Source: Pyropia yezoensis (taxonomy: Eukaryota > Rhodophyta > Bangiophyceae > Bangiales > Bangiaceae). Taken from it: a DNA stretch of 64,000 bases. The first letter of the stretch is position 1. The number at the start of each line of letters is the position of its first letter. The stretch is taken from positions 23,286,020 to 23,350,019 of the forward strand of contig CM020620.1 of assembly GCA_009829735.1 (NCBI GenBank). Direction: 5' to 3'. Both the position numbers and the translations under genes were made by a program. Shown here piece after piece: positions 1-64,000 of this stretch. Below the pieces are notes generated by a model. That model did not search any database, was not told where the DNA came from, and saw only the letters and a program-made list of their open reading frames with translations.

Positions 1-125
1 AAGTCCCTCTGGTCATACGTAACTTATAGATACCGTGACCAATACGGACTCTCAAATTGAAAGCCAAGGATTAGAAGTAGCCCCCCTAACATTAGGGTCA
101 CAGTACGGCCAACCATATTGCTACA
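1..125 (-). mobile_element. Partial LTR, family F
   Basis: The reverse complement of 1-125 starts TGTAGCAATATGG and matches, with scattered differences, the first 125 bases of the LTR at 22990. Only the TG end of this LTR is inside the window; the rest lies to the left. No polypurine tract or primer site abuts it at 126, so it may be a solo LTR or the 5' LTR of an element lying to the left. Confidence 0.75.
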
Positions 126-395
126 GGCGGCCGCCGACACGGCCGCCGTTGGTGGTGAAGCCGACACAGCGGACGCGCCTACGCCTACGGCCGCAGCAAC
201 AGACGCTGGGGAAGACGGGTCACGCGGGAGGGGGGCTGGCGACTTGGCCGCCGGCGGGACTGCAGCCGGCTGGGTGGAGGGCACCGCGGCCGCCATCGCC
301 GCCGCCGCGGTGAGAGGGGCGGCCTCCGCGACCGCTGAGGTCGTTGCCGCGGGCGTTGTGCGCCTGGACGGCCGTCCGCCGGCGAGCGCCAGGGA

Positions 396-815
396 GTGGG
401 CAGGACCCGATTATTCCGACCGCCGCCTCCTCCACCGACTGCCCCCGTGCTGTGGCCACCGACGGAGCCAGCACCCCCTGTGACGGCCGCAGCTGGAGGC
501 CGCGTGGCGGCCGCCGTTTTGTCAGTTGGCCGCCGCGCGCAGCTGACAAAGCAGTTGCAGTTTGCGGCCGCAGCGCGGCGCAGCGCCAAGGGGAAGGGCC
601 CGAAGCGTGCGCCCACTTTCACGTCGGGAACTCCATCCCCGTCGATGTCAGACGAGGAGCTAGGCGCCAGCGCGGGTGCCGACGCGGATGCCGACGCGGA
701 TGCCGACGCGGATGCGTACGACAACGTGGAGGAGGATGAAGAGTTCTTCTCTTTGATTAGAGAGGTGAAGGAACTGGAGGAGGAGGAGGTGGACGACAGT
801 GAGTTTTACCTGTGA
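396..815 (+). CDS. C-terminal fragment of an unrecognised acidic protein
   Basis: This 139-codon open frame ends in a strongly acidic tail. Near positions 674-712 three 12-bp repeats encode alternating Ala-Asp, followed by EEDEEFFSLIREVKELEEEE and a final DSEFYL. Upstream (about 126-400) another frame stays open and is Ala-rich, so an N-terminal part may have existed there before the LTR at 1-125 arrived. The acidic end and its tidy stop look like a real C-terminus, but I recognise no domain. It is convergent with the Harbinger transposase at 1461-3263 and could be that element's accessory protein; no Myb/SANT motif is visible to support this. Confidence 0.35.
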   Translation: MGRTRLFRPPPPPPTAPVLWPPTEPAPPVTAAAGGRVAAAVLSVGRRAQLTKQLQFAAAARRSAKGKGPKRAPTFTSGTPSPSMSDEELGASAGADADADADADADAYDNVEEDEEFFSLIREVKELEEEEVDDSEFYL

Positions 816-1460
816 GAGGGCTTTGCTTTAGTTGGTTTCGTGTTGGTGTGCGCAGCGTGCTGCGTGCCCTTCATGTTCATTGCGTGTGCCATTTTGATTG
901 CGTGGGACACTCGTTTGTGTTGTTCTCAGCGGTGCACGCGCGGCACCGTCATTGTTGTCCCCGCTGGCGTGTAAAAACAGTCAGTTCTTGGCAGCGACTC
1001 CAACTGGCCTCTTTCCTTTGCCCATAAAAACACCCTCGTCACTCTTGCAAGTCACTTTAAGCGTGGTGCCAACGCCCAAAGTCCCACAGAGGGCCTGTCC
1101 ATCCACTCGGGCGCCAGGTTTCACAAGCCCGCGCCCAGTCGTGCCCTTTCGACGCGCACGTTACTCAAGCGGCAACCTTCCGGCACGCGGCGACCCCTGA
1201 CTGCCTCGGTCCCTCTATTCCGCCCTGCTAGCTGCTCAGGACGGTCCAGCACGGCTGTCCTGCAGTAAGTTCACATTGGGCACGCAGCGTGATTCCACGA
1301 CAAGGAGCCACCCAGGCCTGCAATCGGAGTTCAAGTCAGCGCTGGGCGCCAAAGCACCACGCAAAAAGGCAGACCCCATTTATGTGAGGAAAAAAAAAAA
1401 CCCGCGACGCGGTAAAAAAAAAAAACCTTTACGCTCCAGCCCAATCGCTTCGACCCCCTG
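816..1460. other. Non-coding stretch, no gene seen
   Basis: T/G-rich sequence follows the 396-815 frame and looks like a 3' flank. Two A-runs at about 1388-1398 and 1413-1424 bracket a short palindromic CCGCGACGCGG. I see no convincing gene. It may be the distal end of the Harbinger element, but I could not find terminal inverted repeats by eye. Confidence 0.4.
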
Positions 1461-3263
1461 TCATGTCCAGTCGGCACGGCGGAGAAGGTATGGTACAAGG
1501 GCCACCTCCTTGTGCGCCCAGACATGCGCCATGAGATCCTCTCGTAGGCGCTGATGCGGAATTAGGCTGGTCAACGCAGATATTCGCAGAACGTAGTCAG
1601 ACCGCGCAGGGCGCGCCCTTCCCGCACCGGCTGTGGCGTCTGTCCCTGCAGCGGCCCCCCTAGCAGCAGAGCCTCCATCCGCTCCACCGGCCGCTGGGGC
1701 GCCACTCCCCGATGGCGCTCCACCGGACGCCGGCGCGCCACTCCCCACGGCCACCACATCCGCACCCCGAGAACCCTCTCCCTCAACGGCAGCCGGAGCG
1801 CCACTCCCCGCGGCCCCCCCCGCCGGACCCCCCGACCCCGCTACCGCATCGGTCGCTGGCACGCCTCTCCCACAGGCTGCCCCATCCGCACCACCGTGAC
1901 TCGCTCCCGCACCGGCCGCGGGGGCGCCACTTCCTGCGGCTGCCCCGTTCACACCGTCAGATCTCGCCGCTCCAGCTGCCGCAGGGGCGCCACTCCCCGC
2001 GGCCGCGGCGGCTTGGGCAGCCAACGCCTCGGCCGCCAGAGTGGCGGCCGCCGCACCGGGCTCGCCGTACGCATCGCCCATGCGGCGACGGGAGAGATAT
2101 CCGTCGCGTCGCTCGATCACCACCATGTTGTGCAGAATGGCAACAGCCTTGGCCGACCGGATGATTCGGTCCACAGGATGAAAGCGTGCAGGGCTGAGAA
2201 GGATGTGGAAGCGTGAAGTGAGCACGCCGTAGAGGCGCTCCACGTCCTTGCGCTTTGCCTCCTGGAGGCGGTTGTACGTTCGTCCTTTCAGCGTGTTGTT
2301 GGCGACCCGGGAAAATGGGCGGGCAAAAATCGGGAACTTGGGGTACACGCCATCAGCCAAGTAATAGGGTTAGCGACGAGTCCGGCCATTCAGTGTATGA
2401 GAAAACTTGTTGGGGAGCCAAAGTTCGGCGGTATAATCCATGAAAAGTGGCGATTGGCCCCAAACGTTGATGTCGTTCTGGCTCCCAGGCGAGCCCACGA
2501 AAATGTGCCAGATATATAGGTCCTCATCGCAGACAGTCTCCATGGCAACGGAGCGCCGCTTCTTGTAGTCCTGGTACTGTCAAGCCAGCGCCTTGGGGCA
2601 CAGGCGCCAGATCCAATGCGAGCAGTCGATGCTGCCCATGCACCCAGGCATGCCCCGTTGCGCGTTGCGATCCAAAATATGGGTCAGCTCCGTGCCATTG
2701 GGTGGCCGCAAAAAAACATCCTCGTAGTTGTCCGTGATGTGGTCAACCAACATCTGAGTAGCCATCGCAATGGACGTTCGAGACAAGCGCACGTACTCGT
2801 CCGAGCGGTCGATAGACTGTCCATACGCAAGCACACGGAAGGCGGCCTCCACCTTTTGCAGTGCGTGGGCTTGCGGCCGCCCCGTCGCGTTGATGCTCCG
2901 CTTCCAGTAGGGCAGGTCCTTCTCATCATTGTACACGTGCATGAACACGTTCCGCGGCACGCGAAACCGCGTCTCAAAGTCCGCCTCCCCGTACACAGGA
3001 GGGCGGCCATCCACGCCGAAATAGTCTCGCTGCAGGCTGTGAAACCCCACGTCGAAATCGCGTGCCCGGTTCTGTCGGCGGCCGGGGAGAGATCCGCGCC
3101 AGCGGCGCCGCTCAATGGCGCCCCACAGGGCAATGAAGTGTCGCCGCCGCTTCAGCGACTGCTGGGCAACGAAAATGGCCGCGTGCACGACATCCGCCGA
3201 GCCGTCAGACATGTCGCACACCTCCGTGTCGTGGATAGGGTTGGGGGAGAGGTGGGGCGCCAT
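1461..3263 (-). pseudogene. PIF/Harbinger DDE transposase, decayed
   Basis: Reading leftward from ATG at 3263, one frame covers the whole DDE_Tnp_4-type transposase. The first catalytic Asp is in GCMGSIDCSHW, the second in GSQNDINVW, and the Glu in KRKDVERLYGVL. A C-terminal block (REDLMAHVWAHKE) is typical of the family, which cuts and pastes DNA, usually at TWA targets. Two in-frame stops break it: TGA at 2580-2582, just after the first catalytic block, and a TAA near 2369. No frameshift is needed, so decay is mild. Between the catalytic core and the C-terminal block sits about 180 residues of Gly-Ser-Gly-Ala-Pro repeat that normal members lack. Family assignment is confident. No second (Myb-like) gene is certain. 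Confidence 0.85.
1630..2065 (-). repeat. GSGAPA-type coding minisatellite inside the transposase
   Basis: On the minus strand this stretch encodes many imperfect copies of a Gly-Ser-Gly-Ala-Pro-Ala motif with Ala/Gly spacers. It keeps the transposase reading frame, and conserved sequence resumes after it (SDYVLRISALTSLIPHQ). It looks like in-frame expansion of a short GC-rich repeat. Confidence 0.75.
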
Positions 3264-3689
3264 TTCTCAGCACGGCCGGCCCCCGACAAGACGACACGAC
3301 GTCGCGACGACTGGGTGGCGCTTCCGCTGCGGGGGCCTCGGCTGAGGCCACACTCACACTGCAGGTGGTAGCGAAGGCCGGTGGCCACGGTGGCAAAGAA
3401 CAGCTGTCAAGGGTTCGTCCCGTCCTTGGCGAGGAGAGAACGGGCCGCGTGCGCGGCCACGACAGTTGCCGTCAGTAGCCGCAGGATACGGTGGCCTCGG
3501 TAGAGGGTGCGGCCAGCGCGGAAGCGGCCGCTCGAGACGGACGCAGAAACGGCCGCGTGGGCGGCAACGATGGTGGTAGCGACGACCGCGGTCCGCAGGA
3601 CGTCGGCAGGTCGGCACACGGGCTGGTATGGCCCAGCATCCATGCGTGGATCGCGCCCAGGGCACCTACCCCGGACAGGACAGGCCCGT
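3264..3689. other. GC-rich flank without a gene
   Basis: Upstream of the transposase start. Several frames are open, but only as low-complexity Arg/Gly/Pro sequence. I see no conserved motif and no clear promoter element. Confidence 0.4.
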
Positions 3690-4300
3690 GGGTAGCTGCG
3701 CGCCCCCCTGCCCCCCTCATCTGGATCGCATCGAGGGTGCCCCCCCCCCCAGTACCACGCCCACAGGCGGGGTGGACCCAACCGCCCCGACTGGATGCTA
3801 CCGGGGCGCCGCCCCGCCTCCCCCCCCCCAAGAACATGCCCACAGGTGTGTGTGCTCCCTCCCCCCCCCCGCCGGGATCGCACCCAGGGTGCCCATTCCA
3901 GGCCCGCAGGCGGGGTGTGCCCAACCGCCCTAGCTGGGTGCCACTGGGGCGCCGCCCCCCCACCACCCACCCTCAGAACCGTCCCACAGGCGGGTGGCTG
4001 CCGTCCAAGCCCGCCCCGCCCGGGACGCACCGGCGCGCCCCTCCCTAGAGCGGGCCCACAATTAAACGAGTGTTCCCCCCTCCCGCCTGCATCGCATCGA
4101 GGGCCGCCCCCCCCCCTCGAGCGCACTCACAAGGGGTGAGTGTCTCCCCCCCCCCGCCACCTCGATCACGCCAGGGCGCCCCCCCCCCCAAGTACAGGCC
4201 CACAGGCGGGTGTGTGCCCGCCCCCCCCCCCCCCCCCGAAACAGGCCTATAGGCACGTGTGTGCCCGCCCCCCCCCCCTTGAATAGTGCGTATGGCTGCC
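3690..4300. repeat. C-rich minisatellite (VNTR)
   Basis: About seven imperfect copies of a unit containing a 9-14 base C-run followed by a block like CCCACAGGCGGGTGTGTGCCC. Examples lie near 3770, 3840, 3905, 3985, 4130, 4200 and 4250. Spacing drifts between roughly 50 and 130 bases. Opposite-strand frames look long only because stop codons are rare in such sequence. Confidence 0.7.
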
Positions 4301-5149
4301 CCTCCCCCCACCAGGAGCTCTCCCGCACGGGCCGACACAGGGCCCCGCACCAACGACCCCACCGCCGAACGAGCCTGGGGGCTGCATGTTGTATTTTTGC
4401 TTATTTTGCACGGCACGTGAGCGGGGTGCGTCGGGCGCGTCGGGGGCTCCACAGCACGGCGACCGTGGGGCGTGGTGCTGACGTGTATCACTTCCTCACG
4501 GGACCACCCAGGAGGACGACGAACGTGGTAGCGATACGTGCGACACAATTCGAAAAATCGGCCAGACGTGAGACAAGTCAGTCATGATGGCGCGCGGTCA
4601 ACATCCATGGCGGACGTGCCGACCGACTTCGCCGCGAAGAACCCCGCCTCAACCAGGCGAGCGGCGCCAGCAATGTTGCCAGATTGCATTCCGAAACTTT
4701 CGAGAGGGTCTTCAATCTTTCGAGTTCGACCCCGTTCTGGCGCAATATGTCGTCCCACAAGCCGAAACGAATTGGTCAGGTACAACTGCGATACCATCTC
4801 GGGGGGTCAAGATGGTATCAGAGTGCTACATGACCATCTTATGTAGATCTCTAACGCATACGTGGCAAAGAATACTTGACGCAAGTCCACCAACTCCTTT
4901 AACGTCCAAACCCGAATCGAGGGCCCGAATCAGGCCGAATCGAGAGCCGAACGGCGGCCCACAAGCCGACGCTGCTCTCCCATTGGCCAACTGGACATTC
5001 GGAGGCCACGTGGATCCTCAAAAAAATTACGAAAATATATATGCGGGATGGTATCGAGTTGGTATGACGTTGGTGGGAGCACTCAAAAGCGGCGCCTTGT
5101 CACTGGGTGATGAATAGTCGACGAATTTGGTCCAAACTGTGCGGTTCTG
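4301..5149. other. Unassigned sequence left of element A1
   Basis: Less GC-biased than its neighbours. 4811-4822 resembles a plant initiator-Met primer-binding site (TGGTATCAGAGT), but no LTR end precedes it. A short CCGAATC motif recurs around 4912-4955. I find no gene. The last five bases before A1 (TTCTG) nearly match the five after it (TTATG). Confidence 0.35.
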
Positions 5150-5720
5150 TGTAGCATTCCTGGCCCTGACTTGGCGCCAACCTGGGACTGCAACCAGAGG
5201 GCACCAGGTGCCAGATCACGCCCGCCGTGTGGTGATGGTTGGCGGCCGACGCCCGTGCCCGGCACTGGGATGCGGTGGACTACGCTACCCACACGTGAGA
5301 GAGGGATTTCTGATGGGTTTTTGCATACTTGTGAGGGACTTGATTTGAGAGAATTTGAGTGTGAGATTAGTGAGTGGGAATAGAATTAGTAGTGATAGTG
5401 GCCCCCGACCTGACGAGGTTTGACTCGGGTCGGGGCCACTCGGGGGTATGGGGGGGCTACCTGGCCAACGTGCCGAGGCTTCCCCGGATGTACGTTAAGA
5501 GGGACAGCGAGGCGCCCTCGGCCCGCGCCCTCAGGAAAAAGACAACTGCGGGTTTGCTTTCCTCTTCCCCGTGTGCACTACCGTGCGTATCTGTTTGCTC
5601 TGCGCGCAGGCACGTGAGGCAACAGGCATACCACTCTCGTAGTTCCCCTTTCTGTGTTACCTGTCGCTTTCCTCCGAGGGGTATTGACACGTGTCTGAAA
5701 GGATCGAGTTTTATACCACA
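5150..5720 (+). repeat. 5' LTR of A1
   Basis: 571 bp, from TGTAGCATTCC to TTATACCACA. It matches 14226-14796 at about 98%. A primer-binding site follows four bases later. Confidence 0.93.
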
Positions 5721-5724
5721 TATT

Positions 5725-5742
5725 TGGTGGAGCAGCAGGGGA
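5725..5742 (+). promoter_or_regulatory. Primer-binding site of A1
   Basis: TGGTGGAGCAGCAGGGGA lies four bases after the LTR. It is complementary to a tRNA 3' end whose acceptor strand reads CUGCUCC plus discriminator A plus CCA. I could not assign the tRNA. The same 18-mer starts the internal regions of the B, D and TRIM elements here. Confidence 0.7.
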
Positions 5743-5778
5743 TTGGAGTGTTTGAGGTGAGACATTTGCGAGCAGCGG

Positions 5779-7689
5779 TTGGGTTGTTCCTGTTCTGTCT
5801 TTTTCTGTGGTTTGGGAATTATTTGCGCCCGTTCACGGGAATCCCATTCCTGGCTCCCCAACCGCTCTCTTGTGGTCTTGCGATCTTTGGACACGCAGGC
5901 AACTGGACTGTGGCTGTCCAGAGACCAGCATGGCTACCTCCCTGGCATGACGGTGCCCGAAGGGGTAGACTGCGCGTCCCTTGACGCATCCCTGGTCACC
6001 GCGGGGGACGGTGCCCAACCCGGCGTTTTCCCTACGGGTGAAGCAGACCTGGGCGTGACATCCGGTAGCGGACTGGAGTCCACAGGCGGCCAAGTACCTC
6101 CTGCCCCCGTTCCTTCGGCTGTTCCTCCTGTGGGAGTCACCCCGGGGTCAACGGCGTTTGAGTCCGCTCGCAGCATACGTCTCCCTCCTGTCGGTTCTAC
6201 TCCTCAACCTCCAGGGATAGCCCCTGGTGTGTTTACTTTTGGACCCACACATGGCAGCTGGGTGTATACACCTCTTCCTGTGGGCACAAGCAGTGCCAGA
6301 GGTACCGCTGCAACTGGTTCTACGGGTCACCCTGAGACTTCGACTCCTGGGACCGGCCAAGCTTTTCCTCCCCTTGCGTCCTATGGCGCGGGGAGCTCCA
6401 AGACCGGTAACCGGAGCAGCCGGAGGCGTCGGCGTCGTCGTCGTCGCTCTAGCACCAGCGAGACTCGTTCCTCCAGCTCTGAGGAGGGATATGACTGGGA
6501 CGCATCCCCTGGTCCCACCCGGCGCAGGCTCGTGGAGTTTGACTTCCCTGCGCACCAAGTGGGCCATGCCACCCTGAACAAGGTCATGTATTGGGGTAAC
6601 TATCGGCTGGAGAACTAAGACCAAGGTTACACTCAGAAGATGGCCAAGAAGATGGCATCCCTGAACCGGCGAATGCAGCCGAGCTTCGGGGGACATCCTA
6701 AGTTTTCCGGGAAGAAACCGGCGCTTATCATTGCCTTCCTTCGCCGGTTTGTCAAGGCATGCAACGACAACGATGTGTCCAAGGGCAAGGCACTCTACCT
6801 CCTGGTTAAGTTCATGACCGGAGAAAGGGAACAGCGGCTCGCACAGGTTCTACCGGACTCTGCCGGACACATTGTCGGGCGTACCGTTTGGAGCTATCCA
6901 GAAGCGGTCAACTGGCTCCTGTCCAACTACGCTGACGCGGACTCCCTGCGCAAGGCAGTGGGCAGGTTGAACCGGGCAACCATGGATCGACAAGAGACTC
7001 CAGAGGCCTTCGCCCGCCGTGTCCGGGAGATGAGCGAGGCTTGTGGCAACGATTACCCTGAGGACAGGCTCAAGATGATCTTCTCGGAAGGGCTTCCTGA
7101 ATATCTTGAAGTGGACGCGGAGAACTACAACCAGGAACATCAAGAACATACCTTCCAGCAGTTGATGGCCTACACCCAGGGCAAGTATCGGCATGTTAAG
7201 GCCCTTCAAGCCCCCATGGTGTCAACTCCCAAGCCGTCGTCGCGAGTTCGTCCCGGACCCGACAAGTATAAGGGAGGTGATAGCCCTGTACCGGTACTCG
7301 CAGTTGGCGAGGCCTCACCCGTTGGGTCAGGAGACAAGTGCGGCGGCTTCGCTTCTAAGGATCATTCTTCCCTAGTCGCCCCCAAGCAGGTCAAGAACCA
7401 GCGAATCCGGTCTTGTTGGCTGTGCCAGAAGGAGGACCACATGTCCTACCAGTGCCCGACCATTCCCAAGGACCTCCAGGAGAAGCTCAAGCGTCAAGGA
7501 CTGGTGTTTGCAAAGGCAGTCAACTGGGCTGACCGGCGAGCACCATCCAAGATGGACAAGGCACAGGTACACGCAATCCGGGTGGCAACCTTACAGAGCA
7601 TCACGGAGGCCCTGGCAAGGGAAGCTCCTACGGACTTTGACCTGGAGACCGAAACCTCTACGGAATCCTCGGACCCGGGAAACGAGTAG
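5779..7689 (+). pseudogene. Gag region of A1
   Basis: The N-terminal part is Pro/Thr/Ser/Gly-rich and ends in an Arg-run followed by a Ser/acidic tract. The core (about 6640-7689) is a Ty3/gypsy-type Gag and packages element RNA. A CCHC zinc knuckle, CWLCQKEDHMSYQC (spacing C-X2-C-X4-H-X4-C), lies near 7414-7455, where a nucleocapsid motif is expected. The same protein is seen on the minus strand at 60480-61878. This copy is broken. Confidence 0.85.
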
Positions 7690-7817
7690 GGCAGGCGCTC
7701 TCCCCAAGTGTCTTCCCGAATCTCCGACGGCAGGGTACATCTACTCATTCTCCTCTTGCGTGCCGGGAGAAAGGACGGCAGTTACCTGCTCAACTGGTAG
7801 CCGCCTGGACACCCTGT

Positions 7818-10800
7818 TTGTTCAAGGGGACCTTGCTTGTCCTGCGTAAGAAAAACCTCAAAATTAATGCTCGTATGCGTGTGGGGGATAGCCTCCCCCA
7901 AGCTGTTACTCCGGTGGTTGACACGGGAGCCGGACCACGTGTCCTCACTGAGAACCTGCTACCTCCGGGCTGGCGTCGACATGCCTGGAGAGCGCCTACC
8001 CGGACCCATATTGTAGACGCTTCGGGTCAAGCCCTACGACCGCTCGGCCGTCTTCCTGTCGCCATCTATGTCAACAATGAACCAATGCTTTGTCCCTTTC
8101 TAGTAGTCAAGACTTTATTAGTCCCCCTCATCCTAGGCTGGGACTTCCAGAAGCAGCATGTCAAGAGTATCCTGCCCGGAGAAGTAAAGGTGCAGTTCAA
8201 CCATGGGTTTGTGTCACCGGTGCTGGAGCATCTGGACGCCAAGGTTCGTGTAGTCAAGAACAAGAAGAAACGCATCCCACCCTCTACCTTGAATCTCTTC
8301 AAACCGGTGCTCCTGCCTCCTCGTTCGGAGACCAAGGTTCAAGAAACCACCCGGACTACGGGTCAATGCCTGATCTACGGGCGTAAGGAAATTCTGGCGA
8401 AGCACCGGTTATACTTCGCCCACGGACATCACAAGAAGGTTGAAAGGCACACCCCATTCTCAGTGCTAATCGTCAACGTGAGCCGGAAGCCGATAACTCT
8501 CGCCAAGGGCACTCGAGTTGGAACAGCAGAGCCTTATCGGGGGTCTGCCCGTGCCATGAGCAAGGAGCATCTCTTGAACCTGCAACAAGAACTGGCATCT
8601 AACATAACGGCCTTAGACGTACCTCCGGAACAAGAGCAGGCTGGCAGTGTCACCCCGAATCCCGATCAAGCACCACCCGGGATGTCGAATGTCAACCAGG
8701 AAAATGTTCCTCCCGACTTGAAGGAGGCACTGGAAAAGCTTCTCCAGGAATATCGGCATCTATGGTCTGAAGAGCTGGGCAAGATGGACGCCACTCTACA
8801 CCGGATTCAACTCAAGCCAGATGCCAAGCCAGTGCACCTGCAACCATACCGGGCTGGACCTCATCGCCGGGATGAGATTGAGAAGCAGGTTAAAGAGATG
8901 CTCAAGATGGATGTTATCGAGCCGTCTGATGGCGAGTGGGCCTTCCTGGTGGTAGTCGTCCCGAAACCTGGCGGTCACTTCCGTTTCTGCGTTGACTACA
9001 GGAGCCTGAACGAGATGACAGTCAAGGATGTATATCCGATACCCCGGATGGACGATTGCATCGAATTTCTTGGTGATGCCACCCTCTTCTCAACGCTGGA
9101 TTGTAGTGCCGGTTACTGGCAGATCCCTCTGGCTGATGAGGACAAGGACAAGACCACCTTCACGTGCCACCTCGGACTATTCCCATGCAAGCGTCTTCCT
9201 TTTGGTCTGACCAATGCTCCGGCGACCTTCAAGAGAGCCATGGACATTATCCTGTCGGGGCTAAGGTGGAGATCATGTTTAGTCTACCTGGAGGATATTA
9301 TCGTTTTCTACAAGACCCCGGCGGAAAACCTGGAGCACCTTCGAGAGGTCCTGGCTCTCCTGTCCAAGGCTGGAGCTACCCTGAAGGCCGATAAGGGCCC
9401 CCTGTTTGAGACTGAAGTGGAGTACCTGGGGCACGTTCTGAGCCCGGGGGAGCTCCGGGTCAACGAGAAAATCATCAAGGCCCTCCGGCATGCACGGCAA
9501 CCTAAGACCCAGACGGAACTCAAGAGCTTTCTGGGAATGTGCAACGTCTACCGCCGGTTCGTACGGGACTACGCCCGGACTGCCCGGCCATTGACCAAGC
9601 TCACCAGCAAGAAGCTCCCCGCACAGCTCCCGGTGTTCGGCGAGAAGCAGACCGCTGCCTTCGAAGAGCTCAAGGAGCGCCTGACCACAACTCCAGTACT
9701 GGCGTTGCTCAAGCGGGAGGGCCAGTTTGTTCTGGAGACTGATGCCTGAGGCGTCCTGGTGGGGTGTTCTCTACTACAGCAGCAACCTGATGGGCACTTC
9801 CTCCCGATAGGCTATTACAGCCGCGTCCTGACTCCAGCCGAGAAGAATTATTCCACGACGGAGCGCGAGTGCCTGGCGGTCGTCCGGGCTTGCTTCCTGT
9901 TACGCCCATATCTTGAAGGACAAGAGTTCCTCATCCGGACGGATCACGCCAGCCTAAGGTGGCTGCTATGCATGGACAGCAGCCAAGGAAGAGTCGCCCG
10001 GTGGCGCCTACGCCTTTCAGAATTCAAGTACAAGGTGTGCACCAGAGCAGGGAGGGAGCACCTCTGCGCCGACACCATGTTCCGGTTGGGGACTCCGGCA
10101 GCCGACACCGGCCCTATCCCGGAGGAAATACCTTGTTTCATCCTCCCGAATGTCGGACGTGGCTGGCATGCTCCCCTGTATGAGACACCTGAAGCTCATG
10201 AACCGGTAAACATTCGACGGATGCTGGAGGCACAACTGACGGATCCTCAATGCTTGGAGCTTCGCCACCAAGTGGACCTGAACCGGAATAGTCGCTTCTC
10301 CGAGTCTTCAGATGGACTCCTGGTACGGGTGTCACCCTTCGATGGTGCAACTCAAGTCTACATACCCCGGACTCTACGCGCTGACATCCTCCGCCTGGAG
10401 CACTCGTCTCCCCAGGCCGGACATCCTGGCATCAACCGGATGTATGCTTCGATGCGACGACACTACTACTGGGAAACCATGGCCAGTGGCGTCCATAAGC
10501 ACCTTGAGGCTTGTGTCTCCTGTGCAAGGAACCGGTTGCCCCAGAGGAAGAAGACTTCTAAGCTACGCTTATTTCCTGCGGCTGAGCCCTTTGCAAGCTT
10601 AAGCATGGACATCCTGGGGCCCCGACCTGAAACATCCAGTGGCAACATATACCTGCTCATCATTTGTGACCGGTTCTCCAAGTCACTCGAGCGATCCCGC
10701 TGAGGACCATTACGGCCCTGGATGTCACGTCAGCTTTCTGCGAGTACTGGATAGCTGCCTACGGCCCTCCAGACTCCGTCTTAACCGACAATGGCCCCCA

Positions 10801-11774
10801 GTTTGCATCCCTGTTCTTCCAAGGAGTCTGTGACCTGATGGGTATCAAGAACTTGTTCACAACAACGTATCACCCGCAAACGAACGGCCAGGTGGAACGA
10901 TTCAACCGGACCCTGGTGGACATGCTACGGCACTACGTTGAGGAGCATCAAGAAGACTGGGACGAGCTCCTGACTGTCCTCACGCTAGCCGACAACTTCC
11001 GACTTCACCGGACAACGGGGGTCCTCATTCGACTTTGTCACCCCAAGGCGGCTGACCATCTTCTCCCTGCAAAGAATACCAGATGGTCTCCAGCCTGCAC
11101 TGAAGTCAGGTCCCAAGGCAAAGGATGAGTTCCTGGAACAACTGAAGCTCCTGCTCCCAAGAGCCAAGAAGTCAATCTCAAAGACCCAGGAGCGATACAA
11201 GCGGGACTATGACAAGGGTGTTCGGGAAAAGAACAAGGAACTGGGTGGTGGCGACTGGGTTTTTGTGGACAATCATAGCAAGACCCGGGGGAAGCTGGAC
11301 TCTAAGATGGATGGACCTTATGAGATCCTGAATACGGACGGCTGGACCTTTCTTCTGGACGTGGATGGCTCCCCGTACCGGGTGAGCAGCGACCATGTCA
11401 CCCGAGCTCCACCGCCAAGCAAACGGGATTTGACCCGGCGCAAGCGGGCCGCAGTACCCTCGTTATCCCAAGATGAAGGCCGAGAATATGTCTACGTCAA
11501 GTTTGTCGACCACGCCTGGAGGGACGGGCGCTTGTACCTGCGAGTCCGCTGGTTCGGCTTCAATCTGGCGGATGATACCTGGGAACCCTCAAACCGGTTA
11601 CCCATTGCGGACGTCTGCGCCTACACGCGACGGAACGGGATTGACGGCACTCCGGTGGCCAGAGCCGGCAAGATCCTGGAATCGGATTCGGAGGATGACC
11701 AGGAGGAAGGAGCTGATCAAGACCCGCGGGACGAGCCGAACTCACCCGCAACAGACGCGGAACAAGAAGATTGA
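7818..11774 (+). pseudogene. Pol of A1 with chromodomain
   Basis: The aspartic protease motif VVDTGAG is near 7914-7934. The reverse transcriptase block with its YxDD-type box is near 9286, RNase H around 9700-10080, and the integrase zinc-binding H-H-C-C block and DDE core around 10400-10920. A chromodomain lies at about 11480-11640, with the typical aromatic cage region and DTWEP block. Chromodomains of this class direct insertion to marked chromatin. Comparison with the open copy at 56392-60351 shows the same domain order. This copy is broken by several changes and is unlikely to make a full polyprotein. Confidence 0.9.
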
Positions 11775-11919
11775 GAAAAAGGGAACGGGTGTATCAAGGA
11801 AAACACGCAATGCAAGCATGGAACTATCAAGAAAATCAAGCACCCGCTCGAGCAACCCTTCTCTCCGCCTCTTCCCTCCTCACTTCTTCATAGACTCTCA
11901 TCCTCCTGACCTACAAGAA

Positions 11920-14038
11920 TTACTCCCGGCGCGGACGCTGTGCCGCAGGAGCGTCATACAGCGCCGCCTCCTCGGCACGACGGGACCCGGAGGAAGGCGA
12001 GATGACGTAGTGCGGTGGGCGAGGCGCTTCCATGTATGACGCCACCGCGGCAGTACCAGTAGTTGCCGGGCGCTCCCGCTCATCCAGATATACCTGTCGG
12101 CGCCCCTGGAAGCCAGTGAAGGTCTCCGACCACTGCTGGGCCAAGCCATGCCGCGTCAAAGTCGCCAGAAGTTCACCAACCACCGGGCTGTCCGACATCT
12201 GGCCGCTGTCCGCGCAAGCAAACAACCGGTCGACCACATCGTTCAAGACGCTGGCGAATGTGCCCAGCACCAAGGAAGACCCAACGCCTTCGAACTGCAC
12301 CGGAAGACGACCCGGCTGGTCCTCAATCATGCCGGCGTCATACTGGTCGCACGTCGGGCTACCTTGGTTCAGGTACCAGTCAGGCACCCGGAAGCGGGAA
12401 AGACGCTGAGTCGGCGCCCGGATCTCGATCCGCCCCGAGTTTTGCCACTACCGGACGGTCCACAATAGCCCCAGAAACCGGAGTCCCCAACTCAAGGAGG
12501 GGCACAGGGCCGCCGACAGTTGAAGAAGGCGCCCGAGGAGGAACGGCCAGAGTAGTCGGCGACCGGACGGCCACGCCAATACTTGCTGCAGACAAGCGCG
12601 GTGCTGGAGGAGCTTGAAGTACCGGCACAGCCGGAGCGGAGCGCAAACGCGCGGGCGACGGCTCAGGTGAGGCCACCGGGGCGACAGGTGCCACAGGAGG
12701 AAGCGGAGCCGCCACAGACGCCCGACCGACCGCCGCGGCCCATCCCGACTCTTGTACCGGCGGCCCAGTTGGCAGGAGATCGAGGGCGTCCGGAGCAGGA
12801 AGGCTGCTTAGCTGCGGCCACACCGGCAGCGGCGTCGCCAGCTGCACATTGGCCGGAAAAGACTGGTAGACCACCTGCACTCAACCTGAGCCATCCCGTC
12901 GCGGGCTGTTCTGGTCGGCGATCGCGTTCAAGAAGCTCCGGTCATGCGCCGGGAGCTGACGCCGGAAGTCGACCATCGCCTGGAAGAGCTCCTTGTACTC
13001 CTCGTCCTCGCTGCACAGGAGGTCGACGGTCAACTTGTTGACGATACAGACCATGAGGAGGTCGGGGAGAAGCCAGAGCCGGTTGGACACCAAGACCTCG
13101 TGGAGCCAGTGGTTGGCCGCCAAGACCGTCATCTCGGAAGTGTACATCATGTACGGGATGGAGTGGAAGAAGCCCTTGATCGACGCCTGGGTCAAGGCGT
13201 CCAGAAAGTACCAGGTGAAGAAGATGCTGGATGGAGCAAACCCGACCGGGATCTCGACTTCCTGCTGCTGCAGGATGACCTTGGGGTAGTACGCCGCCCG
13301 CTTGGCTTTGTCAAGATTCCAGAAATCTTGATGGTTGCAGCTCACGATGAAGTCACGCTGGCGCCCGCGCCGCTCGCCTTGCTCCCGCGCCGGCGACAAC
13401 ACGGAGTACCTCCGGGTCAAGAAAGGCGGCTCCAGAGCGACCATGCCCGGACGGGGATCACAGTTCAGGCTCCCCGACCCCCGGAGCGCCTCGTCCCAGA
13501 CCTTGAGCGCCCGATGGACGTACCCTTCCTCCTCTGGCCACCGGAGAACGGACGCGGACACGCAACGCTCGGTCAAGGGTAGATCCAGCTCCAGCGCGAA
13601 GAGGAGATCTTCCAGGCGAGCAACTCAAGAGGAACCCGAAAAGCTCTGGGAGCGGTCTTGAGCCAGACACATCTGGTCCGCCGCATGGAGACGAGTCTTG
13701 TCCATCTCCGTGAAGACTCCGCGCTGGAGTTCCTTGCGCCAGATGACCAGGCAATCCTATTGGCACTGGGCCGCGCTGGCGTTGCCGACCACCGTACAGT
13801 AGCGCTGGCCCGCCAGAGGATCCTGCCCAAGAGGCATCTCCGGGAGACCCGCCGGTGGGGTCTCGACCGGGTGCGACGCAGAAGCCGGGGGAACTCGATC
13901 CGCCTCCGCCGTGGCGGCCGACGCCGACACCGACACCCGAGGAACCGGAGGCAGGAGAAGGGCACGGCTGCCCGAGCTCTCCTCTACAACACTCGCCGCC
14001 GGACCCACGGCCCCAACTTGAATCTCGGAACTGGACAT
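11920..14038 (-). pseudogene. Antisense ORF of A1 (unknown protein), broken
   Basis: It lies between the end of pol and the 3' LTR, on the strand opposite gag-pol, starting about 190 bases inside the LTR. It is clearly homologous to the open 705-aa frame at 54129-56246: both contain blocks such as EEEGYVHRALKVWDEAL, SEMTVLAANHWLHEVLVSN and LLATLTRHGLAQQWSETF. I recognise no known domain. This copy is broken. Conservation at the protein level between two copies suggests the frame was once under selection rather than being chance read-through. Confidence 0.75.
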
Positions 14039-14225
14039 GACGTCCAGAATCCGGGGGAACGGGAGGGTCAAGGTGAAAGAGGAGGGAGGGGGGGGGCAGG
14101 ATTGGGGCAGGTGATCGTGACCGGGGTGAAGACACTCGACCTCGGCACCGGTGTGGACGTGCTCGAGGCTGTGCATGGTGGCACCTGGTTCAGCCGGAGG
14201 ACGTGCCGGACTAGGAAGGGAGCTA

Positions 14226-14796
14226 TGTAGCATCCCTGGCCCCGACTTGGCGCCAACCTGGGACTGCAACCAGAGGGCACCAGGTGCCAGATCACGCCCG
14301 CCGTGTGGTGATGGTTGGCGGCCGTCGCCCGTGCCCGGCACTGGGATGCGGTGGACTACGCTACCCACACGTGAGAGAGGGATTTCTGATGGGTTTTTGC
14401 ATACTTGTGAGGGACTTGATTTGAGAGAATTTGAGTGTGAGATTAGTGAGTGGGAATAGAATTAGTAGTGATAGTGGCCCCCGACCTGACGAGGTTTGAC
14501 TCGGGTCGGGGCCACTCGGGGGTATGGGGGGGCTACCTGGCCAATGTGCCGAGGCTCCCCCAGATGCACCTTGAGAGGGACAGCGAGGCGCCCTTGGCCC
14601 GCGCCCTCAGGAAAAAGACAACTGCGGGTTTGCTTTCCTCTTCCCCGTGTGCACTACCGTGCGTATCTGTTTGCTCTGCGAGCAGGCACGTGAGGCAACA
14701 GGCATACCACTCTCGTAGTTCCCCTTTCTGTGTTACCTGTCGCTTTCCTCCGAGGGATATTGACACGTGTCTGAGAGGATCGAGTTTTATACCACA
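14226..14796 (+). repeat. 3' LTR of A1
   Basis: 571 bp, starting TGTAGCATCCC and ending TTATACCACA. It is preceded by a purine-rich tract (AGGAAGGGAGC) that fits a polypurine tract. Confidence 0.92.
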
Positions 14797-15229
14797 TTAT
14801 GGATATGAAAGACATGCACTTGTATGACCTTCCTGAGAAAATACAGGAGCGGAACCGCGAGCGGCCGCAGATCTGCGCGCGCCCTGTTAAGATAGTCTCC
14901 CTGCAGACTTCTGGCTGACCAGCCCGAGAAGGAGCGTGAAGCACCGGAGAGAAATGAGTTAAAAAAATGCGCTTAGAGTAGAGTAGCTCACAGCGCTTCT
15001 GATGATCTATTGCTGTCGTTATTCCTCTCTGCCAGTCTGGACCCAGGTGCCTGTTTGTGTCGCTGTCCAGCGTCTCTCATGCTGTTTTGGTGTGTGCTCC
15101 AGGGGATTTTAACCATTGAGAAGGACTCGTTTTGACCCAACAGTCCGCTCTTAACTGGGCCTGAGCTAGCTGCTAGCTGCCAGCTGGCCGGATCGTCGGC
15201 GACCGGAGCCACTACATTCGTTGCATATT
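14797..15229. other. Spacer between A1 and D
   Basis: Ordinary-complexity DNA with one short open stretch (ATG at about 14801, roughly 40 codons). I cannot assign it, and no repeat is visible. It may be a remnant of host sequence into which both elements inserted. Confidence 0.35.
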
Positions 15230-15698
15230 TGTGGCAGTATTGACCCTAGGTAGGGGGGCAACACGTGCCATGCAAGGGGCGGCAGGCCACTAGCCTGACC
15301 CGTTTCTCCCCGAGCATTTGGGCCCATATTCCCTAAGTTTGGGATAGTTAGCTTAGTAGTAAATCCAACTTGGATTTGAGGGGTTTCTGCATTTTATCGT
15401 CTTGAATTTTCGTGTGGCCCGGTGGGCAGGTACTGGGGTGGGAGATTTCGAGTGGCGAGATTCTGAGAGGACCCTGGGGGGATAAGGGGAGGGACAGCGG
15501 GGCTTGGCCTTACTTCCCCGTCACCACCAAGAAACTGTTGGTTCACACACCATCTTCTTGTTTTGTCGTGGGGGGTTTGCCCCACACCAGGGATAGAGTG
15601 TGTGCGACTTGCACTTTTTCCGGCTCCCCCGACACGGGAGGCAGCCCTTGCGCACCGCCCCAACTTAGGTGCCGTGTGTGCGAGTGGTTTTTGCCACA
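15230..15698 (+). repeat. 5' LTR of D (family-B type)
   Basis: 469 bp from TGTGGCAG to TTGCCACA, with 7-bp inverted ends TGTGGCA/TGCCACA. The primer-binding 18-mer lies at 15701-15718. Confidence 0.85.
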
Positions 15699-17123
15699 CT
15701 TGGTGGAGCAGCAGGGGACAGAGGTAAACTTTACCTCCGGGTGCACCCGGGTGTAGAGGGCCCTCTGTCTGAGAGGAACGGTGGACTTGGACCGTGTCAT
15801 ACGGATCGTTAGCCAACACGGCTGGATCGGACCCCCTGACGTTCGGGAAACTCTCCGGTGACGACATTACTGCGGCTCCTCTGAATACTGGCCAGACACA
15901 GGGTGTACCTGGCGTCGCGGAGTTGCTAGAGGCACTCCAGCCAGCAAGGCCGTGGGTATCGGTGCGGGCGGAATGCCACCCCGACAAAGTCGGGTGTTTA
16001 CCCTGAGGGTCTTTCTCGGACCGGTGGTTCGCACTTCGGCCACCGGGTGGTACACTCAAAGGGAACATTACAAGGTGAGAGAATTGTCCCCGGGTGACCC
16101 ACTCGGGTTGGATTTAACTTTGGCGGAGGGCCATCGCCAACTAGGCGGGTGGAGGACGGCGGACCTTCACTCATCGGTGATAGGCTCGAGCCTGTGATAG
16201 GGGTCGTAACAAGTTGTTATCCCCATCACCCTCAAGGACAGTATCTTTGAACGGGAGCGCAACGCCCCCTGGGTGTTCATATTGGGTCTAGTACACTATA
16301 CCAGATCCTGAGGACCAGGTACTACTGGCCCTTATAAACGTGACGCATGTGGATGGGTTGTTGTATGCAGATGTGGTGCGTGGAGACGTCCCGCACTACC
16401 TCTGCGTGTAGCACCCCTGACAGGACCTTTTCAGAGACCGGACCGCAGTTTGTGTCCGTAATGTACCAAGGAGTATTACCCAGGCCGAAGATCTCTTCTG
16501 CAAGTCGCAGATGGAGGCGCTGGACACCGTCGCAGAGTCGCGATTCTTCGTCGGAGACGACGGCCTCCCCTTGAGGAGGGGGGTAATTCAGGGGACTGAG
16601 CAACTTGTCGTCCCCGCATCCGTCAAGGACAGTATCCTTTCGAGGGAGCATAACGCTCCCACAGGTGGACACCTGGGGTTCAGTAAATTATAAAAGACCC
16701 TGAGGACCAGACACTACTGGCCGTCCATGGTGGTGGACATCTGCAGTTGGGTGGCTGCCTGCACAAGTTGTGCACAGAACCGTCTGATGGAACGGCGGCC
16801 TACTACGGCTATGCTATTGTTCCCGGCCAAGGAGCCGTTTGCCGCGTTGGCGATGGACATCTTTGGGCCCCTGCCAGTGACAGAGGATGGCGACCAGTAC
16901 CTCCTGGTCATCTGCGATCGCTTCACGAAACTTACGCGAGCGATCCCTCTGGCAGAGATCACGGCCATGTCGGTCGTGTCAGCCTTCCTAAATCACTGGG
17001 TTGCCGCGTATGGCATCCCGGACAATACACTAGCGGACAATGGACAGCAATTTGCGTCCGTACTGTTTCAGGGAGTGCTGGATATGTTGGGGGTTAAGGC
17101 AAACTACGCCACCCCCTATGACC
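15230..17123 (+). mobile_element. D: scrambled, non-autonomous family-B derivative
   Basis: It starts with a 469-bp LTR (15230-15698) related to family B, followed by the shared primer-binding site at 15701-15718 and a shortened gag start. The order after that is unusual: an integrase fragment comes before an RNase H-end plus integrase block (about 16480-17123). The second block shows a zinc-binding region and the catalytic context (AMDIFGPLPV, LADNGQQF). It cannot make its own Gag-Pol. An inverted relative with the same odd junctions lies at 23352-24360. D is cut at 17124 by the LTR of B1. Confidence 0.75.
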
Positions 17124-17593
17124 TGTGGCAGTATTGACCCCCAGGTAGGGGGGCAACACGTGCCATGCAAGGGGCGGCAGGCCACTAGCCTGACCCGTTT
17201 CTCCCCGTGCACTTGGGCCCATATTCCCTAAGTTTGGGATAGTTAGCTTAGTAGTAAATCCAACTTGGATTTGAGGGGTTTCTGCATTGTATCGTCTTGA
17301 ATTTTCGTGTGGCCCGGTGGGCAGGTACTGGGGTGGGAGATTTCGAGTGGCGAGATTCTGAGAGGACCCTGGGGGGATAAGGGGAGGGACAGCGGGGCTT
17401 GGCCTCGCTTCCCCGTCACCACCAAGAAACTGTTGGTTCACACACCATCTTCTTGTTTTGTCGTGGGGGGTTTGCCCCACACCAGGGATAGAGTGTGTGC
17501 GACTTGCACTTTTTCCGGCTCCCTCGACACGGGAGGCAGCCCTTGTACACCGCCCCAACTTGGGTGTCGTGTGTGCAAGTGGTTTTTGCCACA
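17124..17593 (+). repeat. 5' LTR of B1
   Basis: 470 bp, TGTGGCAGTATTG to TTTGCCACA. It closely matches 15230-15698, 47581-48049 and, inverted, 42876-43345. Confidence 0.9.
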
Positions 17594-18365
17594 TTTGGTG
17601 GAGCAGCATGGGACAGAGGTAAACTTTACCTCCGGGTGCACCCGAGTGTAGGGGGCCCTCTGTCTCAGAGGAACGGTGGACTTGGAACGTGTCATACGGA
17701 TCGTTTGCCAACATGGCTAGTTCGGACCCCCCGTCGTCCGGGGAGTACACGGGCGACGCACGTACATCAGTGCCTTCGAATACTGGTGAGACACATGTGG
17801 GTTTAGCTGGGGTCGCAGAGGGACTAGAGGTCACTCAAGCGAGCAGGACTGGAAGAACGGGCGGGCAACAGGCCAGCCGGACTCATTCGGGAGTTCATTT
17901 GGGTGACACTTCTGATGTGGGTGGGCCGAAGTCTGGCCTCCGCGTGGTATACTCCACGAGAACGTCCCAAGGGGTGAGGACTGTCCCCGCGGGTTCCATT
18001 CGGGTTGGAGCCAACTTTGGCTTGGAGCCGTCGCCAACTAGGCTTTCGGAGGACGGCGGACCTCCGTTGGTCGGCGATGGGCTCGCGCCCATGCCCCCGG
18101 TTGAGACCCCTGAGGAACGTGGTTACCCCTCAGGCGGACTCCCGGACGCGGACCGAGACTCAACTGGAGTCGACATTCCCCTCTTCGCGGGAACTGTCCG
18201 TCGGGAGGCGACCAATGTGTTGCGGCAGACTTTGCCGGACCTGGTGGTCACGATGACGAATACAATTCTGAATCAGATTGTGGCGAGTTTGCCAGATGGC
18301 CTTAATGTCCAGACCGGGTTGGAGCTTTCGAGCCCGCAGGCGCAGGGGGAATCCCTCCTCACGCC
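17124..18365 (+). mobile_element. B1: 5' part of a family-B Ty3/gypsy element
   Basis: A 470-bp LTR (17124-17593) is followed by a primer-binding site (17596-17613) and the start of gag. It parallels B2 at 47581 closely up to about 18365 and then switches abruptly to family C sequence on the other strand. B1 sits inside the integrase part of D, so it is younger than D. Only LTR, leader and N-terminal gag are present. Confidence 0.82.
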
Positions 18366-19600
18366 TGTCGTGGAGCAATGTTGGTGCTCCGGTGGGGCCT
18401 GGCATTACATGCCAGGGTCAAGACGGACAGACGCCTGTCCCACGAGTTTGTGTGTTCTGCCACGTAGAATTGGAGCATCTTGACGATGGTGCGGTTGAAC
18501 CGCTCCACCTGCCCGTTGGATTGCGGGTGGTAGTCGGATACCCGACGTCGTTCGATACCGAACATTCCCATGACCTTAGTGCAGAATGCTGACGTAAGGT
18601 TTGCTCCGTTATCAGAGAGGAGTTGCTTCATTACTCCGTAAGCACTGATCCAGTGGTCAGCCACTGCGTTCATGATCGTATATGCCGTGTCATTCGTAAG
18701 GGCTACTGCTCGTGACAGCTTGGTAAACCGGTCGGACATGACCAGGATGTACCTGTTCCCTTCTTCCGTTACCGGAAGTCGACCGAGTATGTCGATAGCG
18801 ACTTGCTCGTTGGGCCCATCAGGTGGGAATAGCTTCATGGCAGACGCCCGCCTATGTAGACTCATGCGGTTACGTGCACAGGGGTGGCATCCCCTTACGT
18901 GGTCGACCACGTCGACGGCCATTGCTGGCCAGTAGAAGAACCTTCGCATTGCTGCGAACATACGTGAACCCCCCGGGTGTCCGGCTGTAGGGTTCTCGTG
19001 TTCTCGTTTCATGACGGCTTGCCGTAAGGACACGGGAACCACGACTTGATGTCGTCCATCGGCGGGTGCCCGCCGGTATATGAGTCCGTCTTAATTCTCG
19101 GAGAAGATGCCGGCCGTACCGGCCAGGAGGTTGGCGCGATGGCGTCTACAGTCGTCGTCATTGGCTTGTGCCTCCCGGAAGTCCGCGAGAGTCAGTGGGC
19201 CATGGTATGGTCAACCATACCTTGGGTGGCGTTACCCACCAGGCAGACCGGTACCACCGGGATGTCCTCGTCCACTTTTTGGGTATCCCCACTCGGTGTA
19301 TCGAGTCGTGACAGCGCGTCTCCCAGATGATGAATAGCGCCGGCCTTATTTATGGTCCGGTAGTCGTGCTCGGCCATCTTTAGCCTCCACCGGGCTCGCC
19401 GTCCATGGCTGTCGAAATCCTTGTCACCAAGGTTGAGGAGCTATCGTAAAGGCTCGCGGTCGGACCTTACGATGAGTCTGGATCCTTCCAGGTATGGCCG
19501 GAGCGGTTGCACTGCCCACCCGGGAACAGGCGGCGAATATACCCCGCCAACTTCTCATGCCTTGCATGAGGCGACAACGCCTACTGTAACAACCCAACCG
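18366..19600 (-). mobile_element. C: pol fragment of a third Ty3/gypsy family
   Basis: On the minus strand the RNase H end (about 19200-19400; HLGDALSRLDTP) is followed by an integrase (about 18370-19042). The integrase has an H-H-C-C zinc region, the first catalytic Asp in VAIDILGRLPV, the second in LLSDNGANL, and the Glu in SNGQVERFNR. Its sequence is clearly distinct from families A and B. The catalytic motifs seem kept, but the fragment has no LTRs or gag here. It abuts the truncated gag of B1, so the junction is a rearrangement or insertion edge. Confidence 0.82.
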
Positions 19601-20037
19601 ACACCGACTTCGGCTGGGGGGGGGTGAAGCTTATACCTACTAAGTAGGGTGTCACATAGGTTCGGCAAGACTTCGGTTCACTAAGTCGGAGCGGACTTAG
19701 GCAAACTGAGTGGGCACTGACTCTAACAAGTTTTACTTGAAGGAGATGAATGACTCCGATAATTTCGAGGTAACCTGCGGCTTACTCAAAGGTAAACCTT
19801 TATGCATGGGGCGAGTGACGGAGCAAGGAAGGTTGACCTTCACGAGTATTACCCAACCAGGATGGGTTGGGGGCGCAAGAAGAACCAAGGCAAGCCACTG
19901 CTAAGGCAGACGGGGTACTCCCCGAAAGCAGCCATCAGAATAATGCAAACGCCCCAGCGGGGGATGAGTTTGTACTCACTACTACCCGGCCACCATGAGG
20001 GTCACCGGGTCCCTCTCGCTCATAGCAACAACACTCG
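19601..20037. other. Unassigned stretch between C and F
   Basis: It begins near TGTAACAACCC (about 19586), which resembles an LTR start, but I cannot find the matching end. No gene is visible. Confidence 0.3.
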
Positions 20038-22632
20038 TCAGGGGGTACCCCCGCTGCCCGAAGGAGGCCACTCACGCGTAGACGCGTACACGTCCATACT
20101 CCACCGGTCGGCAATCTCACGACGGTCGACAGCCTGAGTTACCGCAGTGCATAGCTCCACGAGGGTGCTGCGACCAGCCTCCACTTCCTTCAGAGCTAGC
20201 TGGAGGCCGTCCAGCAGCCCGCCGAAGCAGCGCGTGGGACCAACCCGCGCAGCACCGGGGGGGATACCCCCCCAGCTGAGAGAGAGACCCTCCCGCAGCT
20301 CGCGGGTAATAAAGGCGTCAACGCCCTCATACCATAGACGGAGAGCCCCGTCAGGCATGAGAGGGACGGAAGGAGACACCGGCGCGGCCAGAAGAGCCAC
20401 TGGAGCCGATACGGCCACCACCGAAGCCGGTGCCGCCCGATACGAGACACAGTAGGATCCCATAGAAGGGGCTCCACCGTAAGCCCGGCAGGACTCCGCC
20501 CTACGACGGGACGCCTCACCCGCCCCACCTATAGAGTCCCACTCTTGGGGACGACGGGCAACCCCCGTCGGTATCGGGTTACCGACCTACGGGGCTATGA
20601 CCTGAAGAGGTTCATGGATAACCATGGGAATACCCAGGTCAGGGACAGCCTCGGTGGACGTCCACCCTTGGTAACTGGGCTCACCCGGCTGAGTGCGCCG
20701 GATGCGCAACGAGTGACGAGGCAAGGGGGCAGCCACAGCCTGCGGATCCCGGTACTGGGGTAGGTTCAACACCTCCGCCCACGTCACGGCATCGGGAACG
20801 GCCAAGAGGGCCTCGAACTCACGGGGCAACCCCGTCTTGGCAGCAATGGCGTCAACGGCCAGCTCCCCGATATGCCGACGGACACCCTTCGGAAGATGAA
20901 ACAGCCGTCCCTGCCGACGGAAGGACAACAGGAAGAAGGAAGCCTGCCCGAGGGTAACCTCGAGGGTGAAGGTCCCCTGCATCGGGTGGAATGGCCGAGA
21001 GGCCAACACAGTACCGAAGTATCGGAGGCACGAGCCGGTGTCAAACCGGGAAGCCGGGGCGGGTTCCCACCCCTCCTGCCATAGATGCGGGCGAACTGGT
21101 GTGTACACTGGCGCGCTACCGTTACCGGTCCGCAACGCACACGTTATATCGGTGCGGAACGCATCCGCCATGACACCAAGGTTGCTTCGCCAGCTCGACG
21201 CCGACTTCAGCCTCGCCATGGGCGGGTACGGCGCCGTCAACGTCAGATACAGGGATACCCCCGGGAAGTACTCAAATCCGGGGCACAGGCCGGTATCGGG
21301 CACGGCTTGCCCGAATGCAACAGGGGTCACCGAGGCCGCTACCCCCCGAGCACGAGCCGGGTAGTCAACGTCCCGCGGCAACGCGGGAGCAACCAAGTCG
21401 CATATCCCGAACGCGGGGTTGAGGAAGACCTCAACCCGCCCGAAACGGGTGCGCCAGAGCTGAGCATGCCGGTCGTCCGGCTGACTCAGTATCCAATGAT
21501 GCTCCACACGGACCGCATTCGGCTGGTTGACCAGCCGCGCCAACTCCCGCTCCCAACACGGGTCCAACTTGACGCGACGGGAGGAACCTCCACGGTGGCT
21601 CGGCGGGTGGAAGTCCACCCGCATCCGGCCGGCAGATTCCATGGGCTCTTGCACGGTAAGGCCTTGAACCCGAGCCACTAAGTCGGCAACCGACATAGGG
21701 GGGTGGCCATCCACCAAGGCGACGCCGCCACCAAGCGGGGCAACCCGGGCAGGTCCAGGAAGAATCGGCGGCGCCGGGGGAAGCCCCATTGGCAGATGGG
21801 CCGGCGCCGCAGGCGCACGGGGGCGAGGAGGAAGAAGAAGGGCCGGCGCTCGCCCGGAAAAACTCCCGGATTCCACCGCCATCGGGGAAGACAGGTCTTT
21901 ACCGACAGTCGCCCGCGACACCACGGGAAGTGCTTCGTCACCACCCCGGCCCGACGAGGGCACAACGGGGACGGATGGGAGAGACTTTTCAACCGCACCC
22001 GCGGACGGACCACCAACCGGGCGGGTACCCTCACCATCTTGACCCGCCGTCCCGGCCGGGGCGCCGCCACGACCATCAGCAGCAGCGGCTGCACCATCTT
22101 GAGGTACCACCGTGCCGGCCACGGCGACAGGACCCATCCGGGCCGCCGGAAGAGTAGGAACAGGAGCCGCCACACGCGGTTGACCGCCCCCCGACGGCGC
22201 CGTCGTGCCGCTGCAGACGGACGACAGTCCGCCCGGCGGGCCCGCCGCCGACACGCGGACGGTCACCCGATCCTCGTCGTCCTCCGACGAGCTGGCGAGG
22301 ATGCACTCGGCAGCGGTGGCAGCGACGGGAACGTCGTCCTGCATCACCTCCTCCTCTTCAAGCAGGAGGTCGTCCGTGCCCCCGAGCACCTGGGGGTCTG
22401 ACGTGGTGGATCCGGCGTGGCAGAGGCTCCCCGTGCCAAGAAGCCGCAGCCGGCTCGACCCGGTACGGGGAATGCACAGGGACGAGCCAGGGAAGCGCGG
22501 GCACCCGCGCTTATAACCACACAGCCCGACACGAGCGATATGGCAACGTGGGACGACCCGCGCCAACCGAGCTATGAGGTCGCTCCACCCAGGCACCTGG
22601 GTCAGGGCCACGCCCCTACACGGGGTAATCAA
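20038..22632 (-). pseudogene. Antisense ORF of family F (unknown protein)
   Basis: A long minus-strand frame reads away from the F LTR at 22990, the same placement as the antisense ORF of family A. The N-terminal half is acidic then Pro/Ala/Gly-rich. The middle (about 20700-21600) is a folded-looking region rich in Trp, Arg and Leu that I do not recognise. The last segment (20038-20463) resembles the C-terminal domain of the A antisense protein: a Trp-Tyr start, a VGxx..GxL region, then ..VEL..T..., then a terminal WS. This similarity is by eye only. The frame appears nearly whole, with about one break. Polarity relative to gag-pol is inferred from the polypurine tract. Confidence 0.55.
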
Positions 22633-22989
22633 GGGGAGTCACCCCACAACCGCCCCCGCGCAACGCGAACAGCCCCCGCCCCCACTCACTCGTCCCCACG
22701 AGAGGGGCCCCCCCACCACCAGACGCCTGGTAGCGGATCCGCTTGCACAACCCCCCGAAGAGGGGGTCGTGGCACGAAAACCCGCATCGGGAATTCAACG
22801 GTCCTGAAAACGGATCGAGTGTGTACCACACAAAGGGGAGCACCCCCCTCAGACAACCCCGAAAAGGGGTGTCTGCCACGACAGGGCGCAAAGCCCCACC
22901 CGACTGGTAAACGGTCGCGCGACCCCCTTACATTCGGAAAGCCGATTTGCAACTCGACAAGAGGACGGGCCGAATCTAAGGGGGGGATA
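22633..22989 (+). other. F internal end with polypurine tract
   Basis: Non-coding leader of the antisense ORF and 3' end of the F internal region. 22977-22989 (TCTAAGGGGGGGATA-like) is a purine run directly before the LTR and is the likely plus-strand primer. Confidence 0.55.
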
Positions 22990-23351
22990 TGTAGCAATAT
23001 GGATGACCATATTGTGACCCTAATATAGGGGGACTACTTCAAACCCTTAACTTTCAATTTGGGAGTCCATATTGGTCACGGTATCTATAAGTTACGTATG
23101 ACAAGAGGGACTTGCATCTTGGGGTGGAGGGTAGTTAGTAGTGTCTCCGCGGTTTTATAACGAGGGGGCCGGCGGCGAATTTAACGCCGGACATGGTAGA
23201 ACAACACACCCCTCCCAGTTGAGCTCCTATCTTGGTCCCGTGGCTTGCACTCCAAGGACAGCAACCTTGGCCTCCCGGTGACGTTGGTGCCAATCCCCCT
23301 TGGTGAGTGTCCCCTGAGAGTGGACGTGCAGAGGATCCCTATTGTGCTACA
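22990..23351 (+). repeat. 3' LTR of family F
   Basis: It starts TGTAGCA and most likely ends TGCTACA, giving perfect 7-bp inverted ends and a length of 362 bp. Its first 125 bases match 1-125 inverted. The right edge is inferred from the inverted ends and from the start of D-like sequence. Confidence 0.65.
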
Positions 23352-24360
23352 AGGGGAAAACAACTTCTTCAGTCCCCTGGATCGCCCCCCTCCTCAAGAG
23401 GAGGCTATCGTCTCCGACGAAGAATCGCATCTCCGCCAAGGCGTCCGGCTCATCCCTGTGCGACGTGCAGAAGGCATCTTCAGCCTGGGTCCTCACCACT
23501 ACGTCCACCGTCATTGATAAGTACTTCTAGTTCCCTGCCGCTTCGGGGTTCAACTCGTGCCCCGAGCGCGCGGCTACTCCGGCCTGTCCAATACTCCTTG
23601 GATCATAACGGACACACACTGCGGTCCAGTTTCTCACCAGGTCCTCTCAGGGGTGCTGCACGCATTCAGTCAGTGCGCGACGTCTCCACGCACCACGTTT
23701 GCATGCCCATCCACATGTGTCGTTTTCATAAGGGCCAGAAGTTCCTTGTCCTCAGGATCTCGTGTAGTGTACTAGACCCAATATGAACACCCAGGGGGCG
23801 TTGCGCTCCCGCTCAAAGATACTGTCCTTGAGGGTGATGGGGATAACAACTTGTTACGACCCCTATCACAGGCTCGAGCCCATCACCGATGAGTGAAGGT
23901 CCGCCGTCCTCCACCCGCCTAGTTGGCGATGGCCCTACGCCAAAGCTGAATCCAACCCGAGTGGGTCACCCGGGGACAATTCTCTCACCTTGTAATGTTC
24001 CCTTTGAGTGTACCACCCGGTGGCCGAAATGCCAACCACCGGTCCGAGGAGAACCCTCAGGGTGAACACCCGACTTCGTCGGGGTGGCATACCGCCCGCA
24101 CCGATACCCACGGCCCTGCTGGCTGGAGTGCCTCTAGCACCCCCGCGACCCCAGGAGCACCCTGTGCCTGGCCAGTACTCCAAGGCGCCGGAGTAAAGAC
24201 GTCACCGGAGAGTTCAAGTCCAAGTTGGACTTACTACTAAGCAAACTATCCCTAACTTGGGGAATATTGACCCAACTGCATGGGGAGAAACGGGTCAGAC
24301 TAGCTGCCTGCCGTCTCTTGTACGGCACGTAATTCCTTCTACCTGGGGTCATTACTGCCA
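23352..24360 (-). mobile_element. D': inverted relative of D
   Basis: Read on the minus strand from 24360 it gives an LTR start (TGTGGCAGTAATGACC, about 145 bases), a gag start, an integrase fragment and an RNase H-end fragment. The order and junctions are the same as in D (15230-17123). It diverges from D more than a recent duplicate would and lacks most of the LTR and leader. Two independent copies of the same scrambled layout point to an amplified non-autonomous family rather than a single local rearrangement. Confidence 0.7.
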
Positions 24361-26420
24361 CACGTCCCCCCCCTCGCCCCTCTCGCCCCCCCCAAAAACG
24401 TCATCTGGGTTGGGGAGGAGGATGTGGGCGGGCGCACCGGGCCCCCCCCTTGCCCCGCCACGCGAGTTGGAGGGGGGGGGGGGGGGGGCGCCCCGCCCCC
24501 CCCCCTTGCCCCGCCACGCGAGTGGGGGGGGGGGGGGACAGTTTGACTAGGCCCCTTTCTAGTTACATTCGCCGGGAGTAGCAACGCCTGTCGTCTGGCC
24601 CCCGCCACCGCCGCCGACGTTGCCGACTGGTCGCCGCCCTCCCCCCCCCTACGGTCGATCCCGCCGCAGCCGCCGCCGTCGGCCGGCCGCTGGCCCTCCG
24701 CCGCTGCTCCTCCCCCCACCGTCGGGTCGCGGCTGCCCCCGCCACCGCCCGCTGGTTGCTGACCCCCCCCCTCCCCCGTCGCGGCCGTGGCGTGGCGTGG
24801 CGTGGCTGCGCTGGTGGCCGGCGAGACGACGGTCGCGTTTGGTGTTCTTTGCGGTGGCGGATGCAAGTGAGGCTGGCCGTGGCCGGGTTGGCGGGGGGGT
24901 GCTGCCCGGCGGGGCGGGATGTCCCTCTCCCGTCAGCCCCCACCGCGGTAGCTGTCGCCGGGTAGACCCAACCGGCCGCTGCACGTCACAGTAGCGGCGG
25001 GCGGTCCCGCCCGCCCGGCAGGCGCGCGCCAACGGTGTTGCCGCGGTCAGCGGCACTGCCCGCCCCGCCCATCCGCACCCGCGGGTTAGCGCCCGCCGCC
25101 GACCCCGCCGCTGCTTCCCTCGCGACAGCGTCGGCTGCGGCATCGCAGTTGCCGTCGCCGTGGCCGGCAGTGACGGAAAGGCGGCGGCGGCGGCGGCGGC
25201 TGCGGCATCGGCGGTGGCCGCCTCGGCCGTGGCCGACGCGCCCCCCGCCGCCGCGTCGGGCCGCCGCCGTCGGGCGTGGGCGGCGCCGGCGCCGTGCCGC
25301 CGGCGGGCACCAACGCGGCAGGCGCCGCCGCGCACGACGGCGGCGGCAGCGGCGGCGGCGAGCGGATGGTCATCGGTGACACGTGGCAGGGTTGGGAAAT
25401 GGAGAGGGGGACCTTACCCCCGCCGCCCGCCGTCACCCCCCCCTTCCCCCCGCCCACCACGCCTGCCGATCCCCCTGGCACGCGCCGCACTGCCGCTACC
25501 ACCGCCGCGCGACCACCGCCGGAGACCACCACCACAGCGGCGCCGGCCCACCACTGTGCCACGTCGCACACCAACCAAAAAATAAACGGGAGAAAGACGG
25601 GTCGGCCCGTCCGTGGCGCACTCGCCAGCCACCCTCGCGCACGGCGGGGTGGCGCCGCCGACGGGAGGGCGCTCCCCCCCCCCCCCCCCCAACCCCAGAG
25701 GCGGCCGCCATCCCCCGCACCGCACGCGGCGGCTGGCAGCAACGGCGCTGCCCCGGCAGCCACGCAGGCGGCCGCCTCCCGTCCAGCCGCAGCCGCCCCC
25801 TTTCTGGCAGCAGCCGCGCCCCCCGCCCGGTAAGGGCAGACTCCTGCTCAGCCGCGTCGCCCCACCCCAGGCAATTACCGTCCACCCCCCCCGGCCGCAG
25901 CCGCCCCTGCCCCGGCAGCCGCCGCCGGCCCCCAGCCCCCACCCGGCATCAGTCGCCCTCCCTCGGCAGCAGGCGCCCCTCGCACGGCCGTACCTACCGC
26001 CCCCCAGGCTACAGCCGCCGCCCCTCCGGCCGCTGCTGCCCCCCTCGCCCGGCAGCGGCCGACCCCCGCCCAGCCGCGGCCGCGCTCCCCCAGGCAGCAG
26101 CCGCCGACCCCCACAGCACCTAACTGCTACCCACCCTCCTTTTCCCTGGAATGCATAAATACAGCCAAAGAACCTCACCACGCCCTCCAGCCCCCCAATT
26201 TGTGCGAGCGGCGTCGTGGGAAGGGGCGGGCGCGTCGTCGCTGAAGCGGGCGGGGTCCTCCCGGGGACAGGTGGCGTCATAGCGAAGACAGCCGGCGTCT
26301 TCAGGGGGCGGGTGAGCACCACAGCTGGGCGACCCCCAGTCCTCTCCCCCCTCTCCTGCAAGGCCGCCCGTCCCTCCCAAGCGCTCCGCGCACCACAAGG
26401 CCACCCCGACGAGGCCGCTG
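24361..26420. other. GC-rich low-complexity region, no gene supported
   Basis: At 24460-24540 two G-runs and a C-run flank a repeated block containing TTGCCCCGCCACGCGAG. The rest is Pro/Arg/Gly/Ala-coding in every frame, with many CCGCC and GGCAGCCGCC repeats. Frames over 200 codons exist on both strands, but none has a conserved motif. I treat them as chance frames in GC-rich DNA. Confidence 0.5.
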
Positions 26421-27624
26421 GACACCACCGACGGGACCCGAATCGTACCTCACGAGCCGAACCGAATCAACATGTGGCCAGGAGCAATTTGACATTTCAA
26501 ATACGTGGACCAATCAATTGGCATTAGCGTGACAAGATCGATGTCTGTCCCCCTGAGGAGCTTCGCTAATAGAATCCCATCATGACACTCTCGCAATTTT
26601 GTTCGGTGGGGTGCAATTGTGTGACGAGATCAATTACCAACCCTTCCAATTCACCATCGTCCTTCAAGGCCCACGGACGAACCTTTGCAGGGGGGTGGGC
26701 GGCGGGCAGGCTCGAATGGCGTCGTGTTTCCATCCAATGCACTCGGCGGACCCACCTTGGTTGCGCCCCCCGCCAAAGTCTCGCCCGTTGTGCTTAAGGG
26801 CGCGGAGTGCAATCGGGGCGCCACGCAGCGCTCATGCGCTCCCTTTGTGGTGGTTATCTGGGCGTAAGCCCACACCAACGTGGTACCTTATCCTCCTGAA
26901 AGAGACGGTGGGGAACCCGGGGTATAAACCCTGGAGTCAGAACCGCCGGAACGTAAAGCTCCACGCAAAGGTGGAAGCGTCCGGGACGGGGAACACGAGG
27001 GTAACGCAAGGTTGATTTTTTGTGAGGGGGAAGCAACGGGCACAGCCCCACGCGCAGATATCCCTCTTTGGCTCGCCGGTCCAGGGCCCGCTGTGGGACC
27101 TCGGAGTGCGGGCCAACACTCCTTACACTAAACACCCAATCAAAACACTCAGAACCCTCCAACACATCTCTCCACGCAAAACACGCTCAGTGGTGGGATC
27201 TCACTAAATCTCAGCCAGATTGGGACGGAAGTAGCCCGCCCTAGGTAACTTCCCTTCACTGGCCAGAAGGCCAATTCCAATCGGGCGGGCGCAATCGCTC
27301 TACCCGATATTATCTTATTTTTTCCCCCCCCATTTATGGGGTGATCCAGCGAGGATGACGTGGCGTGCCCCTCCCGAGGGAGGAGCGACCCCCCTCCTGC
27401 CCCCGATTGGTCAGGGGCAGAGGTCGCCACGATCCGCCTCCCCCTGAGGGGGGATGCCCCTAGTCCGAGGGGTGCGGTAAACCCCCACACCCTTGGTTCG
27501 ACGCGCCCCCGCGTCCACACCGGCACGCCGCCCCCATCAGCCGGTGCGCTTTGTCGCCCGCGCCCGCCGCTTCTGCCGACCATGCATCCCTTCTCCCTGC
27601 GCGTCCGTCCCTCTGGCGACGGCC
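26421..27624. other. Intergenic region upstream of the SMC6 pseudogene
   Basis: More balanced composition. The part nearest the gene has an inverted CCAAT box (ATTGG, 27406-27410) and a TGACGTGG element (27356-27363), which may be remains of its promoter. No other gene is evident. Confidence 0.35.
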
Positions 27625-30600
27625 ATGACGTCCAAGCGCCCCCGGTCGGTGTCGCCCGGCGATGACGACGACGAGGATGAGATTACGCCCGTGCGCTCCC
27701 GCGGCGCCGCCGCCCGTGCAACGGCGTCGGCCAGCAACGTGGATGAAGACCTGGCGCCAGTGCCACGCAAGCGGCGTGGTGCGCCCGAGGGCACTGGGGA
27801 TTTGGCTGGTGACGGGGGGGGGGCGGCAAGCAGGCATGCCGACGGCGACCTGTCACCCGAGGTGGACGACGCGGAAGTTGAATTGGAGATGGCGGATGCG
27901 GCCGACGACGGCGACGACGACGACGATGAGGAGGATGATGCGGTCCTCCCGCCTGTATCTGCGGCTCGACCACCCAAGAGCGCCTCTCGTGCCCGTGTGG
28001 CTGCCACGCAGGATGATTGGGACGACGACGACGACGAGGACTGCAATGAGGACCTGGACGGCAGCGAGGACGACAGCATGGCTGGGGTGGACTCGTCGAC
28101 AGTCGCGCAGCGCACTGCCGACGCGCTCGCGGCTCGCTTTGGCTCTGCGCAGGTTGGCATCCTGGACAAGGTGCGGGTGGAGAACTTCTTATGCCACGAT
28201 TGCTTTGAGTTTGAGTTTGGGCCCAACATCAACATCATCAATGGGCAAAACCGGGTCGGGCAAGTCGGCCATTGTGGCGGCCTGGCAGATTGGGCTGGGC
28301 GTCAAAGCTTACGAGACGGAGCGGGCGCGCAAGATTAGCGACCATATCATGCATGCCAAGGACTGGGCGCTCATCTCCATCCGCATTCGCAACCATGCTG
28401 CCGAGAACGGGGACATGGGCTTGTGTTTCCGCCCTGATATGTATGGCGATGCGGTGGTGGTGGAGCGCGAGATCACCAAAACGAGCACCGTGCTGACGTT
28501 TAAGAACGCGCGGGGCCACCGGGTGACCCCCGAGCAAACGGCTCGCGCCGAGCTGGACGCGATCCATGATACGTTCAACCTACAGGTGAGCAACCCGATT
28601 GCCATCTTAACGCAGCCGAAGAGAAAACAGTGTCTGCTGTCTGGCAAGGACGGTGCCATGTACGAATTTTTGCAGGAAGTTACGCCGCTGTCGGCTGCCC
28701 ACGAGGAGCTCTTGACGGCGCAGCAGTGCAGCGCAGACGTCCAGGAGTTTCTCAAGCAGAAGCGTGGCCTTCGCCCTGAGATTGAGAACCAACTTCAGGC
28801 ACTTGAGACTCGCTTCAACGAGGCCAAGGACATGAAGTCACCCGCCGCCCGTCCAGACGAGATCCACCGCAAGTTTGCCTGGTACATGGTGGCCGAGTAT
28901 GAGGCACAGTTGCAGGCCCGCTCGACCAGGGCAGACCATTTGCGATTGAGGTTGGCAAGCCTGGCGTCTCAACTGGAGAGCCGTAAGGCCAAGGCTGAAG
29001 ACGTTCGCGGACGGTTGTCGGTAGCCACTGACGCGTTTGATGACGCTGTTCGGAGGCACACAGACCTGCGCCGGGCGGCGTCTGCGGTGGAGGCGGACGT
29101 GAAGGCGAAAAAGTCTGAGCTGGCCCGCAAAGCCCGCGAAGTGGAAGCCGCTGCCCGTGGGGAGCGCAATGCTGAGGCAGCGCAGCAAAAGGCGGAGGCG
29201 TACAAGCAGCGGATCATCGAGCGGCACCTGTCGAGCTCGCGAGACAAGGCCGGGTTGCAGTCTCGGTTTGATATGGCTCGCGCGGAAGCCGAGGGCACCC
29301 GCATCCGCCTCGATGCGTTGACCGAGGCCAAAGCCACTGCTGACCACGAATGGCGAGAGCTCGATCGGAAACGTGGGGAGCTGGTGCGTGATCGGTCGGC
29401 CCGGGATGCAGACTACCGCGCGGCCGAGGCCGACTTTCGGGCCTCTCTTGGAGCGCGCAGAACGAGGTGTCCAAGTGGGGGCCGTACATAACGGACCTAA
29501 TAGTGCAGATTAACAATGCGACTCGCCAGCGTCGCTTCCATGCCCGGCCCGTTGGTCCAATGGGCTCCGCCATCTCCGTGCTCGACCGCCGGTGGGCGCG
29601 AGCCATCCAAGTGTGCGTTGGGCTCGGCACCCTGATCACGTTTCTGGTGCTCGCCTAGCATGACGAGAAGGTGCTGCGGGAGATTGGTCGTAACCTCTCC
29701 GCGTGCGGTGGGCGCCCCATGCACCTCAACATTGCCATCGCAGGGATCAAAAAGTCCCGCTACGTCGTCACGCCGGCGAGAAGCCCAATGTCAACTTTCG
29801 GACGATGCTGGATATGGTGTCCGTGACGCACAACGCTGCGTACAACGCGCTTGTGGACTTTGCTCGCATTGAGAGACAGGTGGTCGTTGAGGATCCTGCG
29901 GAGCACCGCCGCGTCGGCTACGCGCCCACCAACAATTTGGAGCAGGCGTGGACGCCCGATGCGTCTCGCGCTCATGTGGCGTCTCGCGCGGAAGTATTCC
30001 GCTCTGATTCATCCAACACGCCGGTGCTACGGGGGGTGTACATGGCGTCGACCATCGCGGCGTCCAAGGCGGCGCCTGCCGAAGCAGCAGCGGCCATGGA
30101 GGCATCCCGCAACCGATTCCTCGCCAACGAGACGCAGTTGTCGACGGCGGCGAAGGCCAAGTTCACCGCCAAGGCCAACGTTGATGCCGCCGCACGAGCT
30201 CCGATGGCCCTGAGGCGGTCGGTGCAGCAGCCGGAGGACGCGCTTCACCAGACGACTGTGGCGCTGGACTCACCCGTCAACGATAAGGAAATTGAGCGTT
30301 GTCGAGACGAGGTGACTGAGGCCCGCCAGCGGCACGCGGTGACGTAAGCGGCGATTGAGGAGCTAGGGGAGGCGGCTGCCGCGGCTGAGGCTCGCTACAT
30401 TGCCGAGAAGAAGACAGTCCATGGAGCCGGCGAAGCTAAGCAAGCTGCTCACGCAGCATTGAACGAGTTTTTGGCAGATCTCAAGCGCTGTGAGGTCAAG
30501 CACAAGGCCGTGGCGGCGGATCATACCACAGCTTCGGCCCGGAGCACGGCGCTTGACAAGGAAGTAGAGAATATGATGGCGGATTTTGCCAAGGAGACGG

Positions 30601-31310
30601 CCATGGCAAAGACGATCTGCCCTGAGCGGGTGGACACAGCGGGCGTCTCGTCACGGCATCTCGAGGCGGAGATCAAGTGGTGTCAAAAGCGGCTTGATGC
30701 GGAGCAGCAGCGCCGCGAAAATCGCACACTCGAGGAAATCGAGGCGGAATTTGTGTCTGCACAGAAGCGCAAGGCCATTAACGACGCGACGCAGCGCAGC
30801 GTCAGGGACGTGGCTGCGTCCATTGCGAACGGGGTGGTCTTTCGACGCAAGCAGCTGTCCAAGCTCTCCCACTTCCTCCGCCTTCTCGCGGGCCACTACG
30901 TTTCTGAGTTCATGCGCATCCGCGGTCACAAGGGGAAGCTCAAGTTTGACACCAAATCCCGGAGCCTTCAGTTCCGGGACTGCATGGCGAGCCACAAAAA
31001 GACCGACGGCGGCCTTTACAAGACGACCGACCCCCGCTCCCTGTCTGTCGGCGAGCGCAGCTACACAACGCTGTGCTTTATGCTCGCGCTGGGCTAGTCG
31101 ATGGTCCTCCCGGTCCGCATCATCGACGCGTTTGACGTCACCATGGACGAGGCCAACCGCCACGCCGCGTACAATACGCTATTGGACTTTGCCAAGGCGC
31201 GGCTGAGTGACTGACAGCTCATCTTCATCACCCCGCTGACGCTACCGGCGGTGACGCCGGGGCCGTCAGTCGTAATCCAGCGGCTGAAACCGCCAGGCCG
31301 GCGGCAGTAG
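27625..31310 (+). pseudogene. SMC6: SMC6-like chromosome maintenance ATPase, pseudogene
   Basis: SMC6 pairs with SMC5 in a nuclear complex that resolves recombination intermediates and stalled forks. ATG at 27625 opens an acidic N-terminal extension of about 170 residues. Then come the Walker A (GKTGSGKSAIVAA, about 28244-28282), the Q-loop context (NPIAILTQPKRKQ), long coiled coils, a hinge motif (RPVGPMGSAI, near 29550), and the ABC signature (SLSVGERSYTTLCFMLAL, near 31038-31090). A Walker B-like IIDAFDVTMDEANR and the C-terminal LIFITP follow. The frame shifts at the Walker A (near 28245), near 29457 and near 29770. In-frame stops lie at 29656, 30345, 31095 and 31212. Walker B has Ala where the catalytic Glu should be. 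No introns are seen. I call it a young pseudogene, possibly a duplicate; local assembly error alone would not explain the Glu loss. Confidence 0.9.
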
Positions 31311-32320
31311 GCCTCGGCGGTTGGGGAGGGGGGCCGCCTGTGCCGACGGTGCTTGCGCGTGGGGGGGGGTTGTCGTCAGGCCCAAAAAGGACGGCTTGTG
31401 GGGGTGGGGAGGTGGTCGGTCGGGGCGGACGGTATTCCTGGGGCTAACGTCCATTGCCGCTCGTGGGGAGTCGCGGCCGGGCGGGCAGGCGCGAGGCCGT
31501 CCCGCCCACACCGTCTGCCCTGCCTGCCCTGCCGCGGCGGCGGCGTGCCTGTCTGCTGCCCCGTCTGTCTGTTCTACTTGGGGAGGCAATCGTTTTGTGG
31601 GGTTTGATTCTCTTCATTTTTCCTCTCTTCCTCCTGCGTTTGCTCTCCAGTAGGCGTCGTCGGTGTGTCTGCGCCTAGGTGCGTCGCTCACCGTCTTGTG
31701 GGGGCGAGAGGGGGTGCTGCTCTACGCCCGAGTACGTGTCATCGGTGTGGCGGCGCCAGGCTGCGTCACTGACCTATGCCTGCGGGAGCGGGGGGCTGCG
31801 GCGGTGCTTTCTGTCCGCCGGCGGACGCCGCCTCGCCGTAGCCGGCTACGGGCTGGGTTGGTGACGGTCGCCGGGGATGGGGTGGGGTGCTGCGGCGGTG
31901 CCGTTCGTCCGCCGGCGGGCGCCGCCGCGCCCGCCGGATCGTGTGTGCAGCTACGTGTCGACGCCCTCACGCGCCTCCAACGAGTTGGCGCCGTCGGTGT
32001 GGCTGCGCAAGGCCGCGTCGGTGACGGTCGGCTGGGGGTGGGGGGTGCTGCGGCGGTGCCGTCCGTCGGCTGTCGCCGCCGCGTCGCGGCGGAGGTACGC
32101 GGAGTTAACTAGCCGTTGGCGTATGGTGGGTGCTGATGAAGACACCGTCGCGCGCGCGGCAGCTCCATGTCACCAAGGCATGCCTGACTTTTAGGCCGAT
32201 GATGAGGGATGCGCCGCAGAGTTACGAGGGCGGAGCGAGCCAAATGACCAAGTTGCTGGAGATGGCAGCTTGCTTCGCGACGGCTGGATGAAGTTGTCAC
32301 CCAGTTAACGGGGTGCCTTT
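31311..32320. other. Non-coding; degenerate GC-rich repeats at 31650-32090
   Basis: Three or more imperfect copies of a block like CGGTGTGGCTGCGCAAGGC, followed by GGGGTGCTGCGGCGGTGCC, occur near 31650, 31742 and 31990. Frames are open on both strands without motifs. No gene is supported. Confidence 0.45.
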
Positions 32321-34053
32321 TTGAGCAACGAGCGCCGCAGGCGCAAGCGTCAGACACCTACGATTTCTATTGTCGATCGCGTTGAGCTGGAGCCGTTGGC
32401 GTGCTCTTCCAGTGCGGTCAACTCCAGCGTGGATCTGTGTTCCGCTCAGCGACGATGCTCTGTGCACGGCGGTACGCAGTGCGGACTGTGGACGCTACGT
32501 GGTCCAGTATGTAGCTGGTCTGACGATGCAGTCCGGCTCTCCCGGATTGCTACGATCCGTACTACTGCATGGCTTCCTGCCTACGAAGTGTACGTTCGAG
32601 CTCTGCCTTCCATCTCCCGAGGTGTTTATCTCTCCCGAGCGGACGCGCTCCGTTCCGTGCAGTACGTCATCGAATCTCACCTAGCCAGCGGCGGAACTTT
32701 AGACACTTCATCGTCATGGAGCTCGTTCCGCACGCTGCACAGTGGAGCCGATCGGTCCGAGGCGCGCATGGAGACGGTGCTTCAAGCTGCTGCGTCGTCC
32801 AACCGACAAAGTCGCAAGCAAGTTGACAAGGGTTACGTTGTGGTGTTCGAGCGTCGGTCGCCCCATCGTGATCCCGTGTTTGTCGCCGCGGTGAGCGCCG
32901 TGCTTCGCCGCCGATGCGTTCGTGCCGTGGCGGACTTCAGGCACAAAGAGTCATCGATCGCAAAGGACGGGTGGGGCCATCTGCACGGGGCAATCGGCGC
33001 CGGTGCGCTCAATCATGTCCGCAGTATCAGCGAACTGCAGCGGCCGGACGGCACCTCACGGGCAACAAGGCCGACTGTGGCCTGGGGAAAGACGCAAATG
33101 CACCTCCTTCCCGCCAAGCAGCAGCTGCGCTACGAGCGACGCGTGGCCCTCGACTCTCCGACGAGGGCGCACCACTTCTTTTGGACGAAGACAGCGTCCG
33201 GATCTTGTGCCGATGGGACTACGTCCTTGGTAGCGCAACTGCAGGCGTGTGGCGGTACCGCCACTGTGATGGAACTGTCAAGCGTCTACAATGCCACACA
33301 ACCAGGTACTGGGATGCACGACGGGGTGGCCGCGACGAGGATGACGCGTCCGAAGAAAACGACAGCGGCATCTTTTATGACAACGAGAACGTCGAGTACG
33401 AAGGGTGTTACAGCCCTCTGGAGACGGACCCTGTCAAGGCGGAAGAGCTGATGGCGATGTCGCGCTCTTTTTCAGAGAACGAAGATGGGACGGGCGCGAC
33501 TCGCATCCTCTCCGTCGCCTTCGATGTGGCATCAATCCTGCAGCGGCCAATCAACGAAGGGGTGAAGCCTGGCCTGTCGGCGTCTGAAGTTGGAGCGGTT
33601 GTGCGCGCCGTTCTGACGTTCGCCGCGGACGGCGGAACTATCAAGCGCAAGGAGGTGACCGCATACACGGCCACTATCTCGTATGAGCACAGTGAATACG
33701 GTCGGACGGACCTGGCTGCAATCGCGTATGTCTTCTCCTGTGAGAAGAGGGTGGACAAGGCTATCCACGCAGAGAAACGGAGCGCAGTGGGTTCGCTCAC
33801 CCGGACGAGCTTTACTGTGCCAGTCATCCCCGCTGACGGGCCCGGGAGCAGCGAGCACGATCGGCGGACCGTGGTGCCGGTACTGATGGACCCTGAGATC
33901 CAGGTGTGCGGTACGTCTGATACGGTCGCAATCAATGGTTGGCACGCTTTCCATGATGCCAATCCTTTGATGATAACACGCCTTGCAAGATGCCTCTCGC
34001 ATTGCAGTAATGCGTGTGTGGTGTATGCCTCGTATGCGGCCGCGGCCTTGTGA
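32321..34053 (+). CDS. Unrecognised ORFs (two overlapping frames)
   Basis: Two long frames overlap here (32321-33451 and 32914-34053). The second looks more protein-like in its later part: an acidic stretch near 33340-33400 (RDEDDASEENDSG), then mixed sequence with normal hydrophobic spacing (VAAFDVASILQ-like, GLSASEVGAVVRAVLTFAADGG). The more credible coding path may move from the first to the second, implying an intron or a break, but I cannot place the join. I recognise no family. It could belong with the next ORF in one large gene or transposon. Confidence 0.35.
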
Positions 34054-34367
34054 TGTAGTGGTCCGAATGTGGACCCCATCCTGACAGCCATCGTCTAATT
34101 TCCCTGCTCACATCTGTAAGAATACATCTGTGCCCTTGATTTTGGTCTCGCGTCTTGCAGCTGACTTCTCCATGCTGCAGTGGGTCCACGCATTGACCGG
34201 CGGGAGCGATGAGTGGCGTTGTGCACAGCGCTCGGCGTGCAAGCTGGCAGAGTACTTGCACCCGTGGGCACATTTGGTGCGCCGGGAGAACAGGTCGTCG
34301 GCCGTCCTTGGCGGTCAATAGGAACTGGCCATCTTGATGCTGGCCTGCCGGGCGGCGTGCTCCGAAG
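34054..34367. other. Short gap between the unknown ORFs
   Basis: It contains a possible short intron: CATCT/GTAAGA near 34118 and TCTCGCGTCTTGCAG ending at 34160. That would allow the two flanking ORFs to be exons of one gene, but frame compatibility is not established. Confidence 0.25.
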
Positions 34368-36134
34368 ATGCTGGCTCACCGGTCGGATTCAAAAACGGTG
34401 AGGCCCTCTTTCCTCGCCCTGAGTGTGACCACCTGGCTCCGTACGCTGCTCACGAGAACGGTAGTGCTGTCCTGTGCTGCCGCGGCTCTGTCTGCTTGGG
34501 AGCAGGGCAGCCATTTCCGACGCTGCAAGTCATTCCCAAGTCAACTTTTGATATGGCATGCAACGCAGCTCGCCGAGTCGCTGGGGGCGTTCGTGGAGAC
34601 CCCCATTTTTGGTATGAATACGAGACTGCAGCTGCCCGTGCTACATTGTACCGGCAACCTTTCGAAGATGGTCATCCTGTTTACACTTGCGTGTCTTCCT
34701 GCGGAGGTGTCCGCTGTGGCCAGGCGCAACACCCTGGCGATTACCTCGAAGGGGAAGGTCGAGTCCTTGTACCTGCGGGAGTTTCGTGAGACGGTCGCCA
34801 GTGCTGTCGCGTGTCCCGCTGTGCTGTCTTCTGACCTCGACCCTGTGTTCTTCATTATCTTGCAGCTGGTGCAGGTGATTAACGCGGGATGGCGATCCTC
34901 GCTGACGGACAAGCGCGGGACCGAGCATGTTGCTTCGGCGGCCACAACTCGGCTTGCGGCTTCTATCCTCGGGCCTCTTTTTCATCAGGTGAAGCCGCTG
35001 GATCCTGACACGAAAGATGCAAAGGTCGTGAGCCTCAATCTGCACACTCCAATTGCCAACTTGCACCATCAAGTTGGGAACAACCGGGCACGAGTGGCGT
35101 ACGTCTCTGATGATAATATAGAGTGCCACATCCGCGGCGCCGGTCGGTTCGTGTCTAAAAACGGGAGCAACGCGCCACAGGCTGCTCTCTTCTCGGATCT
35201 AGTGGGACTCAAGGCGGCCACCATCAACTTCTCCACGTCCCGGTCACATCCCTCCTCCCTCTCATACACGAAGTTCATTCGCATCTGTAAGTGCTGGGCT
35301 ACACTGGGCAAGGATGGACCCGCAGAGTACGCCGCCCTGAGCAGCATTGCAGAGGACGAGACGGAGCTGAAAATACTCAACGAGGGTGCTGCACGCTTTC
35401 TCTCTGTTCAGCTCCCGCTGCACGAGCGGGCAGACGACGGTGGTGCACGCAAATGGGACGCGAACGGGCAGCAATTGATCGGGAAGAAGGAAGTGGTGCG
35501 GCGAGGCTTGCGCCGCGCGCAGCACACCAATGTGGCGTGCGTCTGCGGTGATCTGGCGGGGAAGAGCCCCTTTATGAAGCACTTGCGGCAGAGGCAAGCA
35601 GCCACCGCTGCTGCTGCTGCGGCGGCTACTGCAGCGGCTGCTGTTGCTGCTGGCCAGGCGGCTCTCTCTCCAGTGGAATCTGTAAGAGGGGCACGGGCGC
35701 CGATGGGGGGTGTCTCGGGTTTCTCCGTGAGTGACGCTCCTTCGGACAGCCAGGGCGATTCAGATGGGGGGACAGCAACCGACGGCGGCATGGCATCGAG
35801 TGCGGACGATGCGCGGGCTTTCGGCGATCTCGGCAGTGGCACTGGGCGCAGGAAGGCACGCGGCACACGGCGGCGAGTATCGTATCTGCCATGTCCGCCG
35901 TCGCGCCTCCGCTGTCGCTGCTGCAACGCATTCTCGACGATCCTGCGGCGTACGCTACAATCTGCGATGGTGACACTACAGAGCAGCCGGCTCACGCGAC
36001 GTCGGACATTGTGGCGTGCGTCCGCAAGCACATCTTCGTATGGAGCAGTTTTTCCTGAGAACGAGGACGCGGCCGTTTGCGAAATGGGCTTTGAACGCCA
36101 CCGTCGACAGAGGCGAGATTTTCGGCTCTGCTGA
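34368..36134 (+). CDS. Unrecognised 588-codon ORF
   Basis: The frame encodes a largely globular protein to about residue 405, then poly-Ala (codons near 35600-35660), a Ser/Asp/Gly-rich linker and a basic C-terminus. Mid-region sequence (LNLHTPIANLHHQVGNN, then GRFVSKNGSNAPQAALFSDL) faintly resembles the C-terminal 'NLH…E…N' region of some large eukaryotic DNA-transposon proteins, but I cannot name one. Splice-like sites occur inside (GTAAGT at 35287, CTCTCTGTTCAG ending 35411), yet splicing them would drop good-looking coding sequence, so I kept the frame unspliced. The ATG at 34368 is simply the first in frame; the true start is unknown. Confidence 0.45.
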   Translation: MLAHRSDSKTVRPSFLALSVTTWLRTLLTRTVVLSCAAAALSAWEQGSHFRRCKSFPSQLLIWHATQLAESLGAFVETPIFGMNTRLQLPVLHCTGNLSKMVILFTLACLPAEVSAVARRNTLAITSKGKVESLYLREFRETVASAVACPAVLSSDLDPVFFIILQLVQVINAGWRSSLTDKRGTEHVASAATTRLAASILGPLFHQVKPLDPDTKDAKVVSLNLHTPIANLHHQVGNNRARVAYVSDDNIECHIRGAGRFVSKNGSNAPQAALFSDLVGLKAATINFSTSRSHPSSLSYTKFIRICKCWATLGKDGPAEYAALSSIAEDETELKILNEGAARFLSVQLPLHERADDGGARKWDANGQQLIGKKEVVRRGLRRAQHTNVACVCGDLAGKSPFMKHLRQRQAATAAAAAAATAAAAVAAGQAALSPVESVRGARAPMGGVSGFSVSDAPSDSQGDSDGGTATDGGMASSADDARAFGDLGSGTGRRKARGTRRRVSYLPCPPSRLRCRCCNAFSTILRRTLQSAMVTLQSSRLTRRRTLWRASASTSSYGAVFPENEDAAVCEMGFERHRRQRRDFRLC

Positions 36135-36289
36135 GCGCGTGCTCAGTCGGCTGCTTCTGTTTCGTAGCTCTCTCCTACCGTCGGACGCGCTTGTAGCCAT
36201 CATATAGTACCATTTTCCACCATCTCATACAGGTGTTTACATGACCTGCCGCGCCGCCCGCCTCCTCAATCATCATGCGCCAGTTTTTG

Positions 36290-37300
36290 GCCGGAGAGCT
36301 TGCGGGAGCCACTATCTGGATGCTGTCGTTGCCTAGACGCAACAGGGCGACAGGAAGAAGCGCGACGGCACCACCAGCCGCCAGGGCCGCCACGAAAGCC
36401 GCAGTGGGCATGTCATAGGCGGCAAGAGGCGGGGACCGCCGACACCGCCGGCGGCCAGGGCCGCCACGACAGCCGCTGTGGCGGCGGGGGAGGGCGGAGG
36501 GAGTTGAGGAGCGCGGTCGTCGCCAGCGGCCGGGGCCGCCACGACAGCCGCTGTGGCAGTTGAAGAGATGGCGTGGGTGGGGAGCGCAGAAGCCGCGAGC
36601 GGCCAGGGCCGACACGACAGCCACTGTGGCGGCGGGGGAGCGTGCGGCAGGCGGGGAGCACCGACGCCACCAGCGCGCATGTCCGCCAAAAATGAAACAG
36701 CGGCCGTGGAGCAGCGCGCGGAGGGCAGAGAGCGTCAACACCGCCAGCACCCAGGGCCGCCAAGAAAGCCGCAGCAGCCGTGGAGGAGGGGGCAGGGGGG
36801 CGGGAAGCGTAGAAGCCGCCACCGGCCGGGGCCTCCACGAAGGCCGCTGAGAAATTCAGGAGGGGGCGCGGGCGGGGAGCGCCGACACAGGCAGCGGACA
36901 GGGCCGCCACGACAGCCTCTGTAGCGGCGGGGGAGGGCGCGGGGGGCGGAAAGCGCCGACGCCGCCAGCGCGCATGTCCGCCAAGAATGAAACAGCGGCC
37001 GTGGATGAGCGCGCGGAGGGCGGGGAGCGTCGACACCGCCAGCGCCCAGGGCCGCCAAAAAAGCCGCAGCAGCCGTGGAGGAGGGGGCGGGGGGGCGGGG
37101 AGCGTCGACGCCGCTACCGGCCAGGGCCTCCACGAAAGCCGATTTGGCAGGTGAGGAGAGGGCGCGAGCGGGGAACGCCACACCGCCAGCGGCCAGAACC
37201 GCCACGACAGCCGCTGTGGCGGCGGGGGAGGGCGCGGGGGGCGGGGAGCGCCGACGCCGCCAGCGGCGATGGCCGCTTCGATGGCCGCGCGCACCATGCG
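36290..37300. repeat. GC-rich minisatellite, ~93-bp units, ~295-bp super-unit
   Basis: Many imperfect copies of a unit containing CAGGGCCGCCACGACAGCCG and GCGGGGGAGGGCGC. The marker GCGCATGTCCGCCAA at about 36675 and again at 36970 shows a 295-base higher-order step. The minus strand reads as a repeated PPPQRLSWRPWP-like peptide, but frames are open on both strands and I do not call a gene. Confidence 0.75.
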
Positions 37301-38289
37301 TCGAGACAGAAGACGCGGGAAGAGCGCGATGGCGTGGTAACGGCAGAGCCCGTGTACAACGGCCATCGCGCGAGAACAGGCGTGCGCGTCTCTGGCAGCT
37401 ATAGGCAGCATGTACGAGAGACCAATCAATGGACCCAATATCGGTGAGGCTTGCACCAATCCGTGTCCCTTGCCAACGGCCTCTTACACGACGGACGATC
37501 CTACATTTTGCAGTTCACCCTCGACGTTCTGAGATCGTCCATACGCGGATCATCTCACTCTGGCGCCAAAATGAACGGAGTTGAAGGCATGACAGAGCCC
37601 TCACCTCGTTTCGCGCCGTCTAAGGGACCCCCCAGATCGGATAAGCCGTAAACAGAGCGCTATTTTTGTCGTAGCAGCCTCAACTGGGGAGATCCATGCT
37701 TTCCGGTGTCATTCTGCAAAGAATCGGGCCTGTCGGGCGCATACGTTGTGGATTGGAGGGAAAGTTTTGCACCGTACCTATCGACAATGTCGGCTGGCGG
37801 AGGGTGTGTGCATCCATCGATTTGCGCGTCATTCTGCGGCCAGCAGCGATCCTCGCGTCATGGCACAGTCGTCGTCGACACTGGAGCGTCGGGTGGCCGG
37901 CGAGTGGCTGCATCATGCATCGCCGTCCTGTGGGCGCCCGTCGGGCGCCCTCCTCGGCCGGTGTGCGGTTGCACTCCGTATGGCGGGGCCGGAGGGACCG
38001 ACGAGTGCGCGGCTGGCGACTGCCGGTGTTGCGCCGACCTTCGTACAAAGCTTGTGCGCCGCCGCATCGTGTGCTTGTTTCCGTAGATCGTGCTTCTTGT
38101 GACCAATCTCTCGTCGTCGTGAAGCCCGTGGCTCATCTACCTTTGGCTCCCCCACCGTGTACCGGGCACCTCTACCAAGTCGCACTTCCCCACTCGTACC
38201 CCTGTTACCAGTTGCGAGACTGTCTGCTCCTCTTCCCCTCCTCTCCATTCTTTTTCCCCCCTCTTTTCAGGCGTCGCGTGCAACCGAAC
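37301..38289. other. Upstream region of the histone-like gene
   Basis: No independent gene is seen. A frame is open from 37696, but it runs through a pyrimidine tract that reads as an intron end. This stretch probably holds the promoter, 5' untranslated exon and an intron of the gene at 38290. Confidence 0.4.
38222..38270 (+). promoter_or_regulatory. Likely 3' splice site (polypyrimidine tract + TTTTCAG)
   Basis: A nearly pure C/T tract of about 45 bases ends CTCTTTTCAG at 38270, 20 bases before the histone-like ATG. It suggests an intron in the 5' untranslated region. The matching donor is not identified. Confidence 0.5.
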
Positions 38290-38805
38290 ATGGGCCGCGT
38301 CAAGCGCAACCCCCCGCAGCTGCCCGACGGGCCGCGGGGGGCTGCGGGCCGCTTTGTTCGTACGGCGGCTGCCGACGAGGCTTCTGTGCGGGTGGCTGCT
38401 GCATCGGGCGTTTTTGCGCGTTGCGCGCCGCTGGCAGGGACAGCCGGTCACGAGACGGCTAGCGGGGCGGGGACCCGGGGGGCGGCCGTCATGCCCCCGC
38501 TGATCCGACAGAACATTCCTTGAACCGAGGCTCTGCGGGAGTTCCAGCGGTATCCGCGTACATCGAACTTGCTGATCGGCAAGCTGCCTTTCCAGCACCA
38601 CGAGCGCGAGGTCGTCTCGGACCTCAAGACAGAGCTGCGCCTGGAGCCGTGTGCTATCAGTGCTCTGCAACACGCAGTCGAGGACTGCATCGTGGAGGTG
38701 TTTGAGGACTGCGTCTTATGTGCTACCCACGTCAAGCGCGTGACAGTGACGCTGAAGGACGTCCGCTTGGCGATGCGCATGCGCAGCGACCGGTTCCGCT
38801 TCTGA
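38290..38805 (+). pseudogene. Divergent histone H3 variant, possibly CENP-A-like
   Basis: One frame of 171 codons plus stop. Residues 1-77 are a tail unlike canonical H3 (no ARTKQTARKS). From residue 79 the H3 fold is clear: ALREFQRYPRTSNLL (alpha N), IGKLPFQHHEREVVSDLKTE (alpha 1), SALQHAVEDCIVEVFEDC (alpha 2), CATHVKRVTVTLKDVRLAMR (loop 2, alpha 3), ending FRF. Codon 78 (38521-38523) is TGA, where H3 has Gly in RPGTVALRE. This is the only defect. Core residues differ widely from replication H3, and the tail is unrelated, as in centromeric H3. However, loop 1 has canonical H3 length, whereas many CENP-A proteins have one or two extra residues. It is either a pseudogene, a null allele or a base-call error in a live variant gene. 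Confidence 0.85.
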
Positions 38806-39559
38806 ATCTTGTCCTCCTTGCCATCAAGAAAACAGCGCGCGTCGATAGAGAGCGCAATAACCTAACTCATGTGACTGTGTCATGCCGCGAGGACTCTTCT
38901 GCTGAGTGTGTCTCACTGCAATGCACATTATCTTTTTCCATTCTTTGTCTTTTCATCGAGTGTTGCAGTCAGCCGTGCACAAAGTGCTTGGGCGACGTAC
39001 GTTGTTTTGCGGCATGCGACAATGCGGATCATATCGGCTCAGCAGACTGCAACGCATAATGTGGCAAGATGAACATTGTCGGTGCCCCTCGATGCGCAGG
39101 ACCGAGGACTGGACCGCATTGATGAGAGCAACACCAAGATTAGCAGCCTCGGCAGCAAGGTGGCCACTGGGATGGCTCTGGATGAGATTTTAGAGGATCC
39201 TGCAGGAGTAAGGGACCCAGGCGGCGACAGCAGATACTAATTCGGCACTGAGTGGAGTGCAAGGTTTACACGGCGCCCATCACAAGCACAACATACGACA
39301 CATGATAAGAGAACAAAAGAAAGCCGCAACAATAGAAAGTATAACACCGCAGCAAAGCGGAACGGCCTAAAGCGGTTTGACAACGTGTCCTGCAAAGAGC
39401 GGAGACGTGATAGAACACGTCGACGATGACCAATAGACGGAGGACGATGGTGGCCGCACAATAAACATGCCCACCTGACGGGTGGCACAAATGAATGAAT
39501 GCACGAGACAAGAACGTAAAACGTGAGACGTCCACGAATGCAAAACCGTCGCCCGACGC
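38806..39559. other. 3' flank; one short unexplained open segment
   Basis: Mostly non-coding. At 39073-39240 a 55-codon segment ends in TAA and reads as a hydrophilic helix (RGLDRIDESNTKISSLGSKV, then ATGMALDEILEDPAG). Its heptad-like Leu/Ile spacing could be a terminal exon of a coiled-coil protein. I cannot name it or find its other exons. Confidence 0.3.
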
Positions 39560-40490
39560 TGTCGGCGGCGAACGTCGAGACGGTGGCTACCACTGCGGCG
39601 AGGGGAGCGGCAGTCGCCCACATCCACTGCCGCCTCCATGGTCAGTGTCATAGACTAACCGCAATTGGGGACAAGGTGGCGGCCACGGTGGCGAGGGGGG
39701 TGGGAGACGGCCGCAACCGTCGCCGCCTCGACGTACAGTGTCCACGCGGAGCGCGGCGGTGAAAGCGACACCCGTCACCACGCCAGCCATAGCGGGCGCG
39801 CGCTGATGGCGTCACAACCACCCGCCGTGGCGCCGCGCCGCGTTGGCAGTAAGAGTGGAGACGGTGGCTGCCACGGCCACGAGAGGACAGGGATACGGCC
39901 ACAACCGCCACCGCCGCGACGGACAGCGTCAACGCCCAAACGAGAGTGGAGAGAAGGTGGCGGCGACGGCGTCGAGGGAAGGGGGAGACGGCGACAACCG
40001 CCGCCGCCGCGATGGTCAGCGTCACAGACCTGCCGCGATTGGGGAGAAGGTGGCGGTCACGGTGGCGAGGGGGGTGAGAGACGGCCGCGACCGTCGCCGC
40101 CTCGACGTACAGCACCCAAACCGAGCGCGGCGGTGAAAGCGACAACCGTCACGACGCCAGCCATAGCAGGCGCTCGCTGTTGGCGTTACAACTACCCGCC
40201 GTGGCGCTGCGCGGCGTCGGCAGCGAGGGTTGAGACGGTGGCAGCCACGGCGGCGAGGGGACAGGGAAACGGCCACAGCCACCAAGGCCGCGACGGACAG
40301 CGTCGGCGACCATCTGGGAGTGGGGAGACGGTGGCGGCCACAGCGGTGAGGGGAGTTGGAGACGGCCTAAACCGCCTCTGCTACGGCGGACAACGTCAGC
40401 GACCAGCCGAGAGTGGGGGAAACGTGGCGGCCACGGCAGGTAGGGGAGTTGAAAACGACCAAAACCGCCACCGCTGCGACGGAAAACGAC
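39560..40490. repeat. Minisatellite with 373-bp higher-order repeat
   Basis: The marker GAGACGGTGGCNGCCACGG (with variants) recurs at about 39575, 39669, 39858, 39950, 40042, 40231, 40323 and 40418. Steps are about 94, 189, 92, 92, 189, 92 and 95 bases. The pattern 92+92+189 repeats, giving a 373-base higher-order period (39669 to 40042, 39858 to 40231). The 189-base unit carries an extra block (GCGGCGGTGAAAGCGACA). Both strands are open; no gene is called. Confidence 0.8.
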
Positions 40491-41646
40491 CACGCGGAGC
40501 GTGGCGACGTGAGCAACGACAGCCATCACGCCAGCCATGGCGTGCGTGCGCTGATGGCCACACAACGGCCGCCGCTGGGACAGACAGCGTCGACGACCAC
40601 CGGGGCCGTGACACCCACGATTTCCATCACGCGAGGGATGGCGGGTGCACGGTGATGACCCCACTACCGCCATGACGGCGCCGGACGGCGTCGACCACGA
40701 CGGGGTCCGTGACAACCACGATGGTCACCCCGCCAGCAATGACGGGCACGCGGTGATGGCCCCACGACCGCCTTCACGGCGCCAGACGGCGTCGGCGGCT
40801 TGGGAGGAGACGTGCGCTGCCACAACGAACACCGCTGCAGGGGACGGCGTCGAAAATCAAACGTGCGGAGCTGGTGATCGCTGGAACGAGGCGACGGCGA
40901 TCCGGCAGGCGGTGACGGAGCCGACGACGACGGCGGTTAAGATGCTCCGTAATACCGTGGATCTGGGCTCCGTGAACATTGACGCGATAGGAAAGGCCCA
41001 AAAAAGCTCTGAAGCAATGACATGGACATGAGAATGCCGTTTAAACAGCATCGGCGACACTCGATTATTTCCAAGCAAGACCTGATTTTTCACGTAGCAC
41101 CCAGATTATGCTCCAAGGGAGTCTTTACGGTCCTGATTGTGTTCTCGAGGAGACAATCATCACTGATCGTGGAGCTGAGTACCTCTGAAGGAATACTTAG
41201 AGGTTCTGGACAGTCACTTCGCCAAGATAACTGAGCCTTTCGCGAATGCACCTCTGCAAAGCCCCTCTTGAAGCCAGAATATTGTCTTTTCGGGGATGCA
41301 TGCTGGAAGGGCTACTTTTGTCGGACTGACGAGGCAATCCTGGCCACTCAGCGCAGCTTCATCGACTTGGCCGTCAGACGTTGTCCACACAATCCTCTGG
41401 GCCGCGCAGCCGGCTCCTTCCCAGTTACTAGTTGCTCTCTCGCGAGACCTGCCATCCGTGCGTGGCCGTGGCGTAGGTGGGCGCCATCGACTCCGTGGAC
41501 TTCAAGTTTGTTCATTGCCTCGCGGCCCGACTTGCTTGGTACGTGGATCGCCGACGGCTTGTTCTGGTCAACGTGACTTTCCTTTGTGGCTGTGCATCAT
41601 TCGTATCTGCGTCGCCGAGCGTGCACTGCTCCCACTACGGGTGATC
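40491..41646. other. Flank of the minisatellite and upstream of the next gene
   Basis: To about 40800 it contains two or three worn copies of another GC-rich unit (GACGGCGTCG.CGAC..CGGGG). After 41000 composition normalises. Upstream exons of the gene at 41647 may lie here, because the frame is open from 41296, but I cannot define them. Confidence 0.35.
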
Positions 41647-41940
41647 ATGTCCACGACAGCATTGGGGCCTGCTGATGCTTTTTCTTTTTTGCTACGACTC
41701 TGCTTTGAGTGGCGGCCAATTGACAAAGTGAAGGGGTCGAACGTGCCCATTCTGATGATTCTGCACGTCGTCATGCAGCTGCGCGCTCTTGCGGGCATCA
41801 TTTATGCGAAGGACACGGATGCGTTCGCTGATTATTTTGCAAACGCGTTTGGCACGGCGTCTGTGCAGGGGGTGAACACGCTTCTGCACAAGAGCTTGAA
41901 AGTGACCGCTGACGAGGTCGACGTCAAAGACGGTGTTGCT

Positions 41941-42129
41941 GTACGTTTCTGTTGCCGTGGGTCAACGATACACACGGGATGCGCTGCGACAAAGTTTCTT
42001 GCTCTGCTCACTCGCATGTCTCATTATGTTCAATGATTGTTGCTGACATGGTGTTCCCCTCTTGGGTTGGTCCATGCGTTTTTTCCTTTGTGTCATGCGT
42101 TGCCCGTGCTGATTTTGCGCGCACCCCAG
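41941..42129 (+). other. Probable intron (189 bp)
   Basis: It starts GTACGT and ends GCGCACCCCAG, after a T/C-rich stretch (TTTTTTCCTTTGTGTC). It is phase 0 and a multiple of three, so the reading frame is open with or without splicing. Donor and acceptor match consensus well, and the retained version would encode an odd Cys/Phe/His-rich stretch. Confidence 0.5.
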
Positions 42130-42875
42130 TTCGCCAAGCACATCCAGAACCAATCTGCAGAGCTGAACGCACTGCTCGCCGGCACCGCTCTCAACCCTGC
42201 AGCTGCCAAGTGGTCTTGGCTCTGCCGCAACCTTCGTCTGCGATCGGTCGCCGTCGTCGCGGTCATCCCATCAGCACCCGACGCACCCACCCTTGACCTC
42301 ACCATGGCCGAGATGTCGTCGGTGTCGGCCACTTTGCACACCCTGGCGGAGAGCAGCCCTCCGAGTTTGCCGCAGTTCTGCTCCGTGCGATTCACGCAAA
42401 CGCCCGCACCTGGTAACCAGGGCGTCACGATGGAGGTCACCCATCAGCGGTATTCCTGGGGGACTCTGCATCTCATTGACAGTGTATCGAGGTCTGTTCT
42501 CTCGCGGGTGGAGTCGCGATTCCTACCACGCGTTCCTGAACAACCGCTCTCGGATACAACCGGGACGGCGGGAGGACCGACATCACGTGCTTCGTCTCAC
42601 ACGGGTGGAAGCCGGCCACCAGCCACACCCGCCGGTCTGAGAGGGTCCGGAGCTACGCCGCCATTCTCTAGAAAGAAGAACAAGCGGGCGGCCTCGGAAG
42701 ACACGCTTTCCGTTGCTTCAAACAGGTCAACTCGGTCGCTGAGATTTCAACGGCTGAACGAGCGCTTGGCTAACGCACACGATGCAGCTATTGCGGCTTT
42801 CATGGAGGAGGACACTCATGCGACGGTGGTCCAGCCCCACTACGCTGTTTATGAGGTGGAACCAACGTTGGTTTG

Positions 42876-43345
42876 TGTGGCAAAAACCACTTGCACACAC
42901 GACACTCAAGTTGGGGCGGTGTACAAGGGCTGCCTCCCGTGTCGGGGGGAACCGGAAGAAGTGCAAGTCGCACACACTCTGTCCCTGTTGTGGGGCAAAC
43001 CCCCCACGGACAAACAAGAGGATGGTGTGTGGTCCAACAGTTTCTTGGTCGGGACGGGGACGCAGGGCCAAGCCCCGCTGTCCCTCCCCTTATCCCCCCA
43101 GGGTCCCCTCAGAATCTCGCCACTCAGAATCTCCCACCCCAGCACCTGCCCACCGGGCCGCACGAAAATTCAAGACGATAAATGCAGAAAACCCTCAAAT
43201 CCAAGTTGGATTTACTACTAAGCTAACTATCCCAAACTTAGGGAATATGGACCCAAATGCAGGGGGAGGAACGGATCAGGCTAGTGGCCTGCCGCCCCTT
43301 GCATGGCACGTGTTGCCCCCCTACCTGGGGGTCAATACTGCCACA
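42876..43345 (-). mobile_element. Solo family-B LTR with perfect target duplication
   Basis: 470 bp. Its reverse complement runs TGTGGCAG to TTTGCCACA. GTTTG flanks it on both sides (42871-42875 and 43346-43350). It shares diagnostic bases with the B2 LTR at 47581 (for example TGATCCGTTCCTCC) rather than with B1 or D, so it belongs to the younger B subfamily. It is inserted antisense to the host gene. Confidence 0.95.
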
Positions 43346-44524
43346 GTTTGGCCAAACGGTGGAGTTTTTGTCTACGCGCAGTTTCCATTCCTCCTCGACG
43401 ATTCATGGCGCTCGCCGGGCCTGTGTTTATCGTACTGCCGCAAGGTGCTCTGCGACCCGGACCCCCGCAATATGGGCTGGACTTACGAGACCATCTTCAG
43501 CATGAACAAAGAAGACATCGAACGTGAGCGGCAAGCTGTTGCAGGCGGTGGCCGTGCCCAGCAATACCCGCCCGTTCCGGGGACGTTACCCAGGCCACCT
43601 GGATCTCCAACGCCCACGACGCCGACGGCTCAGCCCACGCCTCCCACTCCGTCGTCCATAACGGACGGTGCTGCGCCGACGCCGGCGGCGAGCACTGGGC
43701 CGGCTGCCTCGGCGGCGACTGGTTCCGTGCCTCCAGAGCAGCCCACGGGAGACCGCGCAGCGAACGAATACGAGGGTCTCCAGGAGGAAGAGCTGGAGTT
43801 GGGCCTGCTACCCGACTTGGGCCTTGGTGCAACGCCTACGTCAGTTTTTATGGGCATGCTGGGTGCAAGCACACCTGCAGCCGGCACTGCAGGGGCGCCA
43901 CGAGGCGGAGCACCAACTGTGGACACGACCTCTGGCGTCCCGTCTCGAGTCGCGCCCCCACCCGGTCCACCCAGCGCGGGTGCCCCACTGATTCCTGTGC
44001 GTCCGGACGGTTCCGCGGGTAACCCGTCCTCTGTCGCCGACCGTGATGCTCCGGTAACGTCCCCCGTGACTGCTGGGCGAGACTCGGCTGCTGTGGTGGT
44101 AGCCGCTGTGTCTGCTTTTGCAGCGGGACAACCTCCTCCGGATTCACCATCGCGACTAACCGCGCAGCAGCCGCCAACGCCTGGTCGACCGCCTCGTCAG
44201 CGAGAGAGCACTCTAGTCACCGCAGACGCTTTCGAGGCGGAGCTCGCGTCAGTGACGGCATCGAAAGGGCTGCACGACGGCTTCCTTAAGGCGTTGCACG
44301 TGTGTAACGCGGATATGGGGTTCGACCTGAGCGAGACTATCAAGATCAAGGAGGTGGCTGGGTCGCCAAAAGCATCGTTTTCGATGCGCTGCACCTTCCT
44401 CAGTGCTATGGATCTCGACACATCCAGAGTCACTACCAATACTGTGCGCACGGAGCAGTTCATCGTGGCGGCGTACCAGGCTCGTGCTGGGCTTCCTTCT
44501 GCTCCCATTAATGTATGTGATTGA

Positions 44525-45039
44525 GGCGGGCTGATGCCCGAGGAAGGACAGCTTTTTCGCGATGAGTGCGTCGCGTGAGGGGTCCCTTTCTCTGCTTGAG
44601 AGGGGACGCATGTTATCAAGATCTTTAGTCTACTTGCTTTCCTCCCGCATCCACTCATCTCGTCGCGCCGGCCGACCTGCCTGCCACGCTGTGCTCTCGT
44701 TGCGCCGCCCTACGTGCCTGTCACGCTTTTGAAAGTAGATTTTACGCGCCGCGGACCCGGCCTGTACACGAGCATGACTACCTCCGCCGCGCCGTGCGGA
44801 GTACCAATAAGACCGGGACAAAAACACAATGGTGCCCCGCACGCGCCATCAACACGAGTATGGATACAACTCATGGAACAACCAGTCTATCACACCACGC
44901 ACACACAGGGACTGTCCGCCACAGCACCATGTCAGACCACTCGCTCATCACACTCGCAAAGCGCTCATGCAACCACATGTCCCAACTGTCGCCTGGCGGC
45001 CGACTGCCCCACGTGCAACACAACTTAGAGAACTCGCGT
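44525..45039. other. 3' flank of the split gene, no gene seen
   Basis: Mixed-composition sequence after the stop, moving into GC-rich DNA. I see no conserved frame. Confidence 0.4.
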
Positions 45040-46130
45040 CACCCGCCGTCAGGCCTGCCACCGCCGCCGTCGGCAAAGCAGCACCTCCGGCCACAGGTCC
45101 ATCCCGCCGACGACGCCGACACGCAGTATCGCCGTGCAGTGCTGGGCGGCGGCGTCCCCCGTCAACGCCAGGCGGTGGAGGATGGCGTCGTCTCTCGTCG
45201 ACGACCCGCTGGCAGCGCTGCCCACCATCACACCTACCACCACCGCCACCGGCCACGACAGCGAGCCCGGCCACAGGTCCATCCCGCCGACCACGACGAC
45301 ACACAGTGGCGGCGGGAGGTTCTGGGTGGAGTCGTCGCCCATCGACGCCCCGCCGGCGGCGCCCGCACCGCCCACCATCACGCCTACCACCACCGCCACC
45401 GGCCAAGACAGCACGCCCGGCCACAGGTACATCCCGCCGACTATGACGACTGACAGTGGCGGCTGGAGGTTCTGGGTGGCGTCGTCGCCCATCGACGCCC
45501 CGCCGGTGGCGCCCGCGCCGCCTACCGTCACGCCTGCCACCACCGCCGTCGGCCACGGCAGCACGTGCGGCCACACGTCCATCCTGCCGACGACGCCCAC
45601 ACGAAGGGGCGCCGGGCAGTGCTGGGTGGCGTCGTCCCCCGTCAAGGCTGCGCGATGGAGGGTAGCGTCGTCCTCATCCGACGCTCTGCCGGCAACGCCC
45701 GCGCCGCCCACCGTCACGCCTGCCCCCACCACCGTCGGCCACGGCAGCACTCCCAGCCACAGGTCCATCGCGCCGACGACGCCGACACGCAGTCGCGCCC
45801 GGAGGTGCTGTGTGGCGTCGACCTCCGCCAACGCCCGGCGAGGTAGAATGACGTCGTCGCCCGTCGACGCCCCGCCAGCGCCGCCCACCGTCACACCCGC
45901 CCCCATCGCCGTCGGCCACGGCAGCACTTCCGGCCTCAGATCCATCCAGCTCACGGCGCCGACACGCAGTTGCGCCGGGGTGTGGTGGGTAGCGACGGCA
46001 GCCGTCACATACTCGCCGGGAGAGCACACGCCGACTTCCCGCTCCACCTCCGCCGCCGCCGGCAGCTACGGCAGCACTTCAGGGCACAGATACATCCCGC
46101 CAACGGCGCCAGCACGCAGTGGCGCCAGGC
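45040..46130. repeat. Minisatellite with ~150 and ~180-bp units
   Basis: The marker CCACAGGTCCATCCCGCCGA (with variants) recurs at about 45091, 45271, 45421, 45571, 45757, 45933 and 46083. Steps are about 180, 150, 150, 186, 176 and 150 bases, nearly all near multiples of 30. The long units carry an extra block (CCCCCGTCAACGCCAGGCGG type). The minus strand reads a repeating GGMDLWPGVLPWPTAVVVGV-like peptide over 332 codons and the plus strand is open too, so coding status is undecided. Confidence 0.75.
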
Positions 46131-47580
46131 GGTCCTACGTGGCGGCGGCCTGCCAAAGGCATGTCGCCGGCCACGGGGCCAGCGTGTGGTGGTACTGTAA
46201 ACGCCGCCGTCCGACACAACACAGCACGCTGCTCGACAGCCGTGCGCCACAGATAACCAAAGCATGGCGCCAGCGGCCGGCTAGGAGCCGAGGCGGGAGA
46301 GGCGTTCAACTGCGATGGGCGCCAACGGGCAGCGTGTCCACCGCTCTCAACGCCACTGCAGTTGGCCCCAGAAAATCGTGCTGCCCCTGCCCCACCCCAA
46401 TCCCGCGAGAAAAACGCGCAGGTGAGCACCACGCGCAGGTGATGACAGCACGCGGGCAGCAGAGAAACATCCCTGCGCAACCGCTGTCGCCCTTGCCCGA
46501 CTCGTGTCGCACCGGTCCAACATTAGGTCACACTGGCAGCACGAGGCACGAAGCGCTACTCGCCTAAGCGGCCAAGGACGCGGTCGCTGGTGGCAGCACG
46601 GGCGCATTAGCAGTTCTATCGAGCAAGCAGGAGCGGGGGGGAGGGGAGGAAGGGGGGGAGGGGGGGGGAGAAGGGAGATAAAGCCAGCACGGACGGCTGC
46701 CCGGCGCGCCGGCAACCACCTCGCTTCTGACGCGGTCGCCGTTGGCAGCGCGAGCGCAGCAGCTCCATCGCGACAGACGGGGCCGGGAAGGAAAGGGAAT
46801 GGCGCGAGACAGGTGGAATCTTCAGACCTTGTAAAACGTGAGAGAGGGAGACGCGAAGGGAAACGGCCGCGGGCACCGCTACGGCGAAGAGGTGCTCGCT
46901 CGAGCGCCGCGAGGGAAGACAGCGACGCTAGCATGCGAGCGATCTCGCTCTACATGTGCGCCCGCAGGGCTGAAGGACTGAGCTACACGGCTAAAACAAC
47001 TGGTTGCCGCACGTGCGCAGCGGCGCGCAGCTGTGGCTGCAGGCGTGTCTCGCTTCAACTTGTGGACCGCTTGCACGCACATGCACACAAAAAAGCAAGA
47101 GTGTTGCAGCCGGTAGCTTGTCTGGGCCAAATGTCGACCAGTCCCAGAAATGTCGACCTCGCCTCACGGCCCCAGGAAGGCAGGTTCATGACGGACGCGT
47201 TTTCCTTCGCTACTTCCAACGCCAGAGCAAGAGAAGTACACATGACCTGGACATAAAAACCACTACGAGAGGATGGAGATAGATGTTGTCCATTTTTTGG
47301 CCAAGCATCAACATCTAGGCCTGGAATCGCTCTGCGTTGTGCTCTTTTCTCTACTGCAGAGAGTGCATTTTCTCTGCTATGAACAGCACCCAGGCGGCCC
47401 CATGTTCGTCGTCGGCCAACACTCAGCATGATTGATTTGCTCACGGTGCACCGCTGGGCCGGACTGATCGCGGACCAGGTGTTTCCATTGGCTCCATGAG
47501 CTGGTCGACATTACCAGCACTTTCCTGACAGCTACCTTGGCTTCTGTCGCTCGTAGCTCCGCGAGAACAGACGTGCTCAG
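46131..47580. other. Non-coding or low-complexity stretch left of B2
   Basis: It includes G-rich runs near 46630-46680 and two loosely similar blocks (…GACGCGGTCGCTGGTGGCAGC near 46570 and …GACGCGGTCGCCGTTGGCAGC near 46725). A frame at 46504-47256 is open but Arg/Ser/Ala-rich without motifs. I do not call a gene. Confidence 0.4.
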
Positions 47581-48049
47581 TGTGGCAGTATTGACCCCCA
47601 GGTAGGGGGGCAACACGTGCCATGCAAGGGGCGGCAGGCCACTAGCCTGATCCGTTCCTCCCCCTGCATTTGGGTCCATATTCCCTAAGTTTGGGATAGT
47701 TAGCTTAGTAGTAAATCCAACTTGGATTTGAGGGTTTTCTGCATTTATCGTCTTGAATTTTCGTGTGGCCCGGTGGGCAGTTGCTGGGGTGGGAGATTCT
47801 GAGTGGCGAGATTCTGAGTGGACCCTGGGGGGATAAGGGGAGGGACAGCGGGGCTTGGCCCTGCGTCCCCGTCCCGACCAAGAAACTGTTGGACCACACA
47901 CCATCCTCTTGTTTGTCCGTGGGGGGTTTGCCCCACAACAGGGACAGAGTGTGTGCGACTTGCACTTCTTCCGGTTCCCCCGACACGGGAGGCAGCCCTT
48001 GTACACCGCCCCAACTTGGGTGCCGTGGGTGCTTGTGGTTTTTGCCACA
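47581..48049 (+). repeat. 5' LTR of B2
   Basis: 469 bp, TGTGGCAGTATTG to TTTGCCACA, with 7-bp inverted ends. Confidence 0.93.
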
Positions 48050-48051
48050 TT

Positions 48052-48069
48052 TGGTGGAGCAGCAGGGGA
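48052..48069 (+). promoter_or_regulatory. Primer-binding site of B2
   Basis: TGGTGGAGCAGCAGGGGA, two bases after the LTR; the same 18-mer as in A1, D and the TRIM. Confidence 0.7.
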
Positions 48070-48144
48070 CAGAGGTAGACTTTACCTCCGGGTGCACCCG
48101 GGTGTAGGGGGCCCTCTGTCTCAGAGGAACGGTGGTCTTGGACC

Positions 48145-50115
48145 GTGTCATACGGATCATTTGCCAACATGGCTAGTTCGGACCCCCCGTCGTCCGGGGA
48201 GTACACGGGTGACGCACGTACTTCAGTGCCTTTGAATACTGGTGAGACACAGGTGGGTTTACCTGGGGTCGCAGAGGGACTAGAGGTCCCTCAAGCCAGC
48301 AGGACTGGAAGTACGGGCGGGCAACAGGCCACCCCGACTCAGTCGGGAGTTCACTCGGGTGACACTTCTGATGTGGGTGGGCCGAAGTCTGGCCACCGTG
48401 TGGTATACTCAACGGGAACGTCCTAAGGGGTGAGGACTGTCCCCGCGGGTTCCACTCGGGTTGGAGCCAACTTTGGCTTGGAGTCGTCGCCAACTAGGCT
48501 TTCGGAGGACGGTGGACCTCCGTTGGTCGGCGATGGGCTCGCGCCCATGCCCCCGGTTGAGACCCCTGAGGAACGTGGTTACCCCTCAGGTGGACTCCCG
48601 GAGGCGGACCGAGACTCAACTGGAGTCGTCAATCCACTCCTCGCGGAAACTGTCCGTCGGGAGGCGACCAATGTGTTGCGGCAGACTTTGCCGGACCTGG
48701 TGGTCACGATGACGAATACTATTCTGAATCAGATTGTGGCGAGTTTGCCAGATGGCCTTAATGTCCAAACCGGATTGGGGCTTTCGAGCCCGCAGGCGCA
48801 GGGGGAATCCCCCCTTACGCCTATCTCTGGTCGCCCCGAACTGGGGGCGACACCTGTGACTCCCAACGAGGGAGCCACACCATACTCGGTGGGGCGTACG
48901 CCCTTCACGGGGGAGTTCCCCCCGGAAACGCCGGCGGCTACACCAAGCGCGCCGCGCCGGACTACAGGCACTGAGAGTGAACTTACCCCAGTGCCACAGC
49001 GGCTGTTCCCTCAACGTGAGGTGCCGCCCAAGATCCAGGTAGCCAACCCGGTCTACCAGAGGATCTTTGACTGTGAGACCTACGCCCTCCACAACAAGTC
49101 GGTGGCGTATGGTCCTGACCAGGCCCGAGCCATGGGCCGTGCCAAGAAGAATGCACTTCATTCTTTTGGGCACAAAGCGGAGTGGGACGGAACTCCCCCC
49201 CTCCGTGTCTTTGAGTTCCTACGTCGTTTCACAAAAGCCTGTGACGACAATGCCATAAGTGAAGGCATGGCTTTTTACATGCTACAGGAGTTTACGAAGG
49301 GCGACCTACGGACAGAACTTATGTCCGTCATGCCCAGCTCCTCGAGTGGAGGCGCTGGGGAGGTGACGTCCTATTTGGAGCTCGTCAACTGGTTGTTGAG
49401 AGCCATGGTTGATGAGGCAGCGTTGGCTTCTCAAGTCGAGGAGTTTACGCAAGCCCATCAGGAAGAGGCGGAGGACGAGTTGTCATTTGCGGAGCGAGTC
49501 CGTAAGCTCAACAATCTTTGTGGGTTTCTTCATCCACAAGCTGTGGTGAAGATTCGGTTTGTGGAGGGACTCCATTGGTCAGTCCGGATGGAGACCCGGG
49601 AGCATAACACTGCCCGGGCGACCCTGGCCGAGTTGGCCAGGTTCGCCTATCGCAGAGGCGAGGCCTACCGCAAGTTGCGGGAGGAACAACGCCAGGAGCG
49701 TCAGGCCGAGTTGGCCAAGGAACGGGAGGAGGCGCGCCAGGCCAGAGAGTTGAGAGAGGCACGCCGAATCCGCAAGGAGAGGGTGGTAGCTGCCGTGGGA
49801 ACTTCCCAGGGTATCCCTTCGTCTTCCCCAGTTGGGAAGACCCCTCCGGGAACTGACAATCGGTGTTGGAGCTGCAACTCCGATGGACACTGGGCATATG
49901 ATTGCCCCAAGTTGAGTAAACGCATCCAACAACTTGTTAGGAATGCGAGTAAAAAGTCGGCTACGAACGAAGTACGTTCACGCCGCGAGGGTGGGTCTCG
50001 ACCGGTCGTTGCGGTCGCCACACCCTCGGCGGAGGAGGCGGACACGTCGTCCTCGGACTCGTCGTCTTCCTCCCCGCCCTCAGATTCGGACGCCAAGTCG
50101 GCGGGAAACGAATGA
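48145..50115 (+). pseudogene. Gag of B2
   Basis: The main frame is 48430-50115 (561 codons); homologous N-terminal sequence begins at about 48145. After a Pro/Thr/Gly-rich N-terminus, the capsid-like region (about 49000-49680) has the retrotransposon Gag pattern. An Arg/Glu-rich coiled stretch (49660-49790) is followed by a CCHC knuckle, CWSCNSDGHWAYDC, near 49866-49907, then an Asp/Ser tail. The gag stop overlaps the pol start (ATGA at 50112-50115), so termination-reinitiation or read-through is plausible. The first part of the region appears broken, while the core is open. Confidence 0.8.
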
Positions 50116-52746
50116 CCGTTGGGGCTGGTCGTCCGAAGCTCACAACGGCAGCCTCGGCCAAGTGGGCCAGGAGGACGAACCAACCGTGCCGGATACTGCG
50201 GCGACCTAAGGGAGTCCGCCCACCTCAGGTAGGACTCCCCAAGAACGTAAACCCACGTCGGGTCATCGCGGGGCTGACGGGTGAGAACTTCCAGGTGGCT
50301 GGACGGGTGCAACTTGCCCCCGGCCGTGCATGCTGTACCCGTATCGTACTTGATACCGGGTCAGGAGCCTCCTTGATACGCGAGTCGCTATTACCAAAGG
50401 AGGTGAAGCTCCAACGCTGGAGGTCCAAAGCTGACCATATGATTGACATCAATGGTGGGGTACTTCCCATCGTTGGTGCCGTGACCCTACCAACTAGGTT
50501 GGGGACCCATGAGGTCGACGTGACCTTTGGCGTAGTTGAGAATATATCGGTACCCCTGCTTCTGGGTACCCCTTATGTTGTTACACAAGTGCCTTTGATT
50601 TGTGGCCCTGAGTACTGGGTCAAGTTGATGAATGGGGAGACTATCCCCATCCTTGGTAAGGGAAAGTCTGTGGCTCCTGTGACAGTCTCACAGTCGAAGC
50701 CTGTTTGCTCTGTGAGGGAAGGGTTTACTGCTACCCTGCGTTTAGCCCGCAAAGTCACGTTGTCCCCCAACTCGGTGGCGCACGTTGATGTTGTAACTGA
50801 TTTTACGGGGAACGGGTTGGTGCACCCTCACCCCCGTTTTGCTCGCAAGCACCAAGTGCATGTTGCCCTTGGCACGATGGACTCCAAAGCCGGAGTCCCG
50901 TGGAGGATCCAGGTGATGAACCTGAGCCCGACGCCCAAGTACTTCAAGTCGGGAGCCAAGTTCGGCTATACCGACCAACACGAGGGACCGGTAGTAGCGG
51001 TCACCCTCAACGCGGGCGCAAGTAGCGACCCGAAGTCCGGAAAGGAGAAGCATCAAACCAAGTCGGCCGCCTCTCCTCGACCCCATGTGAACATGGAGGG
51101 TGTCCCCCCCAGGTTGAGGGTTCAAGTTGAACGCTTCTTGGACCAATATCACAAGCTGTGGGATGGTCAATTGGGACTCATGAGAGCCACCCAACACCGG
51201 ATCGAGTTGAAGCCCGGTGCACCCCCTATACGCCAACAACCGTATAGGGGAGGACCTCGTTCAAGGGCCCTCGTTAAGGAGCAAGTTGCTCGCATGGAGG
51301 CCCTCGATGTGATCGAGGCCAGCAACGCCGAGTGGGCGAGTCCGGTGGTTATCGTCCCCAAAGTTGATGGGACCCCCCGGTTTTGTATCGACTACCGTAA
51401 GCTCAACGAGAGCACGGTGAAGGAAAGTTATCCCCTACCTAGGATGGATGACTGTCTGGACTCTCTGGGGGAGGCAAACGTGTTCTCTACCCTGGACTGT
51501 AACGCGGGGTACTGGCAAATTCCCATTGCCCCGGAGGACAGGCATAAAACTACCTTTACCTGTCACTGTGGTACCTACCAGTGCAAGCGCCTACCGTTTG
51601 GTCTGTGTAACGCGCCGGCAACTTTCCAGCGCGCTATGGACAAGATTCTGGCCGGAGTACAGCGGCAGATCTGTCTTGTGTACCTAGACGATATCATTGT
51701 GTTCTCCCGAAGTCCGGAGGAACACATTGGCCATCTTGGCCAGGTGTTCAAGCTACTTGCTGACGCCGGTGTGTCACTGAAGGCGAGTAAGTGCCACCTC
51801 TTTACTCAAGAGGTGGAGTACTTGGGACATGTTGTCCATCCGGGGCGTCTCAGTGTTAACGAGAAGAACTTGAGGGCCATTCGTAAGGCTCAGTACCCCC
51901 GGACCCAGACCCAGATGAGGAGCTTCCTCGGGATGTGTAACGTGTACCGACGTTTCACCAAGGGCTTCGCCAAGGTGGCGAAGCCGTTGAATGAGCTAGT
52001 GAGCTCAACGCTACCGAAGAACCTGCCTCCCCCAAGTCGGGTGGAGCAGGAATCCTTTGAGACTCTTCGGGACCTTCTGCTGAAGCCCCCCATCTTGGCT
52101 ATTCCCAGGTTGGGAGGCCACTACATCCTGGATGTGGACGCTAGCTACGACCAACTTGGTTGTGTGTTGCTTCAGCAGCAGCCGGACAAGGAGTACTTGC
52201 CGGTGGGATACTTTAGTAAGGGGCTGAACTCGGCCGAGAAGAACTACGGAGTCACCGAGTTGGAAGGACTCGCAGTGGTGTGGGCGGTGACGTCACTTCG
52301 TCACTACCTGGAGGGTGAGAAGTTCCTCATCCGCTGTGACCACCGCGCGTTGCAGTTCATCTTTAAGACGGACTGTACGAACACTCGTCTCAACCGGTGG
52401 AGGGTGCGACTGGCACCCTTCAACTTTGACATTGAGTACCGACCTGGCAGGCAACATGCCCTTGCCGACGGCCTCTCTCGGGTACCTACCGAGGGGCTGG
52501 ACACTAACCCAGTCGATGAGGACATCCCCATCGTGGGGGTAGTCACGCGCTCGGGTCAGGCGTTGAACCCCGAGGCGCCAGGGAACAAGAAGTACTTGCC
52601 CCTGTCCCTGGACGAGGTGGTGAAGGCCCAGGCCGGGGATCCCTTCTGCAAGTCGCAGAGGGATATACTGGATACGGTGGTTGAGACGCGCTTCTTTCTG
52701 GGAGACGATGGCCTCCTCATGAGGAGGGGGGTATTCCAGGGGGACC
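50112..52746 (+). pseudogene. Pol of B2 (protease, RT, RNase H; integrase absent)
   Basis: An open frame. The protease motif VLDTGSGASLI is near residue 80. The reverse transcriptase runs about residues 390-570, with FCIDYRKLNE, the palm block SPLDCNAGYWQI-like and the catalytic YLDDIIVF near 523. RNase H begins near 675 (DVDASYDQLGCVLLQQ), with TELEGLAVVWA, IRCDHRAL and HALADGLSR completing the acidic active site. The frame then meets the TRIM LTR, where integrase would be expected. All visible catalytic motifs are intact, so the element broke recently. Confidence 0.88.
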
Positions 52747-52947
52747 TGTAGCATAATACATAATCACCGATCGGCTTACCTAAAAGGTAGGTACTCGTAA
52801 TGAGATGGGGCCAAAACCCCAAATCTGGCTCGAGATGTCAGGGATTTCACCCGGTTGCCTAGTGGTTTGAGCGCGCCATTCCGCTTACTTCTCAAGGGCC
52901 CGGGTTCGATTCCAACTCTCCGATATCTACTTTTTCGTTATTCCACA
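52747..52947 (+). repeat. Left LTR of the TRIM
   Basis: 201 bp, identical by eye to 53163-53363. It holds the Pol III signals at 52855-52935. Confidence 0.92.
52855..52935 (+). promoter_or_regulatory. tRNA-type Pol III promoter and terminator in the left LTR
   Basis: The A-box-like TTGCCTAGTGGT (52855-52866) is followed by a perfect B box GGTTCGATTCC (52903-52913), starts 48 bases apart, close to tRNA spacing. A T5 terminator lies at 52931-52935. The D-arm partly pairs (GCCT with GAGC), but acceptor, anticodon and T stems do not, so this is tRNA-derived, not a working tRNA gene. A Pol III transcript would be about 90-100 nt and end inside the LTR. Confidence 0.65.
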
Positions 52948-52948
52948 A

Positions 52949-52966
52949 TGGTGGAGCAGCAGGGGA
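52949..52966 (+). promoter_or_regulatory. Primer-binding site of the TRIM
   Basis: TGGTGGAGCAGCAGGGGA, one base after the LTR, identical to those of A1, B2 and D. Confidence 0.75.
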
Positions 52967-52972
52967 TCTCGC

Positions 52973-53040
52973 ACGTGCGAACAGGGCCGAAATACACGTG
53001 GCATCATGCAACGTGCGAACAGGGCCGAAATACACGTGGC
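52973..53040 (+). repeat. 30-bp direct repeat inside the TRIM
   Basis: 52973-53002 and 53011-53040 are identical 30-mers (ACGTGCGAACAGGGCCGAAA and on), separated by eight bases. Function unknown; it could be a packaging or pairing element, or simple slippage. Confidence 0.85.
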
Positions 53041-53162
53041 GGGAACCGGCTGTAAGGAATGACGAGGAAATAGGTGTCGTTGCTGGAACTGGGGAGTTCC
53101 AGATCGAGAGGGCCGGGGACTTAGGCCGAATCGGGGACGATTCGGACTTAAGGAGGGGGTTA

Positions 53163-53363
53163 TGTAGCATAATACATAATCACCGATCGGCTTACCTAAA
53201 AGGTAGGTACTCGTAATGAGATGGGGCCAAAACCCCAAATCTGGCTCGAGATGTCAGGGATTTCACCCGGTTGCCTAGTGGTTTGAGCGCGCCATTCCGC
53301 TTACTTCTCAAGGGCCCGGGTTCGATTCCAACTCTCCGATATCTACTTTTTCGTTATTCCACA
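53163..53363 (+). repeat. Right LTR of the TRIM
   Basis: Identical by eye to the left LTR. A box at 53271-53282, B box at 53319-53329, T5 at 53347-53351. From this LTR a Pol III transcript would also end before the LTR edge. Confidence 0.92.
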
Positions 53364-53371
53364 ATCAAATA

Positions 53372-53944
53372 TGTGGTATAAAACTCGATCCTCTCAGACA
53401 CGTGTCAATATCCCTCGGGGGAAAGGGACAGGTAACGCAGAAAGGGGAACTACGAGAATGGTATGCCTGTTGCCTCACGTGCCTGCTCGCAGGGCAAACA
53501 GATACGCACGGTAGTGCACACGGGGAAGAGGAAAGCAAACGCGCAGTTGTCTTTTTCCCTGAGGGCGCGGGCCGAGGGCGCCTCGCTGTCCCTCTTAACG
53601 TGCATCTGGGGGAACCCCGGCACGTTGGCCCGGTAGCCCCCCCCATAACCCCGAGTGGCCCCGACCCGAGTCTAACCTCGTCAGGTCGGGGGCCACTATC
53701 ACTACTAATTCTATTCCCACTCACTAATCTCACACTCAAATTCTCTCAAATCAAGTCCCTCACAAATATGCAAAAACACATCAGAAATCCCTCTCTCGCG
53801 TGTGGATAGCGTAGTCCACCGCATCCCAGTGCCGGGCACGGGCCACGGCCGCCAACCATCGCCACACGGCGGGCGTGTTCTGGCACCTGGTGCCCTCTGG
53901 TTGCAGTCCCGGGTCGGCGCCAAGTCGGGGCCAGGGATGCTACA
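53372..53944 (-). repeat. 3' LTR of A2
   Basis: 573 bp. Its reverse complement starts TGTAGCATCCC and ends TTATACCACA, as in A1. It abuts the TRIM with only eight bases (ATCAAATA) between. Confidence 0.92.
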
Positions 53945-54128
53945 TAGCTCCCTCCCTAGTCCGGCACGTCCTCGGGCCGAACCAGGTGCCACCGTGCACA
54001 GCCTCGAGCACGTCCACACCGGTGCCGAGGTCGAGCGTCTTCACCCCGGTCACGATCACCTGCCCCGATTCTGCCCCCCCCCTCCGCTCCTTCACCTTGG
54101 CCCTCTCGTTCCCCGGAGTCTGGACGGT

Positions 54129-56246
54129 ATGTCCAGTTCCGAGATCCAAGCTGGGCCCGTGGTTCCGGCGGCGAGTGTTGCGGAGGAGAACTCGGGTCGT
54201 CGTGCCCCTCTCCTGCCTCCGGTTCCTCGGATGTCGGTGCCGGCGCCGGTCGCCACGGCGGGGACGGATCGAGTTCCCCCGGCTTCCGCGATGCACCCGG
54301 TCGAGGCCCCCCCGGAGGGTCTCCCGGAGATGCTCCTTGGGCAGGACCCTCTGGCGGCCCGGCGTTACTCCACGGTGGTCGGCAACGCCGGCGCGGCCCA
54401 GTGCCAGCAGGATTGCATGGACCTCTGGCGCAAGGAACTCCAGCGCGGGGTCTTGACCGAGATGGACAAGGCACGTCTTCATACGGCGGACCAGATGCGC
54501 CTGGCACAAGACCGCTCCCAGAGCTTCTCGGGTTCCTCTTGGGCTGCTCGTCTGGAGGATCTCCCCTTCGCGCTGGTACTGGATCTACCCCTGACCGAGC
54601 GTCGCGTGTCCGCGTCCGTTCTCCGGTGGCCGGAGGAGGAAGGGTACGTCCACCGGGCGCTCAAGGTCTGGGACGAGGCGCTCAAGGGGTCGGGAAGCTT
54701 GAACTGCGACCCCCGTCCGAGCATGGTCGCTCTGGAGCCGCCTTTCTTGACCCGGAAATACTCCAAGTTGTCGCCGGCACGGGAGCAGGGTGAGCGACGC
54801 GGGCGTCAGCGTGACTTCCTCGTGAGCTGCAACCACCAGGAGTTCTGGAAGCTGGACAAGGCTAACCGGGCGGCGTACTACCCCAAGGTCATCCCGCAGC
54901 AGCAGGAAGTCGAGATCCCGGTCGGGTTTGCTCCTTCCAGCATCCCTTGCACCTGGTACTTCTTGGACGCCTTGACTCAGGCGTCGATCAAGGGCTTCTT
55001 CCACTCAATCCCGTACATGATGTACACGTCCGAGATGACAGTCTTGGCGGCCAACCACTGGCTTCATGAGGTCTTGGTGTCCAACCGGCTTTGGTTTCTC
55101 CCTGACCTCCTGATGGTCTGGATTGTCGACAAGTTGACCGTCGACTTCCTGTGCAGCCAGGACGAGGAGTACAAGGAGCTCTTCCAGGCGATGATCGACT
55201 TCCGGCGTCTGGTGCCGGTGCATGACCGGAACTTCTTGAACGCGATTGCCGACCAGAACCGCCCGCGTCGGGATGGCTTCGGTTGGGCGCAGGTGGTCTA
55301 CCAGTCTTCTCCGGCCAAGGTGCAGCTGGCGACGCCGCTTCCGGCGTGGCCGCAGCTAGGTAGCTTTCCTGCTCCGGCCGCCCTTGATCTTCTGCCAGTT
55401 GGACCGCCGGTGCAGGAGTCGGGATGGGCCGCGGCGGTCGGTCGGGCGTCTGCGGCGGCTCCACTTCCTCCGGTTGCCCCTGTCGCCCCGGTCGCCTCGC
55501 CTGAACCGTCACCGGCACGTCCGCGCCCTGTTCCGGCTGTGCCAGTACTTCAAGCTCCTCCGGCACCGCGCTTGTCTGCGGCGAGTCTGGGAGTGGCCGT
55601 GCGGTCGCCGATTACTCCGGCCGCTCTACCCCGGACGCCTTCTTCCAACGCCGGCGGCGCTGTGCCTCCGCTGGAGTTGGGTACTCCGGTCTCGGGGGCC
55701 GTTGTGGACCGTCCGGTAGTGTCATCCTCGGGCCGGTTCGAGATTCCGGCGCCGACTCTGCGCCTCACCCGCTTCCGGGTGCCTGACTGGTACCTGAACC
55801 AAGGTGGTCCAACATGCGACCAGTACGACGTCGGCATGATTGAAGACCAGCTGGGTCGTCTTCCGGTGCAGGTTGAAGGCGTCGGGTCCTCTCTGGTGCT
55901 GGGTACTTACGCCAGCGTCTTGAACGACGTGGTCGACCGGGTGTTTGCTTGCGCGGACAGCGGCCAGATGTCGAACAACCCGGTGGTTGGCGAACTTCTG
56001 GCGACTTTGACGCGGCATGGCCTGGCCCAGCAGTGGTCAGAGACCTTCACGGGCTTCCAGCGGCGCCGACGGACATATCTGGATGAGCGGGAGCCACCGG
56101 CAACTACTGGTACTACTCCGATGGCGTCATACCGGGATGCGCCGCGTCCACCGCACTACGTCATCCCGTCTTCCTCCGGTTCCCGTCGTACCGCGGAGGT
56201 AGCGCCGGAGGACACTCCCGCGGCTCAGCGTCCGCGCCGAGAGTAG
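54129..56246 (+). CDS. Antisense ORF of A2: 705-aa protein of unknown function
   Basis: It is transcribed opposite to gag-pol, from beside the 3' LTR toward pol, and ends about 145 bases from the pol stop. I chose the ATG at 54129 (MSSSEIQ) because the A1 copy has the same start; the frame is also open upstream through the LTR to 53802. There are three parts. The N-terminus is Pro/Ser-rich. The central region (residues about 165-380) has many aromatic residues, including AAYYPKVIPQQQEVEIPVGF and SEMTVLAANHWLHEVLVSN. A Pro/Ala linker (about 390-520) leads to a C-terminal helical domain (about 540-660, LATLTRHGLAQQWSETF). No signal peptide, membrane segment or known motif is seen. Some plant gypsy elements also carry antisense ORFs; homology to those is not shown. 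Confidence 0.75.
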   Translation: MSSSEIQAGPVVPAASVAEENSGRRAPLLPPVPRMSVPAPVATAGTDRVPPASAMHPVEAPPEGLPEMLLGQDPLAARRYSTVVGNAGAAQCQQDCMDLWRKELQRGVLTEMDKARLHTADQMRLAQDRSQSFSGSSWAARLEDLPFALVLDLPLTERRVSASVLRWPEEEGYVHRALKVWDEALKGSGSLNCDPRPSMVALEPPFLTRKYSKLSPAREQGERRGRQRDFLVSCNHQEFWKLDKANRAAYYPKVIPQQQEVEIPVGFAPSSIPCTWYFLDALTQASIKGFFHSIPYMMYTSEMTVLAANHWLHEVLVSNRLWFLPDLLMVWIVDKLTVDFLCSQDEEYKELFQAMIDFRRLVPVHDRNFLNAIADQNRPRRDGFGWAQVVYQSSPAKVQLATPLPAWPQLGSFPAPAALDLLPVGPPVQESGWAAAVGRASAAAPLPPVAPVAPVASPEPSPARPRPVPAVPVLQAPPAPRLSAASLGVAVRSPITPAALPRTPSSNAGGAVPPLELGTPVSGAVVDRPVVSSSGRFEIPAPTLRLTRFRVPDWYLNQGGPTCDQYDVGMIEDQLGRLPVQVEGVGSSLVLGTYASVLNDVVDRVFACADSGQMSNNPVVGELLATLTRHGLAQQWSETFTGFQRRRRTYLDEREPPATTGTTPMASYRDAPRPPHYVIPSSSGSRRTAEVAPEDTPAAQRPRRE

Positions 56247-56391
56247 TAGTTGGAGGCAAGGAGGGTGAGGGTCTTGGGAGAAGCGAGGAGGGAAGAGGCG
56301 GAGAGAAGGGTTGCTCGAGCGGGTGCTTGGTTTCCTTGATTGTTCCATGCTTGCATTGCGTGTTCTCCTTGATATACCCGTTCCCTTCTTC

Positions 56392-59300
56392 TCAATCCTC
56401 TTGTTCCGCATCCGTTGCGGGTGAGCTCGTCTCGTCCCCAGGGTCTTGGTTGGCCCCGTCCTCTTGGTCCTCCTCCGTGTCCGACTCCAGAATCTTGCCG
56501 GCTCTGGCCACGGGAGTGCCCTCAATCCCGTTCCGTCGCGTGTAGGCACAGACGTCCGCGATGGGTAGCCGGTTTGAGGGTTCCCATGTATCATCTGCTG
56601 GGTTAAAGCCGAACCAGCGTACTCGCAGGTACAGGCGTCCATCTCTCCAGGCATGGTCGACAAACTTGACGTAGACAAATTCCCGACCTTCTTCTTGGGA
56701 TAGCCAGGGTATCGCAGTCCGCTTACGCCGGGTCAAGTCCCGTTGGCTTGGCGGTGGAGCTCGGGTGACATGGTCGCTGCTCACCCGGTACGGAGAGCCA
56801 TCCACGTCTAGAAGGAAGGTCCAGCCATCCGTATTGAGAATCTCATAAGGTCCATCCGTCTTAGAGTCCAGCTTCCCCCGGGTCTTGCTATGGTTGTCCA
56901 CAAAAACCCAGTCGCCACCACCCAGTTCCTTGTTCTTTTCCCGGACACCCTTGTCATAGTCCCGCTTGTATCGCTCCTGGGTCTTTGAGATTGACTCCTT
57001 GACTCTTGGGAGCAGGAGCTTTAGTTGTTCCAGGAACTCATCCTTTGCCTTGGGACCTGACTTCAGTGCAGGCTGGAGACCATCCGGTATTCTTTCCAGG
57101 GAGAAGTTGGTCAGCCGCCTTGGGGTGACAAAGTCGAGTGGAGCGACTCCCGTTGTCCGGTGAACTCGGGAGTTGTAGGCTAGAGTGAGGACAGCCAGGA
57201 GCTCGTCCCAGTCTTCTTGGTGCTCCTCCACGTAGTGCCGTAGCATGTCCACTAGGGTCCGGTTGAATCGTTCCACCTGACCGTTCGTTTGAGGGTGGTA
57301 CGTCGTGGTGTACAAGTTCTTGATGCCCATCAGGTCACAGACTCCTTGGAAGAACAGGGATGCAAACTGGGGACCGTTGTCGGTTAAGACGGAGTCTGGA
57401 GGGCCGTAGGCAGCTATCCAGTACTCGCAGAAGGCCGACGTGACATCCAGAGCCGTGATGGTTCTCAACGGGATTGCTCGAGTGAACTTGGAGAACCGGT
57501 CACAAATGATGAGCAGGTATATGTTGCCACTGGAGGTCTCAGGTAGGGGCCCCAGGATGTCCATGCTTAAGCTTGCAAAGGGCTCCGCCGCAGGGAATAG
57601 GCGTAGCTTAGAAGTCTTCTTCCTCTGGGACAACCGGTTCCTTGCACAAGAAATACAAGCCTCCAGGCACTTATGGACGTCACTGGCCATGGTTTCCCAG
57701 TAATAATGTCGTCTCATGGAAGCATACATCCGATTGATACCAGGATGCCCGGCCTGGGGAGACAAGTGCTCCAGGCGTAGGATGTCAGTCCGTAGGCTCC
57801 GGGGTACGTAGACTTGAGTTGCCCCATCGAAGGGTGACACCCGTACCAGGAGTCCGTCTGTAGACTCGGAGAAGCGACTGTTCCGGTTCAGGTCCATTTG
57901 GTGGCGAAGCTCCAAGCATTGAGGGTCCGTCAATTGTGCCTCCAGCATCCGGTGAATGGTTACCGGTTGATGAGCGTCAGGTGTCTCGTACAGGGGAGCG
58001 TGCCAGCCACGTCCGACATTCGGGAGGATGAAGCAAGGTATTTCCTCCGGGATAGGACCGGTATCGGCTGCAGGAGTCTCCAGCCTGGACATGGTGTCGG
58101 CGCAGTGGTGCTCCCTCCCTGCTCTGGTGCACACCTTGTACTTGAACTCCGAAAGGCGTAGGCGCCACCGGGCGACCCTTCCTTGACTGCTGTCCATGCA
58201 TAGCAGCCACCTTAGACTGGCGTGGTCCGTCCGGATGAGGAACTCTTGTCCTTCAAGATATGGACGTAACAGGAAGCAAGCCCAGACGACCGCCAAGCAC
58301 TCGCGCTCGGTCGTGGAATAGTTCTTCTCGGCTGGAGTCAAGACGCGACTGTAGTAGCCTATCGGGAGGAAGTGCCCATCAGGTTGTTGCTGGAGTAGTG
58401 AGCACCCCACCTGGACGCCACAGGCGTCAGTCTCCAGAACAACCTGACCCTCCCGCTTGGGTAACGCCAGTACTGGAGTGGTGGTCAGGCGCTTCTTGAG
58501 CTCTTCGAAGGCTGCTGTCTGCTTCTCGTCGAACACCGGGAGTTGTGCTGGAAGCTTCTTGCTAGTAAGCTTGGTCAAGGGCCGGGCAATCAGAGCGTAG
58601 TCCCGTACGAACCGGCGGTAGACGTTGCACATACCCAGGAAGCTCTTGAGTTCCGTCTGGGTTTTAGGTTGCCGTGCATGCCGGAGGGCCTTGATGTTCT
58701 TCTCGTTGACTCGGAGCTCCCCCGGACTCAGCACGTGCCCCAGGTACTCCACCTCAGTCTCAAACAGGTGGCACTTCTCGGCCTTGAGGGTAACTCCAGC
58801 CTTGGACAGGAGGGCCAGGACCTCTCGAAGGTGCTCCAGGTGTTCCGCTGGGGTCTTGGAGAAAACAATGATGTCGTCCAGGTAGACCAAACATGTTCTC
58901 CACCTTAGCCCCGACAGGATGATGTCGATGGCTCTCTGGAAGGTTGCCGGAGCATTAGTGAGACCAAAAGGGAGACGCTTGCACCGGAACAGTCCCATGT
59001 GGCACGTGAAGGTAGTCTTGTCCTTGTCCTCGTCAGCCAGAGGGATCTGCCAGTAACCGGCATTACAATCCAGCGTCGAGAAGAGGGTGGCATCACCAAG
59101 AAAGTCGAGGCAATCATCCATCCGGGGTATCGGGTATACATCCTTGACTGTCATCTCGTTCAGGCGTCTGTAGTCAACGCAGAAACGGAAGTGACCGCCA
59201 GGTTTCGGGACGACTACCACCGGGAAAGCCCACTCGCCATCAGACGGCTCGATAACATCCATCTTGAGCATCTTGTTAACCTGCTTCTCAATCTCATCCC

Positions 59301-60351
59301 GGCGATGAGGTCCAGCCCGGTATGGGTGCATGTGCACTGGTTTGGCATCTGGCTTGAGTTGAATCCGGTGTAGGGTGGCGTCCATCTTGCCCAGCTCTCC
59401 AGACCACAGATGCCGATGTTCCTGGAGAAGCTTCTCCAGTGCCTCCTTCAAGTCGGGAGGGACGTTTTCTTGGTTGACCTTCGGCATCCCGGGCGGTGCT
59501 TGTTCCGGCTTCGGAGTAGTACGGCCAGCCTGCTCTTGTTCCGGAGATACGTCTAAGGCCGTCAAGTTGGATGCCAGCTCTTGTTGCAGGTTGAAGAGGT
59601 CTTCCTTGCTCATAGCGCGGGCGGACCCCCGGTAAGGCTCTGCTGTACCAACTCGAGTGCCCTTGGCGAGGGTTATTGGCTTCCGGCTCACGTTGACGAT
59701 CAGCACCGAGAACGGGGTGTGCCTCTCCACCTTCTTGTGGTGTCCGTGGGCTAGGTATAATCGGTGTTTCGCCAGAAATTCCTTGCGTCCGTAGATCAGG
59801 CATTGACCTGCAGTCCGGGTCGTGACTTGAACCTTGGTCTCCGAGCGAGGAGGTAGGAGCACCGGTTTGATGAGGGTCAAGGTGGAGGGTGGGATGCGTT
59901 CCTTCTGGTTCTTGGCCACACGAACCTTGGTGTCCAGGTGCTCCAGCACTGGTGACACAACCCCATGGTTGAACTGCACCTTTCCTTCTCCGGGTAGGAT
60001 GCTCTTGACATGCTGCTTCTGGAAGTCCCAGCCTAGGATGAGGGGGACTGATAAGGTCTTGACTACTAGAAAGGGAAAAAGCATTGGTTCATTGTTGACA
60101 TAGATGGCGACGGGAAGACGGCCAAGCGGTCGTAGGGTTTGACCTGATGCGTCTACAATCCGGGTCTTGGTAGGCGCTCTCCAGGCATGTCGACGCCAGC
60201 CCGGAGGTAACAGGTTCTCAGTGATGACGCTTGGTCCGGCTCCCGTGTCGACCACCGGCGTAACAGCTTGGGGGAGGCTATCCCCCACATGCATACGAGC
60301 ATTAATCTTGAGGTTTTCCTTACGCAGGACGAGCAAGGTCCCCTTGAACAA
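56392..60351 (-). CDS. Pol of A2: protease, RT, RNase H, integrase, chromodomain
   Basis: A single 1319-codon frame that looks whole. The protease DTGA motif is at residues 35-38. The reverse transcriptase has FCVDYRRLNE near 400 and LVYLDDIIVF near 490. RNase H starts near 637 (LETDACGVQVGC). The integrase zinc region H-X-H-C-X2-C spans about 865-907, and its catalytic acids lie in SMDILGPLP (about 929), LTDNGPQF (about 988) and TNGQVERFNR (about 1025). The chromodomain lies at about 1222-1272 (YLRVRWFGFNPADDTWEPSN). Domain order and chromodomain place it with the chromoviruses. All catalytic motifs are present. The start may be earlier if pol is made by fusion with gag, as in some relatives. 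Confidence 0.93.
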   Translation of the reverse strand: MFKGTLLVLRKENLKINARMHVGDSLPQAVTPVVDTGAGPSVITENLLPPGWRRHAWRAPTKTRIVDASGQTLRPLGRLPVAIYVNNEPMLFPFLVVKTLSVPLILGWDFQKQHVKSILPGEGKVQFNHGVVSPVLEHLDTKVRVAKNQKERIPPSTLTLIKPVLLPPRSETKVQVTTRTAGQCLIYGRKEFLAKHRLYLAHGHHKKVERHTPFSVLIVNVSRKPITLAKGTRVGTAEPYRGSARAMSKEDLFNLQQELASNLTALDVSPEQEQAGRTTPKPEQAPPGMPKVNQENVPPDLKEALEKLLQEHRHLWSGELGKMDATLHRIQLKPDAKPVHMHPYRAGPHRRDEIEKQVNKMLKMDVIEPSDGEWAFPVVVVPKPGGHFRFCVDYRRLNEMTVKDVYPIPRMDDCLDFLGDATLFSTLDCNAGYWQIPLADEDKDKTTFTCHMGLFRCKRLPFGLTNAPATFQRAIDIILSGLRWRTCLVYLDDIIVFSKTPAEHLEHLREVLALLSKAGVTLKAEKCHLFETEVEYLGHVLSPGELRVNEKNIKALRHARQPKTQTELKSFLGMCNVYRRFVRDYALIARPLTKLTSKKLPAQLPVFDEKQTAAFEELKKRLTTTPVLALPKREGQVVLETDACGVQVGCSLLQQQPDGHFLPIGYYSRVLTPAEKNYSTTERECLAVVWACFLLRPYLEGQEFLIRTDHASLRWLLCMDSSQGRVARWRLRLSEFKYKVCTRAGREHHCADTMSRLETPAADTGPIPEEIPCFILPNVGRGWHAPLYETPDAHQPVTIHRMLEAQLTDPQCLELRHQMDLNRNSRFSESTDGLLVRVSPFDGATQVYVPRSLRTDILRLEHLSPQAGHPGINRMYASMRRHYYWETMASDVHKCLEACISCARNRLSQRKKTSKLRLFPAAEPFASLSMDILGPLPETSSGNIYLLIICDRFSKFTRAIPLRTITALDVTSAFCEYWIAAYGPPDSVLTDNGPQFASLFFQGVCDLMGIKNLYTTTYHPQTNGQVERFNRTLVDMLRHYVEEHQEDWDELLAVLTLAYNSRVHRTTGVAPLDFVTPRRLTNFSLERIPDGLQPALKSGPKAKDEFLEQLKLLLPRVKESISKTQERYKRDYDKGVREKNKELGGGDWVFVDNHSKTRGKLDSKTDGPYEILNTDGWTFLLDVDGSPYRVSSDHVTRAPPPSQRDLTRRKRTAIPWLSQEEGREFVYVKFVDHAWRDGRLYLRVRWFGFNPADDTWEPSNRLPIADVCAYTRRNGIEGTPVARAGKILESDTEEDQEDGANQDPGDETSSPATDAEQED

Positions 60352-60479
60352 ACAGGGTGTCCAGGCGGCTACCGGTTGAGCAGGTAACTGCCGTCCTTTC
60401 TCCCGGCACGCAAGGGGAGAACAGGTAGAAGTACCCTGCCGTTGGAGATTCGGGAAGACACTTGGGGAGAGCGCCTGCC

Positions 60480-61878
60480 CTACTCGTTTCCCGGCTCCGA
60501 GGAGTCCTTAGAGGTTTCGGTCTCCAGGTCAAAGTCCGTAGGAGCTTCCCTTGCCAGAGCCTCCGTGATGCTCTGTAAGGTTGCCACTCGGATGGCATGT
60601 ACCTGTGCCTTGTCCATCTTGGAGGGTGCCCGCCGGTCAGCCCAGTTGACCGCCTTTGCAAACACCAGTCCTTGACGCTTGAGTTTCTCCTGGAGATCCT
60701 CGGGAATGGTCGGGCACTGGTAGGACATATGATCCTCCTTCTGGCACAGCCAGCAAGACCGGAACCGCTGGTTCCTGATCTGCTTGGGGGCGACCAGGGA
60801 AGGTTGCTCCTTAGAAACGAAGCCGCCCCACTTGTCCCTTGACTCCATGGGTGAGGCCTCGCCAACTGCGAGTACCGGTACAGGGTTATCACCTCCCTTA
60901 TACTTGTCGGGTCCGGGACGAACTCGCGACAACGGCTTGGGGGTTGATACCATAGGAGCCTGGAGGGCCTTGGCTTGCCGGTGCTTGCCCTGGGTGTAGG
61001 CCATCAACTGCTGGAAGGTATGTTCTTGATGTTCCTGGTTGTAGTTCTCCGCATCCACTTGAAGATATTCAGGAAGCCCCTCCGAGAAGATCATCTTGAG
61101 CCTGTCCTCAGGGTAAACGTTGCCACAAGCATCGCTCATCTCCCGGACACGACGGGCGAACGCCTCTGGAGTCTCTTGTCTCTCCATGGTTGCCCGGTTC
61201 AGCCTACCGACTGCCTTACGCAGGGAGTCCGCGTCTGCGTAGTTGGACAGGAGCCAGTTGACCGCCTCCGGATAACTCGCGACGGTACGTCCAACAATGT
61301 GCCCGCAGAGTCTGGTAGAACCTGTGCAAACCGCTGTTCCGCTTCTCCGGTCATGAAGTTAACCAGGAGATAGAGAGCCTTGCCCTCGGACACATCGTTG
61401 TCATTGCATGCCTTGACAAACCGGCGCAGGAAGGCAAAGATAAGCGCCGGTCTCTTCCCGAAAACTTAGGATGCCCCCCAAAGCTCGGCTGCATTCGCCG
61501 GTTCAGGGATGCCATCTTCTTGGCCATCTTCCGGGTGTAACCTTGGTCTTGGTTCTCCAGCCGGTAGTTACCCCAATACGTGACCTTGTTCAGGGTGGCA
61601 TCTCCCACTTGGTGGGCAGGAAAGTCGAACTCGACTAGCCTGCGCCGGGTAGGACCGGGAGATGCATCCCAGTCATATCCCTCCTCAGAGCTGGAGGAAC
61701 TGGTCTCGCTGGTGCTAGAGCGGCGGCGACGACGCCGACGCCTACGGCTGCTCCGGTCACCGGTCTTGGAGCTCCCGCCCATAGGACGCAAGGGGAGGAA
61801 AAGCTTGGCCGGTCCCAGGAGTTGAAGTCTCAGGAAGACCCGTAGAACCAGTCATAGCGGTGCCTCTGGCACTGCTAG
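60480..61878 (-). pseudogene. Gag region of A2
   Basis: Homologous to A1 gag: Ser/Thr/Pro-rich N-terminus, an Arg-run near 61720-61750, acidic Ser tract, capsid-like core, and a zinc knuckle CWLCQKEDHMSYQC near 60720-60765. The left part runs into the N gap. It appears broken once or twice. Confidence 0.82.
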
Positions 61879-62378
61879 NNNNNNNNNNNNNNNNNNNNNN
61901 NNNNNNNNNNNNNNNNNNNNNNNNNNNNNNNNNNNNNNNNNNNNNNNNNNNNNNNNNNNNNNNNNNNNNNNNNNNNNNNNNNNNNNNNNNNNNNNNNNNN
62001 NNNNNNNNNNNNNNNNNNNNNNNNNNNNNNNNNNNNNNNNNNNNNNNNNNNNNNNNNNNNNNNNNNNNNNNNNNNNNNNNNNNNNNNNNNNNNNNNNNNN
62101 NNNNNNNNNNNNNNNNNNNNNNNNNNNNNNNNNNNNNNNNNNNNNNNNNNNNNNNNNNNNNNNNNNNNNNNNNNNNNNNNNNNNNNNNNNNNNNNNNNNN
62201 NNNNNNNNNNNNNNNNNNNNNNNNNNNNNNNNNNNNNNNNNNNNNNNNNNNNNNNNNNNNNNNNNNNNNNNNNNNNNNNNNNNNNNNNNNNNNNNNNNNN
62301 NNNNNNNNNNNNNNNNNNNNNNNNNNNNNNNNNNNNNNNNNNNNNNNNNNNNNNNNNNNNNNNNNNNNNNNNNNNNNN
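61879..62378. other. Assembly gap of exactly 500 N
   Basis: All N. A round 500 usually marks a scaffold join of unknown size. Family-A sequence lies on both sides, so a repeat stopped the assembly. Confidence 0.98.
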
Positions 62379-64000
62379 ACATTCGGGAGGATGAAGCAAG
62401 GTATTTCCTCCGGGATAGGACCGGTATCGGCTGCAGGAGTCTCCAGCCTGGACATGGTGTCGGCGCAGTGGTGCTCCCTCCCTGCTCTGGTGCACACCTT
62501 GTACTTGAACTCCGAAAGGCGTAGGCGCCACCGGGCGACCCTTCCTTGACTGCTGTCCATGCATAGCAGCCACCTTAGACTGGCGTGGTCCGTCCGGATG
62601 AGGAACTCTTGTCCTTCAAGATATGGACGTAACAGGAAGCAAGCCCAGACGACCGCCAAGCACTCGCGCTCGGTCGTGGAATAGTTCTTCTCGGCTGGAG
62701 TCAAGACGCGACTGTAGTAGCCTATCGGGAGGAAGTGCCCATCAGGTTGTTGCTGGAGTAGTGAGCACCCCACCTGGACGCCACAGGCGTCAGTCTCCAG
62801 AACAACCTGACCCTCCCGCTTGGGTAACGCCAGTACTGGAGTGGTGGTCAGGCGCTTCTTGAGCTCTTCGAAGGCTGCTGTCTGCTTCTCGTCGAACACC
62901 GGGAGTTGTGCTGGAAGCTTCTTGCTAGTAAGCTTGGTCAAGGGCCGGGCAATCAGAGCGTAGTCCCGTACGAACCGGCGGTAGACGTTGCACATACCCA
63001 GGAAGCTCTTGAGTTCCGTCTGGGTTTTAGGTTGCCGTGCATGCCGGAGGGCCTTGATGTTCTTCTCGTTGACTCGGAGCTCCCCCGGACTCAGCACGTG
63101 CCCCAGGTACTCCACCTCAGTCTCAAACAGGTGGCACTTCTCGGCCTTGAGGGTAACTCCAGCCTTGGACAGGAGGGCCAGGACCTCTCGAAGGTGCTCC
63201 AGGTGTTCCGCTGGGGTCTTGGAGAAAACAATGATGTCGTCCAGGTAGACCAAACATGTTCTCCACCTTAGCCCCGACAGGATGATGTCGATGGCTCTCT
63301 GGAAGGTTGCCGGAGCATTAGTGAGACCAAAAGGGAGACGCTTGCACCGGAACAGTCCCATGTGGCACGTGAAGGTAGTCTTGTCCTTGTCCTCGTCAGC
63401 CAGAGGGATCTGCCAGTAACCGGCATTACAATCCAGCGTCGAGAAGAGGGTGGCATCACCAAGAAAGTCGAGGCAATCATCCATCCGGGTATCGGGTATA
63501 CATCCTTGACTGTCATCTCGTTCAGGCGTCTGTAGTCAACGCAGAAACGGAAGTGACCGCCAGGTTTCGGGACGACTACCACCGGGAAAGCCCACTCGCC
63601 ATCAGACGGCTCGATAACATCCATCTTGAGCATCTTGTTAACCTGCTTCTCAATCTCATCCCGGCGATGAGGTCCAGCCCGGTATGGGTGCATGTGCACT
63701 GGTTTGGCATCTGGCTTGAGTTGAATCCGGTGTAGGGTGGCGTCCATCTTGCCCAGCTCTCCAGACCACAGATGCCGATGTTCCTGGAGAAGCTTCTCCA
63801 GTGCCTCCTTCAAGTCGGGAGGGACGTTTTCTTGGTTGACCTTCGGCATCCCGGGCGGTGCTTGTTCCGGCTTCGGAGTAGTACGGCCAGCCTGCTCTTG
63901 TTCCGGAGATACGTCTAAGGCCGTCAAGTTGGATGCCAGCTCTTGTTGCAGGTTGAAGAGGTCTTCCTTGCTCATAGCGCGGGCGGACCCCCGGTAAGGC
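62379..64000 (-). mobile_element. A3: partial pol of a family-A element
   Basis: The minus strand carries the reverse transcriptase and RNase H part of pol. It matches 58016-59638 almost base for base by eye. It starts at the gap and runs off the window. It may be a second A element in the same orientation, or the same element represented twice by overlapping or alternative contigs. Confidence 0.9.

Follow-up and report, generated by a model that had tools for sequence, protein, structure and literature searches.

The locus and its neighbours

The window (the whole 64,000-nt stretch of Pyropia yezoensis DNA analysed here) carries at 52747-53363 a 617-bp miniature LTR retroelement (TRIM), made up of two LTRs, a primer-binding site (PBS), a polypurine tract (PPT) and a 215-bp internal part. 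Its features are as follows.

52747..52947, + strand: 5' LTR, 201 bp, TGTAGC...TCCACA, same sequence as the 3' LTR
52825..52846, + strand: 22-nt motif upstream of the A box, 5' LTR; 19/22 identical between TRIM families
52855..52865, + strand: A-box-like motif TTGCCTAGTGG, 5' LTR
52903..52913, + strand: perfect B box GGTTCGATTCC, 5' LTR
52931..52935, + strand: T5 run, 5' LTR (LTR positions 185-189), putative Pol III stop and R/U5 border
52948-53162: internal part, 215 bp
52949..52966, + strand: PBS TGGTGGAGCAGCAGGGGA, common to the TRIM and the gypsy elements of the window
52973-53002 and 53011-53040, + strand: two identical 30-nt direct repeats in the internal part
53150..53162, + strand: polypurine tract AAGGAGGGGG (purines 53150-53159) plus TTA, ahead of the 3' LTR
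53163..53363, + strand: 3' LTR, 201 bp
53241..53262, + strand: 22-nt upstream motif, 3' LTR (LTR positions 79-100)
53271..53281, + strand: A-box-like motif TTGCCTAGTGG, 3' LTR
53319..53329, + strand: perfect B box GGTTCGATTCC, 3' LTR
53347..53351, + strand: T5 run, 3' LTR (LTR positions 185-189), putative end of the element RNA

The LTRs are 201 bp each with 0 mismatches to one another, and an ORF scan found no ORF of more than 103 aa inside the TRIM; the internal part can fairly be called non-coding. The sequence-only reading had described identical 201-bp LTRs with PBS and PPT around 215 non-coding bases, an anatomy that the coordinates bear out, and had placed in each LTR an A-box-like motif, followed at near-tRNA spacing by a perfect B box, and a T5 run, all of which were recovered by position; the B box starts 48 nt downstream of the start of the A-box-like motif in both LTRs. 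The A-box consensus is TRGCNNAGTGG, to which the motif has one mismatch. The promoter pattern AGTGG-N{26,52}-GGTTCGANTCC has two matches in the window, both in the TRIM, by comparison with 0 in 100 shuffles. The 30-nt internal repeats lie 8 nt apart, each starting ACGTGCG and ending CACGTGGC, and may be a packaging or structural signal.

Two families of Ty3/gypsy elements, here gypsy1 and gypsy2, are also present in the window.

5150..5720, + strand: gypsy2 5' LTR, 571 bp, TGTAGCAT...ACCACA; same PBS at 5725
17124..17593, + strand: gypsy1 LTR (candidate helper of TRIM family 2), 470 bp, TGTGGCAGTAT...GCCACA
47581..52746, + strand: gypsy1 copy ending where the TRIM begins; LTR, leader, gag-like zinc-knuckle ORF, RT/RNase H ORF
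53364..53371, no strand: 8-nt junction, TRIM end head-to-head with the gypsy2 LTR end
53372..53944, - strand: gypsy2 LTR (candidate helper of TRIM family 1)

The gypsy2 ORF at 56395-60351 (- strand) combines RT, RNase H and integrase in one pol ORF, as a Ty3/gypsy helper should: it contains RVT_1, RNase H, H2C2 and rve domains, and a weak match to Chromo that stays below threshold. In the gypsy1 ORF of the window, truncated by the TRIM, only RVT_1 and RNase H are present. The 8-nt junction consists of AT on the TRIM side and CAAATA, the reverse complement of the TATTTG that follows the gypsy2 5' LTR at 5721, and its bases read as those just past the TRIM and gypsy2 LTRs respectively. A run of N at about 61852-62549 occupies roughly the place where the gypsy2 copy attached to the TRIM should have its 5' LTR.

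Copies of the element and their age

Genome searches spanned the 107.48-Mb assembly; repeats, chiefly LTR retrotransposons, are described as 48% of the P. yezoensis genome (PMC7423979). The window TRIM belongs to what we term family 1, the LTR of which returned 112 candidates genome-wide, and the 40 that were scored match at 94-100%. After pairing both LTRs per element, which stand at 416-bp spacing, 30 extracted loci resolved into seven full copies, 15 solo LTRs and one chimera. Exact 5-bp target-site duplications (TSDs) flank 17 of the 22 non-chimeric copies, that is six of the seven full copies and 11 of the 15 solo LTRs; four solo LTRs are without one, and the window copy is the sole full copy that lacks it. 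The sequence-only reading would have been refuted had this been the only copy, which it is not. The copy at L004 is the same as the window copy over all 617 bp, yet its flanks differ and it has a TSD. Mismatches between the two LTRs in six full copies (L023 left out) number 0, 0, 3, 3, 3 and 6 of 201; the recent movement proposed from the identical LTRs of the window copy accords with such identity in two of the six.

A second family with the same promoter pattern

Genome-wide, AGTGG-N{26,52}-GGTTCGANTCC has 112 matches versus four for the reversed pattern, and these comprise family 1, true tRNA genes and a second TRIM family. The family-2 element is 658 bp long, with an LTR of 214 bp, an internal part of 230 bp, the same PBS as family 1 and a T5 run; its A box (TGGCGCAGTGG) and B box (GGTTCGATTCC) are both perfect. 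There are 73 family-2 candidates in the genome, 40 of them scored, and inspection by eye showed 5-bp TSDs at eight of 13 loci, a pair of which have common flanks. Loci L102 and L103 hold a third variant, 76% identical to family 2, in which the boxes have decayed. At C3:6153330-6154430 three family-2 LTRs follow one another at about 440-bp spacing, which by that spacing would be a tandem LTR-internal-LTR-internal-LTR array.

Conservation of the putative promoter elements

Comparison of one LTR from each family gave identities of 11/11 for the B box, 8/11 for the A box and 19/22 for the upstream motif, with 7/10 for the T5 region, 41/80 for the distal U3 and 13/37 for the spacer between the A and B boxes; local alignment of the whole LTRs scored 87, against a best of 37 among 300 shuffles. 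The identity of the boxes is partly by construction because the pattern used to find family 2 contains parts of both; the upstream motif and the contrast with the spacer were not built in by that pattern. When the 22-nt upstream motif was used alone as a query it was found at 79 places genome-wide (reversed control, 0), and among the 71 LTRs examined at these places 50 have AGTGG followed at near-tRNA spacing by a perfect B box, compared with four matches to the reversed pattern in the whole genome; the remaining 21 are without the full box pattern. The motif itself, which both families have just ahead of the A box and which is of non-tRNA type, may be a start-site or factor-binding element or a part of R.

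Conservation within families is a different matter. Among 38 distinct family-1 LTRs the mean deviation is 1.14 times the average in the A box and 0.60 times in the B box, a combination that ranks 33 of 142 slid positions. Conservation of the boxes does not significantly exceed that of the rest of the LTR, which is what a family of mostly young, neutral copies would show. In family 2 the corresponding values are 0.49 and 0.57, rank 11 of 156, for 23 distinct LTRs that had mostly been picked by the box pattern. The expectation that the boxes would be better conserved than the rest of the LTR thus holds between families, where boxes and upstream motif form conserved islands, and is not clearly borne out within family 1. 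In neither family is the T5 run clearly more conserved than the average position (ratios of 0.95 and 1.4). We also considered whether T4 runs are scarce on the transcribed strand, given that the two T5 runs are the only ones in each of the two elements checked, and dropped the point as uninformative (P 0.60, dinucleotide shuffles). A hairpin upstream of the A box seemed to be conserved between families, and was set aside on finding that the pair closing it is disrupted in several copies.

Relation to tRNA and other RNA classes

Neither Rfam nor ARAGORN reports a tRNA in the TRIM LTR, and a functional tRNA gene was rejected on that ground. In full-length alignments to 19 tRNA rows, the best match for both families was tRNA-Val (z of 6.9 and 4.7, mononucleotide shuffles), with tRNA-Gly nearly as good (z of 6.1 and 4.6; isotypes assigned by eye among the same 19 rows), such that tRNA-Val as parent of the LTR core is only hinted at. 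Scans of one copy per family against Rfam 15 gave no 5S rRNA at E up to 10 and no self-cleaving ribozyme family at E <= 10, and both were discarded as constituents of the LTR.

The PBS matches 12 nt, not all 18, of the one tRNA-Ala with which it was compared (by eye). The exact 18-nt pattern of a primer tRNA occurs at 15 places; the eight that were read look by eye like gypsy PBS regions, and ARAGORN found no tRNA among those eight.

Two further kinds of sequence came to light in these searches. Loci L099:541, L100 and L101 (C1:43011041, C2:6937606 and C3:12492975) belong to another dispersed repeat of about 230 bp that ends in GGTGTG or AGTGTG, with an A box like TGGCGCAGTGG or a variant of it and the B box GGTTCGA(T/G)TCC; LTR-type direct repeats are absent in L099 and L100, none of the three loci has an Rfam match, and the repeat is perhaps a SINE family. 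Genes resembling tRNA-Gly(CCC) are accompanied at a distance of 9 to 18 kb by a second sequence corresponding to the T-arm half only (C1:12934175/12943425, C1:38737259/38719715 and C3:1597163/1585329), as if one larger segment had been repeated.

Chimeric insertions pair each TRIM family with a gypsy element

Five matches to the PBS with <=3 mismatches, including that of the TRIM, occur in the window where 0.1 would be expected, and the PBS is common to both TRIM families, gypsy1 and gypsy2. The LTR tips divide these elements in two: TGTAGCAT is common to family 1 and gypsy2, and TGTGGCAGTAT to family 2 and gypsy1.

The same pairs recur in chimeric insertions. Locus L029 has the order TRIM LTR, TRIM internal part 1-178, gypsy2 3' end with its PPT, gypsy2 LTR, all inside one 5-bp duplication (AGATA). 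At C1:27581154-27591195 (L121/L104/L079/L123) a gypsy1 element, the dinucleotide TA and a whole family-2 TRIM lie inside one duplication (CAGGA); the LTR starts of this gypsy1 are 8.9 kb apart and the 3 kb of its interior that was read is 97.6% identical, in register, to gypsy1 of the window. Enclosure within a single 5-bp duplication is as expected of one integration event, and the simplest reading of the chimeras is that RNA or cDNA of TRIM and helper came together in a single particle. Loci L069, L106 and L108 are part gypsy1 and part family 2, with the changeover at the border of LTR and PBS, and at L102/L103 the variant LTR is placed straight after a gypsy1 LTR. For the L069 chimera, the place predicted for the 5' end of its gypsy1 (L122) did not contain it.

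The census of chimeras took in contacts within 10 nt and was restricted to gypsy1 and gypsy2. Across the loci examined, and for the two gypsy families screened, family 1 forms boundary chimeras with gypsy2 only and family 2 with gypsy1 only; at L088 and L005, outside the 10-nt census, a family-2 LTR lies 16 and 15 nt respectively from a gypsy1 LTR. Four other contacts were left out of the chimera count: L018 (family 1 and gypsy2) and L019 (family 1 and gypsy1) because TSDs are present, and L117 (family 2 and gypsy2) and L120 (family 1 and gypsy1) because the TRIM LTR abuts the middle of a gypsy LTR, as in a nested insertion (one side read). From these pairs we infer that gypsy2 is the helper of family 1 and gypsy1 that of family 2.

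Interpretation of the element and weighing of alternatives

TRIMs with tRNA-like LTRs are described under the name Helenus from fungi, six animal phyla and the lycophyte Selaginella (Kojima, 2024, PMC10886601), and the name TRIMp3 is in use for TRIMs with a Pol III promoter (PMC10886601). Of the features by which Helenus is recognised, TRIM structure, A and B boxes in the LTR and a TSD within 4-6 bp are found here, the TSD being 5 bp, and derivation of the LTR from a tRNA is only hinted at. We consider it probable that the window element is a Helenus-type TRIM (TRIMp3) that would be transcribed by Pol III and mobilised by gypsy proteins. In favour of this, the sequence shows the anatomy of a TRIM, dispersed copies with TSDs, a second family of like layout, a common PBS and LTR tips, chimeric insertions and boxes conserved across families. 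Counted against this interpretation are the mismatch in the family-1 A box, the weak conservation of the boxes within family 1 and of T5 in both families, the missing exact TSD at the window copy and at four of 15 solo LTRs, the partly built-in box identity of family 2, the LTRs retrieved by the upstream motif that lack the full box pattern, the decayed third variant, the lack of an Rfam or ARAGORN tRNA match in the LTR and the partial fit of the PBS to tRNA-Ala.

By this interpretation the A and B boxes would recruit Pol III to a start point some 10-20 nt ahead of the A box in the 5' LTR; the T5 run of that LTR would be read through in some rounds and transcription would stop at the T5 run of the 3' LTR. 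R would extend from the start to T5 (about 95 nt), leaving the last 12 nt as U5. Proteins of one particular Ty3/gypsy element (gypsy2 for family 1; gypsy1 for family 2) would then package this RNA and copy it into DNA from a primer at the shared PBS, and integration would produce 5-bp target duplications. Retroviruses read through their 5' poly(A) site, passing a stop signal at the 5' end. The puzzle that T5 had seemed to pose, as a terminator inside the LTR, may accordingly be an ordinary problem of LTR elements in which the same signal is passed once and obeyed once, and this fits T5 as the R/U5 border.

More tentatively, and as something slightly less likely than not, we propose that a Pol III cassette (22-nt motif, A and B boxes, T5) moved between LTR frames bearing the tips of different Ty3/gypsy helpers; the LTR tip and PBS, not long LTR homology, would set the helper, and the Pol III start and T5 would define R. 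If the cassette was carried between frames that match different helpers, the same parasite promoter would therefore have changed its helper.

A gypsy-mobilised TRIM could instead be transcribed by Pol II like its helper, with the boxes left over from a SINE or tRNA that had long ago inserted into the LTR. The want of special box conservation within family 1, the decayed boxes at L102/L103 and the T5 run of the 5' LTR, which would stop much Pol III transcription, all speak for this. Relics should, however, decay between families, and it is the boxes and the upstream motif that are best conserved there while the spacer has diverged; furthermore, TRIM and helper LTRs are without similarity beyond their tips, and therefore no helper Pol II promoter is evident. 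We judge transcription by Pol II unlikely. Somewhat less likely again is that the gypsy-TRIM chimeras arose by DNA recombination of resident copies through the shared 20-nt PBS, in which case they would be silent on co-packaging. L069, L106 and L108 switch at precisely this border and by themselves could be recombinants, and gypsy1 LTRs are abundant (1124 candidates); L029, by contrast, switches inside the internal part and the composite containing L079 is joined end-to-end, each within its single duplication, and these two are hard to explain by DNA recombination.

Two other explanations merit hardly any credence. A tandem or segmental duplication with accidental A and B boxes would suit the absence of a TSD at the window copy, and is refuted by dispersed TSD-flanked copies, by the solo LTRs and the second family, and by pattern counts that greatly exceed those of the controls. 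A retrozyme-like element, in which the LTR holds a self-cleaving ribozyme, would likewise be small and non-autonomous with LTRs, PBS and PPT; the Rfam 15 scan of one copy per TRIM family, with no ribozyme family at E <= 10, leaves it with just as slight a chance.

Comparison with known systems

SINEs derived from tRNA are short, gene-less elements with an internal promoter of A and B boxes. The P. yezoensis TRIMs are unlike them in having two LTRs, a PBS, a PPT and 5-bp integrase-type TSDs. Cassandra, a plant TRIM, has a 5S rRNA promoter in its LTR, and its RNA both begins and ends within the LTR (PMC10886601); it shares with the P. yezoensis elements a gene-less LTR structure and a Pol III-type promoter in the LTR (predicted in the latter), whereas the boxes here are of tRNA type and no 5S match was obtained in the Rfam scans of one copy per family. 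Small gene-less TRIMs with 5-bp TSDs, with promoter unspecified, are described from plants and algae including the red alga Chondrus crispus (Gao, 2016, PMC4717578), and in these respects ordinary plant and algal TRIMs resemble the present ones; the term RNA polymerase III is absent from the main text of that paper.

The closest likeness is to Helenus. As described in PMC10886601, Helenus elements are, like those of P. yezoensis, under 1000 bp, with tRNA-like A and B boxes in the LTR, a PBS and a PPT; both occur as solo LTRs and as several families per genome, and neither is a functional tRNA. That description links Helenus with gypsy and a 4-bp TSD in animals and with Copia and a 5-bp TSD in fungi (PMC10886601), and presents Helenus without demonstration of Pol III transcription. 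The 5-bp TSD found here is as in fungal and plant Helenus (PMC10886601). The sequence-only reading had known of no described case in this kind of organism: as a kind, such elements were already in print as Helenus/TRIMp3, while red algae (Porphyra, Pyropia, Rhodophyta, Chondrus) are absent from the main text of PMC10886601, and no report of a red-algal TRIM of the tRNA-promoter type was found in searches of the open-licence PMC literature. What is new is therefore the host and the sequence evidence that points to helpers; TRIMs with predicted Pol III promoters would now extend to red algae, a lineage unnamed in that main text, which belongs to the sole description of the tRNA type that these searches turned up.

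The P. yezoensis TRIMs differ from Helenus as there described in their red-algal host and in the pairing of a putative Ty3/gypsy helper with a 5-bp TSD (PMC10886601). Further features are the conserved motif ahead of the A box and the chimeras of TRIM and candidate helper, neither of which is reported for Helenus in the parts of PMC10886601 drawn upon here. With a promoter core common to two sister families of TRIMs, two candidate helpers and chimeras inside single TSDs, P. yezoensis offers concrete helper pairs, unusually direct sequence evidence for them and a question about helpers that is directly testable.
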